Of a stretch of DNA of 64,000 nucleotides, positions 1-64,000 are shown in pieces. Under the pieces are notes generated by a model that searched no databases, was not told the origin of the DNA, and saw only the letters and a program-made list of their open reading frames with translations. The DNA comes from Pantoea sp. WMus005 (GTDB lineage: Bacteria > Pseudomonadota > Gammaproteobacteria > Enterobacterales > Enterobacteriaceae), in contig NZ_JACBXU010000005.1 in NCBI RefSeq assembly GCF_013415305.1, positions 62,001-126,000 of the forward strand. The letters are read 5' to 3'. A program made the position numbers and the translations under genes. Every line of letters begins with the position of its first letter. The stretch's first letter is position 1.

Positions 1-290
1 CGATGCCGGCGCAGCTGGCGCTGATAGTCGTTTGTACCATCGGCTTTGATTTAGGCGTACAGGCCACGCTGGTGGCGCATCAGACGCTGGTTTATGGCCT
101 GGCGCCGGAAGCGCGCAGTCGCCTGAATGCCCTGCTGTTTACCGTGGTGTTCATCGGTATGGCCACCGGTGCGGCGCTGGGCAGTCTGGCGCTGGCTCAC
201 TGGGGCTGGAATGGTGTGGTTGCGCTCGCCACCTTAGCCGGTGCAGCTGCTCTTGCGGTCCGCTTCGCCAGCCGTCACCTGAAAAACTGA
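1..290 (+). CDS. MFS transporter, C-terminal fragment (cut by window edge)
   Basis: The open frame runs in from the left edge and stops at 288-290, leaving about 95 C-terminal residues. The first ATG (base 3) is probably internal. The fragment contains hydrophobic stretches separated by short polar loops and an ELAR-like 'APEARSRLNALLFTVVF' segment followed by 'GxALGSLA', as in the last helices of 12-TM major facilitator drug or sugar-efflux carriers. The substrate cannot be told from this end. It lies 61 bases before the antiporter gene on the same strand; no terminator is obvious between them. Confidence 0.75.
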   Translation, partial: MPAQLALIVVCTIGFDLGVQATLVAHQTLVYGLAPEARSRLNALLFTVVFIGMATGAALGSLALAHWGWNGVVALATLAGAAALAVRFASRHLKN

Positions 291-351
291 CACCTCGCCC
301 GTCAAAAAATGTGCCAGGCTTATTCATAAACCCAAAATATTGTGGAGTATT

Positions 352-1698
352 ATGAACTTTTTAGCCTGGACAGCAGCGACGGGCGGCCTCCTGCTGCTGA
401 TGTCGCTGGCTTCCGGTTGGATTCACCGGGGGCCAGTGACCTCATTTGGTCTGTTCCTTATCGCGGGCATGCTGTGCGGCCCGTGGGGATTTGATGTTAT
501 CCACCTTGATATCGTCACCCATTCCGAAGCCGTGGCCCATATTACTGAAATCACCATGGCGGCCTCGCTGTTTATCACCGGCCTCAAGCTGCGTCAGCCG
601 CTGCAGAACAACTGCTGGCACACCGGGCTGAAACTGGCTTTTCCCGCCATGCTGCTCACCGTCGGCGCAATGACCCTGCTGGCACACTTCCTGGTGGGAT
701 TAGACTGGCCGATAGCGCTGGCGTTTGGGGCGATTGTCGCGCCGACCGATCCGGTGCTGGCGAGTTTAATCTCGGTCAACGATGCGCAGGATGATGATTC
801 GCTGCGGGTGGCGATCTCCAGCGAGGCGGGCATGAACGATGGCTCCGCATTACCCCTGCTGATGCTGGCGCTGCTGCTGTTCAATGGTGAAAGCCTGAGT
901 GGGGCGATGCTGGCCCACTGGGGTGCAGTCGAGGTGCTCTGGGCAATTGGTGGCGGTCTTGTTATCGGGTTTGTTCTGGGACAGTTAATCGGCATGCTGG
1001 CAACCCGACTGCGCAATGCTAATGGCGACGTTGCGCCCAATGATTTTCTGGCGCTGGCGCTGATTGCGCTAAGTTATGCGCTGGTGGAATACCTGGGTGC
1101 CTCCGGCTTCCTGGCCGCCTTCGCCGCCGGACTGGGGTTACGCCGTGCCGAGCTGGGCGTGTTTCGTCGCCATCAGCCTGACGATCTCTCTGACGACGAG
1201 CGTGTGTTGCCGTCTGAGGCGCTGGTGAATCCTAACAAACGACTGGCGCATCAGGGCGACAACAATATGGTGAAGTCGATTGGGTTTGTAGTAGGCGACG
1301 CCCTCTCTTTTGGCGATACTATTGAACGTTTACTGGCGGCTGGCATGATGGTGGTGCTGGGCGTCACACTGGCGCAGCACTGGAATATCTATGGCGTGCT
1401 GATTGGCCTGGTGCTGTTTGCGGTGGTGCGACCGCTGGCCGTGTGGCTGGTGACAGTACGCGCCGGACTCCCGCTGGGGCAGCGTCTGCTGATTGGCTGG
1501 CTGGGTATCCGGGGAATTGGCAGCCTGAACTATATCGCCTATGCCTGGACGCACGGCATGCAAGGCCCGCAGATGGAAATCATGACGAATATGGCGTTAA
1601 CGCTGGTGGTCTGCAGCGTGGTGGTTCACGGCACCACCGTGACGCCGCTGCTGAACTGGCGTCAGAAGCGCCTTGAAGCCCTTCAGCGCAAGGTATAA
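352..1698 (+). CDS. Cation:proton antiporter (CPA1/NhaP-type, inner membrane)
   Basis: Predicted 448-residue polytopic membrane protein exchanging monovalent cations (Na+ or K+) for protons. Family hallmarks are present: 'APTDPVLASLIS' near residues 130-140 with the core Asp, 'GMNDGSALPLLML' near residue 160 and 'GIRGIGSLNYIAYA' near residue 385. A hydrophilic stretch around residues 280-300 (RHQPDDLSDDERV) breaks the membrane region. A TTG at 340 opens the frame, but the ATG at 352 behind a GGAG is the more likely start. It is followed 22 bases later by a small exported protein that may be cotranscribed. Ion specificity is not deducible. Confidence 0.85.
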   Translation: MNFLAWTAATGGLLLLMSLASGWIHRGPVTSFGLFLIAGMLCGPWGFDVIHLDIVTHSEAVAHITEITMAASLFITGLKLRQPLQNNCWHTGLKLAFPAMLLTVGAMTLLAHFLVGLDWPIALAFGAIVAPTDPVLASLISVNDAQDDDSLRVAISSEAGMNDGSALPLLMLALLLFNGESLSGAMLAHWGAVEVLWAIGGGLVIGFVLGQLIGMLATRLRNANGDVAPNDFLALALIALSYALVEYLGASGFLAAFAAGLGLRRAELGVFRRHQPDDLSDDERVLPSEALVNPNKRLAHQGDNNMVKSIGFVVGDALSFGDTIERLLAAGMMVVLGVTLAQHWNIYGVLIGLVLFAVVRPLAVWLVTVRAGLPLGQRLLIGWLGIRGIGSLNYIAYAWTHGMQGPQMEIMTNMALTLVVCSVVVHGTTVTPLLNWRQKRLEALQRKV

Positions 1699-1720
1699 CC
1701 CGAACAAACAGGAGTTAAGA

Positions 1721-2065
1721 ATGAAAGTGACTCAGATAGTGCTGCTGAGCATCCTCGCCACCGGCAGCGCGCTGGCGGCGGACGACACTGACACCGAGCA
1801 GAATGTTTACGCCAGTCAGCTGTGCCACATTGTCAGCGGCGAAAAAAAGGTCGCGAGTGCGGATCAATATGTTGAACAGATGAAATCTTCAGTGGCGCGC
1901 AGTCAGTCATCATCGGCGATGAATCAGCCCGAATTTGATGAAGAGTCCGCGCGTGAAGTGGCCAGTGCCTGGCTGCAACTGGGTGACGATGAGCGTGCCA
2001 AACTGCGCGTCAACGAACAGCAGTGTGAGCAGGCCGTCATGGCGCAGTTCCAGCAGGAAGATTAA
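1721..2065 (+). CDS. Small exported protein of unknown function
   Basis: A 114-residue product starting at the ATG at 1721, 7 bases after an AGGAG ribosome site; an upstream in-frame extension to 1673 would overlap the antiporter gene and lacks a good site. Residues 1-19 form a signal peptide ending ALA-A. The mature part is acidic and Gln/Glu-rich with only two cysteines (35 and 102), which could form a disulfide in the periplasm. I do not recognise the family. Position 22 bases behind the antiporter and immediately before a strong terminator suggests it is the last gene of that transcript. Confidence 0.7.
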   Translation: MKVTQIVLLSILATGSALAADDTDTEQNVYASQLCHIVSGEKKVASADQYVEQMKSSVARSQSSSAMNQPEFDEESAREVASAWLQLGDDERAKLRVNEQQCEQAVMAQFQQED

Positions 2066-2081
2066 CCACCCTGAATGAGAT

Positions 2082-2110
2082 AAAAACGCGCCTGCCGGGC
2101 GCGTTTTTTT
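2082..2110 (+). terminator. Rho-independent terminator after the antiporter unit
   Basis: Perfect 11-bp stem (2082-2092 with 2098-2108), 5-base loop, GC-rich core CGCGCC, and a run of seven T from 2104. It ends the antiporter/small-protein transcript. Confidence 0.9.
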
Positions 2111-2233
2111 ATGGCTTTTGACACTCGATTGCGTACATAATCGCCACCCATGGCACCAGACTTGCATTGATTCATTCTTCTGCAGCCTGCCGCACCGGTT
2201 TGCTGACACTTCGGGCTTCACAAAACAGGCATT

Positions 2234-3130
2234 ATGATTACGCGTCGACGCTTTATACTCGGCACGGGAGCGCTCGGGCTCTCCATGACCACCGGCAAAT
2301 TATTTGCCCGCGATGACATTATTCCCCTCTGGCCGGATGATCCGCCCGGCGGCGGCGGCCCATCCGGCCAGTTGAAGATTAACAGCACGGGTTCCTGGTC
2401 AAATATCGTCAGCCCGGCAATTCAGCGGTTTAAACCGGAAAATCCGAATGGTGAAGCGGTATTAATTGCCGCTGGCGGCGGTTATCGCTGGATCGGCATG
2501 GGACGTGAAGCCTGGCCGGTCGCGCGCTGGCTCAATGCCAATGGCTATACCGCCTATGTGCTCAGCTACCGGTTGCCGCATGAGAAGTGGCAGGCGGGTC
2601 GGCTGGCGCCGCTGCAGGATGCGCAGCGTGCCATCCGGCTGGTGCGATCCTTTGAGCGCAAGGTGCACGTACTGGGCTTCTCGGCCGGTGGGCATCTGCT
2701 GGGGATGGCGGCGGCACGGCCGGATTTTGAATCGTATCCGGCCATCGACCCGCTGGATGAAGTGGTGCCGAAAGTTGACAGCGTTGGCCTGATCTATCCG
2801 GTCATTACGCTGGAAGCGCCTTATCAGCACACCAATACCCATCTGATGATGGTCGGTAAAAATGCCACGCCGCAGGATGAGGCGAACTGGTCAGTGCAGA
2901 ACTATGTAACCCGAAAGTATCCGCCAACGTTTCTGGCGCAGGCCGAGGACGATCACACCTCCAATCCGTTTAACACCGAACTGATGCGCGACACCTGTCG
3001 CCGTAACCGCGTGCCGGTTGAACTGATTCAGATCAGCAAAGGCGGACATGGGTTTGGTCTTGGCAAGGCGGGCAGCCCGGCAGCCCTGTGGGATCAGGCG
3101 TATGTGCGCTGGCTGGATCAGGTGAGCTGA
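2234..3130 (+). CDS. Tat-exported alpha/beta hydrolase (BD-FAE/acetylxylan-esterase-like)
   Basis: 298 residues. The N-terminus carries a twin-arginine type signal (TRRRFILGTGALGLSM), so the enzyme is probably exported folded. A GGGGPSG loop follows, then an alpha/beta-hydrolase core with the nucleophile elbow GFSAGGH (Ser150), acidic residues at D239/D240 (AEDDHTSN) and His272 (GGHGFG), a complete catalytic triad. The family includes esterases that deacetylate xylan or other carbohydrates; the actual substrate is unknown. It stands alone between the terminator at 2110 and the convergent porin gene. Confidence 0.8.
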   Translation: MITRRRFILGTGALGLSMTTGKLFARDDIIPLWPDDPPGGGGPSGQLKINSTGSWSNIVSPAIQRFKPENPNGEAVLIAAGGGYRWIGMGREAWPVARWLNANGYTAYVLSYRLPHEKWQAGRLAPLQDAQRAIRLVRSFERKVHVLGFSAGGHLLGMAAARPDFESYPAIDPLDEVVPKVDSVGLIYPVITLEAPYQHTNTHLMMVGKNATPQDEANWSVQNYVTRKYPPTFLAQAEDDHTSNPFNTELMRDTCRRNRVPVELIQISKGGHGFGLGKAGSPAALWDQAYVRWLDQVS

Positions 3131-3195
3131 GTTGCACTGGCGCGGTGCGTCGCTGCACTCCGCAGCCCTGTTATCATTTCCCATGCGGCTGACAT

Positions 3196-3218
3196 AAAAA
3201 AGCCGGCATTAGCCAGCC
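3196..3218 (-). terminator. Terminator of the porin gene
   Basis: On the minus strand a GCTGGC/GCCGGC stem (one T-G pair, loop TAAT) is followed by six T. It lies 60 bases beyond the porin stop codon. Confidence 0.65.
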
Positions 3219-3277
3219 TCGCTAAATTAGCGATTTTCAGGACAGAAGCAATACCGCACAAAACATGATCAGCCTGG

Positions 3278-4357
3278 TCAGAACTGATAGGTCAGGCCCA
3301 TGCCGATACTGTTTTTCGTCGTAATGCCGGTGGCACGCGTAAAGTCATTTTCCTTCAGCAAGTTAATGCGGTAGTCCACGTAGGTCAGCATGTTCTTGTT
3401 GAAATAGTAATAGGTGCCCACTGCAATATATTTCTGCATCGTCTCGTTGCCCCCGGCAAAATTCCCTGCGCCCTGCAGGTTTTCGCCACGCTGGGTAACA
3501 AAACCCACAGAAGGGCGCAAACCGTTCAGGAACTGGTACTGCGCAATCGCTTCAACGTTATGGGTTTTGTCGGCGACCTGTGCCAGCTGCCCATAAGGCG
3601 TAACGTCATTGGCTTCGCCATACATTGCGGCCAGATAGATCTGGCTGGCATCATATTTTGCAGAGGTTACCCAGGCGGTGGCTTCGTCTCCCTGTCCGTC
3701 AGCTTGCTGAGTCAGCGTCCGTTTTGCTTTCATCCCTGCCGCCGCAATGCTCAGCCCATCGGTAATGCTGTAAGTCAGGCCAGCACCGTAACCATCCCCG
3801 TTAGCCAGTCTGGCGGTTGCGCGGTCATTTTTCCCTTGATACTGCAGGGTTAGCTTTAATCCACCCCAGTCCGGAGAGTGCCATGTCGCGAGGCCGGTTG
3901 AGCGTTTTGACAGGAAGTTATCGTTAGTGGTCATGGTGCCGGAACCGTAGACCGGTGCCATATCCGTATAGGCAGAAGCAACATACAGTACCCCAAAGCT
4001 ACGGCCATAATCGAACGAGCCGAAGTCGACCATTTTCAGACCTGCAAAGCCTAAACGTGTGGCATTACCCGTTTGTGCATCGCTAGCGCCTTCACTGTGA
4101 TTCAGCTGGAAATTATATTCCCATTGACCATAACCGGTAAGCTGATCATTAATTTGCGTCTCACCTTTAAAACCCAGTCGTGCATAAGAGTTGTCGCCAT
4201 CTTCTGCAATATTATCTGAGAAAACATGGCGCGCATCAACTTTACCGTACAGGTCGAGCTTATTTCCATTTTTATTATAAATCTCGGAAGAGTATGCAGG
4301 AAATGAGATCAGAAAACACATTGCATACGGCGCGATTTTTTTTATTTCATTGTGCAT
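3278..4357 (-). CDS. Outer-membrane general porin (OmpC/OmpF family)
   Basis: 359 residues. After a signal-like N-terminus (KKIAPYAMCFLISFPAYSSE) comes the typical porin opening 'IYNKNGNKLDLYGKVDARHVFSDN', alternating aromatic beta strands, the constriction-loop region around 'FGSFDYGRSFGVLYVAS...DNFLSKRSTGLATW', and a C-terminal Phe in GLTYQF as needed for outer-membrane assembly. It would be a trimeric 16-strand pore. It lies downstream of the ABC importer/phosphodiesterase genes in the same direction, separated by 193 bases with two dyads, so it may be coregulated and serve as the outer-membrane entry for the same substrate; that link is inference. Confidence 0.9.
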   Translation of the reverse strand: MHNEIKKIAPYAMCFLISFPAYSSEIYNKNGNKLDLYGKVDARHVFSDNIAEDGDNSYARLGFKGETQINDQLTGYGQWEYNFQLNHSEGASDAQTGNATRLGFAGLKMVDFGSFDYGRSFGVLYVASAYTDMAPVYGSGTMTTNDNFLSKRSTGLATWHSPDWGGLKLTLQYQGKNDRATARLANGDGYGAGLTYSITDGLSIAAAGMKAKRTLTQQADGQGDEATAWVTSAKYDASQIYLAAMYGEANDVTPYGQLAQVADKTHNVEAIAQYQFLNGLRPSVGFVTQRGENLQGAGNFAGGNETMQKYIAVGTYYYFNKNMLTYVDYRINLLKENDFTRATGITTKNSIGMGLTYQF

Positions 4358-4398
4358 ATCATCTGCCCTTATCAGTTAACTGAAGTATGAGGATATTA

Positions 4399-4411
4399 CC
4401 GCCCAGGGCGG
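4399..4411. promoter_or_regulatory. Perfect GC palindrome in porin leader
   Basis: CCGCCC-A-GGGCGG, a 13-base perfect palindrome 42 bases upstream of the porin start. It would form an mRNA hairpin in the leader or bind a dimeric regulator. No T-run follows on the minus strand, so it is unlikely to be a terminator. Confidence 0.4.
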
Positions 4412-4466
4412 CATTTATTTCGATATCACTTTCGTCTTTTTTAATAAATAATAAAATGGTTATAAT

Positions 4467-4485
4467 GGCCATAAAGGCTATGGCC
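4467..4485. promoter_or_regulatory. Dyad upstream of porin, possible operator
   Basis: Perfect inverted repeat GGCCATA-AAGGC-TATGGCC in an otherwise AT-rich stretch between the phosphodiesterase stop and the porin start. Its position about 110 bases before the porin start fits an operator or upstream activator site. The binding protein is unknown. Confidence 0.4.
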
Positions 4486-4550
4486 ACTTTCTATAATAAA
4501 TTCCCCTGGTGTTATTGCATTCCTGCAGCGTATTTCCTGGCGATTTTTTA

Positions 4551-5297
4551 TTAAAAGGTTAAGTCGGGTATATCGCTTAATACTGTTTGTGCGCCTGCAT
4601 CAATATATTTTCGGGCAAGAACCGGGTCATTGATCGTGGCAATCGCGAATTCAATACCTGAACGGGCCAGTCGCGCCAGGTCTTCGTCCGTCGCGAAGTC
4701 ACCCAGGAAATGCAGGATCTGGCAATCTGTTCTGGCGAGGAGCGCCGCGGGGTCTTTCGGCGGGATGCAAACCGCCAGCCCACGCGGTACGTCAGGCATA
4801 AGCTTTGCGGCAACCTGCAGCGAAATCTCAGAGAAGCTGCTGATAAATAACTTCTTCTCGTTTGCTGGCCACAGTGACTTCAGCTGAGCGATCGCTATCT
4901 CCGCCGTTTCCACTTCCTGCCCGGAGGTGGGTTTGATTTCCAGTTGCAGCCCGACGCCTTTATCCAGTACAAAGCCGACAGTTTCAGCCAGCGTAGGCAC
5001 TTTCACGCCCTTGAAAAGGTGGCCGTAACACACCCCAGCCTCCAGCGACCGAATCTCTTCCAGAGTTAAATTCGCCACATAGCCTTTGCCATTCGTTGTC
5101 CGGTTTACGGAATCGTCATGAATAATGACCGGTTGCATATCTTTGGTGAGTTTGACATCCACCTCAATCCACGTCGCGCCGCGTTCAACAGCCGCCTGAA
5201 ACGAAGGTAGTGTGTTTTCCGGTGCCAGCAGTGGTGCGCCCCGATGGGCAATCAGGCGTGAGTTCACTACACGTGCAGGTTGTTTTTTGGTCGACAT
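4551..5297 (-). CDS. Glycerophosphodiester phosphodiesterase (UgpQ-like, cytoplasmic)
   Basis: 248 residues with no signal peptide, so cytoplasmic like UgpQ rather than periplasmic GlpQ. Catalytic HR of the GDPD family is at residues 18-19 in 'AHRGAPLLAPENT', followed by EVDVKLTKD (metal ligands), a HDD motif and NRTTNGKG. A GxxLQLEIKPT segment supplies the conserved Glu-x-Lys. The family hydrolyses glycerophosphodiesters to glycerol 3-phosphate and an alcohol. It is 37 bases behind the solute-binding protein gene, apparently the last gene of the ABC operon, which implies that the imported molecule is a phosphodiester. Confidence 0.88.
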   Translation of the reverse strand: MSTKKQPARVVNSRLIAHRGAPLLAPENTLPSFQAAVERGATWIEVDVKLTKDMQPVIIHDDSVNRTTNGKGYVANLTLEEIRSLEAGVCYGHLFKGVKVPTLAETVGFVLDKGVGLQLEIKPTSGQEVETAEIAIAQLKSLWPANEKKLFISSFSEISLQVAAKLMPDVPRGLAVCIPPKDPAALLARTDCQILHFLGDFATDEDLARLARSGIEFAIATINDPVLARKYIDAGAQTVLSDIPDLTF

Positions 5298-5334
5298 TCC
5301 TGGCTTTACCTTCTGTTAGGGTTTTATCGCAGGT

Positions 5335-6438
5335 CTACCTGAGCAAAACCTGGTTAGAAAATTCGGTTCTGACTTCATCACCCAGCGGTTTAGGCATGAA
5401 CTGAGTGCCATAAACGCGCTCTTTGTTGTTGATTAGCCCCGCATCGCGATTCACTTCTTTGTTTTGAGGGGTAATGCCGTAAACCTGTTGGAACAGCCGT
5501 TGGGTGGTGGGTAGCGTCAGCCAGTGAATAAACAGCAACGCTGCCGCTTTATGGGGGGCGTTTTTGGGTATCGCCACCATATTTCCGCCACCGGGCATGC
5601 CGAAATCGGGGATATAAAGCCGGATCGTTTTCGGGACTTCACCGTGGTTTTCTAATCCCATCAGGTAATCTTCCCAGGCGGGAACCAGCAGGAATTCACC
5701 GCTGACCAGTCGGGTGATGCTGTCGGCATTGGAGGCCGTAATGATGTAGTTGGGGCGCTGCTGTTTGAACCACTTCCAGGCGGGCTGAAGAGCCGTCAGG
5801 CTTTTTACGTCCGCATCGCCTTTCGTGAAATCAAAACCCGGTACCAGTGTGCGCGTCACCGATTCAATGAAGGCCGGGCCGGATCCGCCGTTTTCAACGT
5901 TGAAGCCAAATTCCTGACGATGACTCTGCAAAAAAGCCGTAATCTGCGGCAGTGTTCGCGGTAACTCACTTTCTTTCAGGCGGCGCGAATCGTAGGCCAG
6001 ACCGGTCTGGTTGCCCCAAAATGCCACGCCATAGCCTTTACTGTCCGTTCCCTCAATGGTGTAGTTCAGGGTTTTGCCTGCCGGCAGCAGTGTATTAATC
6101 GGGCCAAAAAACGTTTGCTGAGGTGATACGGTCCCGAAGGCCCCGCCGCCAATCGAAAACAGATCAATATCACCCGTATCCCGTCCCCGGTCTGCCATGA
6201 GTTTATTAATATTGCCCTGTAGTGTACCTTCCGACAGGGTAACGCTAATACCGTACTGTTTTTCAAACAGGCTGACCTGCTCTTTTAAACGGTCCTGGTA
6301 ATACCATTGATACCAGGTTAATTCCCCTTCTTTTTTCGCCTGTTCGACAATCTGTTCCCAGTTCATCGTGGTTAAATCCTGAGCCTGGCTATAGAAAGCC
6401 CCAGCCAGCAATAATATTGCAGCAACGAGTCTGAACAT
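5335..6438 (-). CDS. ABC importer periplasmic solute-binding protein
   Basis: 367 residues from the ATG at 6438 (a TTG 12 bases upstream is also in frame). Signal peptide MFRLVAAILLLAGAFYSQA-Q, then an extracellular solute-binding fold of the iron/polyamine/thiamine-type cluster ('EGELTWYQWYYQDRLKEQVSLFEKQYG', 'DIDLFSIGGGAFG', 'LTLPTTQRLFQQVYG'). No lipobox. It is 31 bases after the permease gene and before the phosphodiesterase gene. The family does not tell the ligand; the neighbouring GDPD and phosphatase suggest a phosphorylated or phosphodiester compound. Confidence 0.85.
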   Translation of the reverse strand: MFRLVAAILLLAGAFYSQAQDLTTMNWEQIVEQAKKEGELTWYQWYYQDRLKEQVSLFEKQYGISVTLSEGTLQGNINKLMADRGRDTGDIDLFSIGGGAFGTVSPQQTFFGPINTLLPAGKTLNYTIEGTDSKGYGVAFWGNQTGLAYDSRRLKESELPRTLPQITAFLQSHRQEFGFNVENGGSGPAFIESVTRTLVPGFDFTKGDADVKSLTALQPAWKWFKQQRPNYIITASNADSITRLVSGEFLLVPAWEDYLMGLENHGEVPKTIRLYIPDFGMPGGGNMVAIPKNAPHKAAALLFIHWLTLPTTQRLFQQVYGITPQNKEVNRDAGLINNKERVYGTQFMPKPLGDEVRTEFSNQVLLR

Positions 6439-6469
6439 ATGTTTCCCCAATAACGCGAATTAAAGACTG

Positions 6470-7306
6470 TCAGCCTTTTCCTGCAAAGGCGGCGACAGGA
6501 TTTCTTGTCAGTAATTTTTCTGCAATCAACATTAAAATGACATTCGGTATAACCAGCATTAAAGAAATGACCGCCGCATTGGGTCGAATAAAGTTATAAC
6601 CCAGATAAGAATACAGAATGGTAGGGACGGTAATAAAATCGGGTGAGCCAACAATGAAACTTATGGCGAACTCTTCTATTGATAACGTAAAAACAATAAT
6701 TAATGCAGCAAATATTCCCGGTTTCAGGGTGGGCAGGCAGGCCACTAAAAAACGGTTTATCACCGAAGCGCCCATATCTCGTGCCGCATCAAGCGTATCC
6801 TGGCGTATCTGCGAAAACGACAGGGTCATAATGCGTACGGCATAAGGCATCAGGATAATAATATGCCCTGTCAAAATGCCGCCAAACCGGCTGTGAATAC
6901 CCACTACGTTGAGCAACATGGAAAAAAACAGCGCAACGACAAAGCCCGGAACGATAAGCGGCAATAAGATCGCATTCTGTAAAAGGTCTTTGCCCGTAAA
7001 CGACATTCTGCCAAACGCCCACGCGGCAGGCAGAGACAGCACCAGCGTGCACACGGAGACGGTTGCCGCCAGTAAATAGCTGTTCCTGAGCGCCTGCGGT
7101 AACGCGGTCGTGGTCCATACTTCCACCCAGCGGCCCAGTGAGAGAACCGGCGGCAGAGCATCTGGCCATGCCCACGGATGGGTTTTATCGACCAGTGACC
7201 ACAGGACGGTCAGGATCAAGGGAATAACCAGCCACAGCATAAAGAGAGCGGTGATAATGATCATCATGACGATCCGCAGCGGGGATAAGGTCTGTCTGGC
7301 TTTCAT
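6470..7306 (-). CDS. ABC importer permease 2 (PotC-like)
   Basis: 278 residues with about six transmembrane segments and the BPD permease EAA-type loop 'AARDMGASVINRFLVACLPTLKPGI', which docks the ATPase. The start chosen is the ATG at 7306, whose ATGA overlaps the stop of the preceding permease gene (translational coupling); an upstream extension to 7336 would lie inside that gene. Together with the other permease it forms the heterodimeric inner-membrane channel. Confidence 0.88.
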   Translation of the reverse strand: MKARQTLSPLRIVMMIIITALFMLWLVIPLILTVLWSLVDKTHPWAWPDALPPVLSLGRWVEVWTTTALPQALRNSYLLAATVSVCTLVLSLPAAWAFGRMSFTGKDLLQNAILLPLIVPGFVVALFFSMLLNVVGIHSRFGGILTGHIIILMPYAVRIMTLSFSQIRQDTLDAARDMGASVINRFLVACLPTLKPGIFAALIIVFTLSIEEFAISFIVGSPDFITVPTILYSYLGYNFIRPNAAVISLMLVIPNVILMLIAEKLLTRNPVAAFAGKG

Positions 7307-8172
7307 GATCGCTGTTCTCCGGCTTGTTGTAGCCACTTCGCCAGGGCGGCAAGCACGACTGCCCCGACAAAAGCCGCCAGCATTAAAATCACCGCGACAA
7401 CGGCCGAGAGATTCCAGCCCTGCGCGCTCATTTCAGGGAAGCGCAGCATGTACTGCGAAAGCGAGAACACGCTGGTCGGGCCCGCAACGACCTGGAATGA
7501 AAAGTCACCCAGGGCACCGATGAAGATCAGTACCAGCGATACCTGAACGGACTTGATAGATAAGGGCAGGATGATCTGTAATAACCGGGCAGTCTTGCCA
7601 GCACCCAAATCCTGCGCGGCATTAAAAATTTCGTCGCCAATCGCGCGCAGGCTGGCGGTAATGATAAGCAGTGCATAGGGAAGCTGTTTCCAGACCTGCA
7701 AAATAATCACGCCAATTCCCCAGCGGTCATTCTGCATTCTGATGGGGTGAGAGATGATCCCCAGCTTGAGCAAGCCCAGGTTAATAAAGCCCTGCCAGGA
7801 AATCAGGTTGATAAACAGCAGTGCAGCTACCAGCCCGTGTACCATCAGCGGGGCTTTGAGTAAGCCGCCTATCAGCAGCGAGCCGGGGAAAGGCTTTCTC
7901 AGCCACAGTGCCAGCGGAAGCGCCAGGGCAACGGATAGCACCGCGCTGATGACGCCGATTCTGAGCGAATAGTCTGTCGCGCGCCACAGCTGGCTGTCAT
8001 TCAGAATGGTTTGCCAGTACTGAAGCGTGAAGTGCGCCGGTGCGCCAAAATTAAACAGGCCAACGGATTGCGTCAACGCCATGATCACAATCAGCACCAT
8101 AGTGATGATTACCGGTGCGACTGCGGGCAGGACCAGCCACCAACAGAGCCTGTTCCGGTTGCGCGTTTTCAT
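7303..8172 (-). CDS. ABC importer permease 1 (PotB-like)
   Basis: 289 residues, about six transmembrane helices, with the EAA-type loop 'AAQDLGAGKTARLLQIILPLS'. Its start overlaps the ATPase stop by ATGA (8169-8172) and its stop overlaps the next permease start by ATGA (7303-7306), so three genes are tightly coupled. It pairs with permease 2 to form the translocation pore. Confidence 0.88.
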   Translation of the reverse strand: MKTRNRNRLCWWLVLPAVAPVIITMVLIVIMALTQSVGLFNFGAPAHFTLQYWQTILNDSQLWRATDYSLRIGVISAVLSVALALPLALWLRKPFPGSLLIGGLLKAPLMVHGLVAALLFINLISWQGFINLGLLKLGIISHPIRMQNDRWGIGVIILQVWKQLPYALLIITASLRAIGDEIFNAAQDLGAGKTARLLQIILPLSIKSVQVSLVLIFIGALGDFSFQVVAGPTSVFSLSQYMLRFPEMSAQGWNLSAVVAVILMLAAFVGAVVLAALAKWLQQAGEQRS

Positions 8173-9269
8173 AAATAGCTTTCCCGTAAAAAGCGGATCT
8201 TATCTGGCGCAATAGAGAAATTTACATTGTCACCTTCGCGGATGGGGTTTTTACCGACCAGCTGGATACAACACGGATATTCCGTTTCTTCATGGCCCAA
8301 CGGATGAACCTGAAGTTCAGAAAGGTTGCCCAGAAAACTGACTGCACCGATCCCGAAGGCCAGCGTGTTTTTCCCGGTACCGTGTTCGCTCAGCAGGGCA
8401 TCCTCAGGGCGCCAGAAGGCATAGACCTTGTCCGATACGGGCGGCACAGGGCTATGGATTTCCATTTCGCCCAGTACGCACGCAATGCGATAAATACCGG
8501 TGCTGCTGTCGCTATCCAGTACGCGGGCTTTCATGACGTTAGCCTGACCGACAAAACCAGCGACAAAGCGGTTTATCGGGGAGTAATAGATCTCATCCGG
8601 CGTACCGGTTTGTTCAATCTTTCCGGCATTCATGACTACCACAACGTCCGACATCGACAGGGCTTCTGCACGGTCATGGGTAACATAAATGGCGGTAAAC
8701 CCATGGGAGCGCTGAAGCTGTCTGATCTCCAGTCGTACCTTGTCGCGTAATTTGGCATCCAGATTTGACAGCGGCTCATCAAACAACACGATTTCCGGAC
8801 GCACGGCCAGGGCTCTGGCCAGCGCCACGCGCTGCTGCTGACCGCCGGATAACTGCGCTGGCATTTTAGGCAAATGCGCATTCAGCGATACCTGAGCGGC
8901 GGTCTGCGCTACACGATCGTGAATGTCCGTTTTTGCCATCTTCATCTGCTTTAGACCAAACCCGATATTTTCAGCAACGGAAAGGTGAGGGAAAAGCGCA
9001 TAGGACTGAAAGCACATCGCCGTGTCGCGATGTTCAGGTTTGACATGATGCATGTCCTGCTGGTGGATCAGTACTTCGCCACTATCAAGACTGTAAAAGC
9101 CGGCAATAACTTTAAGCAGCGTGGTTTTGCCACAGCCAGAGGGGCCAAGCAGGGAAACAAATTGCCCTTTTTTGGCCTGCAGTGAAATGCTGTTCAGCGC
9201 GACAAAATCGTCGAACGTCAGCATGGCATTGTGGATTTCTAGCGTATTCACGTTGGACTGCTCCGTCAT
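8169..9269 (-). CDS. ABC importer ATP-binding subunit (PotA/UgpC-like)
   Basis: 366 residues. N-terminal nucleotide-binding domain with Walker A GPSGCGKTT (about 42-50), Q-loop, signature LSGGQQQRVALARA and Walker B IVLFDEP followed by the H-loop (VTHDRAEA); the C-terminal third is a TOBE-like substrate or regulatory domain ('NRFVAGFVGQANVMKARVL', 'VYAFWRPEDALL'), as in polyamine, Fe3+ and glycerol-phosphate importers. It is the first gene of the ABC operon. A 292-base AT-rich leader with a candidate operator at 9292-9309 precedes it. Confidence 0.9.
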   Translation of the reverse strand: MTEQSNVNTLEIHNAMLTFDDFVALNSISLQAKKGQFVSLLGPSGCGKTTLLKVIAGFYSLDSGEVLIHQQDMHHVKPEHRDTAMCFQSYALFPHLSVAENIGFGLKQMKMAKTDIHDRVAQTAAQVSLNAHLPKMPAQLSGGQQQRVALARALAVRPEIVLFDEPLSNLDAKLRDKVRLEIRQLQRSHGFTAIYVTHDRAEALSMSDVVVVMNAGKIEQTGTPDEIYYSPINRFVAGFVGQANVMKARVLDSDSSTGIYRIACVLGEMEIHSPVPPVSDKVYAFWRPEDALLSEHGTGKNTLAFGIGAVSFLGNLSELQVHPLGHEETEYPCCIQLVGKNPIREGDNVNFSIAPDKIRFLRESYL

Positions 9270-9561
9270 AAAATACCAGGTGATTCTAAATTAATGCGAT
9301 ATGCATAATAATTCGGCATATTGAATTTTAGCAATTTCAGACAGGTTAAGAATTTATTAACTTTTTAAAACCAACTAATAACAGTGAATTGGATTTTTAC
9401 TTTGAAGTCGTATGTTTAACGTGCTAAATATTTTTATGCGTTTCGATTAATATTCAGGATGAAAAGTAAGGCGATTCTAAAAGAATGCCTGTAGAGGGCA
9501 GGACAGCGGGAAGACGCTGTCCTTAAATGCAGTGATAAGGTAAGTCCGGGGCAATGCGTGG
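9270..9561. other. Intergenic leader of the ABC operon
   Basis: 292 bases, clearly more AT-rich than its neighbours, with no open frame of coding character. It holds the candidate operator at 9292-9309 close to the ATPase start and probably the operon promoter. The phosphatase gene ends on its far side, so the ABC operon probably has its own promoter besides any read-through. Confidence 0.5.
9292..9309. promoter_or_regulatory. Candidate ROK-regulator operator 1
   Basis: Contains ATGC-GATAT-GCAT within TAATGCGATATGCATAAT. The same 18-base frame (TAATGCGnnnTGCATnAT) recurs at 10430-10447 before the phosphatase gene, and an ATGC-N6-GCAT variant at 10574-10587 before the regulator gene. Shared placement suggests one regulator binding all three. 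Confidence 0.5.
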
Positions 9562-10335
9562 TCAGGCAGGAGTAAAACGAGGATAAGGGATAAACCGGGC
9601 GGCAAGGCGGTTCATTTCGGGTGTGCCGACACTCACATGTGTGCTGCTTTTTTCCTGTGTGCCGGCAAGATGCGCATCCAGTCCCGCCGCTTTACAGAGG
9701 GCATAGCCCGCAGAAACGTCCCACATGCTGCTGAAACATTCCTGATAACCGTCGACGTAACCCAGCACGCTGAAGGTTAAACCTACGGTGGCACAGCGAT
9801 AGCGCACGACATTCCAGCCGTCGTCCCGATAGGCCTTTTCAATACAGAGCTGATGGGTGAAATCCCATGATGGACTGTCACCCATCGCCACAGTTTTAAG
9901 CCCTTCGGCAACCACAGGCCGTTCAAAGGGTTCACCATTCAGATAAACCCCTGTCTCTTTGCCGCCGCTCACCATGAGGTTTAAAACGGGATGCACGATC
10001 ACGCCCATAACCGGCTCGCCATCGTGTACATAGCCAACAGAAATCCCCCACAATGACGAGCCGCGCAGGAAGTTACTCGTACCATCAATAGGATCAACAG
10101 ACCAGTAGCTGGCGCTGAGCTCACCGCCATGCTCTTCACCGATAATAGAATCCTGGGGGAAATGGTGTTCCAGACGCTGCCGAATCAGATTTTCCACTTC
10201 CCGATCGGCTTCACTGAAGACATCCTGCGGCCTTTTTTCGCAGACCGCTAATTCCCTCAGCTGTCTGAAATAGTTAAGAGCCAAAAGTGAGGCCTCTTGT
10301 GCGATGCGTTCAGCCACCTTTAAGCGCGTTTCCAT
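9562..10335 (-). CDS. Inositol monophosphatase family phosphatase
   Basis: 257 residues with all Mg2+-binding motifs of the family: GEEHGGE (66-72), DPIDGTSNFLRG (81-92) and WDVSAGY (205-211, Asp206). The family (SuhB-like, also CysQ-like and histidinol phosphatases) removes phosphate from inositol phosphates or related sugar phosphates. It is the first minus-strand gene of the locus, divergent from the ROK regulator, and is followed by the ABC importer and GDPD genes. This context favours catabolic dephosphorylation of an imported or cleaved phosphate ester; inositol 1-phosphate is a plausible but unproven substrate. Confidence 0.85.
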   Translation of the reverse strand: METRLKVAERIAQEASLLALNYFRQLRELAVCEKRPQDVFSEADREVENLIRQRLEHHFPQDSIIGEEHGGELSASYWSVDPIDGTSNFLRGSSLWGISVGYVHDGEPVMGVIVHPVLNLMVSGGKETGVYLNGEPFERPVVAEGLKTVAMGDSPSWDFTHQLCIEKAYRDDGWNVVRYRCATVGLTFSVLGYVDGYQECFSSMWDVSAGYALCKAAGLDAHLAGTQEKSSTHVSVGTPEMNRLAARFIPYPRFTPA

Positions 10336-10429
10336 TGTTTACCTGATGCATAAAAAGAAGTGTGTGGATCCAGACAGAACCCTGTGCACAGTGCAAGTAC
10401 CCCTCCGGGCATAAGGCTCGCTTTTAATA

Positions 10430-10447
10430 TAATGCGCATTGCATCAT
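10430..10447. promoter_or_regulatory. Candidate ROK-regulator operator 2
   Basis: TAATGCGCATTGCATCAT, matching operator 1 at 14 of 18 positions, with inverted ATGC and GCAT arms 5 bases apart. It lies 95 bases upstream of the phosphatase start. Confidence 0.5.
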
Positions 10448-10545
10448 ATTAGAGTGTCTCTTTGTTATGTTTCACTATTATGATGCTTTTATGATCGGAG
10501 AATGCAGGGCAGGAAAGGCTGAAAATCAGTACATTTTACTAAAAG

Positions 10546-10565
10546 GTAAAGGCACAGCCCTTTAC
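10546..10565. promoter_or_regulatory. GTAAAGG/CCTTTAC dyad
   Basis: Perfect 7-base inverted repeat with a 6-base spacer, 70 bases before the ROK gene start. It is a different sequence from the ATGC-N5-GCAT motif, so a second regulator or a promoter-proximal structure is possible. Confidence 0.35.
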
Positions 10566-10573
10566 TATTCGTC

Positions 10574-10587
10574 ATGCATAAAAGCAT
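10574..10587. promoter_or_regulatory. Candidate ROK-regulator operator 3
   Basis: ATGC-ATAAAA-GCAT, arms as in operators 1 and 2 but with a 6-base spacer, 48 bases before the ROK start; position fits autorepression. Confidence 0.4.
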
Positions 10588-10635
10588 GCTAGGGTATTAA
10601 CAGAACCCATTAATAAATACGGTGAGGACAACGCT

Positions 10636-11766
10636 GTGGTTCATGGATATTCCGCTGGTCGTGACGTCGAACTTAATCGCAGTGAAAAACTCATTCTGGA
10701 GCTTGTCCGCCGCAATGATGGCATTTCCCGCTCCTCGCTGGTTTCGCAAACCATTCTGAATCAGTCATCTGTTCACCGCATTGTTGATACGCTGACCGAA
10801 AACGGCTTTCTCAGCCTGGGGGAATCACCGTCCCAGGGAAGAGGTAAGCCCAGCCCGTCATTATCACTGAATGCGAATGCGCGTTATGGTTACGGCATCT
10901 CTATTAACTCAGACAGCGTTGCCGCCAGTCTGATTAATTTCCGCGGCGGTATTACAGAATACTGCGTACTGGATACGCATCCGCACGACCCTGCCCGTAC
11001 TTTACTCAATATCAAACATCACTATCTGGATACCTTAAAACAATACGGTATTTCGCCAGAAAAAATCTGTGGTGTGGGATACAGCATGGCGGGCTTTCTT
11101 TATGATTCACGAAAGTATTTCAATCCGCCTGAACCTTTAAAAAACTGGATGGGCATCGATCTGCGCCGTGAAATTACCATGTTATTTGATCGGCCGGTAT
11201 GGATTGAAAATAACGCCACGACGGCGGCGCACGCTGAAGCCTTTTTAGGTGCCGGGCTGAAATACGATACGTTTGGTTATCTCTCTTTTAATTATGGATT
11301 CGGCGGTGGCATCGTGATTAACGGTAAACCGTTTCAGGGTGCATTTGGTAATGCCGGGGAGATCAGCCGTATTTTTACGCCGGAAGAGGGCAAGCTGCGG
11401 CCGGCTCTGGGGATCCTGATCGATCGGTTACGTCACGGCGGTATTGAAATTAAAGATATTCGCGATCTCAATCATAAATTTGATCCGGCCTGGCCGATTG
11501 CGCAACAGTGGGTAGAAGACGTAACACCAAACCTGCATCGGGCAATGGATGCGATGAATGCGGTGATCGATCCCGCTGCCATTATCTTAGGAGGCGAAAT
11601 TCCCCGTAAGCTGGGCGAGATGTTCTTAGCCATGCCGCGGACTTGTTCGGGTAAACGCTGGGATATTTCTGCGGAATATCCGGATATTTTGCTAAGCGCC
11701 ATTGAGGGGGACAGTTCGGCACTGGGCGCGGCGTTGACGCCGTTGCGGGAAACCTATTTTCATTAA
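10636..11766 (+). CDS. ROK-family transcriptional regulator (NagC/Mlc-like)
   Basis: 376 residues from a GTG start with GAGG 8 bases upstream. An N-terminal winged helix-turn-helix (about 12-57, 'ISRSSLVSQTILNQSSVHRIVDTLTENGFL') precedes a ROK sugar-kinase-like domain (about 80-370) with 'WIENNATTAAHAEAFLGAG' and 'GIVINGKPFQGAFGNAGEI'. The usual ROK zinc motif (CxCGxxGCxE) and the His after GE-I-G are missing, so it is probably a non-catalytic sensor with altered ligand or metal binding. Divergent to the phosphatase/ABC/GDPD locus, it is the likely local repressor, with the imported compound or a product as inducer. Confidence 0.85.
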   Translation: MVHGYSAGRDVELNRSEKLILELVRRNDGISRSSLVSQTILNQSSVHRIVDTLTENGFLSLGESPSQGRGKPSPSLSLNANARYGYGISINSDSVAASLINFRGGITEYCVLDTHPHDPARTLLNIKHHYLDTLKQYGISPEKICGVGYSMAGFLYDSRKYFNPPEPLKNWMGIDLRREITMLFDRPVWIENNATTAAHAEAFLGAGLKYDTFGYLSFNYGFGGGIVINGKPFQGAFGNAGEISRIFTPEEGKLRPALGILIDRLRHGGIEIKDIRDLNHKFDPAWPIAQQWVEDVTPNLHRAMDAMNAVIDPAAIILGGEIPRKLGEMFLAMPRTCSGKRWDISAEYPDILLSAIEGDSSALGAALTPLRETYFH

Positions 11767-11768
11767 GG

Positions 11769-11804
11769 CCGTTACCCGCAGATCAACGTTTCAGCGAGTA
11801 ACGG
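11769..11804. terminator. Hairpin between convergent ROK and gor genes
   Basis: CCGTTAC (11769-11775) pairs perfectly with GTAACGG (11798-11804), loop 22 bases, no clear T-run. Weak evidence for a terminator. Confidence 0.3.
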
Positions 11805-11835
11805 TAAGTCATGCGCATGACCAGGGAGTAAGTTG

Positions 11836-13188
11836 CTAGCGCATCGTCACAAACTCTTCTGCTGCGGTCGGGTGGATCGCCACGGTGTTATCAAAGTCTT
11901 TCTTGGTGGCACCCATTTTCAGCGCCACGGCGAAGCCCTGTAACATTTCATCCATACCGAATCCGATACCGTGAATGCCGACAATTTTCTCGTCTGCGCC
12001 CACACAGACCAGCTTCATGCGGCACGGCTGACGATGCTGGGTGACGGCGGTGTACATGGCGGTGAACGACGATTTGTAGACCTTCACCTGGTCATCGCCA
12101 TACTGTTCGCGTGCCTGAGGCTCGGTCAGTCCCACGGTGCCAATCGGCGGGTGGCTAAACACCACGGTCGGGATATTGCTGTAATCCAGATGTTCGTCCG
12201 GTTTGTTGTTAAACAGACGCTCAGAGAGACGGCGACCTGCCGCAACCGCCACTGGCGTCAGCTCAACCGCACCGGTGTTGTCGCCCACGGCGTAGATGCC
12301 TGACACACTGGTGTTCTGGAATTTATCAACGCTGATATAGCCTTTGTCGTTCAACGCCACGCCAGCGGCTTGAATGTTGAGATTGTCAGTTTCAGGCTCA
12401 CGGCCAATCGCCCATACCAGGCAATCCACGGTATAGTCACTGCCGTTTTCCAGCTGCAGCGTCAGGCTGCCATCGCCGTTTTTAATCACAGCTTTTGGAA
12501 TGGATTCTGTGTGCAGCGCCGGGCCTTCAGTGTTCATCACCTCGACCAGCGTCTCAGTGAGCAGCGGATCGAAGCTGCGCAGCGGCGCATGTTTACGCAC
12601 GAACAGGTGAGTTTCTGAACCCAGCGCGTTCACCACGCCTGCCAGTTCGACCGCGATATAGCCTGCACCGATCACCGCGGTGCGTTTTGGCAGGGCATCC
12701 AGTTCGAAGAAGCCATCGGAATCAATACCGTACTCCGCACCCGGAATGTTGGGGTGAACCGGACGACCGCCGGTGGCGATCAGAATATGGTTGGCTGTGA
12801 TAATCTCGCCGTTAACTTCAACGCTGTGCGCATCGACAAAGCGGGCAAAGCCTTTGATGACTTCAACCTTGTTTTTACCCAGTACGTTGTCGTAAGAGTT
12901 ATGGATGCGATCGATGTAGGCGCTGCGGTTTTTCACCAGTGTGGCCCAGTCGAAGCGATTCACGGTAGTGTCGAAGCCATAATCCGGCCCGTAGAGATGG
13001 ATCGCTTCGGCGATTTGCGCGGCATGCCACATGATTTTTTTCGGCACGCAACCCACGTTCACGCAGGTGCCGCCCAGTTCTTTCGCTTCAATCAGGGCGC
13101 ATTTCTGGCCATACATAGCTGCACGGTTAATCGAGGCGATGCCGCCGCTGCCGCCGCCAATGGCGAGATAGTCGAAATGTCGGGTCAT
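11836..13188 (-). CDS. gor: Glutathione-disulfide reductase
   Basis: NADPH-dependent FAD flavoenzyme reducing GSSG to 2 GSH in the cytoplasm. 450 residues from the ATG at 13188, exactly the E. coli length (an upstream in-frame ATG at 13200 adds four residues). Visible motifs: FAD-binding GGGSGG near the N-terminus, redox-active disulfide GGTCVNVGC (Cys42/Cys47), NADPH-binding [11 protein letters not shown] (about 174-184), and the C-terminal interface His-Pro-Thr-Ala-Ala-Glu-Glu with the catalytic His. It is convergent with the ROK gene and divergent from rbn. Confidence 0.97.
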
Positions 13189-13315
13189 TGAAGTATCCAT
13201 CCGGTTGCATAAAAAATTGGGGTTGAGTGTAACGCTGCGGGTCGAAATGACGCAAAGTTTGCGCCTATGATTGTAATAGGGTTCTGTTTTTTATTCGCTT
13301 ACAGGGAAGCATACC

Positions 13316-14227
13316 ATGCACCTTACTTTTCTCGGCACCGGCGGCGGTGCTCCCAGCCTGCAACGTAACGTGACGTCCATTGCTTTTACCCGCGCGCTGA
13401 GTGGTGAAACCTGGCTGTTCGACTGCGGGGAAGGCACGCAATTACAGTTTATGCGCTCCAGCCTGAAACCGGGCAAGCTGGATAAGATTTTTATCACTCA
13501 CCTGCATGGCGATCATATTTTCGGACTGCCAGGATTACTCACCAGCCGGTCGATGGCCGGACTGACCTCACCGATGACGGTCTATGGCCCCAAGGGATTA
13601 AAAACCTTTGTTGAGACAGCGCTGTCGATCAGCGGCTCCTACACCGACTACCCGCTGACCATTGTTGAGATTGAGGCGGGCTGGACGCTGGATGACGGTG
13701 AGTTTCGTATCAGTGCCTGGCCGCTGAGCCATCCGGTGGAGTGCTTTGGCTACCGCATTGAACAGCATGACAAACCCGGCCTGCTGGATGCCGCGCGGCT
13801 GAAAGCGGAAGGGGTACCACGCGGTCCGTGGTTTCAGCAGCTGAAACAGGGTGAGTGTGTGACGCTGGAGGATGGACGGGTGGTCAACGGTGCTGACTAT
13901 CTGGGCCCGGCAACACCCGGCAAAAAGCTGGCCATCTTTGGCGATACCGCACCGACCGAGGTCGCGTTGCAACTGGCGGCGGATGTTGACCTGATGGTGC
14001 ATGAAACCACGCTGGAGGCGGTAATGGTGGAAAAAGCCAACGGGCGCGGGCACTCCACAACGCTGCAGGCTGCCGACGTGGCAAAGCGCGCCGGGGCAAA
14101 AAGGATGATCGCCACCCATTTCAGCTCCCGCTATCTGGCAAAGGACATGAGCCGCCTGCTGGCAGAGTGCCAGACCATTTTTCCCTGCACCGAGCTGGCC
14201 TCGGACCTGGCCGTCTTCACTGTTTAG
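13316..14227 (+). CDS. rbn: Ribonuclease BN / RNase Z
   Basis: Zinc phosphodiesterase of the metallo-beta-lactamase fold that matures tRNA 3' ends. 303 residues; starts [14 protein letters not shown] and carries the zinc motif HLHGDH (62-67) in [15 protein letters not shown], then GDTAPT and HETT metal-site segments and a GHST motif. Length and motifs match E. coli ElaC/Rbn. The start follows AGGGAAGC. Its last 4 bases overlap the convergent CPBP gene. Confidence 0.95.
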
Positions 14228-15042
14228 TGATGCAGTGCCGGATAAGTAAACAGCAGCAGATGGGTGAGGTTAAGAGCAAAGTGCAGGGCGGTCGCCAGCC
14301 ATAAACGGCCGCTCCAGTGCCACGCCAGACCGTAAAGCAGACCAGCCAGAGAGGCGAAAACAACCAGCAGCACGCCGCCCTGGATATGTGCCAGCCCGAA
14401 CAGCAGCGAACTTAACAACAGCGCGGGCATACCGCCTAACGCCTCTCTCAGCCGCTGTTGCAGATAGCCCCGGAACAGCGCCTCTTCGGCCAGCGAGACG
14501 AAGAACAGATTCGCCAGCATAAACGCGGCCAGCCACGGCGGATTGTGCGGCTCAAACGCCAGCCCTCCCAGCAGCACGGCGCTACCCAACAGCAGCGGCA
14601 CGGCGGCGATTAACGCGAGTGCGGCTACCCATGGATAACGCGGCGGGCAGGCACGAGCGCGGAACAGCGTCGGCAGGCAGGCCAGCAGCACAAAGGGGAT
14701 TAGCGCTTTATCGAAGTTGAAGGAAAAACTGAACGGCAGGCTCTGCGCGCCAATCTTTACCTCATCGATCTGGAGGGGATTGTTAAAGCCGGGCAAGAGA
14801 TGGAGTAACAGTCCCAGCGAAATCAGCACCAGCAGCGCTTCGCTCAGGATGTGTAGTCGGGAATGCATCGGGTCAAAGCGGCGCAGTGCGACCAGTGCGG
14901 CGATTCCCGCCAGCAGCGGTAACACCGGCCACGTCAGGACCTGATGATAAAACCCCAGCAGCGCGGCGAGCGCTAACAGCAGTAACGCCAGCCGCCGTGC
15001 GGGTTGCAGCGCGCCCAGCGCGCCTGCCAGCAGAAGCCACAT
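14224..15042 (-). CDS. CPBP-family intramembrane metalloprotease (Abi-type)
   Basis: 272 residues, mostly hydrophobic with about eight membrane spans. The CPBP/CAAX-protease motifs are visible: [13 protein letters not shown] (EExxxR), FGLAHIQGG (FxxxH) and HFALNL (HxxxN/D). Bacterial members include the bacteriocin self-immunity and Rce1-like proteins; the substrate here is unknown. It lies 6 bases after rlmJ on the same strand and probably shares its transcript; it overlaps rbn tail to tail by 4 bases. Confidence 0.85.
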
Positions 15043-15048
15043 GAGGAT

Positions 15049-15891
15049 TTATTCAGGAACGATCTGATTCACCGCATAGTGACCCGTTCCGGTCGGGACC
15101 AGTTTCTGGTGCAGCCACGGCAGCAGGGTATTCATCTGCTGGGCCAGCTTCCACGGTGGGTTAATCACGATCATGCCGGAGGCGGTCATGCCACGCTGAT
15201 CGCTGTCCGGACGGGCAGCCAGTTCGATCTGCAGAATATTGCGGATGCCAGTCGCTTCCAGGTCGCGCAGCATATGTTTGATCTGCTGGCGTAACACCAC
15301 CGGATACCACAGCGCAAAGACGCCGGTGCCAAAACGCTTATGGCCTTCCTGAATGCCTTTCACTACTGCCTGGTAGTCGCTTTTCATTTCATACGGCGGA
15401 TCGATCAGTACCAGACCGCGACGCGACAGGGGGGGCAGTTTCGATTTTAACTGCTGATAACCGTCGGCACGATCGACGCGCGCGCGGTCATCTTTGCTGA
15501 ATTCGTTACGCAGCAGCGGATAGTCGCTGGAGTGCAGCTCAGTGAGTTGCAGTCTGTCATCTTCACGCAGCAGATGACGGGCGATCAGCGGCGAACCCGG
15601 ATAGTAGCGCAGCGTGCCACTGCGGTTCAGGGCACGAATCGCATCAAAATAGGGTTGCAGCAATTCCGGCGCATCCGGCTGCTGCCAGATACGAGAGATG
15701 CCTTCCAGATATTCACCGGTGCGCTCGGCGTGCTCGCCGCTCAGCTGATAGCGACCTGCGCCCGCATGGGTATCAAGGTAGAAAAACGGTTTCTCTTTCT
15801 CTTTCAGCGCCGTGATGATCAGGCTCAGAACGGTGTGCTTCAGCACGTCGGCGTGGTTGCCAGCATGGAAGCTATGGCGATAACTCAGCAT
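15049..15891 (-). CDS. rlmJ: 23S rRNA (adenine2030-N6)-methyltransferase
   Basis: SAM-dependent methyltransferase that modifies A2030 of 23S rRNA. 280 residues, as in E. coli YhiR/RlmJ. The N-terminus MLSYRHSFHAGNHADVLKH includes the catalytic-site His6; THAGAGRY near 41-48 is the SAM site and DPPYE at 164-168 carries catalytic Asp164. In E. coli it also lies between gor and prlC. Start codon at 15891. Confidence 0.96.
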   Translation of the reverse strand: MLSYRHSFHAGNHADVLKHTVLSLIITALKEKEKPFFYLDTHAGAGRYQLSGEHAERTGEYLEGISRIWQQPDAPELLQPYFDAIRALNRSGTLRYYPGSPLIARHLLREDDRLQLTELHSSDYPLLRNEFSKDDRARVDRADGYQQLKSKLPPLSRRGLVLIDPPYEMKSDYQAVVKGIQEGHKRFGTGVFALWYPVVLRQQIKHMLRDLEATGIRNILQIELAARPDSDQRGMTASGMIVINPPWKLAQQMNTLLPWLHQKLVPTGTGHYAVNQIVPE

Positions 15892-16309
15892 TGTTTATCC
15901 TGTTGAATGTATAAGGTTTTAATTGATGGAAAATCAATTTATACCAATTATTACCCCACGTATTACCCACAGAACGACGCACAGCAACCGATGCAGGAAA
16001 AGCATGAGAATCGGCGATTATATCAGGGATGACCGGCTGATGGGCCAGAAGCGTGATAACAAATCGGGATTGCTGGGCGCGGTTCAGGGTGGCGAGTGAG
16101 GTTTGTGGTTTCCAGACGCGTAAATCTGCCTGGTGCGCCAGTCAGCATCCCGGGCATCAGACAAAAGCAGGCATCTTCCGTGCGGTGATCCGCGCGTTTC
16201 TTCCTCACCTCATCCTGGCTGCCATTGATTTTCACTACACTAAGCCGCATGTTACTTAGATTGCGTTGCGCGACCCGCTGCGCCCCATACATCTCTAAAG
16301 GACTGTGCT
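15892..16309. other. Intergenic region rlmJ-prlC
   Basis: 418 bases between divergent genes. There is an AT-rich part next to rlmJ with a small TTGAT-GGAAA-ATCAA hairpin (15924-15938 area) and a GC-richer part next to prlC. I see no gene with coding character and no clear promoter boxes. Confidence 0.4.
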
Positions 16310-18352
16310 ATGACCAATCCGCTACTGACATCTTTTACGCTACCGCCTTTTTCTGCCATTCAGCCTGAACATGTGGTGCCTGCCGTGACGGAAGTGCTGA
16401 GCCACTGTCGCGCTGAAGTTGAAAAAGTCGTTGCACAGGGCGCGCCCTATACCTGGGATAATCTGGTTCAGCCGCTGGCAGAAACCGACGATCGCCTGAG
16501 TCGTATTTTCTCACCGGTCAGCCATCTTAACGCGGTAAAAAATAGCCCGGAGCTGCGTGAAGCCTATGAGCAGACGCTGCCACTGCTCTCAGAATACAGC
16601 ACCTGGGTCGGTCAGCATGAAGGCCTCTATCAGGCGTATCGCAACCTTAAAGAGGGTGATCAGTACGCGGCTCTGGATCTGGCGCAGAAGAAAGCGGTCG
16701 ATAACGCCCTGCGTGATTTTGAACTCTCCGGTATTGGTCTGCCAAAAGATAAACAGCAGCGTTATGGCGAAATTGCCGCGCGCCTCTCTGAACTGGGTTC
16801 GGCTTACAGCAACAACGTGCTTGATGCCACCATGGGCTGGAGCAAGCTGATCACTGATGAAAGCGAGCTGGCGGGTATGCCGGAAAGCGCGATGGCGGCG
16901 GCGAAAGCACAGGCTGAAGCCAAAGAGCAGGAAGGCTGGTTGCTGACGCTGGATATCCCAAGCTATCTGCCGGTCATGACCTACTGCGACAACGCCGCGC
17001 TGCGTGAAGAGATGTATCGCGCCTATGCGACGCGCGCCTCCGATCAGGGTCCGAATGCCGGTAAATGGGATAACGGCCCTATCATGGCGGAAGAGCTGGC
17101 GCTGCGTCACGAGCTGGCACAGCTGCTGGGCTTTGACTCCTATGCGGATAAATCGCTGGCGACCAAAATGGCGCAAAGCCCGTCCCAGGTGATCGACTTC
17201 CTTAATGACCTGGCTAAACGCGCCCGTCCGCAGGGTGAAAAAGAGCTGGAGCAGCTGCGCGCCTTCGCCCAAAAAGAGCATGGCGTCACTGAACTGAATC
17301 CGTGGGATCTCACCTATTACGGTGAAAAGCAGAAGCAGCATCTCTACACCATCAGCGATGAGCAACTGCGTCCTTACTTCCCGGAGGAGCGTGCGGTTGC
17401 CGGTCTGTTTGAAGTGGTCAAACGTATTTACGGTATCAGCGCGAAGCAGCGTACCGATGTTGAGGTTTACCATCCGGATGTGAAGTTCTTCGATCTGTTC
17501 GATGAAACCGGTGAACTGCGTGGCAGCTTCTATCTCGATCTTTACGCCCGCGAGCACAAACGTGGTGGGGCGTGGATGGATGACTGTGTGGGTCAGATGC
17601 GTAAAGCCGATGGCAGCCTGCAGAAGCCCGTTGCTTACCTGACCTGTAACTTTAACCGTCCGGTGAAAGGCAAACCTGCGCTGTTCACCCATGACGAAGT
17701 GATTACTCTGTTCCATGAGTTTGGTCATGGCCTGCACCATATGCTGACCCGCATCGAAGCGCCTGGCGTTTCCGGTATCAGCGGTGTGCCATGGGATGCG
17801 GTCGAACTGCCAAGCCAGTTCATGGAAAACTGGTGCTGGGAACCGGACGCGCTGGCGTTTATCTCGGGTCACTTTGAAACCGGCGAACCGCTGCCGAAAG
17901 CGTTGCTGGATAAAATGCTGGCGGCGAAGAACTACCAGGCCGCGCTGTTTATCCTGCGTCAGCTGGAGTTCGGCCTGTTCGATTTCCGTCTGCACACCGA
18001 GTTTAATCCGGAGAAAGGCGCGCAGATTCTGGAAACCCTGCGTGAAGTGAAAAGTCGCGTAGCGGTTGTCCCGAGTCCGGAATGGGGCCGTTTCCCGCAC
18101 GCCTTCAGCCACATCTTTGCTGGCGGCTATGCGGCGGGTTACTACAGCTATCTGTGGGCAGACGTGCTGGCGGCGGATGCTTACTCCCGCTTCGAAGAAG
18201 AGGGCATCTTCAACCGTGAAACCGGTCAGTCCTTCCTGGATAACATCCTGACACGTGGCGGTTCTGAAGAGCCGATGGAGCTGTTCAAACGCTTCCGTGG
18301 CCGTGAGCCGCAGCTCGATGCGATGCTGGAACATTACGGCATTCAGGGATAA
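16310..18352 (+). CDS. prlC: Oligopeptidase A (M3 metallopeptidase)
   Basis: Cytoplasmic zinc endopeptidase that degrades oligopeptides including cleaved signal peptides. 680 residues, the E. coli OpdA length, with the zinc motif HEFGH at 469-473 in [14 protein letters not shown] and the downstream '[14 protein letters not shown]' Glu ligand. The start is preceded by AAAGGAC. rsmJ follows 8 bases after its stop, the same gene pair as in E. coli. Confidence 0.97.
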
Positions 18353-18360
18353 GTCGGTTC

Positions 18361-19107
18361 GTGAAAATCTGTTTACTCGATGAATCAGGCGCCGGAGACG
18401 GCGCCTTATCACTTTTAGCGCAGCGCTGGAAGCTGGAGCACGATGAAGCGTCGCTGCTGGCGCTGGTGCAGACCCCAACGCACCTTGAACTGCGCAAACG
18501 TGATGAGCCTAAGCTGGGCGGTATTTTTGTTGATTTCGTCACGGGTGCAATGGCACATCGCCGTCGCTTCGGGGGTGGACGCGGCGAAGCCGTCGCCAAA
18601 GCGGTGGGTATCAAAGGCGGTTACCTGCCGGACGTGGTCGACGCCACTGCCGGACTGGGACGTGATGCATTTGTGCTGGCGGCGCTCGGTTGCCGGGTGC
18701 GAATGCTGGAGCGCCATCCGGTGGTGGCTGCGCTGCTGGAAGATGGATTACAGCGCGGTTATCAGGATGCGGAAATTGGCCCATGGCTGCGCGATCGCCT
18801 GACGCTGATTCATGCGGCCAGCGCGCAGGCGCTGGGTGATATCACACCGCGGCCAGATGTGGTCTACCTCGATCCGATGTACCCGCATCGCCAGAAAAGT
18901 GCACTGGTGAAAAAGGAGATGCGGGTCTTTCAGTCGCTGGTGGGGCCGGATGAAGATGCGGATGCACTCCTGGAACCGGCCCGTCGGCTGGCAAAGAAAC
19001 GCATCGTGGTAAAACGGCCAGACTATGCACCGCCACTGGCAGGTGTGGTAACGCAGGCGGCGGTCGTCACTAAAAGCCATCGCTTTGATATTTATCCCCC
19101 GCTCTGA
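18361..19107 (+). CDS. rsmJ: 16S rRNA (guanine1516-N2)-methyltransferase
   Basis: SAM-dependent methyltransferase for G1516 of 16S rRNA. 248 residues from a GTG start ([17 protein letters not shown]), matching E. coli Yhi[18 protein letters not shown] is the SAM-binding loop and [20 protein letters not shown] the catalytic/substrate motif. Only 8 bases separate it from prlC, so expression is coupled. A bidirectional terminator follows. Confidence 0.96.
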
Positions 19108-19117
19108 ACGTATAAAA

Positions 19118-19140
19118 AAAGCCGGCTTCAGGCCGGCTTT
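19118..19140. terminator. Bidirectional terminator rsmJ/uspA
   Basis: Perfect 9-bp stem AAAGCCGGC/GCCGGCTTT with a 5-base loop, flanked by a seven-base A-run on the left (T-run for the minus strand) and TTTATT on the right. Confidence 0.9.
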
Positions 19141-19163
19141 ATTCATTTCGTTACGCGACTGAC

Positions 19164-19601
19164 TTATGCCTCGTCTTCATCGCGCAGCGGCACAATCAGC
19201 ATGTCGATGTGCACGGTGTTGATTAGCTGACGTGCTGAGGACATCAGCTTACTCCAGAAATCCTGATGATGACCACACACCACCAGGTCAACATCATATT
19301 TCCTGATCGCATCAACCAGAACCTGGCCGAGGTCGCCACTGCCGCTCAGCGTCTCACTGATCGGATAGCCTGCCGCATCTGACAATCCTTTCAGCGCCGC
19401 ATGCGTCTCTTCAGATATGCGTTTCTGCATATCCCCTAAGTTGACATCAATCAGACCGGTGTAAAGGTCGGAGTAATTTACATCAACGTGAATCAGGGAA
19501 ATTCTGGCATCGTACGGACGAGCCAGCGAGACGGCCTTATCCACCAGCAACTGGCTTTCGGGAGAAAGGTCTACTGCAATCAGGATGTGTTTATAAGCCA
19601 T
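19164..19601 (-). CDS. uspA: Universal stress protein A
   Basis: 145-residue cytoplasmic protein of the UspA class, induced in stationary phase and by many stresses in E. coli. Starts [24 protein letters not shown] and ends [11 protein letters not shown]; it lacks the G-2x-G-9x-G ATP-binding motif of the MJ0577 subclass, as expected for UspA proper. Ribosome site AAAGGAG precedes the ATG at 19601. It is divergent from uspB as in E. coli. Confidence 0.96.
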
Positions 19602-20014
19602 GATAAAACTCCTTTCACGAGATTAAGGATGGCATCCGGTGTTCCTGCCGCGTCACAGCTTAGCGAAATCCCTTGCGCGAGCGGGCGATGAGCGCCACCA
19701 AAGTGTCTACCTGCATTGCAGGTGATGATGTTGTTATGCCCTGAGTATAGCCTTCTCTCACTGTAAATGCTGCCGTTGCCGCCTGGCTTATGAATAAGAT
19801 CAAGGCTATGCCGGTTTTACTCGCGCTGAACGAAAATCATCGTTGGAAAAAATGTAAAGAAATCTCCTACACTGAAAAAAGGCGGACCGGTTCACAGCCG
19901 CTCAGGAGGTCGAAAACTTTCGCAGTCCGGTGATTCAGTGGCTGGTTTTTTCTGCAGGCGGACTCGGTGTCTGACACGGGGTCTGTTTGCGATCCCAGCC
20001 GGGAGGGGGAGAAT
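19602..20014. promoter_or_regulatory. Divergent uspA/uspB control region
   Basis: 413 bases without a gene. On the minus strand a TATACT box (19749-19744) could be the uspA -10; the matching -35 is poor. On the plus strand CTACACT (19867-19873) resembles a sigma-S-type -10 for uspB, which is RpoS-dependent in E. coli. An AGGAGG-containing stretch near 19903 has no start codon after it. Confidence 0.45.
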
Positions 20015-20350
20015 ATGATCAGCAATATTGCGCTTTTTTGGGCTCTTTGTGTGGTGTGTATCGTGAATATGGCGCGCTATTTTTCGTCTCTTCGCGCGCT
20101 GTTGGCGGTATTACGGGGATGCGATCCGCTGCTGTATCAGTATGTCGATGGGGCAGGTTTTTTCACCTCTCACGGTCAGCCGAGCAAGCAGGTGCGCCTG
20201 GTCACCTATATCTGGGCAAAGCGCTATCTTGATCATCATGACGATGAGTTTATCCGACGCTGCGAGCGGGTTCGGGGACAGTTTATTCTGACCAGTGCGC
20301 TGTGTGGATTGGTGGTCATTAGTCTGGTGGCGCTGGCAATCTGGCATTAA
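20015..20350 (+). CDS. uspB: Universal stress protein B (membrane)
   Basis: 111 residues, the E. coli length, from the ATG at 20015 behind GGGAGGGGGAG; an upstream in-frame start at 19967 is less likely. Two hydrophobic segments (about 1-20 and 90-110) flank a charged cytoplasmic or periplasmic part with [25 protein letters not shown] and [15 protein letters not shown]. In E. coli it is linked to stationary-phase ethanol resistance. Convergent with pitA. Confidence 0.95.
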
Positions 20351-20376
20351 AAAAGGGCGACTTGCGTCGCCCTTTT
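20351..20376. terminator. Bidirectional terminator uspB/pitA
   Basis: Perfect 11-bp stem AAAAGGGCGAC/GTCGCCCTTTT with a TTGC loop directly behind the uspB stop and 12 bases from the pitA stop. Confidence 0.92.
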
Positions 20377-20387
20377 GTCAGCTGGCA

Positions 20388-21890
20388 TCACACCAGTTTT
20401 AAGGCAATCCAGTAGAGCGAACCTGACAGCAGAATACAAACCGGCAGGGTGAAAATCCACGCCATGGCGATGTTCTTGATGGTCCGGCTCTGCAATCCAC
20501 CACCGTCGACCAGCATGGTACCGGCTACCGATGAGGAGAGGATATGCGTGGTGGAGACGGGCATGCCGGTATAGCTGGCAACGCCAATCGACAGCGCAGC
20601 TGTTACCTGTGCTGACATTCCCTGTGCATAGGTCATGCCTTTTTTACCAATCTTCTCACCAATGGTGGTGGCAACACGACGCCAGCCGATCATGGTACCG
20701 ACGCCCAGCGCCAGTGCTACGGCCACAATAATCCAGATAGGCGCATACTCGATGGTGCCAAGCAGGTCGCTTTTCAGCTTATTGAGGAAGCGTTTGTCAT
20801 CTGGCGAGGTCTCTTCCAGACGGGCCGCTTTGTCGGCGGTATCCGAGATACACAGCAGCAGACGACGCATCTGACCGCGTTGATCAACCGTCAGCTGATC
20901 GTAGCTCTGCAGATTATTCAGCAACACCTGAGCACGCTGTACCGCTTGCAATGCGCGCGCGCTGTCACAGTGGAACTCCTTCGGGCTGGACGCAGGCACT
21001 TCTTCCGGCGTTGGCAGCTTAGGCGGTGCCATCTGGATGATGTGGTTCAGCGAGGCATTATGCTGCTGGTAATACTGTTCCAGGTGATTGACCGCATCGC
21101 GGGTACGCGTGATGTCATAACCGGAAGCATTCATATTCACCACGAAACCGGCCGGTGCCACGCCAATCAGGACCAGCATGATCAGGCCAATACCTTTCTG
21201 ACCATCATTCGCACCATGCGAATAGCTCACACCAATTGCCGAAACAATCAGGGCGATACGGGTCCAGAACGGCGGCTTTTTCTTGCCATCGATCTTCTCG
21301 CGGTCAGCAGGCGTCATATGAATACGCGCACGCTTTTTGGTATTGCTCCAGTAGCGACGCAGAATAAAGATTAAGCCGCCCGCCATCGCCAGGCCGACAA
21401 TCGGCGACAGGATCAGAGAAAGGAAGATGTTCAGGACTTTCGGAATGTTGAGCGCATCAACCACCGAGGTTCCGCTCATCAGGGCGTTGGTCAGACCGAT
21501 ACCGATAATGGCGCCGATCAACGTATGGGAGCTGGAGGCCGGCAGACCGAGATACCAGGTGCCGAGGTTCCAGATAATCGCCGCCAGCAGCATAGAAAAC
21601 ACCATGGCGAGACCGTGAGCCGATCCAACATTTAATAACAGATCGGTAGGAAGCATATGAACAATAGCGTAAGCGACACTCAATCCACCGAGCAGCACGC
21701 CAAGGAAGTTGAATACACCCGCCATCACCACAGCAAGCTGGGCACGCATGGCACGCGTATAGATGACCGTCGCAACTGCGTTGGCCGTGTCGTGGAAACC
21801 GTTGATCGCTTCGTAAAACAATACAAACAGCAGGGCAAGAACCAATAACAGACTCGTACTGAGGTCTAGACCAGCAAACAGATGTAGCAT
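20388..21890 (-). CDS. pitA: Low-affinity inorganic phosphate transporter
   Basis: 500-residue inner-membrane symporter (PiT family) taking up metal-phosphate with protons. The start is the ATG at 21890 ([10 protein letters not shown]), aligned with E. coli PitA; a longer frame to 21941 is unsupported. Duplicated PiT signatures are visible: '[18 protein letters not shown]' near residue 30 and '[13 protein letters not shown]' near 230, with '[16 protein letters not shown]' near the C-terminus. The central hydrophilic loop (about 270-370) is the part least like E. coli. In E. coli it neighbours uspB in the same way. Confidence 0.95.
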
Positions 21891-22132
21891 AACGTTACGC
21901 CATTTTTGGAGGACATGAACGCGGCGCATTATCCGCGACAACGTGCTGTATGGGAAAGGAAAATATAGTGCTAATTTAACCTTTCGCTGTAAGGCTTAAG
22001 GATAACCCAGCGAAAAAGGGTTAGATATTAGACAGATACAATATGACACATTTACGGCAATTTTTTGACGCTGGCGTCTCAGTGAGCAGATCACTACAAT
22101 CTGCGCCTTTCCAGTAAAGTGAGTGAACCGCA

Positions 22133-23317
22133 GTGGAACAGTTTGACGTTATCATCATTGGTGCCGGAGCCGCAGGGCTGTTCTGTGCCGCTCAGGCCGG
22201 ACAGCGGGGTCGCCGCGTGTTACTGCTGGATAACGGCAAAAAGCCGGGCCGTAAAATTCTGATGTCTGGCGGTGGCCGCTGCAACTTCACCAACCTCTAT
22301 ACCGAACCGGCGGCGTATCTGTCGCAAAATCCTCACTTCTGTAAATCGGCGCTGGCGCGTTATACCCAGTGGGATTTTATCGATCTGGTGAATCGCCACG
22401 GGATCGCCTGGCACGAGAAAACCCTGGGCCAGCTCTTCTGCGATGATTCCGCCCAGCAGATTGTCGATCTGCTGCTGGCCGAATGTGACAAAGGCAATGT
22501 CACCCTGCGGTTGCGCAGTGAAGTGCTCAGCGTGGTACGCGATGACAGCGGCTATACCCTGCAACTCAACGGCAGCACGGTTCAGGCGGAAAAGCTGGTT
22601 ATCGCCAGCGGCGGTCTGTCGATGCCTGGCCTGGGTGCCACGCCGTTTGGCTATAAAATAGCGGAGCAGTTCGGGCTAAGCGTCTTTCCGACGCGGGCGG
22701 CGCTGGTGCCTTTCACCCTGCACAAGCCGCTGCTGGAGCAGTTGCAGACCCTGTCAGGCGTCGCGCTGGAGACTACGATTGACGCGCAGGATGGCACCCG
22801 CTTTAAAGAGGCGATGCTCTTTACCCACCGGGGTCTCTCCGGTCCGGCGGTATTGCAGATTTCCAGCTACTGGCTGCCGGGTGAGTTCGTCACCATCGAT
22901 CTCTCACCCGCCACGCCACTTGAAGCCTTTCTGACGGCGCAGCGTGAAGCACATCCGAATCTGAGCCTGAAAAACAGCCTGGCGAAAATCCTGCCGAAGC
23001 GTCTGGTGGAAGTCCTGCAGGCGCTGAAGGTGGTGCCGGATATCACCCTGAAGCAGCTCAACAGCAAACAGCAAACCGAGCTGGCGCTGTCACTGCACGC
23101 CTGGCGCATCCAGCCAAACGGTACCGAGGGATATCGTACTGCGGAAGTGACGATCGGCGGCGTGGATACGACGCAGCTCTCCTCAAAAACCATGGAGGCG
23201 CGCGCGGTACCGGGGCTTTACTTTATTGGTGAAGTGGCCGATGTCACCGGCTGGCTGGGTGGATATAACTTCCAGTGGGCCTGGAGTTCCGCCTGGGCTT
23301 GCGCCCAGGCGTTGTAA
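22133..23317 (+). CDS. yhiN: FAD-dependent oxidoreductase YhiN (HI0933/BaiN family)
   Basis: 394-residue flavoprotein starting at GTG (MEQFDVIIIGAGAAGLFCAAQAG). The N-terminal dinucleotide-binding GxGxxG, 'GRKILMSGGGRCNFTN' and C-terminal 'GLYFIGEVADVTGWLGGYNFQWAWSSAW' are family signatures. The family includes BaiN bile-acid dehydrogenase homologues, but the enterobacterial enzyme has no settled physiological substrate. Divergent from pitA, as in E. coli; the product ends 8 bases before the convergent aldo/keto reductase. Confidence 0.92.
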   Translation: MEQFDVIIIGAGAAGLFCAAQAGQRGRRVLLLDNGKKPGRKILMSGGGRCNFTNLYTEPAAYLSQNPHFCKSALARYTQWDFIDLVNRHGIAWHEKTLGQLFCDDSAQQIVDLLLAECDKGNVTLRLRSEVLSVVRDDSGYTLQLNGSTVQAEKLVIASGGLSMPGLGATPFGYKIAEQFGLSVFPTRAALVPFTLHKPLLEQLQTLSGVALETTIDAQDGTRFKEAMLFTHRGLSGPAVLQISSYWLPGEFVTIDLSPATPLEAFLTAQREAHPNLSLKNSLAKILPKRLVEVLQALKVVPDITLKQLNSKQQTELALSLHAWRIQPNGTEGYRTAEVTIGGVDTTQLSSKTMEARAVPGLYFIGEVADVTGWLGGYNFQWAWSSAWACAQAL

Positions 23318-23324
23318 CGCGCGT

Positions 23325-24311
23325 TTACCAGCGCTGATGCACGTGAGGCGCGATCTTCTCCTGATAGATCTGTTTCAGCGCCATCATCGTTTCCGCAGAG
23401 AGCGCATCGACGTCGCTGGCACGGGCATTGGCTTCAGCCTGCTCGCGGTTTTTCGCGCCAGGAATCACCACGCTGACATCCTCGTTCATCAGGATCCAGC
23501 GCAGCGCAAACATCGCCATAGTCGTGTCGCCAGTAACAAAGCGGCGAATCTCCTCAACAGCCTCCAGTGCCACCTCATAAGGCACGCCGGAAAAGGTCTC
23601 ACCTTTATCAAACGCTTCGCCATTACGGTTAAAGGCGCGGTGGTCGTCAGCGGCAAAGACGCTGTCGGCGCGCATTTTGCCGGTCAGCAGGCCCGACGCC
23701 AGCGGCACACGGGCAATGATGGCCACATCACGGCGTTTCGCCTCACGTAGCAGCAGTTCAGCCGGACGCTGGCGGAAAATGTTATAGATGAGCTGAATTG
23801 ACGAGACGTTTGGAAACTCCAGTGCCTTCAGGCCTTCCTCAACTTTTTCTACGGAAACACCGTAGTGACGGATTTTTCCGGCCGCGACCATCTCATCCAT
23901 CACCGCAAAGACGTCCGGATTGTAGTAAACCTCGGTCGGTGGGCAATGCAGCTGCACCAGATCCAGCGTGTCAGTCTGCAGATTTTCTCGTGAGCGATCG
24001 ATAAATGCGTTGAGGTTTTCGGCGTTGTAGCCCTCGGCCACGTGCGGTGAAAGGCGACGCCCCAGCTTGGTAGCCACAAACGGGCGCTCACCGCCGCGCT
24101 CATTCAGCACCTCTGCAATGATTTTTTCGGAGCGTCCATCGCCATAGACATCGGCGGTATCAATAAAGGTGATGCCCGCATCCAGCGCGGCGTTTAGCGC
24201 GGCTTTGGCATCCTCCATGCTCACTTCCCCCCAGGTTCCGCCAATAGCCCATGCGCCAAAGCCAATTTCGGAGACGCGCTGACCGGTACGGCCCAGTGTT
24301 CGTAGTTTCAT
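23325..24311 (-). CDS. Aldo/keto reductase
   Basis: 328-residue NADPH-dependent (beta/alpha)8 oxidoreductase. AKR signatures: GFGAWAIGG, 'GITFIDTADVYGDGRSEKIIAEVL' with catalytic Asp and Tyr near 50-55, catalytic Lys in 'FVATKLGRR' near 82 and His in 'LVQLHCPP' near 120; the C-terminal 'VVIPGAKNREQAEAN' binds the cofactor phosphate. It resembles the general YajO/IolS-like AKR group; substrate unknown. Start at 24311; convergent with yhiN. Confidence 0.88.
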   Translation of the reverse strand: MKLRTLGRTGQRVSEIGFGAWAIGGTWGEVSMEDAKAALNAALDAGITFIDTADVYGDGRSEKIIAEVLNERGGERPFVATKLGRRLSPHVAEGYNAENLNAFIDRSRENLQTDTLDLVQLHCPPTEVYYNPDVFAVMDEMVAAGKIRHYGVSVEKVEEGLKALEFPNVSSIQLIYNIFRQRPAELLLREAKRRDVAIIARVPLASGLLTGKMRADSVFAADDHRAFNRNGEAFDKGETFSGVPYEVALEAVEEIRRFVTGDTTMAMFALRWILMNEDVSVVIPGAKNREQAEANARASDVDALSAETMMALKQIYQEKIAPHVHQRW

Positions 24312-24507
24312 GCAAACATTCCTCGATGCGTTTCAGACAGGGTGACAGAAAGCGGTTAACCATTGAGCTTAGCGCGTCCTGACGGAGAGGGGATTTTACG
24401 TTATTGCCGATCAGCCCGGTAAAAATGCGATTCTGCTACAGCAGGCCGCTGGTTACGTTGAAGATTTCAGTGAAAAATGGCATGAGCAGGGTGGCTGTCG
24501 CTTCGCT

Positions 24508-24529
24508 AATTTCTTGATTTTAAGAAATT
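24508..24529. promoter_or_regulatory. AATTTCTT/AAGAAATT dyad before unknown cassette
   Basis: Perfect 8-base inverted repeat with a 6-base spacer in AT-rich DNA about 75 bases before the small gene at 24604. Candidate operator or promoter element for the cassette. Confidence 0.35.
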
Positions 24530-24603
24530 TCACCCGAAATTAAACAGGCAAGAGTGTGGATTCAGTCACATACTTCAATTTTCAGGCCAACAAGTGGATC
24601 GCT

Positions 24604-24801
24604 ATGTTTAAAATTATTAAGTCGGTCTTTGCCAGTCCCGATAAGTTTCTGCAGATCATGACCCGTCAGGATATCAACGATTCAATCGCTGAAGGTGAGC
24701 GCATCATTATTGATGAGAACGGCAATATCTCGGTCAACACGCTGAGCGAGGAAGTCCACGAAGATTTTGCCCGCCATGTGAATACATTAAAGGGAGTGTG
24801 A
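24604..24801 (+). CDS. Small protein of unknown function, first gene of a two-gene cassette
   Basis: 65 residues from the ATG at 24604 (MFKIIKSVFASPDKFLQ). A longer frame from 24556 exists but has no ribosome site. It has an amphipathic, basic N-terminus and an acidic C-terminal part ending 'SEEVHEDFARHVNTLKGV'; there is no signal peptide or membrane span. The stop is one base before the GTG of the next gene, so the two are surely coupled. I do not recognise the family. It is probably a cytosolic partner of the membrane protein downstream. Confidence 0.65.
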   Translation: MFKIIKSVFASPDKFLQIMTRQDINDSIAEGERIIIDENGNISVNTLSEEVHEDFARHVNTLKGV

Positions 24802-24802
24802 G

Positions 24803-25630
24803 GTGGGTACCGCAATATTCATGGTGTTAATGGTCAGTGGTTACTGGTACACCAGCCGCGATTTAAACAGCCGCTTTAAAATCCGTCGCTCGTCGGGCTG
24901 GGATGTCTACTTCCTGGTCGCGCTCTACGGCTGTATTTTTGTTCTTCAGGGTGTCTTCGCCACCGGCATCATCTGGTTACTGTTGCTCTGTATTTCCGGC
25001 ATTGCCAACGCCGTTCAGATGATCCCCGGCGTGCATCTGAAGTGGCAGGTAGAGTTTATGAACTGGAGCTTCCTGGGCATCCAGGCTCCGGTGGTAATCA
25101 TGCTCGCCTTTTCCATCCTGCTCTGCCTTTATCGCTCAAACTGGGCAGGCAGTGCACGGCTAAACGTTTCAGGTCGTAAAGACCTCTATCAGCAACTTTC
25201 ACGCTCCAATGGTGTGGAACAACTGCTGTTTCAGTGCATGGAAGAGGGTGAACTGGCATGGATTACCATGAAGTCGCGCCGCATTTACATCGGCATGATT
25301 CATGCCTCGACGTTTGAATATGAGAGCACCAAAAACATTGTACTGATCCCGATGCTGAGCGGATACCGCGATAGCAAGACACTGAAGCTGGCAGTGGAAC
25401 ACAACTACAGCAAGTGGTACGCGGAGCATGACATCACGCTCGATTCGAAACCCAAAGATGCAATGTCGTTCCGCAAAGTGATCATGGTTGAGCAGATTGA
25501 GAGTCTGTCACTGTTTGATCCCGCCAGTGCCGCCGCACTTTCAATGGGACATCCGCAGGAAGTGGAGAAGAGTCAGGGTAACGATGACGCAGACAGCCCG
25601 GATGATAAAAGCCGGGATGCTGCGGGTTAA
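24803..25630 (+). CDS. Membrane protein with cytoplasmic C-terminal domain (DUF6338-like)
   Basis: 275 residues from a GTG start with AGGGAG 6 bases upstream. Three or four hydrophobic segments fill the first 120 residues (GTAIFMVLMVSGYWY; YFLVALYGCIFVLQG...IIWLLLLCISGIA; APVVIMLAFSILLCLY). Residues 130-255 are soluble and contain 'ELAWITMKSRRIYIGMIHAS', 'VLIPMLSGYRDS' and 'LKLAVEHNY', a layout I associate with DUF6338 proteins; this is recollection and needs a profile search. The last 25 residues are acidic and disordered. Partner of the 65-residue protein; a long perfect-stem terminator follows. Function unknown. Confidence 0.65.
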   Translation: MGTAIFMVLMVSGYWYTSRDLNSRFKIRRSSGWDVYFLVALYGCIFVLQGVFATGIIWLLLLCISGIANAVQMIPGVHLKWQVEFMNWSFLGIQAPVVIMLAFSILLCLYRSNWAGSARLNVSGRKDLYQQLSRSNGVEQLLFQCMEEGELAWITMKSRRIYIGMIHASTFEYESTKNIVLIPMLSGYRDSKTLKLAVEHNYSKWYAEHDITLDSKPKDAMSFRKVIMVEQIESLSLFDPASAAALSMGHPQEVEKSQGNDDADSPDDKSRDAAG

Positions 25631-25636
25631 AAGCTC

Positions 25637-25681
25637 GATCGGTTTCCCCTGATGATGTGACATCGTCAGGGGAAACCGATC
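25637..25681. terminator. Very long hairpin ending the unknown cassette
   Basis: 21-base arms (25637-25657 and 25661-25681) pair at 20 positions plus one T-G pair around a 3-base loop. There is no T-run on the plus strand; it sits between convergent genes (cassette and LacI regulator) and would block transcription or protect both 3' ends. Confidence 0.7.
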
Positions 25682-25685
25682 CCCC

Positions 25686-26705
25686 TCACGCCATATTTTC
25701 CGCTGTAAAGAGCCGAAACGCGACTTTACCCGCCTGATAGACATCCGGTTGATAGCCGGTTTCCAGATGACTCAGCATCAGATCAATCGCTAACCGGGCA
25801 TGCTGTTGAGCATGCTGATCCAGGGTAAAGGCCACTTCATCGTTCAGCAGCAGCTGGCGAGTCACCTCATAAAGCTCATGCGTGATGTAGGTGCATTTAC
25901 CCAGCAGCTGATGAGCGCGCAGGGTATCGCTGACATCGGTATTGCCCATGCCAGTGTTGTAGACGCCCGCAATCGCCTGCGATGGTTTCAGGTTGCGGGC
26001 CAGCACGCTGCGGATAGTTTCCCGCTGATCCTGACCCGATAGCACCTCACGCAGATGACGCTGCGGCGCACGCTGTTCCATCGACTCCCGGAAACCGGCG
26101 ATACGCTGGCGATGGGCGCGATAATCAAAGCGGCCGCTGACCATCAGAATGTCACCGGGCTGGCTCACTGTTTTACTCATCAGTAATCCTGCCGTACGGC
26201 CCGCCTGATACTGGTCGATGCCGACATGACACAGGCGGTCAGCATCGGGCAGATCGGTAACGATGGTGATCACCGGCACATTGCGGCTGCGGCACAGCGC
26301 AAGAGCGCGATAGATGGGCGGCGAATCGTGTGCAAATACAATGATGCCGTCGCGGGTACTGCTGCGGGCGATAATGCTTTGCGCCAGCTGCTCAGGCTGC
26401 GCTTCAGCCACCAGGGTTTTGTGCAATTTCAATCGGCGATAGCCAAGCTGACTGGCGACCTCGCTGAAATGGGTAGTGAGCTGCTGAAAAAAGGATGAGC
26501 CGTTATTACTGAGGAACACCTCGATTTGCCACGGATGCTGGTACTCTTCTGGCAGCAGGCGCTTGAGTCCCACTTCGCGCGCAGCTTTCAGGACCTTGCG
26601 GCTGGTCTCCAGCGACACGCCGCCACGCTCATTCAGCACCCGATCGACCGTCGCGATCCCGACGCCCGCCATTTTTGCCACCACCTCTAAGGTGAGCTTT
26701 TTCAT
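25686..26705 (-). CDS. LacI-family transcriptional regulator
   Basis: 339 residues. N-terminal LacI helix-turn-helix 'LTLEVVAKMAGVGIATVDRVLNERGGVSLETSRKVLKAA' (about 3-42) with hinge, then a periplasmic-binding-protein-like sensor domain ('DGIIVFAHDSP', 'VPVITIVTDLP', 'GVYNTGMGNTDVSDTL'). This type with 'IATVDRVLNERGG' often senses sugars such as inositol, ribose or other pentoses. No sugar operon adjoins it; the SDR gene is divergent. A palindromic site at 26764-26773 upstream is the likely autoregulatory operator. Confidence 0.88.
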   Translation of the reverse strand: MKKLTLEVVAKMAGVGIATVDRVLNERGGVSLETSRKVLKAAREVGLKRLLPEEYQHPWQIEVFLSNNGSSFFQQLTTHFSEVASQLGYRRLKLHKTLVAEAQPEQLAQSIIARSSTRDGIIVFAHDSPPIYRALALCRSRNVPVITIVTDLPDADRLCHVGIDQYQAGRTAGLLMSKTVSQPGDILMVSGRFDYRAHRQRIAGFRESMEQRAPQRHLREVLSGQDQRETIRSVLARNLKPSQAIAGVYNTGMGNTDVSDTLRAHQLLGKCTYITHELYEVTRQLLLNDEVAFTLDQHAQQHARLAIDLMLSHLETGYQPDVYQAGKVAFRLFTAENMA

Positions 26706-26763
26706 TCAGACTCCACGGGAAAAATGGCGACTAATTGCTGCCTGCCAGACTGTTTATCTCTTC

Positions 26764-26773
26764 TAACCGGTTA
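26764..26773. promoter_or_regulatory. LacI-type operator TAACCGGTTA
   Basis: Ten-base perfect palindrome with central CG, extended to TTCTAACCGGTTAAAA, 58 bases upstream of the LacI-family gene and 160 bases upstream of the SDR gene. Central-CpG palindromes are typical of LacI-family operators, so autoregulation is likely. Confidence 0.55.
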
Positions 26774-26934
26774 AAAGTAAAAGATAAAGCGATTTAATGA
26801 TGGAAACCCATCATCAGTGCTGTGCCGCAAGGTTTTTACCGGCAGTGCGGTCCTCAGGCTAAAAAGCACAGCGAGCCGCTGTCCTGGCGGAATACCCGTT
26901 AAGCTTGTAGTGGGACAATTAACGAGGAATGAAT

Positions 26935-27612
26935 ATGGCTCAGCAAAAAGAGGTTCTGATTATTGGCGCTTCACGCGGTATCGGGCTGGCGGTAGCACAG
27001 GCGTTTGCTGGTGAGGGCTGGCAGGTCACGGCGACGCATCGCAGTGGCATTCCGGAGCAGGGCAACAAGCCAGACATTCACTGGCATGCGCTGGATATGA
27101 CGCACTCATCGGCGGTTCAGCAGCTTGCCAGCCAGCTCAGTGGCAGGACGTTCGATGCGATTCTGATCAACGCCGGGATTTCCGGGCCTTCACACCAGAA
27201 GGTGTCGCAGAGTGACGATCAGGATCTGGCACAGCTGTTCCTGACCAATGCGATAGCACCGGTTCGCAGTGCAGAGATTCTACTGCCGCTATTGAAGCCG
27301 GAAGGCGTGCTGGCGCTGACCTCCTCTCAGCTCGGCAGCCTGAATGAAAACCCGCAGGCGCAGATGCCGATTTATTCGGCCAGCAAAGCCGCCCTGAATA
27401 TGCTGAGCCGCACACTGACACCGGCAGTTGACGCACAGAGCGGGACGCTGCTAACGCTGCATCCCGGCTGGGTGAAAACGGATATGGGCGGTGAAAGCGC
27501 GCCCCTGACGGCTGAAGAGAGCGCGGCCGGTATCGTCCAGCAACTGACCCAGTGGCGCGGACGTGGGGGTCATCACTACGTTGATTACGCCGGCCAGCAG
27601 CTGCAATGGTAA
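26935..27612 (+). CDS. Short-chain dehydrogenase/reductase (SDR)
   Basis: 225 residues from the ATG at 26935, 6 bases after GAGGA; the ATG at 26929 is too close to that site. NAD(P)-binding 'IIGASRGIGLAVAQAFAGEG' (about 7-26), NAG-type motif 'LINAGISGP' near 75, catalytic 'YSASKAAL' (Tyr and Lys near 145) and 'HPGWVKTDMGG' typical of the C-factor/CsgA-like SDRs. Substrate unknown. Divergent from the LacI regulator, convergent with the sugar porter. Confidence 0.85.
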   Translation: MAQQKEVLIIGASRGIGLAVAQAFAGEGWQVTATHRSGIPEQGNKPDIHWHALDMTHSSAVQQLASQLSGRTFDAILINAGISGPSHQKVSQSDDQDLAQLFLTNAIAPVRSAEILLPLLKPEGVLALTSSQLGSLNENPQAQMPIYSASKAALNMLSRTLTPAVDAQSGTLLTLHPGWVKTDMGGESAPLTAEESAAGIVQQLTQWRGRGGHHYVDYAGQQLQW

Positions 27613-27619
27613 GTTGATA

Positions 27620-27637
27620 CGGGGCGGTTACGCCCCG
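27620..27637. terminator. Hairpin between SDR and sugar porter genes
   Basis: CGGGGCG-GTTA-CGCCCCG, a perfect 7-bp GC stem starting 7 bases after the SDR stop and reaching into the last codons of the convergent porter gene. There is no T-run, so it is a weak terminator at best. Confidence 0.45.
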
Positions 27638-29016
27638 ATGTCACGTAGTGCTTTGCCTTTCATCAGGTTGCGTTCAATGTGCTCCAGCGTCACATGTTTG
27701 GTCTCGGGTACCAGCATCAGCGTCAGCACGATAAACACCAGATTGAGCGCGCCGTAGAACCAGAAAGTGTTGGCATTTCCCAGCTGATCCAGCATCGTCA
27801 GGAAAGTCGCACCCACAATCATATTACCGACCCAGTTAGTGGTGGTGGAGGCGGTAATGCCGAAGTCACGTCCTTTCAGCGGCTGGATCTCTGAACAGAG
27901 CAGCCAGATCACCGGTCCGGCCGCCATCGCGAAACCGACGATAAACATCAGCAGCATGGCGACAGCAAAGTATTTACGGAAATCGGTTTCGACGCCCATG
28001 TGCAGCAGCGTTCCCAGCACACCCATTCCCACCGCCATCACCAGAAAACTGGTGGTGAGCATCGGCTTACGACCCCAGCGATCGACAAAGAAAATCGCAA
28101 TCAGTGTGGCCAGCATGTTGACCAGCCCGACAATCACCGTGCCCCACATCTGCTCACTGGTGCTGGAGAAGCCAGCGATGTTGAAGATTTTAGGTGCGTA
28201 ATACATCACCACATTCATACCGGTAAACTGCTGCATCACCTGTAGCAGCATGCCGAGCCACACCGCGCGGCGGAAATTACCATTAGAACGGAACAGCGAC
28301 CAGCCACGTTGCTTCACCTGCAGGCTCTCACGAATCTCTTCCAGCTCCTCCCGGGCCTGCTCGCTGCTGTTACGCAGCCGATCCAGCACCCGCTGCGCCT
28401 CGTTAAAGCGTCCGTGCGCCGCCAGCCAGCGCGGGCTGTTGGGCAGAAACAGCACGCCGATAAACAGGATCACTGCCGGAATGGCGATAACGCCCAGCAT
28501 CCCGCGCCAGTTGCCGCTGTAGCTGAACGCGGTGTCGGAGAGATAAGCCACCACGATGCCGGTGGTCAGCATCAGTTGATACATCGAAATCATTGAGCCA
28601 CGAATGCGTTCCGGCGCAATCTCCGCCAGATAGAGAGGCGCGGTGTAAGAGGCGATCCCTACCGCCAGACCCAGCATCACGCGGGCACAGACCAGCGACT
28701 CCACATCGGGTGAAAAGGCTGACCACAGCGAGCCAATCACAAACAGCGTCGCGCCTGCCAGCATGCTTTTCTTGCGCCCCAGCTTTGATGACATCCAGCC
28801 CGCCGCCAGCGCGCCCAGCGCCGCACCAAACATCATCGAACTTACGACCCATTCCTGCTGATGGTTAGTGATCTGCAAATCCTTCGCCAGAAACGGCAAG
28901 GCTCCGGCAATGACGCCGATATCCAGACCAAACAGCAGACCGGAGAGTGCCGCCATAAAACAGACGAACCAGGTAAAGCGATTCTGTTGATTTCCCGATT
29001 TTTTTGCCGCAACCAT
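27628..29016 (-). CDS. galP: Sugar porter MFS transporter, GalP-like
   Basis: 462-residue 12-TM sugar/H+ symporter. Sugar-porter signatures: '[17 protein letters not shown]', '[12 protein letters not shown]' (R-x-G-R-R loop), '[20 protein letters not shown]', '[17 protein letters not shown]', '[10 protein letters not shown]' and '[19 protein letters not shown]'. The C-terminal '[14 protein letters not shown]' and overall match are closer to E. coli GalP than AraE. The related IolT carriers move myo-inositol, so a role in inositol uptake cannot be excluded. Start at 29016 behind AAGGAG. Confidence 0.85.
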
Positions 29017-29288
29017 GCCGGTCTCCTTACGGTGATGTCATGTCAATATTGTTAATGTTATGTAAACATAGTCGATACCAGTGTGGCACCGATCACACTT
29101 CCGGCCATGGCTGAGGTTGCACTGGATTTTACGTGACAATAAAGCACTGAAGATCAACCGCGTGGCACCGGGAGTCGAAGACTGCAGCAGAGGCATGAAT
29201 ATGCAAAGCAGAGGATTCGGTTCAGATTTTGCAACTGTCCGCCTGCGGCATTACACTGCCGCTTTTCTGCCATTGATTGAAGGTGCTT

Positions 29289-29948
29289 ATGTCTGAACCT
29301 TTCCAGCGTCAGCCGCTGCCTTTGCCGGGCGGCCATAAAAAAGTGCTGCTGCACTCCTGTTGCGCACCCTGTTCGGGTGAAGTAATGGAAGCGATGCTGG
29401 CATCCGGCATTGAATACACTATCTATTTCTACAACCCGAACATTCATCCGCTCAAGGAGTATGAGCTGCGCAAAGAGGAGAATATTCGCTTTGCAGAAAA
29501 ATTTGGTGTGCCTTTTGTTGATGCGGATTACGACCGGGATAACTGGTTTGAACGGGCGCGTGGGCTGGAGTGGTCACCGGAACGGGGTGAACGCTGCACC
29601 ATGTGTTTTGATATGCGTTTTGAGCGCACGGCACTCTACGCCCACGAGAACGGCTTTCCGGTCATGACCAGTTGCCTGGGTATTTCACGCTGGAAAGATA
29701 TGAAGCAGATTAACGACTGTGGTGTCCGTGCAGCGGCAGCGTATCCGGATCTGATGTACTGGGATTTTAACTGGCGTAAAGGCGGCGGATCGTCGCGCAT
29801 GATTGAAATCAGTAAACGTGAGAGTTTCTATCAACAGGAATATTGTGGCTGCGTTTATTCACTGCGCGACACCAATCGTCATCGCGTCACCCAGGGACGT
29901 GAGCGTATTCAGATTGGCGTACAATATTATCAGCCGGATGAATCCTGA
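29289..29948 (+). CDS. queH: Epoxyqueuosine reductase QueH
   Basis: 219 residues from the ATG at 29289 (GAAGG upstream; a TTG at 29277 is also in frame). The QueH (former DUF208) cysteine sets are all visible: '[10 protein letters not shown]' near the N-terminus, 'CTMCFDMR' near residue 100 and 'EYCGCVYS' near the C-terminus, binding an Fe-S cluster and a second metal. QueH carries out the last step of queuosine tRNA modification, reducing epoxyqueuosine, as a replacement for QueG. Its 3' end overlaps the convergent AraC-type gene by 19 bases. Confidence 0.92.
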
Positions 29949-30448
29949 TTAGCGTAAAGTGCAGAAGCGTCTGCCTGCGCATATCCGCGCACTAAGGGCG
30001 TAACAGATCGGACTGTTACGCCACAGCTCTGCTTCAGGCTTCCAGGCCGCACGTAACTGCACCGCGCACAGGGATCATCAGTGTCACTCATCTGCTGCTT
30101 CGCCTCGTCGTTCATCAGACGTTTACGGCAGGCGCTCGGCGTACAGCCCATAATCTGCTTAAACGAGCGGGTAAAAGATTGCTGGCTTTCAAAATGGTAT
30201 TTCAGCGCCAGGCTGATAATGGGCGTGCGGCTGTTTTTTAAATCGTTTATACAGGCATTGAGCTTTTTCTTACGAATATAACGCGCCAGCGTTTCATTAT
30301 GATAACGGGCAAAGAGCTTCTGTAAGTACCACTTAGAGTAGCCGGCCTTTTCTGCAATATCATCAACACTTAAGCGCTGATCCAGATTATGATTAATCCA
30401 CTCAGTGATTGAGATAATCACACTCTCGTTATATTTATTTTCGTTCAT
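29930..30448 (-). CDS. AraC-type regulator (MarA/RamA-like) with C-terminal extension
   Basis: 172 residues. Residues 1-112 are a double helix-turn-helix as in MarA, SoxS and RamA: '[33 protein letters not shown]' and '[35 protein letters not shown]'. Such proteins bind 'marboxes' and control efflux and stress genes. Residues 113-172 form a Ser/Cys-rich tail absent from the roughly 110-130-residue relatives; the tail reads into the end of queH (19-base overlap), so it may come from a lost stop codon. No ligand domain is seen, so activity is probably set by expression level. Confidence 0.8.
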
Positions 30449-30791
30449 AGATACCCCGCTATTTAATTCAGGAATTCTAATTAATTTATCTTAATGTGCT
30501 TATTCTTTGCGTAAAGTTTTTTCAGTATTTGAATCGTTATCTCTGATGATATTCATTTGAAGGATAGTTATTAATAAATAAGATGAATTGTGATTAATCT
30601 GTTTGTAATTATAGGTGAATGGATAATTCATTCAGCCAGAGAATAATTAAAACGAAGCATTATTCTGCTGTCAGTCTCCGGCTTAACCCTGTCAGCGCCC
30701 GTGTAATCAACGCGATAGCACAGCCCATCAATAGATTTTTGGCTGTGACATGCCAGGCTTATGAGTCACCTTTAACCTGGAGAATCCCCGG
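30449..30791. other. AT-rich intergenic region
   Basis: 343 bases between divergent genes. The half next to the AraC-type gene is strongly AT-rich with many TTAAT/ATTAA stretches; I find no coding frame and no clear dyad operator. A promoter for each side is expected but not identified. Confidence 0.4.
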
Positions 30792-31814
30792 ATGAGCCCG
30801 ACATACGCGCTGAAAAAACCGCTTGCCGCCTTGCTCACCTCGCTGGCTTTATTTGCTCATGCCCCCGCTAGCGCCACGCCTGTCTATGGCGAGCAGCTTG
30901 AAGGATTTAAATACCCTTATCCTTTGCAGCATTTTGATTTTCAGTCCCAGCAGCAGCCGCTGAGTATGGGCTATATGGATGTGAAACCGACGCAACGGGC
31001 TAATGGCAAAACCGTGGTGCTGATGCACGGTAAAAACTTCTGTGGCGCGACCTGGGAAGAGACTATTCGCGCACTGAGCCAGCAGGGATATCGCGTTATC
31101 GCGCCCGATCAGATTGGCTTCTGCAGCTCGACCAAGCCCGCCAGTTATCAATACACCTTTCAGCAGCTGGCGGAGAACACCCATCAGCTACTTGCCCGGC
31201 TGGGTGTAGATAAGGCGGTAATTGTGGGTCACTCTACTGGCGGGATGCTGGCAACGCGTTATGCGCTGATGTATCCGGAACAGACGCAGAAGCTGGTGCT
31301 GGTTAACCCGATTGGGCTGGAGGACTGGAAAGCCAAAGGCGCGCCATGGCGCTCGGTGGATCAGTGGTATCAGCGCGAACTCAAACTCAGCGCAGAGGGC
31401 ATTAAGAAGTATGAGCAGAAGACTTACTATGTCGGGCGCTGGAAACCGGAATATGATCAGTGGGTCGATATGCTGGCCGGACTCAACAGTGGGCCGGGTC
31501 ATCAGAAGGTGGCATGGAACTCGGCCTTAATCTACGACATGATTTTCACGCAGCCGGTATTTTATGAATTCGGCGATCTGAACGTCCCGACGACTCTGAT
31601 GATCGGCACCTCAGACACCACGGCCATCGGCAGTGATATCGCCTCTGCGGAGGTGAAAGCCCGGCTGGGTGATTACGCGGTGCTGGGGAAAGAGGTGGCA
31701 AAACGCATTCCGGGCGCGCGCTTAATTGAATTTCCCGGTATGGGACATGCGCCGCAAATGGAAGAACCGGCAACGTTTAATCAGACGCTGCTCGACGATC
31801 TGGCCCGGCCCTGA
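30792..31814 (+). CDS. Exported alpha/beta hydrolase
   Basis: 340 residues with an N-terminal signal peptide (KKPLAALLTSLALFAHAPASA-T). The hydrolase core shows the oxyanion 'LMHGKNFCGATWEETI', nucleophile elbow 'VGHSTGGML' (Ser near 155), an Asp in 'TLMIGTSDTTAIG' and the catalytic His in 'FPGMGHAPQMEEP'. It resembles epoxide-hydrolase/haloperoxidase-like or esterase members; substrate unknown, location periplasmic. GGAG lies 9 bases before the ATG. Convergent with the cyclase gene. Confidence 0.85.
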   Translation: MSPTYALKKPLAALLTSLALFAHAPASATPVYGEQLEGFKYPYPLQHFDFQSQQQPLSMGYMDVKPTQRANGKTVVLMHGKNFCGATWEETIRALSQQGYRVIAPDQIGFCSSTKPASYQYTFQQLAENTHQLLARLGVDKAVIVGHSTGGMLATRYALMYPEQTQKLVLVNPIGLEDWKAKGAPWRSVDQWYQRELKLSAEGIKKYEQKTYYVGRWKPEYDQWVDMLAGLNSGPGHQKVAWNSALIYDMIFTQPVFYEFGDLNVPTTLMIGTSDTTAIGSDIASAEVKARLGDYAVLGKEVAKRIPGARLIEFPGMGHAPQMEEPATFNQTLLDDLARP

Positions 31815-31817
31815 ACC

Positions 31818-31839
31818 GTCAGGCGCTGCGGCGCCTGAC
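31818..31839. terminator. Hairpin between hydrolase and cyclase genes
   Basis: GTCAGGCGC-TGCG-GCGCCTGAC, a perfect 9-bp stem in the 26-base gap between convergent genes. No T-run. Confidence 0.5.
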
Positions 31840-31840
31840 C

Positions 31841-32809
31841 TTACACCGCGATGCGTTTCTGCTTTTTTCTGAGGTACATCTGCTCATCGCTGTCGTGCAG
31901 CAACTGCTCCAGCGACTGCGGGTTTTCCGCGTCAAACTCCACCACGCCGGAAGAGAATTGCAGGCGGTAACGACGGTTCAGGCTGATCGACTGCTGTTGC
32001 AGATAATGGTCGAACTGTATGAGTAGCGTTTCACTCTGCTGCTGCTGCAGGCCATTAAACAGCACAACAAACTCATCGCCGCCCAGACGGGCAAACAGAT
32101 CGGAATGCTTGAACACCACTTTCATCGCATCAGAGAAGTCCATCAGCGCGCGGTCGCCTTCGCGATGGCCCAGCGTGTCATTAATCTGCTTAAATTTGTC
32201 GAGATCGAGGAAGGTCAGGCTGGCGGGACGGTTTTTCATCCGGCACTCATTCAGCACCATCTGACCCAGCGTCATAAAGCCGCGGCGATTGGTAATCTGC
32301 GTCAGTTCATCACAGGTGGCGGTCTGAAAGGCCACCAGTTCCGCTTCCGCCATGGCGGCCAGGTCGCGCATCGTGGCCTGGTCCTCTTCATTAAATTGAC
32401 GTGGCTCACGACCAATAATACAGAGCGTACCCATTTTAGCGCCGCCTGGCGCCCGCAGCGGACAGCCCGCATAAAAGCGAATGTGCGGATCGCCTGTCAC
32501 CAGCGGATTATCATGAAAGCGTTCATCTTTTAATGCATCTTCAACAATCATGATCTCATCCTGCAGGATGGCATGGGCGCAGAAAGAGATGTTCCGGGGC
32601 GAGCCTGTGGGTTCATAGCCCTGAGCGGATTTAAACCACTGATGATCGGCTTCCAGCAGGCTGACTAGCGCGATAGGAACGTCATACAGGCGCCGTGCCA
32701 GCCGGGTTAAACGATCAAAACGTTCTTCCGCTGGGGTGTTCATGATGTTCAGCTTACGCAACTGCGATAAACGTTGTGCCTCATCGGCAGGGATTTCAGG
32801 TGCTTTCAT
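31841..32809 (-). CDS. GAF-domain diguanylate cyclase
   Basis: 322 residues from the ATG at 32809 (a GTG precedes it). Residues about 25-165 form a GAF sensor domain ('RFDRLTRLARRLYDVPIALVSLLE', 'SFCAHAILQDEIMIVEDALKDERFHDNPLV'); residues about 170-322 form a GGDEF domain with the intact active loop LGGDEF near 243-248 and substrate residues 'LDLDKFKQINDTLGHREGDRAL'. The RxxD inhibitory site five residues before GGDEF reads KHSD, so product inhibition is probably weakened. It should make cyclic di-GMP in response to an unknown cytosolic ligand. Confidence 0.9.
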   Translation of the reverse strand: MKAPEIPADEAQRLSQLRKLNIMNTPAEERFDRLTRLARRLYDVPIALVSLLEADHQWFKSAQGYEPTGSPRNISFCAHAILQDEIMIVEDALKDERFHDNPLVTGDPHIRFYAGCPLRAPGGAKMGTLCIIGREPRQFNEEDQATMRDLAAMAEAELVAFQTATCDELTQITNRRGFMTLGQMVLNECRMKNRPASLTFLDLDKFKQINDTLGHREGDRALMDFSDAMKVVFKHSDLFARLGGDEFVVLFNGLQQQQSETLLIQFDHYLQQQSISLNRRYRLQFSSGVVEFDAENPQSLEQLLHDSDEQMYLRKKQKRIAV

Positions 32810-32870
32810 CACAGAGCCCTTTGTTTTCTAGCTGAAGCCAGGTTCTGGTGTTTGCCTTACAGCGAAGAAG

Positions 32871-32899
32871 AAGAGCGTGATATCACGACCACGCTCTTT
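32871..32899 (-). terminator. Terminator of hemB
   Basis: On the minus strand an AAGAGCGTG/CACGCTCTT stem (9 bp, 10-base loop) is followed by TCTTCTTC. It lies 13 bases past the hemB stop. Confidence 0.55.
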
Positions 32900-32911
32900 A
32901 TGAGGAGGGGA

Positions 32912-33889
32912 TCAGAGCACTTTTTGTTCGGCGAGATCAAGGGCGAAATAGCTGAAAATGAGGTCCGCACCGGCACGTTTAATCGCACCGAGACTCTCCA
33001 GCACCACATTACGCTCATCAATGGCACCAGCCTGTGCGGCAAATTTGATCATCGCGTATTCACCACTCACCTGATACGCCGCCAGCGGCAGTTCGGTGCG
33101 TTCACGGATGTCGCGCAGGATATCCAGATAAGCGCCTGCCGGTTTCACCATCAGTGAATCTGCGCCCTGCGCCGCATCGAGCAGCGATTCGCGGATCGCT
33201 TCACGGCGGTTCATCGGGTTCATCTGGTAGGTTTTACGATCGCCTTTCAGTGCGGTACCCGCTGCTTCACGGAACGGGCCGTAAAACGAGGAGGCGAACT
33301 TGGTGGAGTAAGACATGATGGCGGTCTGGGTAAAGCCCGCAGCGTCCAGTGCCCGGCGAATCGCCTCAACCTGGCCATCCATCGCCGCTGACGGAGCGAT
33401 GAAATCTGCACCAGCTGCTGCGGCTACCACCGCCTGCTTGCCCAGGTTTTCCAGGGTAGCATCGTTATCGACGCCGTGATCACACAGCACGCCGCAGTGG
33501 CCGTGGCTGGTGTATTCACAGAAGCAGGTGTCAGACATCACGATCATTTCCGGCACGGTATCTTTGCAGATGCGGGACATGCGCGCCACCAGACCGTTTT
33601 CGTTCCAGGCATCGCTGCCGGTGGCATCGGTATGGTGCGAAATCCCAAAGGTCATCACCGAGCGGATACCTGCTTTGGCGATACGCTCAATCTCATAGGC
33701 GAGACGTTTTTCCGGAATACGCATTACGCCAGGCATCGCCTGAATCGCTTTGTAATCGTCGACTTCTTCTTCAACAAAAATAGGCAGAGCTAAATCGTTC
33801 AGGGTCAGGGAAGACTCCTGAAACATTTCACGCATCGAGGCGCTGGCGCGCAATCTTCTTGGGCGCTGGATAAGGGAATAATCAGACAT
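32912..33889 (-). CDS. hemB: Delta-aminolevulinic acid dehydratase (porphobilinogen synthase)
   Basis: Condenses two 5-aminolevulinates to porphobilinogen in heme synthesis. 325 residues from the ATG at 33889 (33895 is an alternative). The Zn site '[17 protein letters not shown]' carries the three cysteines; catalytic lysines are in '[14 protein letters not shown]' and '[11 protein letters not shown]'. Sequence and length match E. coli HemB closely. It stands alone between its terminator and the proP terminator region. Confidence 0.97.
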
Positions 33890-33983
33890 TTTCATTCTTA
33901 CGCAGGTGAAAAAAGTAACAACAGTTTACTCTCTTTGCCCGCGAGGTATGAAGGTTTGTGTGCGGTAAGAGAGGGGGAAAAGG

Positions 33984-34009
33984 GCTCTCCCGCCGGGCGG
34001 CGGGAGAGC
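33984..34009 (-). terminator. Terminator of proP
   Basis: Perfect 11-bp stem GCTCTCCCGCC/GGCGGGAGAGC with a 4-base loop, 8 bases past the proP stop; on the minus strand CCCTTTT follows. Confidence 0.8.
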
Positions 34010-34016
34010 AGAACAA

Positions 34017-35522
34017 TTACTCGTTAATATCCGGATGCTGCTGCACCAGGTTTTTACGTTTCGCTTCCAGACGGGAGATCTCTTCGTCGATATCTTCGAT
34101 TTTGTGCTCGATATTATCGTGATGCTCCTGCAGGATTTCGCGCGCTTCTTCCATATCTGACGCTGCCGGTGTCGCGCCTTTCAGCGGCTTATTGGCCGTT
34201 TCTTTCATGTACAGACCGGTAATCAGACCAATGACCGCCACCACCATCAGATAGTAGGCTGGCATGTAGAGGTTATTCGTCGTTTCCACCAGCCAGGCGG
34301 CCAGAGTAGGCGTCAGGCCCGCAATCAGTACCGAAATGTTAAACGCACTCGCCAGCGCACTGTAGCGGATATGGGTCGGGAACATGGCAGGCAGTGACGA
34401 AGCCATCACGCCAGTAAAGGCGTTGAGGATCACCGCCAGAAGCAGCAGACCGCCAAAAATCAGTCCCAGCACGCCACTGTTAATCATCATGAAGGCGGGA
34501 ATCGAGAAAATCATCAGGGCAATACTGCCGATAATGACAAACGGACGACGGCCAAAGCGGTCACTCATCATGCCGATCATTGGCTGAACAAACAGCATAC
34601 CGATCATGATGGCAATAATAATCATCACGCCGTGGTCTTCGCTGTAGTGCAGGTTATGCGACAGGTAGCTCGGCATGTACGTCAGCAACATGTAGTAGGT
34701 GACGTTAGTGGCGATAACCAGGCCGATACAGGAGAGCAGGCTACGCCAGTGTTTGGTCGCAATCTCTTTAAATGAAACCTGCGGACCATCCTGCAGGCCT
34801 TCGCGGTCGCCCTGTTCCAGTTTGTCCACGTGCTGCTGGAATGCCGGGGTTTCTTCCAGCGCATGGCGCAGATAAAGACCGATAATGCCCAGCGGCAGCG
34901 CGACGAAGAACGGCAGACGCCAGCCCCACTCAAGGAAGCTCTCTTCCCCGATAATGGAGGAGATCAGCACCACCAGGCCCGCGCCGAGCACGAAGCCCGC
35001 AATCGAACCAAAGTCGAGCCAGCTGCCCATAAAACCGCGTTTGCGGTCAGGCGAGTACTCGGCCACAAAAATTGAAGCACCGGTATATTCACCGCCCACC
35101 GAGAAGCCCTGCGCCATCTTCGCTAACAGCAGCAGAATCGGTGCCCAGATGCCGATGGAGGCATAGGAGGGTATCAGGCCGATACAGAAGGTACTGACCG
35201 ACATGATGATAATGGTGATGGAAAGGATTTTCTGACGACCATATTTGTCGCCCAGCATCCCGAAGAACAGTCCACCCAGCGGGCGAATAAGAAATGGAAC
35301 AGAGAAGGTGGCAAGCGCCGCGATCATCTGAATACCCGGCGAGACGTCCGGGAAGAACACTTTACCCAGCGCATAGGCGACGAAGCCATAAACACCGAAG
35401 TCGAACCACTCCATCGCGTTACCCAGAGAGGCCGCGGTGATAGCTTTACGTAAACGAGTATCATCGATGATAGTAACATCATCGATCCCAATTGGTTTTA
35501 CACGCTTCCTACGCAATTTCAT
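34017..35522 (-). CDS. proP: Glycine betaine/proline/H+ symporter
   Basis: 501-residue MFS osmosensor and osmolyte importer. Sequence and length match E. coli ProP ('AITAASLGNAMEWFDFGVYGFVAYALGKVFFP', 'GDKYGRQKIL', 'GGEYTGASIFVAEYSPDRKRGFMGSWLDFG'). The C-terminal ~45 residues ('DNIEHKIEDIDEEISRLEAKRKNLVQQ') form the heptad coiled coil that tunes osmotic activation threshold in E. coli ProP. The 450-base leader upstream is without genes and has a dyad at 35613-35633. Confidence 0.95.
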   Translation of the reverse strand: MKLRRKRVKPIGIDDVTIIDDTRLRKAITAASLGNAMEWFDFGVYGFVAYALGKVFFPDVSPGIQMIAALATFSVPFLIRPLGGLFFGMLGDKYGRQKILSITIIIMSVSTFCIGLIPSYASIGIWAPILLLLAKMAQGFSVGGEYTGASIFVAEYSPDRKRGFMGSWLDFGSIAGFVLGAGLVVLISSIIGEESFLEWGWRLPFFVALPLGIIGLYLRHALEETPAFQQHVDKLEQGDREGLQDGPQVSFKEIATKHWRSLLSCIGLVIATNVTYYMLLTYMPSYLSHNLHYSEDHGVMIIIAIMIGMLFVQPMIGMMSDRFGRRPFVIIGSIALMIFSIPAFMMINSGVLGLIFGGLLLLAVILNAFTGVMASSLPAMFPTHIRYSALASAFNISVLIAGLTPTLAAWLVETTNNLYMPAYYLMVVAVIGLITGLYMKETANKPLKGATPAASDMEEAREILQEHHDNIEHKIEDIDEEISRLEAKRKNLVQQHPDINE

Positions 35523-35972
35523 AGAATTACCCTGTAATGGAACACAAAAGTTCTCAACGGCGCGAGCCGTGGTGAGTCATCAGATCGCTGCGTTGAGAAA
35601 TTTAAGCATAGCCGTAAATAAGCGCTATTTACGCGACGGCTGACACAATAATTACGGTTGTTATTATTGCGAACAGCGACAGAGTATACCGTTTTTGTGT
35701 GATATCTGTCATGTTTGAGCTAAAAATGGCCTCCAGAGAGGTGATTTTTCGCTGTTTAGCTCCACAAAAAAATTATCACTCTGCGTGACGACCGCCGTTT
35801 TTTTCAGCAAATCAGAGGATATGACAAGGATTAAGGAGGGAGGCAGACACCGTAGGTGGTTAAACAGTATACAAAGCCGGGCACCAGGCGGGGCGAATGC
35901 GTAAAAAATGGAACGCCGGAAAAGGAGATTGATGAGCTATTCAGCCGGAAACCTGGTCAGTTCAGATTGAGT
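35523..35972. promoter_or_regulatory. proP upstream region
   Basis: 450 bases with no convincing gene between the proP start and the stop of the EAL gene. It is AT-rich next to proP and has a perfect dyad at 35613-35633 and imperfect AATAAT/ATTATT repeats near 35648-35670. In E. coli the corresponding region carries CRP- and Fis-controlled promoters; here the sites are not identified. Confidence 0.5.
35613..35633. promoter_or_regulatory. CGTAAATA-N5-TATTTACG dyad upstream of proP
   Basis: Perfect 8-base arms around AGCGC, 91 bases upstream of the proP start. Could be an operator or a leader hairpin; the binding factor is unknown. Confidence 0.4.
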
Positions 35973-37586
35973 TCAGACAGTGCCCTTTGGTCGGGCATCA
36001 GGAACGTGCTCCTGCTCCTGCTCAACCGGCTGGTCACCCGCGGCGGCCAGCCAGGCGATGAACGCCTTGTTGTCCATTGGGCGTGCATAATAATAGCCCT
36101 GGATATAGACCACGCCGCGCCGTTGCAGATAGCTAAACTGTAAGGCGGACTCGACGCCCTCCCCAAGCACTTCCAGTTCCAGCTCATTGCTGAGCTGAAT
36201 AATGACATCCAGCACCGGGGTTCTGCCTTCCAGGGATTCAATCGCGTTGATAAAGCCGCGATCGATCTTCAGATAATCCAGGGTGAAGGTCTGTAAATAG
36301 CTGAGCGAACAGTTACCGGTCCCAAAATCATCAATGGCGACCTTCATTCCACAACCGCGAAGCTGCTCCAGCTTGCGAGCGACCTCAGCGCCATCTTTTA
36401 TCAGGCTTCGTTCGGTCAGCTCCAGGGTAATCAGGAACTGCTTGTCTTTTATCCGCTCGGCAAACTGCAGCATGTCGTCGACAAAGTCAGGATGCTGAAG
36501 ATGATCTGCTGCCACGTTGATGGCCAGGTGGAAATGGGGTTTAACCTCCCAGTCCATCACATCCTCTGCGATTAAATTGAGCAGATGGCGGGTCAGCGGC
36601 ACAATCATCCCTTCCGCTTCTGCTGCGCCAATGAAAATATCGGGCCGCACGCCGTTACCGTCTGGCGTTGTCCAGCGCAATAATGCCTCTACGCCGCTGC
36701 AGCGTTGCAGCCGGTTGTCATAGACCGGCTGATAATGCGCCCTGAACTGGTCGCTGTTGATTGCCCGCCGAATCTCATCGCGCCATGAAATACGTCGCTG
36801 AAGCCAGTTCGCCATCAGCATCATCAACAGAATCGAGAAGATAGCCGCCATCGGCATGATGATAAACATCACCTGACGCCATGCGGCGATCAGTTCAGAA
36901 GGCGAGGCAATCAGGGTGACAGAGAGCGGATAGCGGGTTGACCTGGCCTGATAAATCATCGGTTCAAACCAGCTGGACGCGGCGATTTGTGGATTGCCAA
37001 ACGCAATCGGTGCACCGTCGCTGAAGTTCATGCTGAAATGATAGTGATGGGTGCTGTTGATAGCGCGCATAAAATCGATCAGATACTGGCCATCAATCAT
37101 TGCCCAGAATCCCTCGCCATCGGGCAGGTCGCGCATAAAAATCACTGCCGGACGATCGGGAACGCCAGATGTTCTGGCAATCGACAGGCTCCACCAGGCT
37201 TTTCCGGTGACGGGCGCGTCGCGCAGGATCATATCCTTCAGGAAACCAGGCTCTGCTCCATAGGCTGAAGAACAGGCAATTCTGTTTTCTTCCATTTTAC
37301 CGACGCCGCGGAAATAGGGATTCAGTGAGGCGATGCGCTGCAACTGATTTTGAATCTGGCTGCAGGGCTGGTGCTGAAACTGGCGCAGCTCGGTAATCAT
37401 ATCCCAGGCGCTGTCGCTCATTCTCTCAGCCTGAGATAACAGCGTATTTGCAGCGCTCACCTGCTGCTGCCTGACGGTGTGGCGCGCATCCAGGGCGGTA
37501 AAAAAAATGCCAATAATCAGAGGCAGCACGCCGGAGATAATAATCACCAGCCTTGCGTAGTCGCGTTTTCGTTTCAGTAGCGGCAC
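35973..37586 (-). CDS. CSS-motif cyclic-di-GMP phosphodiesterase
   Basis: 537 residues. An N-terminal membrane anchor (about 13-32) and a second span (about 240-262) flank a periplasmic CSS domain with the CSS cysteine motif 'ENRIACSSAYG' and an earlier Cys (QPCSQI). The cytoplasmic EAL domain (about 290-520) has 'GVEALLRW', 'INVAADHLQHPDF', 'LELTERSL' and 'IDDFGTGNCSLSYLQTF...LKIDRGF', all metal and catalytic residues of active EAL enzymes. Its relatives (PdeB/C/D/G/N in E. coli) degrade c-di-GMP under control of periplasmic redox state. No operon partner. Confidence 0.9.
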   Translation of the reverse strand: MPLLKRKRDYARLVIIISGVLPLIIGIFFTALDARHTVRQQQVSAANTLLSQAERMSDSAWDMITELRQFQHQPCSQIQNQLQRIASLNPYFRGVGKMEENRIACSSAYGAEPGFLKDMILRDAPVTGKAWWSLSIARTSGVPDRPAVIFMRDLPDGEGFWAMIDGQYLIDFMRAINSTHHYHFSMNFSDGAPIAFGNPQIAASSWFEPMIYQARSTRYPLSVTLIASPSELIAAWRQVMFIIMPMAAIFSILLMMLMANWLQRRISWRDEIRRAINSDQFRAHYQPVYDNRLQRCSGVEALLRWTTPDGNGVRPDIFIGAAEAEGMIVPLTRHLLNLIAEDVMDWEVKPHFHLAINVAADHLQHPDFVDDMLQFAERIKDKQFLITLELTERSLIKDGAEVARKLEQLRGCGMKVAIDDFGTGNCSLSYLQTFTLDYLKIDRGFINAIESLEGRTPVLDVIIQLSNELELEVLGEGVESALQFSYLQRRGVVYIQGYYYARPMDNKAFIAWLAAAGDQPVEQEQEHVPDARPKGTV

Positions 37587-37834
37587 TGCTGAATCCTCTG
37601 AGTATTATTTGTTCAATGCAGGGAGCTAATTAGTCGCGCAGCATAGCATTTCTCCGGGCCGGGCAGATTAGCGTTTCTGCGATCAACAGAACTGACCCAG
37701 GTCAATTATCGACCAGACAGGGCATTTATTGACAGGTTGTTTTGCTTTCATTGGGGGGCAGCAAAAAAATCAGGCGAGAAAGTGGAACTGCCAGGGAAAA
37801 GGGCAGTTCGCCGCAGCGGGTGAAGAAGATCCTG

Positions 37835-37852
37835 GCCCGTCAGCGGACGGGC
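37835..37852 (-). terminator. Hairpin beyond uxuA
   Basis: GCCCGTC-AGCG-GACGGGC, a perfect 7-bp GC stem 20 bases past the uxuA stop. The minus strand continues CAGGATCTTCTTC, so the T-run is poor. Confidence 0.45.
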
Positions 37853-37871
37853 GCAGGGTAAGACACATTAA

Positions 37872-39056
37872 CTAATCGGCAAAATAGATCTGTTTCAGCG
37901 CTACTTCAACACCGCGCAGCTCAGCAAGTCCTTTCAGGCGGCCAATGGCGGAATATCCTGGATTGGTGCGCTTATGCAGGTCGTCCAGCATCTGATGGCC
38001 ATGATCGGGACGCATCGGTATCGCCCGCTGATTGCCCGCCCGACGACGGCGCTGCTCTTCCGCCAGAATAACCCTGATGACGCCGACCATATCGACGTCG
38101 CCCGCCAGATGAGCTGCTTCGTGGAAGCTGTCAGGGTTCTCCTCACGCTTAGTGGCGCGCAGGTGGATGAAGTTGATGCGGTCAGCATATGTTTCCGCCA
38201 TCTCAACCAGCGCATTGTCGGCACGCACGCCATAAGAGCCGGTGCAGAAACAGAAACCGTTGTGGAGACTGTCCACGGTTTCTTTCAGCCATTGCATATC
38301 TTCCTGCGTAGAGATAATGCGCGGCAGGCCGAGAATAGGACGCGGTGGATCATCCGGATGCACCGCCAGTTTAATCCCCACTTCCTCTGCCACGGGTACG
38401 ATGGCACGCAGGAAGGTTGCCATATGCTCGCGCAGTTTCGCTTTGTCGATGCCGTCATACTGCGCCAGCTGCGCCTGAAACTGCTCCAGGGTGTAACCCT
38501 CTTCTGCGCCTGGCAGACCGGCGATAATATTGCGGACCAGGGTATTTTTCTCTTCTTCACTCATCGCGGCAAAGCGCGCTGCGGCGGCCTGCTGCCCGGT
38601 AGCGCTGTAATCCTTCTCCGCACCGGGACGCTTGAGCAGATAAAGTTCGAAAGCAGCGAAGGCGTCGGCATCGAAGCGCAGCGCTTTTGCGCCATCCGGT
38701 AGCGTCCAGGCGAGGTCGGTACGCGTCCAGTCCAGCACCGGCATGAAGTTGTAGCAGACAGTATCAATGCCGCAGGCGCCCAGATTACGTATCGACTGCT
38801 GATAATTAGCGATATAGCGGAGGAAGTCACCACGCTGGGTTTTGATCGCCTCATGGACCGGGATGCTCTCCACCACCGACCAGACCAGACCTTTTTCCGC
38901 CAGCAGAGCCTGACGCGCTTTGATCTCCTCCACCGGCCACACCTCGCCGTTAGGGATATGGTGCAGGGCCGTCACGATACCGGTCGCGCCCGCCTGACAC
39001 GCATCATCCAGTGAAACCGGATCATTCGGGCCGTACCATCGCCATGTATGTTCCAT
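37872..39056 (-). CDS. uxuA: D-mannonate dehydratase
   Basis: Dehydrates D-mannonate to 2-keto-3-deoxygluconate in glucuronate catabolism. 394 residues, the E. coli length; starts [37 protein letters not shown] and carries '[19 protein letters not shown]' and '[12 protein letters not shown]' with Mn2+/substrate ligands, '[12 protein letters not shown]' near the C-terminus. No uxuB or uxaC lies next to it. Divergent from the GntR regulator at 39205. Confidence 0.95.
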
Positions 39057-39084
39057 TTTTACTCCTTACTGTGATGTGGCCCAG

Positions 39085-39103
39085 TGGTCAGGCCGCTGGA
39101 CCA
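39085..39103. promoter_or_regulatory. TGGTC-N9-GACCA dyad between uxuA and gntR-type gene
   Basis: Perfect 5-base inverted half sites TGGTC/GACCA, 29 bases upstream of uxuA and 102 bases upstream of the regulator. FadR-subfamily GntR proteins bind TGGT/ACCA-type half sites, but normally with shorter spacing, so this is a tentative operator. Confidence 0.35.
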
Positions 39104-39204
39104 AGAGTAGGATAGTGGATAAAGCAGGGCCGTGATCGGGATCGCAGCATGACAAACTGCATCGACGAAGAGATCGGTTTTAAATGCAATGAGAGGAGAG
39201 GCTG

Positions 39205-39882
39205 ATGACGCTACCCGTCATAAAAACCGAGCGGCTCTACCGTCAAATCGCCAACGTTATTATGGCCGGCATTACGCGCGGTGATTTTGTCGCCGGTGGC
39301 CTGCTGCCACCGGAGCGCGAGCTGGCGAAACAACTGGGTGTCAGCCGCTCGTCAGTGCGTGAAGCACTGATTGCGCTGGAAATGACTGGCTGGGTCGATA
39401 TCCGCACGGGCAACGGCGTTTACGTCGCGCAGCCGCTGCCGCAGGCCGCCGTTCCGCAGGAGAGTTGCAGCCTGCAGGATCTGCTTCAGGCGCGTGAAGC
39501 GTTTGAGGGGATGCTGGCAGGATTTGCCGCACGGAACGGCACCGCCGGGCAGCGGGCGGCATTGCTGGCGCTGACCGCCGAACTGCAGCAGTACAATGAA
39601 AACGATGCGGCCTTTCTGGAGCAGGACAAGCGCTTCCACCTGCTGATCAGCGAGATGAGCGGCAATGATGTGTTACGCGACCTGCTGGAGCAGTTATGGA
39701 ACCGGCGTCACAGCCCGCATGTGCAGCGACTGGAACGCCATTATGCCGATAACAGCTTTGCGCAGGAGATGAACGCTGACCATCAGCAGATCGCCGATGC
39801 GATTGTGGCGGGTGATGAAGCCGCAGCCCGCCAGGCGATGGAGAGTCATCTGCAGCACGTCCAGCAGCGGCTACTTGGTTAA
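39205..39882 (+). CDS. GntR-family regulator (FadR subfamily, UxuR/ExuR-like)
   Basis: 225 residues. N-terminal winged helix 'RLYRQIANVIMAGITRGDFVAGGLLPPERELAKQLGVSRSSVREALIALEMTGWVDIRTGNGVYV' (about 10-75) and a C-terminal all-helical FCD ligand domain with metal-binding His/Asp positions ('DKRFHLLISEMSGN', 'MNADHQQIADAIVAGDEAAARQAMESHL'). Being divergent from uxuA, it is most likely the local repressor that senses a hexuronate or its derivative, as UxuR does. Its last 12 bases overlap the convergent yhhT. Confidence 0.88.
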   Translation: MTLPVIKTERLYRQIANVIMAGITRGDFVAGGLLPPERELAKQLGVSRSSVREALIALEMTGWVDIRTGNGVYVAQPLPQAAVPQESCSLQDLLQAREAFEGMLAGFAARNGTAGQRAALLALTAELQQYNENDAAFLEQDKRFHLLISEMSGNDVLRDLLEQLWNRRHSPHVQRLERHYADNSFAQEMNADHQQIADAIVAGDEAAARQAMESHLQHVQQRLLG

Positions 39883-40926
39883 TGCCCGCGCCCGCTTAGG
39901 TCGTCCGGTGCCCAGCATAATCGCCAGACGGCTACCGCCTGGCGTGGTCTCCATCAGGATTTTGGTAATGCTGGTGAGCGGCACCGAGAGCAGCATACCG
40001 ACCGGACCGAGCAGCCAGCCCCAGAATATCAGCGACAGAAATACCACCAGCGTTGATAAGCCCAGGCCGCGACCCATCAGACGTGGTTCCAGCATATTGC
40101 CGAACACCATATGAATCGCGGTAAACAGTGCCGCCACCATCGCAGCATCAAACAGGCTGTTCAGTAACAGCGCCTGCAGAAAGGGCGGAATGCCGGCAAT
40201 AATCGGGCCGATGTTGGGAATGAAGTTGAGGATAAACGCCACAACAGCCCACAAAAGCGCAAATTTCACATCCAGCAGATAGAGACTCAGCCAGACGGCG
40301 ATGCCGGTGATCAGACTCACCAGGGTTTTCAGCGCCAGATAGTGCGTCACGCCTTTCAGCGCTTTATGCAGCCCGGCGATACGAATTTTGGGGTTCACCA
40401 GCGCGTTACGCATTTTGTAAGGCAGGTGATGGACCTCAAACAGCATAAAGACGACGGTCAGCACCAGCAGTACGGTATTGGTCATTGCGCCGGAAAAGCC
40501 GCTCAGCGCCACGCTTGCCAGGTTCATCATGGTATTCGGGTCGAAACGCTGTACCAGCGCATTCGTTGAAATATTGAGATGAAAGCCCGCCGCCAGATGT
40601 TGCAGCAATGTCATTTTCTGCTCCATCGTGGCGCGCAGTTGCGGGTAGAGATCAGAAAACTCGCTCATGGAGCTGGCAATAATCGCACCCAGCAGCAGGA
40701 TACCGCAGAAGATCACGGTAATGACCAGACCAATCGCCAGTCCGCGGCGGAAGCCACGACGCATCAGCATCGTCACCAGGGGATTCAGCACAATCGCAAA
40801 GAACGCCGCCAGCAGAAGCGGGACCAGAATATCGGACGCTGCCCGAACCCCGGCGAGGATGATGACCAGCATCGCCAGTTTTATCAGAATATTTTGTCCG
40901 ATCTTTTCCCGTTGCAGCTCGCTCAT
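39871..40926 (-). CDS. yhhT: AI-2E family transporter YhhT
   Basis: 351 residues from the ATG at 40926 (MSELQREKIGQNILIKL), with GAGAGAG upstream; a longer frame to 40983 is unlikely. About seven membrane spans with 'ILVPLLLAAFFAIVLNPLV', 'FNIPNIGPIIAGIPP' -type motif ('LNFIPNIGPIIAGIPPFLQ') and 'LMGRGLGLSTLVVFLSLIFWGWLLGPVGMLLSVPLT' typical of the PerM/AI-2E exporter family. The function of YhhT is unclear. As in E. coli it adjoins yhhS. Confidence 0.9.
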   Translation of the reverse strand: MSELQREKIGQNILIKLAMLVIILAGVRAASDILVPLLLAAFFAIVLNPLVTMLMRRGFRRGLAIGLVITVIFCGILLLGAIIASSMSEFSDLYPQLRATMEQKMTLLQHLAAGFHLNISTNALVQRFDPNTMMNLASVALSGFSGAMTNTVLLVLTVVFMLFEVHHLPYKMRNALVNPKIRIAGLHKALKGVTHYLALKTLVSLITGIAVWLSLYLLDVKFALLWAVVAFILNFIPNIGPIIAGIPPFLQALLLNSLFDAAMVAALFTAIHMVFGNMLEPRLMGRGLGLSTLVVFLSLIFWGWLLGPVGMLLSVPLTSITKILMETTPGGSRLAIMLGTGRPKRARALTK

Positions 40927-41204
40927 TCTCTCTCTCGTAATGTAATTTGGCTGCTGAAAGTGTAGCTGAAAGAAAATTAACAATCTGATTTATCAGAGAA
41001 ACGGTAAAGCGCGGCGGCAAATGGGTGGGGTAATCAGCGCCACATTACTCAGCTATAGCGGCAGCGCAGCGACCTTCTTTTTTCCCGCTTTTCCCGCCGT
41101 TTTCATCTGCCTGATAACCGCGCCATTGTGATGCGCGGGTGGCGAAAGCGGGTATAGTTAAAGGATTAACCTTATCATTCAGCCAAATACGAGCGCGAGG
41201 ACGC

Positions 41205-42428
41205 ATGCCTGAACAGCCTGCAGTGGAACAGAACGTCCCATCCGGAAACCTGAATATCTCTCTGCTGATCCTCTCTATAGTGGCGTACAACTTTGCCAGC
41301 TATCTCACCATTGGTCTGCCGCTGGCAGTGTTGCCAGGCTGGGTGCATGACCAACTGGGCTTCAGCGCGTTCTGGGCGGGACTGGTAATCAGCCTGCAAT
41401 ATGTGGCGACGCTGCTGAGCCGGCCACACGCCGGACGCTATGCGGATAGCTGGGGACCAAAGAAAGTGGTGGTGACGGGACTGGTGGGTTGTCTGATCAG
41501 CGGATTGTGTATTCTGCTGGCCGCCCTGATCGCATCACCGATATGGAGCCTGACGCTGCTCTGCATCGGCCGGATGATTCTGGGCGTGGGCCAGAGTTTT
41601 ACCGGCACCGGCACCTCATTGTGGGGGGTGGCGCGGGTTGGTTCGCTGCACATTGGCCGGGTCATCTCCTGGAACGGTATCGTCACCTATGGCGCGATGG
41701 CAATCGGGGCACCGCTCGGCGTGGTGATCTTTCAGGCAGGTGGCCTGCTGTGGCTGTCGCTGGTGATTGTGGCTATCTGTGTGGTGGGCATCGTCTGCGC
41801 TGTGCCGCGTCCGGCCGTAAAAGCCAGCCGGGCCAGACCGCTGCCGTTTCGGGCTGTGCTGGGAAAAATTGCCGGTTTTGGTGCGATTCTGGCGATGGGA
41901 TCGGCGGGTTTTGGCGTTATCGCCACCTTTATTACCCTGTTCTATCAGGATAAGGGCTGGGAAGGAGCCGCTTTTGCGCTTTCCCTGTTCAGCATGGCTT
42001 TTGTTGGCGCACGCCTGCTGTTTCCCAATGCGATTAACCGCTACGGCGGTCTGCGGGTCGCCAGCGTTTGTCTGGCGGTTGAGGCTGCCGGACTGTTTCT
42101 GGTCGCCGCTGCGGGTAATCCCTGGATGGCAAACGCGGGTGCCTTTCTGACCGGGGCCGGATTTTCTCTGGTGTTCCCGGCGCTGGGCGTGGTGGCCGTA
42201 AAAGTGGTGCCGCAGCAGAATCAGGGCAGTGCCCTGGCAACCTATACCGCCTTTATGGATCTGTCGCTGGGGATTACCGGGCCACTGGCCGGATTCATCA
42301 TGAATTATGCGGATGTCTCACGCGTCTATCTGCTCACGGCGCTGCTGGTCTGTGTTGCGTTTTTCTGTACGCTGCGCCTGTTGCGGCGTCAGGGATCGCT
42401 GCCAGCAGCAGACGGTTCTTCAGAATAA
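41205..42428 (+). CDS. yhhS: MFS transporter YhhS
   Basis: 407 residues from the ATG at 41205 with GCGAGG 4-5 bases upstream; an upstream in-frame start at 41139 is unsupported. 12-TM carrier with 'NFASYLTIGLPLAVLPGWVHD', 'FSAFWAGLVISLQYVATLLSRPHAGRYAD', 'LHIGRVISWNGIVTYGAMAIGAPLG' and 'FSLVFPALGVVAVKVVPQQNQGSALATY', all matching E. coli YhhS. Its substrate is not established; overexpression effects on drug and arabinose efflux are known for relatives. Divergent from yhhT. Confidence 0.92.
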   Translation: MPEQPAVEQNVPSGNLNISLLILSIVAYNFASYLTIGLPLAVLPGWVHDQLGFSAFWAGLVISLQYVATLLSRPHAGRYADSWGPKKVVVTGLVGCLISGLCILLAALIASPIWSLTLLCIGRMILGVGQSFTGTGTSLWGVARVGSLHIGRVISWNGIVTYGAMAIGAPLGVVIFQAGGLLWLSLVIVAICVVGIVCAVPRPAVKASRARPLPFRAVLGKIAGFGAILAMGSAGFGVIATFITLFYQDKGWEGAAFALSLFSMAFVGARLLFPNAINRYGGLRVASVCLAVEAAGLFLVAAAGNPWMANAGAFLTGAGFSLVFPALGVVAVKVVPQQNQGSALATYTAFMDLSLGITGPLAGFIMNYADVSRVYLLTALLVCVAFFCTLRLLRRQGSLPAADGSSE

Positions 42429-42453
42429 AAAAAATGGCCCAGTAGCGGGCCAT
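42427..42453 (-). terminator. Terminator of the iolI-like gene (convergent with yhhS)
   Basis: ATGGCCC-AGTAGC-GGGCCAT, a perfect 7-bp stem; on the minus strand it is followed by a run of eight T. It therefore mainly ends the minus-strand transcript, 51 bases past the iolI-like stop. Confidence 0.85.
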
Positions 42454-42503
42454 AACGTCTTTTCAGACACAGATAAACGGATAAATGTGGGATGCAACAG
42501 GCT

Positions 42504-43319
42504 TTATGCCTGCAGCAGTTCAATACTGTGGCGGATCTGGCGTTCAGTCTCCGCTGGGGTCCAGCTGTGGAGCTGGCCGGAGAAAGGCTCAAAGGAATAG
42601 ACGCCCCTGTAGCCGAGCATCTCCAGCCGTTTAACCTGTACCACGCTCTTCAGCACATCGTTATCACTCAGCATGATGCGTTCTTCGTCGGTCAGCTCGG
42701 CGGTCGGACGTTGATCTTCAACGCCTGACAGGTGCACCAGTCCAATCTGGTCAATATCAATGCTCACCGGGAATTCCTGTTCAGCATTCTCATAGAGATG
42801 ATGATGAAAGGTATCCAGCAGCAGCTTAAAGGGCACGCCTGCCGCAGCGATCAATGCCTGCGCCTGCACGGTCGAACGCAGTGAGCTGACCGGAAACCCC
42901 AGAGGCTCCACCAGCCCCAGAATGCCATAGTGGGCAAAGCGCGGCGCCAGCTCCTGCATTGCCGCCTGTGTCTGCTGAGGCGATACGGTAATCCCCTCAT
43001 TCAGCGGACACATCACCAGCGCTTTCGCACCAATCTGTTGTGCCGTCTGTAACAGCGCCTCGGCCCGGCTCAGCAGCGCGTCATCAATACGGTTAAACGG
43101 ATAGAGCGCATTAATGCTTATGATATCAATGTGATACCTGTCGATCAGGGCGCGCAGCTGATCGGTGCTGAGATCGTCAGTAACGCTGCCGCCCGGCATA
43201 TCATTACGCAGTTCAACCTTGCTCAGGCCCAGACGCTGAACCAGCTGAAAGAAGGCTTCCAGCGAGAGCCGGGGCGCAATTTTGCGGTTAATACAAAAAC
43301 GAGTGGGATCAATAGCCAT
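42504..43319 (-). CDS. Sugar-phosphate isomerase/epimerase family, IolI/IolH-like
   Basis: 271-residue TIM-barrel protein of the xylose-isomerase-like AP2EC family ('VELRNDMPGGSVTDDLSTDQLRALIDRYHIDIISINALYPFN', 'GLVEPLGFPVSSLRS', 'LLLDTFHHHLYE', 'GLVHLSGVED', 'YRGVYSFEPFSG'); the conserved Glu, Asp, His and Glu metal ligands are visible. In iol clusters, IolI converts 2-keto-myo-inositol to 1-keto-D-chiro-inositol and IolH has a less clear role. Divergent from iolA across a 419-base region with likely IolR sites. IolI is my preferred call; the two families are hard to separate by eye. Confidence 0.8.
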   Translation of the reverse strand: MAIDPTRFCINRKIAPRLSLEAFFQLVQRLGLSKVELRNDMPGGSVTDDLSTDQLRALIDRYHIDIISINALYPFNRIDDALLSRAEALLQTAQQIGAKALVMCPLNEGITVSPQQTQAAMQELAPRFAHYGILGLVEPLGFPVSSLRSTVQAQALIAAAGVPFKLLLDTFHHHLYENAEQEFPVSIDIDQIGLVHLSGVEDQRPTAELTDEERIMLSDNDVLKSVVQVKRLEMLGYRGVYSFEPFSGQLHSWTPAETERQIRHSIELLQA

Positions 43320-43738
43320 GTGCTGACTCCGGGACAGGAGATGTTGCGGCTAAAGAAAACATTTATTTCATTAATAGTGAATTATGAAATGTAAATTATT
43401 AGATCAGCCTCGCATTAATTTCATATTTCGTTTCATCTCTATCCATAAACACTGGATCGACTTCGCAGTAATACCACCGATTCATGTGACAATCATTTCC
43501 CTGCTGAGCTTAGTCTGGCCGCTGATAATGGCCTCGTCCCCTCATCATGTTTTCCATGACAGACGGATGGAAAAATGCGATCTGTGCCGCTAAAAGCAAA
43601 TTTTTCAAAAAGAACTATTTGAAAAATTTATTCCACTGTAATAGCTTCTTAGTACGCTTTCAGGTTTGCCGGGTCAGGCAGTGTGGCAGGCCACAGGGTC
43701 TGTCTGCAGCGAACTTAACCATCTTAAGAGGCAACATC
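43320..43738. promoter_or_regulatory. iolI-like/iolA divergent control region
   Basis: 419 bases without a supported gene. The half next to the iolI-like gene is AT-rich and holds a cluster of ATTTCAT/ATGAAAT motifs (43365-43436), matching those upstream of the regulator and of iolC/iolD. An AAGAGG ribosome site for iolA is at 43726-43731. Confidence 0.6.
43365..43436. promoter_or_regulatory. Cluster of putative IolR sites
   Basis: ATTTCAT (43365-43371) and ATGAAAT (43384-43390) form a dyad; ATTTCAT (43418-43424) and GTTTCAT (43430-43436) follow in tandem. The same heptamer pair marks the other two iol control regions. Confidence 0.5.
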
Positions 43739-45244
43739 ATGACAATCATAGGTAACTTTATTGGCGGTAAAACCACTTTCAGCGCCAGCAACGAAACCAT
43801 CCCTGTTTACGATCCGGCAACCGGCAAAGTGGTCCGTGAACTGACGCAAAGTACCGCTGATGAAGTGGCTCAGGCAATTGGTGTCGCGCATGACGCGTTT
43901 TCAGCCTGGTCTAAAACCTCACCGCTGCGTCGCGCCCGCGTTCTGTTTAACTTTAAAGCGCTGATGGAGCAGCATCGTGATGAGCTGGCAGCGCTGATTG
44001 TCTCTGAGCATGGCAAAGTCTGGTCCGATGCACTGGGGGAACTGACGCGTGGCATTGAAGTCATTGAGTTTGCCTGCGGAATTCCTCATCTGCTCAAAGG
44101 CGAATATTCCCCGAACGTCGGCGGCGGCGTTGACAGCTTCTCGCTGATGCAGCCGGTCGGCGTTGTTGCGGGCATTACGCCGTTCAACTTCCCGGCGATG
44201 GTGCCATTGTGGATGTTCCCGATCGCACTGGCCTGCGGTAACACCTTTGTGCTGAAGCCACCGGCGCTGGATCCGTCTGCGGCCGTGCGTATGGCTGAAC
44301 TGCTGACTGAAGCGGGCCTGCCGGATGGCGTATTTAACGTGGTGCACAGCTCTAATGAAGATGCTGAGCAGCTCTATAAAGATCCGCGTATTGCCGCGGT
44401 GAGCTTCGTCGGCTCTTCAGGCGTCGCTGAGCATATCTATAAAACCGCCAGCGCCCACGGCAAGCGTGTGCAGGCATTTGGCGCGGCGAAAAACCACGCC
44501 ATCGTCATGCCGGATGCCGATCTGGATGCCACCGTTAACGCCATCATGGGCGGTGCGTTTGGTTCTGCCGGTGAACGCTGTATGGCACTGCCGGTTGTTG
44601 TCGCCGTGGGCGATGACACTGCCGACAAACTGATTGCCCGCCTGACACCGCTGGTGAAAGCGCTGCGTATCGGCCCGGGAATGAGCCAGGGTGCCGATGA
44701 AAATGAGATGGGTCCGGTTGTCTCTGCCGCGCATCAGAAGAAGGTGCTGGGTTACATCGACAAAGGCGAGCAGGAAGGCGCGAAGCTGGTGGTCGATGGC
44801 CGTAACGTGCAGGTTGCGGGTCATGCAGAAGGTTACTACGTTGGCGGCACGCTGTTTGATAATGTCACTTCGGAGATGGTGATCTGGCGTGAAGAGATTT
44901 TTGGGCCGGTGCTGAGCATCATGCGCGCACCGGACTACGACAGTGCACTGCAACTGGTTAACAGCCATGAGTTTGGCAACGGCAGTGCGATTTTCACCAG
45001 CAACGGTCACACCGCGCGTGAGTTTGTGCAGAACGTTGAAGCGGGCATGGTGGGTGTCAACGTGCCGGTTCCGGTGCCGATGGCATTCCACAGCTTCGGT
45101 GGCTGGAAACGTTCTGTGTTTGGTGCGCTGAATGTCCACGGGCCGGATGGCGTGCGCTTCTATACGCGCATGAAAACCGCCACCGTGCGCTGGCCGTCCG
45201 GTCAGCAGACCGTGTCTGAATTCAGTATGCCAACCTTAGGCTAA
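43739..45244 (+). CDS. iolA: Methylmalonate-semialdehyde dehydrogenase (CoA-acylating)
   Basis: Last oxidative step of inositol breakdown: malonate semialdehyde plus CoA to acetyl-CoA and CO2. 501 residues from the ATG at 43739, 7 bases after AAGAGG (the frame runs open further upstream to 43547 without a site). ALDH features: 'VGVVAGITPFNFPAMVPLWMFP', 'FVGSSGVAEHIYKTASAHGKRVQAFGAAKNHAIVMPDADLD', catalytic Cys in 'GSAGERCMALPV', and 'GNGSAIFT'. Followed by iolB after 119 bases that contain a hairpin. Confidence 0.95.
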   Translation: MTIIGNFIGGKTTFSASNETIPVYDPATGKVVRELTQSTADEVAQAIGVAHDAFSAWSKTSPLRRARVLFNFKALMEQHRDELAALIVSEHGKVWSDALGELTRGIEVIEFACGIPHLLKGEYSPNVGGGVDSFSLMQPVGVVAGITPFNFPAMVPLWMFPIALACGNTFVLKPPALDPSAAVRMAELLTEAGLPDGVFNVVHSSNEDAEQLYKDPRIAAVSFVGSSGVAEHIYKTASAHGKRVQAFGAAKNHAIVMPDADLDATVNAIMGGAFGSAGERCMALPVVVAVGDDTADKLIARLTPLVKALRIGPGMSQGADENEMGPVVSAAHQKKVLGYIDKGEQEGAKLVVDGRNVQVAGHAEGYYVGGTLFDNVTSEMVIWREEIFGPVLSIMRAPDYDSALQLVNSHEFGNGSAIFTSNGHTAREFVQNVEAGMVGVNVPVPVPMAFHSFGGWKRSVFGALNVHGPDGVRFYTRMKTATVRWPSGQQTVSEFSMPTLG

Positions 45245-45269
45245 TTTATTTCAACGTCGATCACGGTGT

Positions 45270-45300
45270 GCGACCGGCAGGATACTCTGCCGGTCGCTTT
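45270..45300 (+). terminator. Intercistronic hairpin iolA|iolB
   Basis: Perfect 11-bp stem (45270-45280 with 45287-45297), 6-base loop, then TTTGTT. It resembles a terminator or processing stem between two genes of one operon and could lower iolB relative to iolA. Confidence 0.65.
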
Positions 45301-45363
45301 GTTCGCTGGCATTGCGCCCGCGTAACACTCGCCGTGTTAATCGTGACAGAGAGGAGGATCAGG

Positions 45364-46182
45364 ATGTCTTTACTGTCGAAAGCACAGGCCCCTGACGCGC
45401 AGGGCCGTATTCAGCATGTCACGCCTGAGCGCGCTGGCTGGCGTTATGTAGGGTTTGATGCTTATCTGCTGAAGAAAGGGGAAACCCTGCGTCTCAACAG
45501 CGGTGATAAAGAGCTGTGTCTGGTGCTGGTGGCCGGGCTGGCCTCGGTGAAAACCCGCCATGCTGAGTTTTCTGGTATTGGTAAGCGCATGTCGCCATTT
45601 GAGCGCGTGCCGCCTTATTCCGTTTATGTGCCGCATGACGATGAAGTTGAAGTTTACGCTGACAGCGATCTTGAACTGGCGGTCTGTAACGCGCCCGGTC
45701 AGGGAAATCTGCCTGCACGACTGATCGCGCCAGCTGATGTTGGTGTTGAGCATCGCGGAAAAGGGCGCAACCAGCGCCTGGTGCATAACATCCTGCCCGA
45801 CACTGAACTGGCTGACAGTCTGCTGGTGGTTGAGGTTTATACCAACGAGGGTGATACCAGCTCTTATCCCAGCCATAAGCATGACCAGGAGGAGAGTGAA
45901 AACGAAACCTACCTGGAAGAGACCTACTATCACCGTTTCGATCCGGAGCCTGGTTTTGCCATGCAGCGCGTCTACACCGACGACCGCTCACTGGATGTCT
46001 GTATGGCACCCTATAATCGCGACGTGGTAATGGTACCGCGCGGCTATCACCCCGTGGCGACGCTGGCAGGTTATAACAACTACTATCTGAACGTGATGGC
46101 AGGGCCAGTACGGTTGTGGAAATTCAGCTGGGAGAAAGATCACGCCTGGGTGAACAGCGACAGCTATCCGCGCAAAGCGTAA
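45364..46182 (+). CDS. iolB: 5-deoxy-glucuronate isomerase
   Basis: Isomerises 5-deoxy-glucuronate to 2-deoxy-5-keto-gluconate. 272 residues from the ATG at 45364, behind GAGGAGGATCAGG. Bicupin motifs: 'LNSGDKELCLVLVAGLASV' in the first half and 'SYPSHKHDQEESENETYLEETYYHRFDPEPGFAMQRVYTD' in the second, with the His-x-His and Glu metal ligands, then 'VMVPRGYHPV'. A bidirectional terminator follows. An in-frame extension to 45268 crosses the iolA|iolB hairpin and is not credible. Confidence 0.95.
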   Translation: MSLLSKAQAPDAQGRIQHVTPERAGWRYVGFDAYLLKKGETLRLNSGDKELCLVLVAGLASVKTRHAEFSGIGKRMSPFERVPPYSVYVPHDDEVEVYADSDLELAVCNAPGQGNLPARLIAPADVGVEHRGKGRNQRLVHNILPDTELADSLLVVEVYTNEGDTSSYPSHKHDQEESENETYLEETYYHRFDPEPGFAMQRVYTDDRSLDVCMAPYNRDVVMVPRGYHPVATLAGYNNYYLNVMAGPVRLWKFSWEKDHAWVNSDSYPRKA

Positions 46183-46216
46183 GTCACTGCGTTTTTATCA
46201 GTGCGTGGATAGCATC

Positions 46217-46247
46217 AAAAAGGGCAGCCGATTAGGCTGCCCTTTTT
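46217..46247. terminator. Bidirectional terminator iolB/iolR-type gene
   Basis: Perfect 13-bp stem AAAAAGGGCAGCC/GGCTGCCCTTTTT with a 5-base loop; T-runs on both strands. Confidence 0.93.
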
Positions 46248-46264
46248 ACTGTGCGGAACGCAGG

Positions 46265-47113
46265 TTACTGAGCCGAACTATCGGCATTGTTCAGAGCCAG
46301 TGACACCGCCAGCGTCTGCGCCAGGCAGAGTGAGGCAACCTGCGAACGGAAGCCATCGACCTGCGCTTCGCGTACCACAAAGCAGACATCGCTGAAAGCG
46401 GCCAGCGGGCTGACCTGGCTGTCGGTAATAGCAATCTGATGCGCGCCACGTTTGGCACCCATTTCCACCACTTCGACCGCTTCACGTGCATAAGGCGAGT
46501 AGCTGATCGCAATCACCACATCTTTCGGGTTTACCAGGCTGAGCTGCTCGGTAAACATCCCGCCCAGGCCATCAATCAGAAACGCGCGACGCTCCAGGTG
46601 ACGCAGCGCGTATACCAGATAGGAGGCGACGCTGAAAGAGCGACGCAGGCCGATCACATAGATGTTCTCCGCCTCATTCAGCAGTTTTACCGCCTTGTTC
46701 AGTTGCTCAGGATTAACCTGCATCGCCAGCTGCTGCAGTGCCTGGCTGTTGACCATAGTAAAAACGTTAAGGATCTCTGCCGGACTTTCAGGCGCACTGG
46801 CGCTGTCATCCGTGGAGGTCTGACGAAACAGACGCGCGCGCTCGGTATAGTTGACCGTCTCCTCCATCAGGTGCTGACGAAAAACCTGTTTCATTTCGTT
46901 GAAACCGCTGAAGCCAAACGCATTCGCAAAACGGATCAGTGTCGACGGCGGCACATCGGCCTGCTGGGCAATGGAGGCGACGGTGTCGAAAGCAATACTG
47001 TTACTGTTATCAAGGATGTAGCGCGCAACCTGTTTAAGACGCTTGCTCAGCGTTTCGTAGCGGCGACGAATATCGTCCTGCAAGAGAGAAAGTTGGGTGG
47101 GATTATTGTTCAT
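46265..47113 (-). CDS. iolR: RpiR-family regulator, likely IolR
   Basis: 282 residues from the ATG at 47113 (a GTG precedes it). N-terminal RpiR helix-turn-helix 'ILDNSNSIAFDTVASIAQQADVPPSTLIRFANAFGFSGFNEMKQVF' (about 30-85) and a C-terminal SIS phosphosugar-binding domain ('NIYVIGLRRSFSVASYLVYALRHLERRAFLIDG', 'VVIAISYSPYAREAVEVVEMGAK'). In Salmonella and relatives the iol repressor IolR is of this family and responds to an inositol catabolite. Its place between iolB and iolC supports that role. A dyad ATTTCAT-N6-ATGAAAT lies 98 bases upstream. Confidence 0.85.
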   Translation of the reverse strand: MNNNPTQLSLLQDDIRRRYETLSKRLKQVARYILDNSNSIAFDTVASIAQQADVPPSTLIRFANAFGFSGFNEMKQVFRQHLMEETVNYTERARLFRQTSTDDSASAPESPAEILNVFTMVNSQALQQLAMQVNPEQLNKAVKLLNEAENIYVIGLRRSFSVASYLVYALRHLERRAFLIDGLGGMFTEQLSLVNPKDVVIAISYSPYAREAVEVVEMGAKRGAHQIAITDSQVSPLAAFSDVCFVVREAQVDGFRSQVASLCLAQTLAVSLALNNADSSAQ

Positions 47114-47179
47114 CACTTCTGCCCGTATAATTAGAATAATGGCTGCATAATGAGCGCTATATTATCAGATGGATGGAAA

Positions 47180-47230
47180 ATTTCATTTCTTTGCGTCAAC
47201 GATGCAGTTTATTTCATGGCTTTATGAAAT
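47180..47230. promoter_or_regulatory. Putative IolR sites upstream of iolR
   Basis: ATTTCAT at 47180-47186, then the perfect dyad ATTTCAT-GGCTTT-ATGAAAT at 47211-47230. Position upstream of the regulator gene fits autoregulation. Confidence 0.55.
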
Positions 47231-47399
47231 GGTTCACAGATTAGCTTTAGCGCCCGATGCGTGACTTTTCGCGAACAATGTCAGGATGAAAGCCGGGATG
47301 AAATGCCAGCAGGCTGGGAGGGTAACCAGTAAAAAACGCCATCCCGGTTGGGATAGCGTGATGAAAAAGTCTGTCTCTGCGTGCTATGAGTTCGCGCCG

Positions 47400-47508
47400 G
47401 CGCAGGTAACATGGTCAGATTGGAAAGTCGCTTAAGCCATCCATGGCCGCTCATCCCGCGCCGTCCCTGGCGCGGGACGCTTTGCTCCTCTGACCATGTT
47501 ACCTGCGC
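47400..47508. repeat. 109-base nested palindromic element (MITE/BIME-like)
   Basis: Outer arms of 20 bases are perfectly complementary (47400-47419 and 47489-47508). Inside sits a second perfect 9-bp GC stem (47454-47462 with 47469-47477, 6-base loop) and a CCATGG-centred stretch near 47440-47450. It encodes no protein. Such cruciform elements in intergenic DNA are typical of repeated extragenic palindromes or miniature transposable elements. No other copy is visible in this window. Confidence 0.65.
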
Positions 47509-47604
47509 GTTGAGCTTATTTGTTGCTGCAACATTTACCCTGCCTTGAGTAAGTCAGCAGTCTGAGGCCATCGCGGTTGAGACAGGTCATAGCAGAGCAG
47601 CAAA

Positions 47605-49518
47605 TCAGGCGCGGGCAGCGCGCCAGTACTCAATCAGCCGCAGATAGTTGCCTTTTACGGTTTCTATCAGTGCCTGGTCGTCCAGTTCACCCTGTAACCA
47701 CTGGCGCGAAGGCTGGCCAAAGATGGTGCGACCCACCGCAAAGCCTTTCACCCACGGCGCCCTGGCCGCAGCCGCAAAGCCCGCTTTAAGCTTCTCTTCG
47801 GGTGCATCCAGACCGAGTAACAGAATGCCGCGACAGTGGGGATCCTGCTGCTCAATCAGCGTGCTGATTGCCTGCCAGCTCTCTGCCGACAGCGGTGGCA
47901 GTTTCCACCAGTCAGGCTGAATGCCCAGACTGTAGAAATGCGTGAGCATATCAAGGTAATAGGCTTCATTCTTATCCGGATTGCTTTCCGGCAGAATGAC
48001 CTCCAGCAACAGTTCATGACCGCTTTTGTTACAGCCATTCCAGACGTCGAGCACCACATCATCCTGCTCTTTACGCAGTTCAGCGCTGTCATGGGGATGA
48101 TAAAACACCAGACATTTCACTACGTGCTCGGCTGGCCAGTCGATCAGCTGCGAGCCAATGTTGCCATGCTCCAGGCGCAGCGGACGTGAGCTCGGCAGCT
48201 CAATCGGGCGGCCAATCCACCAGTTCTTACCGGTGATGGCATTCAGCGCTTTCTGTCCATAGGTGGTATCCGCCAGAATGCCGCTTTTGTTCTCTAAGCC
48301 CGCCTCTCCGGCAGCCTGCTGAGCGGCTTCCAGCAGCAGCAGTTTCAACTGTGGAATGCGGCTCTCGTCGACACCGGCTTCCTGCGCCATGTCCGCCAGC
48401 TGTTTGCGATGATCAAAAGCGAAAACGTTCAGCTCGGGCCACGCCTGCTTGCGGGTGGTCACGCGGTGAAGATGGTTAAGGCGGCTATCAAGATCGGGAC
48501 GTTTCACCGCTTTGTCGCGGCTCAGGAAGTCATCCAGTTCCGCTTTTGTTGGCATGGCAGGGGCACAGCCGTGGCGTGAAACCACCAGCGCTCCGCAGGC
48601 GTTGGCGTAACGGCATGCCTGCTCCCAGCCTTCATCATTCAGCCAGCCGCGCAGCAGGCCAGACATAAAGGCATCGCCTGCGCCCAGCACATTGAGAACC
48701 TCGACGCGCACGCCAGTGTGCAACTGAGTCTCTTCCCAGCTATCCGGAATATCCCCTTCAAACACCACGCAACCCAGCGGACCGCGTTTGCAGACCAGCG
48801 TTGCCTGACTTGCCTTACGCACGTTCTTCAGCGCAGTCAGGGTGTCGGTGCTGCCACCGGCAATATGAAACTCCTCTTCGGTGCCAACGATCAAATCGAA
48901 GTAGTGCACCACTTCCTGTAACTGCTGCGTAACCTGGGAGGACTCAATGAAACGCGTTTCACCGTCACCCAGAGAGGTCAGTCCCCACAGGACGGGGCGG
49001 TAATCAATATCCAGCGCCGTGCGCAGACCGTTGCGGCGGGCGATATCCAGCGCTTTCAGCACGGCTTCACGCGTTTGTGGATGCGATAAGTGCGTGCCGG
49101 TTACCGCTACCGCACGGGCAGAGGTAATAAAGGTTTCGTCGATATCTTCCGGCACCAGCCCCATATCAGCACAGTTATCACGGTAGAAAATCAGCGGAAA
49201 AGTCTCTTCATCTTTAATCCCAAGGATTACCATGCCGGTCAGACGTTTTGCATCGGTGATCAGGGCATCGGTGTTACAGCCAACACGCTGCAACGCTTCA
49301 CGCAGAAAGCGACCATTATGCTCATCTCCCACCCGCGCCAGCATCGCCGATTTGAGCCCCTGAATCGCGGTGCCATAGGCGACGTTGCCCGACGATCCGC
49401 CCAGATATTTCGCAAAGGAGGTAACATCTTCCAGTCGCGCTCCGATTTGCTGGCCATAAAAATCAACGGCGATGCGCCCGATACAAATCACATCAAGCGG
49501 CTTCTGTTGTGTACTCAT
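47605..49518 (-). CDS. iolC: 5-dehydro-2-deoxygluconokinase fused to DUF2090 aldolase-like domain
   Basis: 637 residues. Residues 1-325 are a PfkB-family kinase: 'CIGRIAVDFYGQQIGARLEDVTSFAKYLGGSSGNVAYGTAIQGL' and the signature 'VLNVLGAGDAFMSGLLRGWL' with catalytic Asp. Residues about 340-637 are a DUF2090 domain ('LNVFAFDHRKQLADMAQEAGV', 'FYHPHDSAELRKEQDDVVLDVWNGCNKSGHELLLEVILPES', 'VKGFAVGRTIFG') resembling class I/tagatose-type aldolases. It would phosphorylate 2-deoxy-5-keto-gluconate and the second domain probably supplies the IolJ aldolase step, since no iolJ is present. Divergent from iolD across 545 bases. Confidence 0.9.
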   Translation of the reverse strand: MSTQQKPLDVICIGRIAVDFYGQQIGARLEDVTSFAKYLGGSSGNVAYGTAIQGLKSAMLARVGDEHNGRFLREALQRVGCNTDALITDAKRLTGMVILGIKDEETFPLIFYRDNCADMGLVPEDIDETFITSARAVAVTGTHLSHPQTREAVLKALDIARRNGLRTALDIDYRPVLWGLTSLGDGETRFIESSQVTQQLQEVVHYFDLIVGTEEEFHIAGGSTDTLTALKNVRKASQATLVCKRGPLGCVVFEGDIPDSWEETQLHTGVRVEVLNVLGAGDAFMSGLLRGWLNDEGWEQACRYANACGALVVSRHGCAPAMPTKAELDDFLSRDKAVKRPDLDSRLNHLHRVTTRKQAWPELNVFAFDHRKQLADMAQEAGVDESRIPQLKLLLLEAAQQAAGEAGLENKSGILADTTYGQKALNAITGKNWWIGRPIELPSSRPLRLEHGNIGSQLIDWPAEHVVKCLVFYHPHDSAELRKEQDDVVLDVWNGCNKSGHELLLEVILPESNPDKNEAYYLDMLTHFYSLGIQPDWWKLPPLSAESWQAISTLIEQQDPHCRGILLLGLDAPEEKLKAGFAAAARAPWVKGFAVGRTIFGQPSRQWLQGELDDQALIETVKGNYLRLIEYWRAARA

Positions 49519-50063
49519 ACCTGTGGTTTCCTTCTGTGATTAGCAGAGCGGGCGGGCGAAAAGACCGACACCATGTGCGCTCTGCTTCCGGGTCTGTGGG
49601 TGTCTGACGAACGATAGGGGAATTATGAGGAATAAAAATTCCATATTCAATACGAAATGAAATATCCATCGCAATTTTGTGAACCAGTTAAAACTCCTGA
49701 TTCCCTTCCGCCTGCGCCGTCTCTGTCGTCACGATGTGCGGTATGTCAGGGTTGTGAAGGGGATCGCAGGAATCCGCACGCCAGTCAGGCAAGCTGCCGC
49801 ATTGAAATGAATTTTTTCATCATGCACCACACTCTGTTAAACGTTCCAGATTTCTCTTCTGCAATCCCCCGCCAGACCTGAAGCAGGCATTAAATTTGAT
49901 CTCACTCGCAAAATGAAATGTTTCTTCTGTAATCGTGTTTTATGAAAAATATATTTGTTTATAATCGCCTCACGTTTCAGTTATTCCGGTCGCCTTTTCC
50001 GCCGATGACAACGCCTGGCGTGCTGTCGCGGAAGTCGGGGTCCACCAGCATGTAAGGAAGAAT
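49519..50063. promoter_or_regulatory. iolC/iolD divergent control region
   Basis: 545 bases with no convincing gene; a 74-codon frame at 49657-49881 lacks coding character. ATGAAAT motifs at 49657-49663 and 49913-49919 match the other iol control regions, and a TATAAT hexamer at 49960-49965, about 100 bases before iolD, could be its -10; the -35 is weak. Confidence 0.55.
49913..49919. promoter_or_regulatory. Putative IolR half-site upstream of iolD
   Basis: ATGAAAT in the sequence CAAAATGAAATGTTTC, 41 bases before the candidate -10 TATAAT of iolD. Confidence 0.4.
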
Positions 50064-52004
50064 ATGGGCACTATCAGACTGACCACGGCACAGGCGCTGG
50101 TTAAATTTTTAGATAATCAATTTATTGATGTCGATGGCGTTGAAACGAAGTTCGTCAAAGGCATCTTCGCGATCTTCGGACATGGCAACGTGCTGGGTCT
50201 GGGCCAGGCGCTGGAACAGGATAGCGGCGATCTGATGGTTTATCAGGGCCGTAATGAACAGGGTATGGCCCATGCCGCCACCGGCTTTGCCCGCCAGTCA
50301 CTGCGTCGCCAGATTATTGCCTGCAGTTCATCCGTGGGGCCTGGTGCGGCGAATATGATCACTGCCGCCGCGACGGCTACTGCTAACCGCATTCCTCTGC
50401 TGCTGCTGCCCGGCGACGTCTTCGCTACCCGCCAGCCCGATCCGGTGCTGCAACAGATTGAGCAGAGCTACGACCTCAGCATCAGCACCAACGACGCCTT
50501 CCGCGCCGTCAGCAAATACTGGGATCGCGTCAGCCGCCCGGAGCAGCTGATGTCCGCCTGTATTAATGCCATGCGCGTACTGACCGATCCGGCAGAAACC
50601 GGCGCGGTCACGCTCTCTCTTCCACAGGATGTGCAGGGTGAAGCCTGGGATTACCCGGACTATTTCTTCCAGAAACGCGTGCACCGTCTGGATCGCCGTC
50701 TGCCGGTGGCGGCGCAGCTGGCGGATGCCCTGACGCTGATAAACCGTAAGCGCAAGCCGATGATTATCTGTGGCGGTGGTGTGAAATACTCCGAAGCAGG
50801 CGAGGCGCTGCGCCAATTTGCTGAACGTTATCAGATTCCTTTTGCCGAGACGCAGGCGGGCAAAGGGACGCTGGTCTCTGACCATCCGCTGAATGTCGGC
50901 GGCGTGGGTGAAACCGGCTGTCTGGCCGCCAACCTGCTGGCAAAAGAAGCTGATTTAGTCATCGGCATCGGCACCCGCTACACCGATTTCACCACCGCAT
51001 CGAAATGGATTTTCCAGCATCCCGATGTCAGCTTCCTGAACATCAACGTCAGCAACTTCGACAGCTACAAGCTGGATGGCGTGCAGCTGCTGGCCGATGC
51101 CCGCGAAGGGCTGACCGCGCTCACCGCCGCGCTGGCCTCACAGCACTACAGCAACGACTGGGGCAATCAGATTGAGCAGGCGCAGAGCCAGCTGCTGAAA
51201 GAGACACAGCGTGTCTACCAGGTGGAATATCACGATGGCGACTTTGTGCCAGAGATTGCTGACCATCTCGACCGCGAAGCGGTGTTCGCTGAATTTAACC
51301 GCCTGACGCAGTCGCTGCTGACGCAAAGCAGCGTGCTCGGCACCTTAAACGAGCAACTGCCGAAAGACGCCGTGGTCGTCGCGGCGGCAGGCAGTCTGCC
51401 GGGCGACCTGCAGCGCGTCTGGCGCACCAAAGATTACAACGCCTACCACGTCGAATATGGCTACTCCTGCATGGGTTATGAAGTGAATGCCGCGCTGGGT
51501 GTGAAGCTGGCGCAACCGCAGCGCGAGGTCTATGCGCTGGTCGGTGATGGCTCCTTTATGATGCTGCATTCAGAGCTGGTCACCTCAATTCAGGAAGGGG
51601 CGAAAATCAACGTGGTGCTGCTGGATAACATGACCAACGGCTGCATCAATAACCTGCAGATGGAACACGGCATGGACAGCTTCACCACCGAGTTCCGCTT
51701 CCGTAATCCCGAAGGCGGCAAGCTGGACGGCGGCTTTATTCCGGTCGATTTCGCCGCGATTGCTGCCGGTTATGGCTGCAAAACCTATCGCGTCACCACG
51801 CTGGAGCAGCTCAAAGCGGCGCTGGAAGATGCCCGCACTCAGACGGTTTCCACCCTTATCGACATCAAAGTGCTGCCTAAAACCATGATCCACAAATATT
51901 TCAGCTGGTGGCATGTCGGTGTGGCGCAGGCCTCGAAAACCGAACGTGCGCAGGCGGTGGCGGACACGCTCAACAGCCATCTGGATCAGGCGCGCAAATA
52001 TTAA
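50064..52004 (+). CDS. iolD: 3D-(3,5/4)-trihydroxycyclohexane-1,2-dione hydrolase
   Basis: Thiamine-diphosphate enzyme that opens the ring of THcHDO to 5-deoxy-glucuronate. 646 residues with the three TPP-enzyme domains: N-terminal Pyr domain with catalytic Glu ('[20 protein letters not shown]'), central domain ('[44 protein letters not shown]') and C-terminal PP domain with the GDG...N motif '[43 protein letters not shown]'. First gene of iolD-iolG-iolE. Start at 50064 behind AAGGAAG. Confidence 0.96.
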
Positions 52005-52008
52005 TTTC

Positions 52009-52031
52009 CGGGCCGTGCTGCGGCCCGTTTT
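52009..52031 (+). terminator. Intercistronic hairpin iolD|iolG
   Basis: CGGGCCG-TGCTG-CGGCCCG stem (7 bp, all GC) followed by TTTT, in the 62 bases between the iolD stop and the iolG start; likely a partial terminator or RNA-processing stem. Confidence 0.65.
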
Positions 52032-52066
52032 CCTCTTCTCCGTACGAACCCTACACAGGTGTAATT

Positions 52067-53077
52067 ATGACTTTGAAACTTGGCGTCATCGGTACAGGTG
52101 CAATTGGTCAGGAACATATTCGCCGCTGCAGCCATGTGCTGCAGGGTGCTCAGGTGGTTGCCGTCTCTGACATTAATGTCGACGGCGCGCGTGCCGCACT
52201 GCAACGCCTGAACATTGAGGCGGAGGTGTTCGAAAATGGGCACGATGTGATTCAGTCGCCGAATGTTGATGCGGTGCTGGTCACCTCATGGGATCCAACC
52301 CATGAAGAGTTCACCTTAGCGGCGATTGCCGCCGGTAAACCGGTCTTTTGTGAGAAGCCGCTGGCGATGAGCGCCGAGGGCTGTCGCCGGGTGGTGGATG
52401 CCGAGATTCAGGCAGGTAAACGCCTTGTGCAGGTCGGCTTTATGCGTCCTTACGATGCGGGCTATCGCGCCCTGAAAAAGGTGATTACCGATGGCGACAT
52501 CGGTGAGCCGCTGATGCTGCACTGCGCACATCGTAATCCGACGGTGCCAGAGAACTACACCACGCCGATGGCGATCACCAACACCCTGATCCACGAGCTG
52601 GATGTGCTGCGCTGGCTGACAAACGACGACTATAAAACGGTGCAGGTGATCTTCCCGCGCGTGACGTCGAAGTCGCATGGCCAGCTGAAAGATCCGCAGA
52701 TCGTCCTGTTCGAAACCCACAAAGGGGTGCGCATCGACGTTGAGATCTTCGTTAACTGCGCTTACGGCTATGACATTCAGTGTGAAGTGGTCGGTGAAGA
52801 AGGGATTGCCCGCCTGCCGGAGCCTTCTTCAGTACAGCTGCGCAAAGATGCCCGTCTGTCGAACACCATTCTGGTGGACTGGAAAGATCGCTTTATCGAG
52901 GCGTATGACGTTGAGCTGCAGGCGTTTATCAACGACATCAAAGCGGGCCAGCTTACCGGTCCTTCTGCCTGGGATGGCTTTGCCGCCTCTGTGGCAGCCG
53001 ATGCCTGCATCAAAGCGCAGAACAGTGGTGCGATTGAGCCGGTAGAGATGCCGCCGCGTCCTGCTTTTTATAACTGA
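52067..53077 (+). CDS. iolG: Inositol 2-dehydrogenase
   Basis: NAD-dependent oxidation of myo-inositol to 2-keto-myo-inositol, the first pathway step. 336 residues from the ATG at 52067 ([23 protein letters not shown]); the frame extends upstream into iolD without a site. Rossmann GxGxxG (8-13), the GFO/IDH/MocA motif '[16 protein letters not shown]' with catalytic Lys near 95, and '[15 protein letters not shown]' with catalytic Asp/His near 170-177. Followed by iolE after 47 bases. Confidence 0.95.
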
Positions 53078-53090
53078 TTCAGCTGTCTAT

Positions 53091-53103
53091 GCGGCCTGGC
53101 CGC
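53091..53103. repeat. GCGGCC-T-GGCCGC palindrome between iolG and iolE
   Basis: Perfect 13-base GC-rich palindrome 21 bases before the iolE start. The 1-base loop makes it a poor hairpin; it may be a protein site or stabilise an RNA end. Confidence 0.4.
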
Positions 53104-53124
53104 TCTCCGCCTGGGAATAAGAAA

Positions 53125-54021
53125 ATGAACAAAGAGAACGTAAAACTGGCGATCGCGCCGATCGGCTGGACCAATGATGACATGCCGGATCTCGGCAGTG
53201 AAAATACCTTCCAGCAGACCGTCAGTGAGATGGCGCTGGCTGGCTTTACCGGCAGCGAAGTGGGGAGCAAATACCCGCGCGATCCGGCGATTCTGAAGCC
53301 GATGCTCGACATTCGCGGCATCGAAATCTGCAACGCCTGGTTCAGCACCTTTTTCGCCAACGGCGACAAAGAGAAAACCATCGAACAGTTCATTGAGCAC
53401 ATGAACTTCCTGCATGCGATGGGCGCACGGGTGATTGGCTGCTCCGAGCAGAGCAAAAGTATTCAGGGCACCACGCTGGCGGTGTTCGAGAAGAAAGCGA
53501 TCTTCACCGATGAAGAGTGGCGGTTAACGGCAGAAGGCTATAACGAACTTGCCCGCATAGCGGCAGATAAGGGGATGCGCGTGACGCTGCATCACCACAT
53601 GGGTACCGGCATTCAGACCACGGAAGAGATCGACCGGTTTATGGCGATGACTGACGAGCAGGTCGGGTTGCTGTATGACACCGGCCACGTTTACTACTCC
53701 GAAGGCTCCCAGCAGAAGATGCTGGCAGTGCTGGAAAAATATCTGCCGCGTATCTTCCACGTTCATCTCAAGGATGTGCGTGATGAGGTGGTCGCCGAGG
53801 TGCGTGAGAACCATCTCTCGTTCCTGGAGGGCGTGAAAAAGGGCACCTTTACCGTGCCGGGCGATGGCGTGATCGACTTCAAACCGGTTTTCAAAATCCT
53901 GGATGATTACGGCTACAAAGGCTGGATGGTGGTTGAAGCGGAGCAGGATCCTGCGCTGGCTAATCCCTTTGAATATGCAGTGAAAGCGCGGAAATATATT
54001 CGGGAAAATACAGGTTTATAA
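53125..54021 (+). CDS. iolE: Inosose (2-keto-myo-inositol) dehydratase
   Basis: Dehydrates 2-keto-myo-inositol to 3D-trihydroxycyclohexane-1,2-dione. 298 residues from the ATG at 53125 ([41 protein letters not shown]); an in-frame extension to 53089 contains the palindrome and is unlikely. TIM-barrel features '[21 protein letters not shown]', '[15 protein letters not shown]', '[14 protein letters not shown]', '[14 protein letters not shown]' and '[12 protein letters not shown]' give the conserved Glu, Asp, His and Glu metal ligands. Last gene of the iolD operon. Confidence 0.96.
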
Positions 54022-54033
54022 CGTGCTCTGAAC

Positions 54034-54070
54034 AAAGGCTGGCTTTCCTGTGGAGAGCCAGCCTTTTGTT
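54034..54070. terminator. Terminator iolE / dcrB
   Basis: Perfect 11-bp stem AAAGGCTGGCT/AGCCAGCCTTT with an 11-base loop, followed by TGTTTTATTT; lies between the convergent iolE and dcrB stops and ends both. Confidence 0.88.
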
Positions 54071-54625
54071 TTATTTCAGCGTAATGCTTTTCACAATGTT
54101 GTCAGCATCGCTCTGTGCCTGCTGCTGATTATCGCCTGGCAGCGTAATCTGCAGTGTCACCAGCTTGCCATCCACTTTTGCCAGCACCACGGAAGACCAT
54201 GAGGTCTGGTTGTTGGCAGAAATCACGGTATCCAGCTGCTGTGCGGGCTGATCTTTCAGCGTCACAGATTTGTTCGAGACGACCTGCAGCTGCGGGTCGC
54301 GGTTACGCTGCTGCTGTTCCATGCGCTTTGACAGCACATCCAGCCCATCACTGGTCGGGTCACCGGCAATCACAATAATGGCGCGGGCACCGGTTTCATC
54401 CGCATAAACGTGCATGTTTGTGGTCTGCGAACCCAGTTTCCCGCTTTTGTCTGACATGCCTGGTGGCAGTGAGAAGCTCAGTTTGCCATCCATCAGCGTG
54501 ACAGTCTGCGCCGACTGACTGGCGCTGACGCCGTTGTCATTTGCCGCTTCATCTTTCTTCTGGTCACAGGCCGCTAAGCCAAGAACCAGTAAACCCATTC
54601 CTACATATTTCACCAGGTTGCGCAT
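54071..54625 (-). CDS. dcrB: DcrB lipoprotein
   Basis: 184-residue periplasmic-facing lipoprotein with lipobox LAAC (Cys20) after 'MGLLVLGLAAC', then 'KLSFSLPPGMSDKSGKLGSQTTNMHVYADETGARAIIVI' and a Gln-rich C-terminus. Related to E. coli DcrB, needed for phage C1 and C6 sensitivity and supporting cell-envelope lipid and Mla-linked functions. In E. coli its neighbours are yhhQ and yhhS; here the iol cluster sits between it and yhhS. Confidence 0.92.
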   Translation of the reverse strand: MRNLVKYVGMGLLVLGLAACDQKKDEAANDNGVSASQSAQTVTLMDGKLSFSLPPGMSDKSGKLGSQTTNMHVYADETGARAIIVIAGDPTSDGLDVLSKRMEQQQRNRDPQLQVVSNKSVTLKDQPAQQLDTVISANNQTSWSSVVLAKVDGKLVTLQITLPGDNQQQAQSDADNIVKSITLK

Positions 54626-54742
54626 CAGAATCCCTTTTTAAGTTTCCAGTCAGGCAGTAATACAACAGGAATCAGGTTGCAAACGCAACCTGATGATTGT
54701 CAGAAGATCTTAGCGGGTAATGGCAGAAAACTGTATGGGCGC

Positions 54743-55408
54743 TTAGCCGAAATTTACCTGACGGGCGGTCTGGCGCTCCGCCAGACGTTTCAGCGCGGCG
54801 TTGAGCAGCACGCCGTAGGCGGGCAGGAAGAAGACCATGCAAATCAGCACTTTGAAGCTGTAATCCACGAGGGCGATCTCAACCCAGTGCTGCGCCATAA
54901 ACGCATCAGGACTTTTATAGAAGGCGATAAAGAAGAAGGCCAGCGTATCGCTGATATTCCCCAGGAACATGGCACAGCCCGGTGCTATCCACCACTGTGG
55001 CAGACGACGCAGACGGTTGAACACGTGAACGTCGAGGATCTGACCCAGCGCATAAGCCATGAAGCTGGCGCAGGCGATACGGGCAACAAACAGGTTCATC
55101 ACTTCCAGTGCCTGCCATCCCTGCCATTCACCCTGATAAAACAGCGCGGAGACGCCGTAAGAGATAAACAGCGCCGGGATCATCACGGCCAGAATAATGC
55201 GCCGGGCCAGCGGTGCGCCAAAAATACGCACGGTAAGATCGGTCGCCAGGAAGATAAAGGGAAAGCTGAATGCACCCCAGGTAGTATGGAAACCAAAGAC
55301 AGAAATAGGCAGTTGAACCAGATAGTTACTTGATGTGATCACCAGCAGGTGAAACAGCGACAACCAGAAAAGCGCATGCATGCGCTGACGCGAAGAAAAT
55401 GCGAGCAT
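54743..55408 (-). CDS. yhhQ: Queuosine precursor transporter YhhQ
   Basis: 221 residues, the E. coli length, from the ATG at 55408 (MLAFSSRQRMHALFWLSLFHLLVITSSNYLVQLP); a frame to 55444 is longer but unsupported. Six membrane spans and the conserved stretch 'GFHTTWGAFSFPFIFLATDLTVRIFGAPLARRII' and 'FMAYALGQILDVHVFNRLR' of the YhhQ/VUT family. It imports preQ0 and preQ1 for queuosine synthesis. Note that queH lies in the same window. Confidence 0.94.
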   Translation of the reverse strand: MLAFSSRQRMHALFWLSLFHLLVITSSNYLVQLPISVFGFHTTWGAFSFPFIFLATDLTVRIFGAPLARRIILAVMIPALFISYGVSALFYQGEWQGWQALEVMNLFVARIACASFMAYALGQILDVHVFNRLRRLPQWWIAPGCAMFLGNISDTLAFFFIAFYKSPDAFMAQHWVEIALVDYSFKVLICMVFFLPAYGVLLNAALKRLAERQTARQVNFG

Positions 55409-55612
55409 ATTCAACCTTTTTAATGTTGGGGTGAGGGAACCCATTGCGGGACGCCGTTCGGGCAGCGCCTGGCAGTTTTATGAGCAAAAAGCGGCGGCAT
55501 CTTACCGCGTTGTGCTTTTTATGCAATGGTTAATTTTAGCGCAATCGTTATCGCCTTGATTCACCGCCAGCACGCGCTAGAATGAGCGCCCTTTACCTGA
55601 ACCGAGTTGATT

Positions 55613-55864
55613 ATGAGCGATGCTTTTTTCTCTGCCGACCATCAGCTGGATGCCCGTGGCCTGCGTTGCCCGGAGCCGGTGATGATGGTGCGCAAAACCG
55701 TACGCGGCCTGCAGGATGGCGAGACGTTGCTGATCATCGCCGATGATCCGGCGACGACCCGCGATATTCCCGGCTTCTGCCGCTTTATGGAACATGGCCT
55801 GCTGGCGCAGCAGACCGACACGCTGCCCTACCAGTTTCTGATCCGCAAAGGCATGGCAGGTTAA
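55613..55864 (+). CDS. tusA: Sulfurtransferase TusA
   Basis: 83-residue sulfur carrier delivering persulfide sulfur from IscS to the TusBCD relay for tRNA 2-thiouridine. Start at the ATG at 55613 ([30 protein letters not shown]) with catalytic Cys19 in LRCPEP. Divergent from yhhQ, convergent with zntA. Confidence 0.96.
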
Positions 55865-55917
55865 CGACAGCCGTTCGGGCCGTCTTAAACCTTACTCTTC
55901 GATCAGAAGCCTCACAC

Positions 55918-58194
55918 TCAGGCGCGACGACGCAGTAACCGCAACGCGTTGGCGGTGACCAGCGCAGTCGCTCCCGAATCTGCCAGTACCGCCAGCCAGA
56001 GTCCGGTCAGGCCCATCAGGGTAGTGACCAGGAAAATCGCCTTCAGACCCAGCGCAATTCCGATATTCTGGCGAATGATGCGTCGTGTCCGGCGTGCCAG
56101 CGCAATCATCGGGGCCAGATTGCTGAGCTGGTTACGCGTCAGTGCTGCATCGGCCGCTTCCAGCGCGACATCGGTGCCACTGCCCATCGCAATGCCCAGC
56201 GTCGCCGCTTTCATCGCCGGGGCGTCGTTAATGCCATCTCCGACCATCGCCAGCGGCTGTTGCTGACTCAGTTCACGGATCGCCGCCACCTTATCGGCGG
56301 GCAGCAGGCTGGCGCGATAATCTATATCCAGCTGGCGGGCTATCGCTGCCGCAGCGCGCGGATTGTCACCCGTCAGCATCAGGCTCTCAATACCCAGCTT
56401 TTTCAACGCTTTTAACGCCGCCACGGCGTCGTCGCGCAGCTGATCGCGCAGGGCCAGCGCCCCCAGCGCTTCGCCATCGCGCATCAGCACCACCAGGGTT
56501 TCACCTTCGGCTTCCTGCTGAGCAATCTGCGCATTTTGCTGCGGCGTCAGACCGGGAGTATGGCCGGGCGTCAGCAGCTGAATCTGCTGGCCTGAGACCT
56601 GCGCACTGATACCGCGTCCGGCCTGCACCTGCTGATCCTGCGCGTCAGGAATAACAAGGTCACGCGCCTGCGCGACCGACACGATAGCGCTGGCGAGTGG
56701 ATGGGTCGCACCCTGTTCCGCAGCGGCGCTCAGCGCCAGTATCTCTGATTCGCCGGTCTTGCCAAATCGCAGGATCTGCGTCAGCTGTGGCTTGCCCAGC
56801 GTCAGCGTGCCGGTTTTATCAAACGCCATTCTGCGCAGCGAACTCAGCCGTTCCAGCGCCGCACCGCCTTTAATCAGTGCGCCCTGTCGCGCCGCCGCTG
56901 CCAGCCCCGAGGTGATTGCAGCGGGAGTTGAGATCACCAGCGCACAGGGGCAGCCAATCAGCAGCAGCGTCAGCCCTTTGTAGATCCACGGCTGCCAGTC
57001 ACCTGCGAAGAACAGGGGCGGCACCACCATCACTAACAGTGACAACAGCATCACCAGCGGCGTGTAGATGCGACTGAACTGGTCGATAAAGCGTTCAACC
57101 GGCGCACGGTGCGTTTCCGCTTCCTCAATCAGCTGCAGGATACGGTCAATCGCGCTTTCACCTGGCTTCGACACCACTTCAAGCATCACCAGCCGATCCA
57201 CGCTGGTGGCACCGGCGAGGATTTTTTCGCCGCTGGCGCGGGTTACCGGCAATGATTCCCCGGTTAACGCACTCTCATCGAAACTGGCGAGTGTGCTCAT
57301 TAAACGGCCGTCGACCGGCAGGCGGCTGCCCGCTGCGACTTCAATCACATCGCCGGGTTGCAGCGCCGCCAGCGGTACTTCAAGACGTTTGCCCTGTTCA
57401 AGGCGAATAGCCGATTCAGGCCGCAACGCCATCAGGCTGGTGACACCGCTGCGCGCCCTGGAGGCGGCATAGCTTTCCAGCTGTTCGCCCAGCTGAAACA
57501 GTACCAGCACCATCGCGGCTTCGGCATGCGCACCAATAATCAGCGCACCAGCCGACGCCAGGGTCATTAATGTTTCAATGGTAAAAGGCGATCCGCTGCG
57601 GATGCGCTGCCATGCACCGCGCGCGACCGGGACCAGACCAGCCAGTGTGGTCAGCACAAACAGCCGATCGCCCCAGGCGGGCGCGAACTGGCTGAGAATG
57701 CTGCTGGCAAGCACCAGCAATGCCAGCAAAATCAGCAGGCGGTTTTGCTGCCAGCCCGGACTGGCGGGCAGGGTGGCTGACGGGGTAGCGAGCTGGAAGC
57801 CGGCTTTTTTCACTGCCTGTTCAACGGCATTTTGCACATCCTGGTCGGCGTTGACGACCAGCTTCTCGCTGCTAAACAGCACGCGAGCGTCGGTCACGCC
57901 TTTTACCTGACGGACGGCGGTTTCAATAGTGCGGGCGCAGCCAGGGCAATCCATCCCGCTGACCTGCCAGCTAAAGGGCCTGGAGCCTCGCCGGTCGCTT
58001 TCTTCGGTGGCGTCGGCGTCATTGCCAGGGCTGCTGTTACTGTCACAGCAACAGCCCGCTGTATCCGCCGTTACCGGCGTAGCAGCATGAATAGAAAGGG
58101 AGAGGGGACGGGCCTGACGAACCTGGCACAGCGGTTTTGCTGCGGCGTGGCTGGCACGCGGTTTGCCGCAGCCACAGGCGTGATGTTGATGCAT
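55918..58194 (-). CDS. zntA: Zn2+/Cd2+/Pb2+-exporting P-type ATPase
   Basis: 758 residues from the ATG at 58194 (MHQHHACGCGKPRA). An N-terminal metal-binding domain with GMDCPGCARTIETAV (near 90), eight membrane spans, the ion motif CPCAL in 'IGCPCALVIST', phosphorylation site DKTGTLT, and 'GDGINDAP' hinge motif. The N-terminus also has a His/Cys-rich head (HQHHACGCGK). Exports Zn, Cd and Pb. Transcription starts from a perfect MerR-type (ZntR) promoter at 58247-58278. Confidence 0.96.
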   Translation of the reverse strand: MHQHHACGCGKPRASHAAAKPLCQVRQARPLSLSIHAATPVTADTAGCCCDSNSSPGNDADATEESDRRGSRPFSWQVSGMDCPGCARTIETAVRQVKGVTDARVLFSSEKLVVNADQDVQNAVEQAVKKAGFQLATPSATLPASPGWQQNRLLILLALLVLASSILSQFAPAWGDRLFVLTTLAGLVPVARGAWQRIRSGSPFTIETLMTLASAGALIIGAHAEAAMVLVLFQLGEQLESYAASRARSGVTSLMALRPESAIRLEQGKRLEVPLAALQPGDVIEVAAGSRLPVDGRLMSTLASFDESALTGESLPVTRASGEKILAGATSVDRLVMLEVVSKPGESAIDRILQLIEEAETHRAPVERFIDQFSRIYTPLVMLLSLLVMVVPPLFFAGDWQPWIYKGLTLLLIGCPCALVISTPAAITSGLAAAARQGALIKGGAALERLSSLRRMAFDKTGTLTLGKPQLTQILRFGKTGESEILALSAAAEQGATHPLASAIVSVAQARDLVIPDAQDQQVQAGRGISAQVSGQQIQLLTPGHTPGLTPQQNAQIAQQEAEGETLVVLMRDGEALGALALRDQLRDDAVAALKALKKLGIESLMLTGDNPRAAAAIARQLDIDYRASLLPADKVAAIRELSQQQPLAMVGDGINDAPAMKAATLGIAMGSGTDVALEAADAALTRNQLSNLAPMIALARRTRRIIRQNIGIALGLKAIFLVTTLMGLTGLWLAVLADSGATALVTANALRLLRRRA

Positions 58195-58246
58195 ATGACC
58201 TCCAGAGTATAAAAATAGCGGGACGAGCAACCCGGCTCATCCCTCC

Positions 58247-58278
58247 ATCCTACACTCTGGAGTGAACTCCAGAGTCAA
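58247..58278 (-). promoter_or_regulatory. ZntR-controlled zntA promoter
   Basis: On the minus strand TTGACT (-35, 58278-58273) and TAGGAT (-10, 58252-58247) are separated by a 20-base spacer, long for sigma-70 and typical of MerR-family promoters. The spacer region holds the perfect inverted repeat ACTCTGGAGT-N2-ACTCCAGAGT (58254-58275), closely matching the known E. coli ZntR site. Confidence 0.92.
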
Positions 58279-58288
58279 GACTATTTTC

Positions 58289-58918
58289 TCAGACGACCCA
58301 CAAGGAGCGCACGATCATAAAGTGACCCGCAAAGTAGCAGGCGGCAACAATCGCGCTGTCAGCGGTGAAGCGACGGCGATAGTGCGAGATAAACCAGACG
58401 GCGTTTGCCAGCAGCAGCAGACCGGCACCGACCATGATCGAGAAGCTGTAATCGGTCGGGCGGAAGAAGTACTGCTCGGTTGCTATCCAGGTCATCACCA
58501 GCGTCATGCCGATAAACGTACAGACAGGCCAGCGCAGATCCTCCAGTCGGCTCCAGATGATGCCAATCAGTGCGGCACCGATGATCAGCAGCGTCAGCGG
58601 AATCGGCCAGAAGAAGGTCATGGTCATGCTGGCAGCGAAGCAAAGCGTATAGAGCAGGTGCGACAGGAAGAAAGCCCCGACGGCATAGAGCATCTGCTGA
58701 CGTGGCAGCAGCGTTAACGCATCACCGACCAGCGTCGCGACCAGACCGGCCAGAATCAGGTAGTCAGTGGTCTGCAGCACCGGTGCCTGCCAGGCCAGGC
58801 CAACGAGAAGCAGCAGCGTGACCGGTTTAAACAGCCAGCGTTGCCACTGCGGGCCGCGATAGGTGGCATCGACATAGAGCCAGCCGGAGAAAAGTACAGC
58901 GAGGAAAGACCAGAGCAT
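58289..58918 (-). CDS. yhhN: TMEM86-family membrane protein YhhN
   Basis: 209 residues with about eight membrane spans ('[37 protein letters not shown]', '[12 protein letters not shown]'). GD and SHL motifs belong to the YhhN/TMEM86 family (lysoplasmalogenase in animals); the bacterial function is not settled. The order matches E. coli next to zntA. Separated from zntA by the ZntR promoter. Confidence 0.9.
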
Positions 58919-59063
58919 TGTTTCTCCCTTTTTTTACTCAAAATGGTGAAAGATCCCAAAATATCCCTTCCAGTTTAGGTTAAGCCTCTGAGATGTGACA
59001 ATCAGGCAACTCTGGTTGTATGCTTTGCCGCCTCATTCATTCTCCCGCAGGCAGGAAAGCGCT

Positions 59064-59420
59064 ATGAGCAAACCGCCGCTAATTTTTATCATCGTCCTGG
59101 CGATTATCGCCGTGCTGGCGACCCGTCAGTTCATCAGGCAACGCCGTGAAGTGGCGGTCAATGATGCGTCACCGGCGCGTTCTCTGCAGGCTGAGGTCAA
59201 AACCAAACGTGAATTTCCTTCTCCCAATCGCCGTTCACGGCAGCGCGAAGTGATCGCCGGAGAAGAGATGCGATTTGAGGTGCTGTTTCATCCACTGAAC
59301 GGGGCCAGCGACATTAAAGTGCAGCTGAAAGAAGAGGAATATCACCAGCTGGATAAAGGCGCGAGAGGCGAACTGAAGATGCAGGGCACGCGCTTTATCA
59401 GCTTCACGCCTTTACAGTAA
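59064..59420 (+). CDS. yhhM: DUF2500 protein YhhM
   Basis: 118 residues from the ATG at 59064 (AGGAAAGC upstream). One N-terminal membrane anchor (PPLIFIIVLAIIAVLA), then a basic linker and a small beta-rich domain ('EMRFEVLFHPLNGASDIKVQLKEEEYHQL', 'GTRFISFTP'). Matches E. coli YhhM; function unknown. Convergent with yhhL across a small GC hairpin (59424-59440). Confidence 0.9.
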   Translation: MSKPPLIFIIVLAIIAVLATRQFIRQRREVAVNDASPARSLQAEVKTKREFPSPNRRSRQREVIAGEEMRFEVLFHPLNGASDIKVQLKEEEYHQLDKGARGELKMQGTRFISFTPLQ

Positions 59421-59446
59421 CGGGCGGGCATTGCGCCCGCACGGCA

Positions 59447-59719
59447 CTATTTCTTGCGTGGGAAGTTTTTCTTCTGCCAGGCGACCAGTTCGAACACCCC
59501 GAACAGAAACACTTTGGCCTGGGTGACGCGGTCAATCGGCGGCGCATCTTTGGTCTGCGTGGTGCGCAGTAACACCAGCTGCAGGCCATGCATCAGGATC
59601 ATGAAAATCAGCGCAACGTTGATAAAATAGGTCAACGGTTTCGGGTAGGGATGAACCAGGTTAGCCAGTAAAAATCCCCACACGCAAAGCATCAACAGAC
59701 GCCCCAAATTAAGTAACAT
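59447..59719 (-). CDS. yhhL: DUF1145 protein YhhL
   Basis: 90 residues, three hydrophobic segments ('MLLNLGRLLMLCVWGFLLANLVHPYPKPLTYFINVALIFMILMHGLQLVLL') and a basic tail (WQKKNFPRKK). Small inner-membrane protein of unknown function, immediately downstream of rsmD with an 11-base overlap, as in E. coli. Confidence 0.9.
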   Translation of the reverse strand: MLLNLGRLLMLCVWGFLLANLVHPYPKPLTYFINVALIFMILMHGLQLVLLRTTQTKDAPPIDRVTQAKVFLFGVFELVAWQKKNFPRKK

Positions 59720-60308
59720 CCTGCGTCTCCTGTTGACGTTGATACAAACGATAAGCCACTTGTCCGGCTATTTTCTCGCGATAAAGATCCCACTCTGGCG
59801 GCACCGGCGGTGCGCCATTTTCTACTTCACTTTCGACGTAAATCAGCGCCTGATCGGCCAGCCAGTGATTCTGCTCCAGCAACTGCAACGTCTGTTCCAG
59901 CAATCCCTGACGAAACGGCGGATCGATAAATACCACATCAAAGGGCTCGCCCGGCTGTGCCAGCCAGTTTAACGCATTGGTCTGGATCACGGTGCCATTA
60001 CTGGCGCGCAGCGTCTGCAGATTTTTTGTCAGTTGCTGCGCCACCGGACGTTCCAGCTCCAGCAGGGTCGCCGATCCCGCGTAACGCGATAACGCTTCCA
60101 GTCCTAATGCGCCGCTTCCGGCAAAGCAGTCGAGGCAGCGCGCCTCTGGCAGCACCGGGGCCAGCCAGTTAAACAGCGTTTCACGCACCCTATCGGTGGT
60201 CGGGCGCAGTCCGGCGCTATCCGGCACCGGTAATTTACGTCCGCGCCACTGGCCGCCAATGATGCGAATCTGCCCGGCACCGCCTGTACTGCGGGGGTTT
60301 TTATTCAT
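59709..60308 (-). CDS. rsmD: 16S rRNA (guanine966-N2)-methyltransferase
   Basis: 199 residues from the ATG at 60308 (GTG at 60317 is also in frame). SAM site 'LDCFAGSGALGLEALSR' and catalytic NPPY-type motif 'VVFIDPPFRQGLLEQ' are present, with 'RIIGGQWRGRKLPVPD...RPTTDRVRETLFNWL' at the N-terminus. Methylates G966 of 16S rRNA. Divergent from ftsY as in E. coli. Confidence 0.95.
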   Translation of the reverse strand: MNKNPRSTGGAGQIRIIGGQWRGRKLPVPDSAGLRPTTDRVRETLFNWLAPVLPEARCLDCFAGSGALGLEALSRYAGSATLLELERPVAQQLTKNLQTLRASNGTVIQTNALNWLAQPGEPFDVVFIDPPFRQGLLEQTLQLLEQNHWLADQALIYVESEVENGAPPVPPEWDLYREKIAGQVAYRLYQRQQETQDVT

Positions 60309-60540
60309 CTCGCTCACAACTCGTCATAATTTGTTGCGTAGTTTAACGGGCGAATGGGTGAGAAGAAACGTTAAAAAAGGGTGCTGTGGTGAGCTGGCTG
60401 GAAAGTGTTAGACTACTGAGTTGCTGAAGTCATGCATTATTCTGCGGTTTACGCTGGTCTGGCGCTGACCGACTTTCATTGATTTACCCCTGGAAACCAC
60501 GCGCGACCAGGACAAAGCCATCGAGGAGTGTCGTCACACA

Positions 60541-62208
60541 ATGGCAAAAGAGAAAAAACGTGGCTTTTTTTCCTGGCTGGGATTTGGCAAAGAGGAAGAG
60601 AAACAACCTGCAGCAGAGGAGCAGACGCAAGAGGTCACTGAACCTGCACAGCAGCAGACAGAACAGGAAGCCCCGGCATTAAGCCAGGCTGAAGCGCAAG
60701 CGGAAGAGACTGTCGTTATCACCGAAACGGTGGCCGGACAGCAGCGTGAGGCGGACGTCACCGCGGCAGCGCCGCATGAATCAGCACCTATGGTGCTCGA
60801 TGAAGCTGAGCCGATTGAGGCCGATCCTGAAGCGCTACTGGACGTCTCCGCACCTGAACATGACGCGACACCGGGTATCGACGCCGACGACGTGGTCACG
60901 CCGATCGCTGACGAGGCTCCTGCAGACGCACCGTTAAGCGAAGAGGAGCTGACCGCGCTGGCGCTGGGCGACGCTCCGATTGTTGAAATCCCGGAGAGCG
61001 AAGCAGACGCACCGTTAAGCGAAGAAGAGCTGACCGCGCTGGCGCTGGATGACGCCGGGATCGTTGAAACGCCGCACAGCGAAGAAGAGCTGACGCGGGA
61101 TGACGCCCCGATCGTTGAAACGCCGGACAATGAAGCGGAGCCGCTGACGGAAGAAGAACTGACCGCGCTGGCACTCGGTGACGCCGAAGTCACTGACGCG
61201 GAACCGGCTGATGCGTTATCCGATACCGTCAGCGATCTTCCGCTGGCCGCCGCGCCTCTCATCGTGCAGGAGCAGGAGCGTCCAAGCAAAGAGGGCTTCT
61301 TTGCCCGCCTGAAGCGCAGCCTGGTAAAAACCCGTCAGAACCTCGGTTCCGGTTTTATCAGCCTGTTCCGTGGCAAAAAAATTGATGATGACCTGTTTGA
61401 TGAGCTGGAAGAGCAACTGCTGATTGCGGATGTGGGTGTGGATACCACACGCCGCATCATCACCCATCTGACCCAGCAGGCAAACCGCAAGCAGCTGCGT
61501 GACGCGGAAGCGCTTTACGGCCTGCTGAAAGCGGAAATGGCTTCTATTCTGGCGAAAGTGGATGCGCCACTGGATGTCTCAGGCAAAACGCCCTTTGTCA
61601 TCCTGATGGTTGGCGTTAATGGCGTGGGTAAAACCACCACCATCGGTAAGCTGGCGCGCCAGTATCAGGCCGAAGGCAAAACGGTGATGTTAGCGGCTGG
61701 TGATACCTTCCGTGCGGCGGCGGTTGAGCAGCTGCAGGTGTGGGGTCAGCGCAATAACATTCCTGTGATTGCTCAGCACACGGGCGCAGATTCCGCTTCG
61801 GTGATCTTCGATGCCATTCAGGCAGCGAAATCGCGTGGCGTTGACGTGCTGATTGCCGATACGGCCGGTCGTCTGCAGAACAAATCGCATCTGATGGAAG
61901 AGCTGAAAAAAATCACCCGCGTGATGAAAAAACTGGATGATTCAGCGCCACACGAAGTGATGCTGACGCTGGATGCCAGCACCGGACAGAATGCGGTCAG
62001 CCAGGCCCGACTGTTTAACGAAGCCGTCGGCCTGACCGGTATTGCGCTCACCAAGCTGGATGGCACGGCCAAAGGCGGTGTGATCTTCTCGATAGCCGAT
62101 CAGTTCGGTATTCCGATTCGCTACATTGGCGTGGGTGAAGGCATTGAAGATTTACGGCCGTTTAAGGCGGAAGATTTTATTGAGGCACTGTTTGCCCGAG
62201 AGGACTAA
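60541..62208 (+). CDS. ftsY: Signal recognition particle receptor FtsY
   Basis: GTPase that docks SRP-ribosome complexes at the membrane. 555 residues. N-terminal KEKKRGFFSWLGFG membrane-contact helix, a long acidic A domain (about 20-245) with tandem repeats, a second amphipathic helix 'EGFFARLKRSLVKTRQNLG', then NG domain (about 250-555) with G1 GVNGVGKTTT, 'DTFRAAAVEQL', G3 DTAGR, G4 TKLDGTAKGG and 'GVGEGIEDLRPF'. The repeats in the A domain make it longer than E. coli FtsY. First gene of the ftsYEX operon. Confidence 0.96.
   Translation: MAKEKKRGFFSWLGFGKEEEKQPAAEEQTQEVTEPAQQQTEQEAPALSQAEAQAEETVVITETVAGQQREADVTAAAPHESAPMVLDEAEPIEADPEALLDVSAPEHDATPGIDADDVVTPIADEAPADAPLSEEELTALALGDAPIVEIPESEADAPLSEEELTALALDDAGIVETPHSEEELTRDDAPIVETPDNEAEPLTEEELTALALGDAEVTDAEPADALSDTVSDLPLAAAPLIVQEQERPSKEGFFARLKRSLVKTRQNLGSGFISLFRGKKIDDDLFDELEEQLLIADVGVDTTRRIITHLTQQANRKQLRDAEALYGLLKAEMASILAKVDAPLDVSGKTPFVILMVGVNGVGKTTTIGKLARQYQAEGKTVMLAAGDTFRAAAVEQLQVWGQRNNIPVIAQHTGADSASVIFDAIQAAKSRGVDVLIADTAGRLQNKSHLMEELKKITRVMKKLDDSAPHEVMLTLDASTGQNAVSQARLFNEAVGLTGIALTKLDGTAKGGVIFSIADQFGIPIRYIGVGEGIEDLRPFKAEDFIEALFARED
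60922..61190 (+). repeat. Tandem acidic repeats inside ftsY
   Basis: A 27-residue unit (81 bases) opening ADAPLSEEELTALAL recurs at 60922 and 61003 with near-identical DNA. Two shorter, diverged copies follow ('SEEELTRDDAPIVETP' and 'LTEEELTALALGDAEV', ending near 61190). Copy number is expected to vary between strains. Confidence 0.85.
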
Positions 62209-62213
62209 TTAGG

Positions 62214-62882
62214 ATGATTCGCTTTGAAGAGGTCAGTAAGGCATATCTCGGCGGACGTCAGGCGCTACAGGGCGTAGATTTCCGTCTGCGTCCAGGCGAA
62301 ATGGCGTTTCTGACCGGCCACTCCGGTGCCGGTAAAAGTACCTTGCTGAAGCTGATTTGTGGCATTGAGCGCCCGAGTGCTGGAAAAATCTGGTTCAGCG
62401 GCCATGACATTTCCCGCCTGCGTAACAGTGAGGTGCCTTTTCTGCGTCGTCAGATTGGCATGATTTTCCAGGATCACCATCTGCTGATGGATCGTTCGGT
62501 TTATGACAATGTGGCTATCCCACTGATTATTTCCGGTGCCAGCGGCGAAGATATCCGTCGCCGCGTCTCGGCGGCACTGGATAAAGTCGGCCTGCTCGAC
62601 AAAGCGAAAAGTTATCCGATTCAGCTTTCGGGCGGTGAACAGCAGCGTGTGGGCATCGCCCGGGCGGTGGTGAACAAACCGGCCGTACTGCTGGCAGATG
62701 AACCGACCGGTAACCTTGACGATGCGCTGTCAGAAGACATTCTGCGCCTGTTTGAAGAGTTTAACCGTGTCGGCGTCACCGTTCTGATGGCGACGCATGA
62801 CAGCGGCCTGATCGCCCGACGCAATTACCGGATGATGACGCTGAATCAGGGACGTCTGCACGGAGGCCACGATGGTCAATAA
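62214..62882 (+). CDS. ftsE: Cell-division ATPase FtsE
   Basis: 222-residue ABC-type ATPase with Walker [10 protein letters not shown], signature [14 protein letters not shown] and Walker B LLADEP, H-loop MATHD. With FtsX it controls amidase activation at the septum. Starts 5 bases after ftsY stop and overlaps ftsX by 11 bases (coupled translation). Confidence 0.97.
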
Positions 62883-63855
62883 ACGCATTAAACGTCCGGC
62901 TGCACCGAAAGCGAAGCAGCAGTCGAAGAGTAAAGCGCTGAAGGGCGGCTGGCAGGAGCAGTGGCGTTATGCACTGCGCGGCACGCTTTCTGATATGTGG
63001 CGTCAGCCGCTGGCTACGCTGCTGACGGTCATGGTTATCGCCATTTCACTGACGCTGCCCAGCGTCTGCTACATGGTGTGGAAAAATGTCAGCCAGGCGG
63101 CCACACAGTGGTATCCGGCTCCACAGTTAACGGTTTATCTCTCCAAAACGCTGGATGATACAGCGGCAGAAAACGTGGTGGCGCAGCTCAAGCAGGTCGA
63201 TGGCGTGGATAACGTCAACTACCTGACGCGGGAAGAGGCGCTAAACGAGTTCCGCAACTGGTCAGGCTTTGGCGGCGCAATGGATATGCTGGAGCAGAAT
63301 CCGCTGCCTGCGGTAGCCATCATCACGCCGAAGCTCAACTTCCAGAATTCAGACACCATGCAGAACCTGCGCGATCGGGTGAGCAAAGTGCAGGGCGTGG
63401 ATGAAGTGCGGATGGATGACAGCTGGTTTGCAAGACTGGCAGCGCTGACCGGGCTGGTGGGGCAAATCGCCTCAATGATTGGCGTGCTGATGATTGTGGC
63501 AGTGTTCCTGGTGATCGGTAACAGCGTCCGTCTCAGTATCTTTGCCCGACGCGACACCATTAACGTGCAGAAGCTGATTGGTGCTACCGACGGCTTCATC
63601 CTGCGTCCTTTCCTTTACGGTGGGGCGCTACTGGGCTTCAGCGGCGCGGTGCTGTCATTGCTACTGTCAGAAGTGCTGGTGCTGCGTCTGCAATCTGTTG
63701 TCGCCAGTGTGGCGACCGTATTTGGTACCACCTTCTCGCTGGAAGGCTTCTCCTGGGATGAGGCGCTGCTGCTGTTACTGATTTCAGCGATCATCGGCTG
63801 GGTAGCGGCGTGGCTGGCAACGGTACAACATTTACGTCGATTTACGCCGCAGTAA
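62872..63855 (+). CDS. ftsX: Cell-division membrane protein FtsX
   Basis: 327 residues. Basic N-terminal cytoplasmic tail, first membrane span near 55-75 ('[24 protein letters not shown]'), a periplasmic domain that recruits EnvC in E. coli (about 78-200, '[39 protein letters not shown]'), and three C-terminal spans. Partner of FtsE. E. coli has rpoH next; the window ends in its upstream region. Confidence 0.96.
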
Positions 63856-63885
63856 ACGCCTGCAACATTTTTTTGTTATAATGGT

Positions 63886-63921
63886 CCTCTGCTGCCGAGG
63901 GTGGGTGCAGAGGATTTTTTT
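63886..63921 (+). terminator. Terminator of ftsYEX
   Basis: CCTCTGC/GCAGAGG stem (7 bp, 14-base loop) followed by A and seven T, 30 bases past the ftsX stop. Confidence 0.85.
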
Positions 63922-63968
63922 CCCTCTTCCCTTCCTGTCATCTGTGTGTAAAATATTCACTGCTACAA

Positions 63969-63984
63969 TTGAACTTGTGGATAA
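63969..63984 (+). promoter_or_regulatory. Upstream region of rpoH (promoter P1 block)
   Basis: The 16-base block TTGAACTTGTGGATAA matches a conserved block upstream of E. coli rpoH near its sigma-70 promoter P1, and gene order (ftsX followed by rpoH) supports it. The gene itself lies beyond the window. Confidence 0.6.
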
Positions 63985-64000
63985 CTTTACCACTCTAAGT

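Follow-up and report, generated by a model that had tools for sequence, protein, structure and literature searches.

A YPAL/RU-2-like repeat with IS1182-type ends at the iolC terminator of Pantoea sp. WMus005

A nested palindrome of 109 bases lies close to iolC in Pantoea sp. WMus005, and the question it raises is whether it belongs to the iol locus or is a mobile repeat that settled there. We analysed it within a stretch of 64,000 nucleotides, here called the window, in whose numbering positions are given. An earlier note on this DNA had placed the palindrome at 47400-47508 and taken it for a possible mobile or extragenic repeat, with a geometry like that of MITE, BIME or ERIC-like elements. 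The palindrome is real. Its outer arms (47400-47419 and 47489-47508) are complementary at 20 of 20 positions with 69 nt in between, and the inner 9-bp GC stem, TCCCGCGCC opposite GGCGCGGGA (47454-47462 and 47469-47477), appears both in the sequence and in the folds. There is also a third small hairpin, GCC-ATCCAT-GGC at 47436-47447, absent from the earlier note. Measured against 200 shuffles with the same dinucleotide content, the DNA fold of the 151-nt region has a z of -6.6 and the RNA fold of the 109 nt a z of -11.0 on the minus strand and -9.5 on the plus strand; 0 of 200 shuffles was as good in any of the three tests.

The palindrome is only the core of a longer repeat of about 207 bp, 47359-47565, whose ends were set by the terminator duplications of other copies and by an end-to-end alignment with RU-2, the YPAL repeat of Yersinia. 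A covariance model built from 33 aligned copies, R1, matches the window at 47388-47520 with 133 bits, the sole place there with an R1 match at E<=1. The right end agrees at 14 of 16 positions, counted from the sequence, with the IS1182-group end TTTGTCAGCAGTCTGA, while the left end is decayed and misses 5 nt that are present as TGAGATTGTTGAAAA in the orthologous copies of G060 and G033. The parts of the locus are as follows.

46265-47116, minus strand: MurR/RpiR-type regulator gene on the other side of the repeat from iolC, which we take to be iolR-like (NCBIfam RpiR-type matches all below cut-off)
47338-47356, no strand assigned: left copy of the target-site duplication, the iolC terminator hairpin, transcribed on the minus strand
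47359-47565, plus strand (orientation as in R1): whole repeat, a YPAL/RU-2-like MITE of about 207 bp
47359-47370, plus strand: left terminal repeat, decayed, placed by alignment of orthologous copies
47400-47419, plus strand: 5' arm of the outer stem, 20/20 complementary and covarying across copies
47422-47427, plus strand: 5' side of the second stem, P2, GGAAAG, pairing with 47480-47485
47436-47447, minus strand: hairpin A, with the minus-strand hexaloop AUGGAU at 47439-47444
47454-47477, minus strand: hairpin B on the 9-bp GC stem, with the minus-strand hexaloop AGGGAC at 47463-47468
47480-47485, plus strand: 3' side of P2, CTTTGC, pairing with 47422-47427 with one mismatch in this copy
47489-47508, plus strand: 3' arm of the outer stem, 20/20 complementary and covarying across copies
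47550-47565, plus strand: right terminal repeat, TAAGTCAGCAGTCTGA, placed by orthologue alignment and comparison with IS ends
47567-47585, no strand assigned: right copy of the target-site duplication, decayed, 16/19 to the left copy
47605-49518, minus strand: iolC, bifunctional 5-dehydro-2-deoxygluconokinase/aldolase (NF047869, 897 bits, cut-off 600)

The earlier note had called the element unclassified and set it apart from YPAL, and here the comparison points the other way. No Rfam family matches the window at curated cut-offs; a permissive search of the window finds RF02770 (Ysr224) at 39 bits and E 1e-7, under the curated cut-off of 70, and L097, a copy outside the genus but within the bacterial family, reaches 70.8 bits with RF02770, above that cut-off. 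The window element aligns end to end, as the reverse complement, with the published 168-nt RU-2 sequence (z 10.9). The score is 140 against a mean of 50, a standard deviation of 8.3 and a maximum of 75.5 in 300 shuffles. RU-2 itself has two ANGGAN hexaloops. On these alignments kinship with YPAL/RU-2 is well supported, the element here being a longer variant. As its length departs from about 167 bp, we class it as a variant of the YPAL kind and not as YPAL proper; a YPAL* form of 130-136 bp is listed in the accessible portion of PMC2267715. Ysr224 and YPAL, we infer, may be one family, and the accessible part of the literature on Ysr224 reports its Yersinia copies as transcripts.

How often the repeat occurs bears directly on whether it belongs to the iol locus. 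In the window's own genome a DNA search finds 8 places and R1, at E<=1e-6, finds 20 that are distinct; the longer R1 list of 31 rows at E<=1 also counts some places again on the reverse strand and takes in partial matches of 18 nt. R1 matches 50 of the 61 genomes of the genus, own genome included, and leaves 11 without a match; with the best 55 candidates scored per genome, the high per-genome counts are to be read as "at least". Other draws extend this outward, with matches in 13 of 149 family genomes and in 41 of 295 genomes drawn from the order, 35 of these 41 outside the family (own genome included in both); the order draw scored the best 11 candidates per genome, and many of its matches are weak with rough E-values. 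A DNA search with the core matched 23 of 60 relatives, every one in the genus. Among plasmids, 31 records match, 30 of them named Pantoea, and phages give no match at E<=1e-5. There is likewise no blastn match at E<=1e-5 among 20,395 E. coli records, in agreement with the earlier view that the element is not an ERIC or REP of the E. coli type; at blastn sensitivity, identity with ERIC, REP or BIME is ruled out.

Some copies have neighbours or inserts of their own kind. At L162, L164, L151, L175, L192 and L013:1164-2303, copies lie close together in opposite orientation. At L013 (G015) seven matches alternate in orientation, with successive minus copies 332-343 bp apart, as in a BIME-like mosaic array. 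A long form (L124, L126, L129 and G000:C10:1923568-1923782) has some 75-85 nt inserted within hairpin B, and this insert contains another hairpin with an ATCC loop and one resembling a terminator. The G033 copy at the iolC site is of this long form, and the otherwise similar copy of G060 is without the insert.

The multiple copies in the genome and the genus fit the earlier idea of a mobile repeat. The simplest competing explanation is an ordinary bidirectional iol terminator, present once and conserved in place, and it is true that the repeat sits between iolC and its neighbour and that its left flank is a terminator. Such a terminator, however, would not occur at 20 places in its own genome and match 49 other genomes of the genus. 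Empty sites, which the earlier note had proposed to look for in close strains, exist as well: G026, G066 and G061 keep the iolC terminator and have no repeat at that site, and four other species (G031, G015, G084, G020) carry a copy there in the opposite orientation. Copy number and the species without the repeat rule out a single-copy iol terminator, and we leave this explanation a negligible probability.

The flanks had been described as lacking a clear target duplication. One is visible because the true ends of the repeat are used: gccatcccggttgggatag (47338-47356) and gccatcgcggttgagacag (47567-47585) agree at 16 of 19 positions. The pair of duplicates also occurs at the iolC site of five further species (G016, G060, G081, G025, G033). 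Judged by this comparison, the target of the window insertion is the iolC terminator, and we read the opposite-orientation copies of G031, G015, G084 and G020 as a separate insertion into the same terminator. Within the insertion common to the six species, a stretch of stem reads ACATGG/CCATGT in two species and ACACGG/CCGTGT in three, and G081 is a mismatched intermediate between the two. Given three stem states, this intermediate included, the change on both sides occurred in place; selection, palindrome correction and exchange with another copy are alternative causes.

A preference for hairpins is found across the genus. We scored the flanks of the best-scoring 93 of 117 copies for direct repeats, using left and right flanks of different copies as the control, and a direct repeat (score>=11) lies at the expected ends in 18 of 93 copies as against 28 of 3,678 mismatched pairs. 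L010 and L069, both among the 18, represent a single insertion that two species share. Between the model match and the duplicates lie 25-35 nt on the left and 41-46 nt on the right. The duplicated pieces measure 16-37 bp and are mostly hairpins, with a median perfect stem of 7.5 bp versus 3 in random sequence of the same lengths, and a perfect stem of >=6 bp in 14 of 18 versus 1.2% of random sequence. Many look by eye like intrinsic terminators, with an A-run, a hairpin and a T-run. At >=11/16 a left end can be identified in 20 of the 93 copies (control 1.3%), a right end in 50 (control 3.1%); both are kept in only 16 of 93, which are 212-217 bp long, and a duplication is recognisable in only the 18 given above.

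The genes beside these copies are arranged in a biased way. A simple, uncurated ORF caller places 30 of the 117 copies over a predicted ORF of >=90 aa and leaves 1 without a flanking gene; the 86 classifiable copies lie between convergent genes in 65 cases, co-directional genes in 20 and divergent genes in 1, compared with 55 of 257 convergent among background gaps (>=20 nt, from the window and 400 kb of one relative). The direction of the bias is plain, although some copies are orthologous, so that the very small binomial values overstate it. The repeat is multi-copy and, by these uncurated ORF calls, intergenic, as YPAL/RU-2 is, and the 18 copies with variable-size duplications at dyad symmetry resemble that family too. 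One convergent intergenic gap (L407-L435) is a hot spot: from one Pantoea species to another its copies vary in orientation and in their arms, and some species that lack the repeat have unrelated hairpins there.

What could have moved the repeat? IS1182-family elements make duplications of variable size and prefer palindromic targets, a background that we tested on the genomes at hand. A transposase of this family scores above cut-off in 5 of the 61 genus genomes, and one of these elements, L231 in the genus member G006 (transposase NF033551, 498 bits), has the ends TCAGACTGCTGACGAA and TTTGTCAGCAGTCTGA, which agree with the ends of the repeat at 15/16 and 16/16. A hairpin stands on either side of it as a direct repeat of 34 nt, a few letters of which overlap the IS ends. 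The other four elements have different ends (10-11/16 at best) and no such direct repeat. We found 50 loci related to the L231 transposase and examined the 23 with long matches, leaving out 27 that were fragments or further Photorhabdus copies. In 21 of the 23 both ends agree at >=12/16, the exceptions being L266, a partial match in Yersinia aldovae, and L269; 14 of the 23 have a direct repeat scoring >=15, a hairpin by eye, although two of the 14 (L277 and L279) have identical flanks. The 21 come from Izhakiella, Serratia, Providencia, Photorhabdus, Xenorhabdus, Klebsiella, Edaphovirga, Pseudomonas, Rhodanobacter and Paludifilum.

The repeat thus has ends that match an IS with a transposase, as a MITE of the IS1182 family would, the left end of the window copy being decayed. 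No autonomous IS1182 element of the L231 kind was found in its own genome (best match 34 bits), and G006, which carries L231, is without an R1 match to the repeat at E<=1e-3; co-mobilisation is therefore not seen today. Run over 26 IS loci, R1 gives two weak matches (24 and 17 bits), both outside the IS, and the interior of the repeat is absent from the IS. A simple deletion derivative of IS1182 is accordingly unsupported as the origin of the repeat. We strongly infer that a transposase of the IS1182 type moved it. Our search of the open-access literature found no link between YPAL and IS1182, nor, in the accessible parts of the texts on IS1182 and miniature inverted elements, a link to a YPAL-like repeat.

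The best explanation, which we hold at a probability of roughly 0.85, is a MITE of YPAL/RU-2 lineage with IS1182-type ends, inserted into the iolC terminator and carrying a conserved multi-stem interior, putatively for CsrA/RsmA binding, a part graded separately below. Comparison between genomes bears out the ends, the target duplications, the hairpin targets, the copy number and the existence of IS1182 elements with the same ends and target habit, and on that footing the identity, mobility and target of the repeat appear well supported. The repeat would be non-autonomous, carrying the ends of an IS1182 subgroup that targets hairpin-forming DNA and being moved by the transposase of that subgroup. 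Insertion into the intrinsic terminator of iolC would have duplicated the hairpin and left a terminator on both sides; with a terminator kept on each side, it presumably did little harm. A minus-strand transcript of the interior might then act as a decoy or anchor that binds CsrA/RsmA.

The interior is a conserved structure of several covarying stems with two minus-strand ANGGAN loops. RNAalifold on the 33 copies gives 34 consensus pairs, 20 of them with both sides changed in at least one copy, and P2 varies as GG/GC/GT-AAAG against CTTT-CC/GC/AC. We counted hairpins with a perfect stem of >=3 and a minus-strand ANGGAN hexaloop: in the genus 108 of 117 copies have at least one and 50 have two, and in ten genomes of other families 40 of 40 copies have at least one and 32 have two, a count biased upward because the distant copies were found with R1, whose model includes the loops. 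The other strand of genus and distant copies has none. Among 5,000 random 113-mers, 16 have at least one such loop, one has two, and 30 have one on the other strand. The informative part of the pattern is the free N position (T, G, A or C) beside A and GGA. RsmE/CsrA bind ANGGAN hexaloops according to the accessible part of PMC7652899, and the pattern expected of CsrA/RsmA sites, ANGGA in hairpin loops and usually two or more of them, is found here, the window copy having AUGGAU and AGGGAC by sequence. In the predicted minus-strand fold of that copy, loop B is an open hexaloop and loop A narrows to a UGGA tetraloop by one extra A-U pair. Conservation of the interior through CsrA/RsmA binding to a minus-strand transcript, as decoy or anchor, is the cause that we favour on these motifs, though as a tentative proposal that we rate somewhat below even odds. 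A cis-regulatory CsrA role at neighbouring genes is not claimed: the 20 co-directional copies show no orientation bias, 9 having the ANGGA strand as sense and 11 as antisense.

The same loops and stems can be read differently. The family could be a stand-alone regulatory RNA, a Ysr224-like sRNA or CsrA sponge selected at the RNA level site by site, with mobility incidental. The hexaloops, the strong covariation, the Ysr224 transcripts reported for Yersinia in the accessible text and the in-place change from ACATGG/CCATGT to ACACGG/CCGTGT through the G081 intermediate would all suit it. It accounts poorly for the direct target duplications, for a presence that varies by species, and for a bias toward convergent genes without a strand bias. 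The outer stem also speaks against it, as selection on RNA of one strand predicts more G-T than A-C mismatches; in 119 unique copies there are 1,899 Watson-Crick cells, 40 G-T, 44 A-C and 140 other mismatches, no excess of G-T, although neutral decay of dead copies would likewise give equal counts. We regard this reading as unlikely. The interior might instead be needed as DNA, in cruciform or single-stranded form, for transposition, its loops being read by the transposase and not by CsrA. Mismatches without strand asymmetry are compatible with this, as is the targeting of hairpins by IS1182-family transposition, in our IS survey and in the accessible part of PMC4923244. It is at odds with the IS1182 elements that share the ends and lack the interior, and with the same interior in repeats that have other ends, and we find it rather doubtful, a little less so than the stand-alone RNA.

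This last point concerns copies in other families, which keep the interior and by eye differ in their terminal sequences. G326 has CTAAATAACTG with its complement on the opposite side, a similar left end occurs in G301, and G227 has CCTGTCACTT-like ends, all by eye. The arms differ as well. Seven copies in G321 (L351, L357, L363, L368, L373, L378 and L326) have long, near-perfect inverted arms that are specific to each copy: the core is 97% identical, and over 24 nt the arms are 93.5% complementary within a copy (83-100%) but only 33% identical between copies, with a perfect arm of 15-30 bp in 5 of the 6 copies read. In G488 the six copies have cores 100% and arms 94% identical between copies, and the five of G489 are intermediate (core 94%, arms 71%), one copy being without complementary arms. 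Five Pantoea species share an orthologous site where the flanking genes differ by 10-17% while the 20-nt arms vary at a single base; with arms nearly unchanged there, fast arm drift is a poor explanation for G321. No alignable empty site was found for locus L363 of G321: its flanking genes occur at 72-77% identity in other species of that genus, with intergenic parts unalignable.

Near-perfect arms and covariation could also arise mostly by palindrome correction through template switching instead of by selection. The symmetric mismatches and the near-perfect yet unrelated arms of G321 are in keeping with it, but orthologous arms that differ at one base in five species beside 10-17% in the flanking genes are not, and the conserved loops are left unexplained. 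We judge it improbable, more so than the readings of the interior above. A further idea, speculative and in our view somewhat less likely than CsrA/RsmA binding by the Pantoea repeat itself, is that the interior is a portable ANGGAN-hairpin RNA module recruiting CsrA/RsmA. Miniature elements whose ends are unrelated would carry it in several bacterial families of the order and scatter CsrA sites over 3' regions; in at least one lineage, G321, the arms of each copy look as if made at insertion.

In the accessible part of a 2007 review of small repeats (Delihas 2007, PMC2229807), transposase-driven movement stands without experimental support. For the MITE proposed here, agreement both in the ends and in an uncommon choice of target points to one particular transposase group, so that mobility can be tested in a laboratory strain. 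Duplication of a whole terminator would explain why insertions between convergent genes are tolerated. Should CsrA bind the conserved loops, sites for this global regulator would be supplied by a mobile repeat, and if the interior is a portable module, the Csr regulon could be buffered or rewired by it.

Among known systems YPAL/RU-2 (167-168 bp; RF02770) is the closest, with the same order of parts, both ends alignable and two ANGGAN hexaloop hairpins, and in the accessible part of its description it likewise inserts beside or across dyad symmetry with variable duplications. Compared with YPAL of about 167 bp, the Pantoea copies are longer (207 bp in the window, 212-217 bp in the 16 copies with both ends recognised), with longer subterminal regions and an outer stem that is longer and different. 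ERIC (RU-1) is also an enterobacterial intergenic palindromic MITE, but its sequence differs, the ends of the Pantoea repeat have no TA by eye, and E. coli gives no match. TwoAYGGAY RNA (RF01731), a proposed CsrA binder, has two A-N-GGA-Y loops as the Pantoea repeat does; the CsrA proposal for it, as a related RNA, is made in the accessible part of PMC4333381. Its minus-strand match in the window is weak (21.9 bits, E 0.41), far under the curated score of 43, and membership is not claimed. L231 and its relatives in the IS1182 family resemble the repeat in having 16-bp ends of the type TCAGACTGCTGACAAA and in duplicating the hairpins into which they insert, whereas the Pantoea repeat has no transposase and the L231 group no structured interior. 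Finally, IS1272/TnSha1, of the IS1182 family in Staphylococcus, also targets terminator hairpins, in both orientations at one terminator, but by the accessible part of the same account (PMC4923244) IS1272 removes a piece of the hairpin and leaves no duplication, whereas in the Pantoea repeat the whole hairpin is duplicated.
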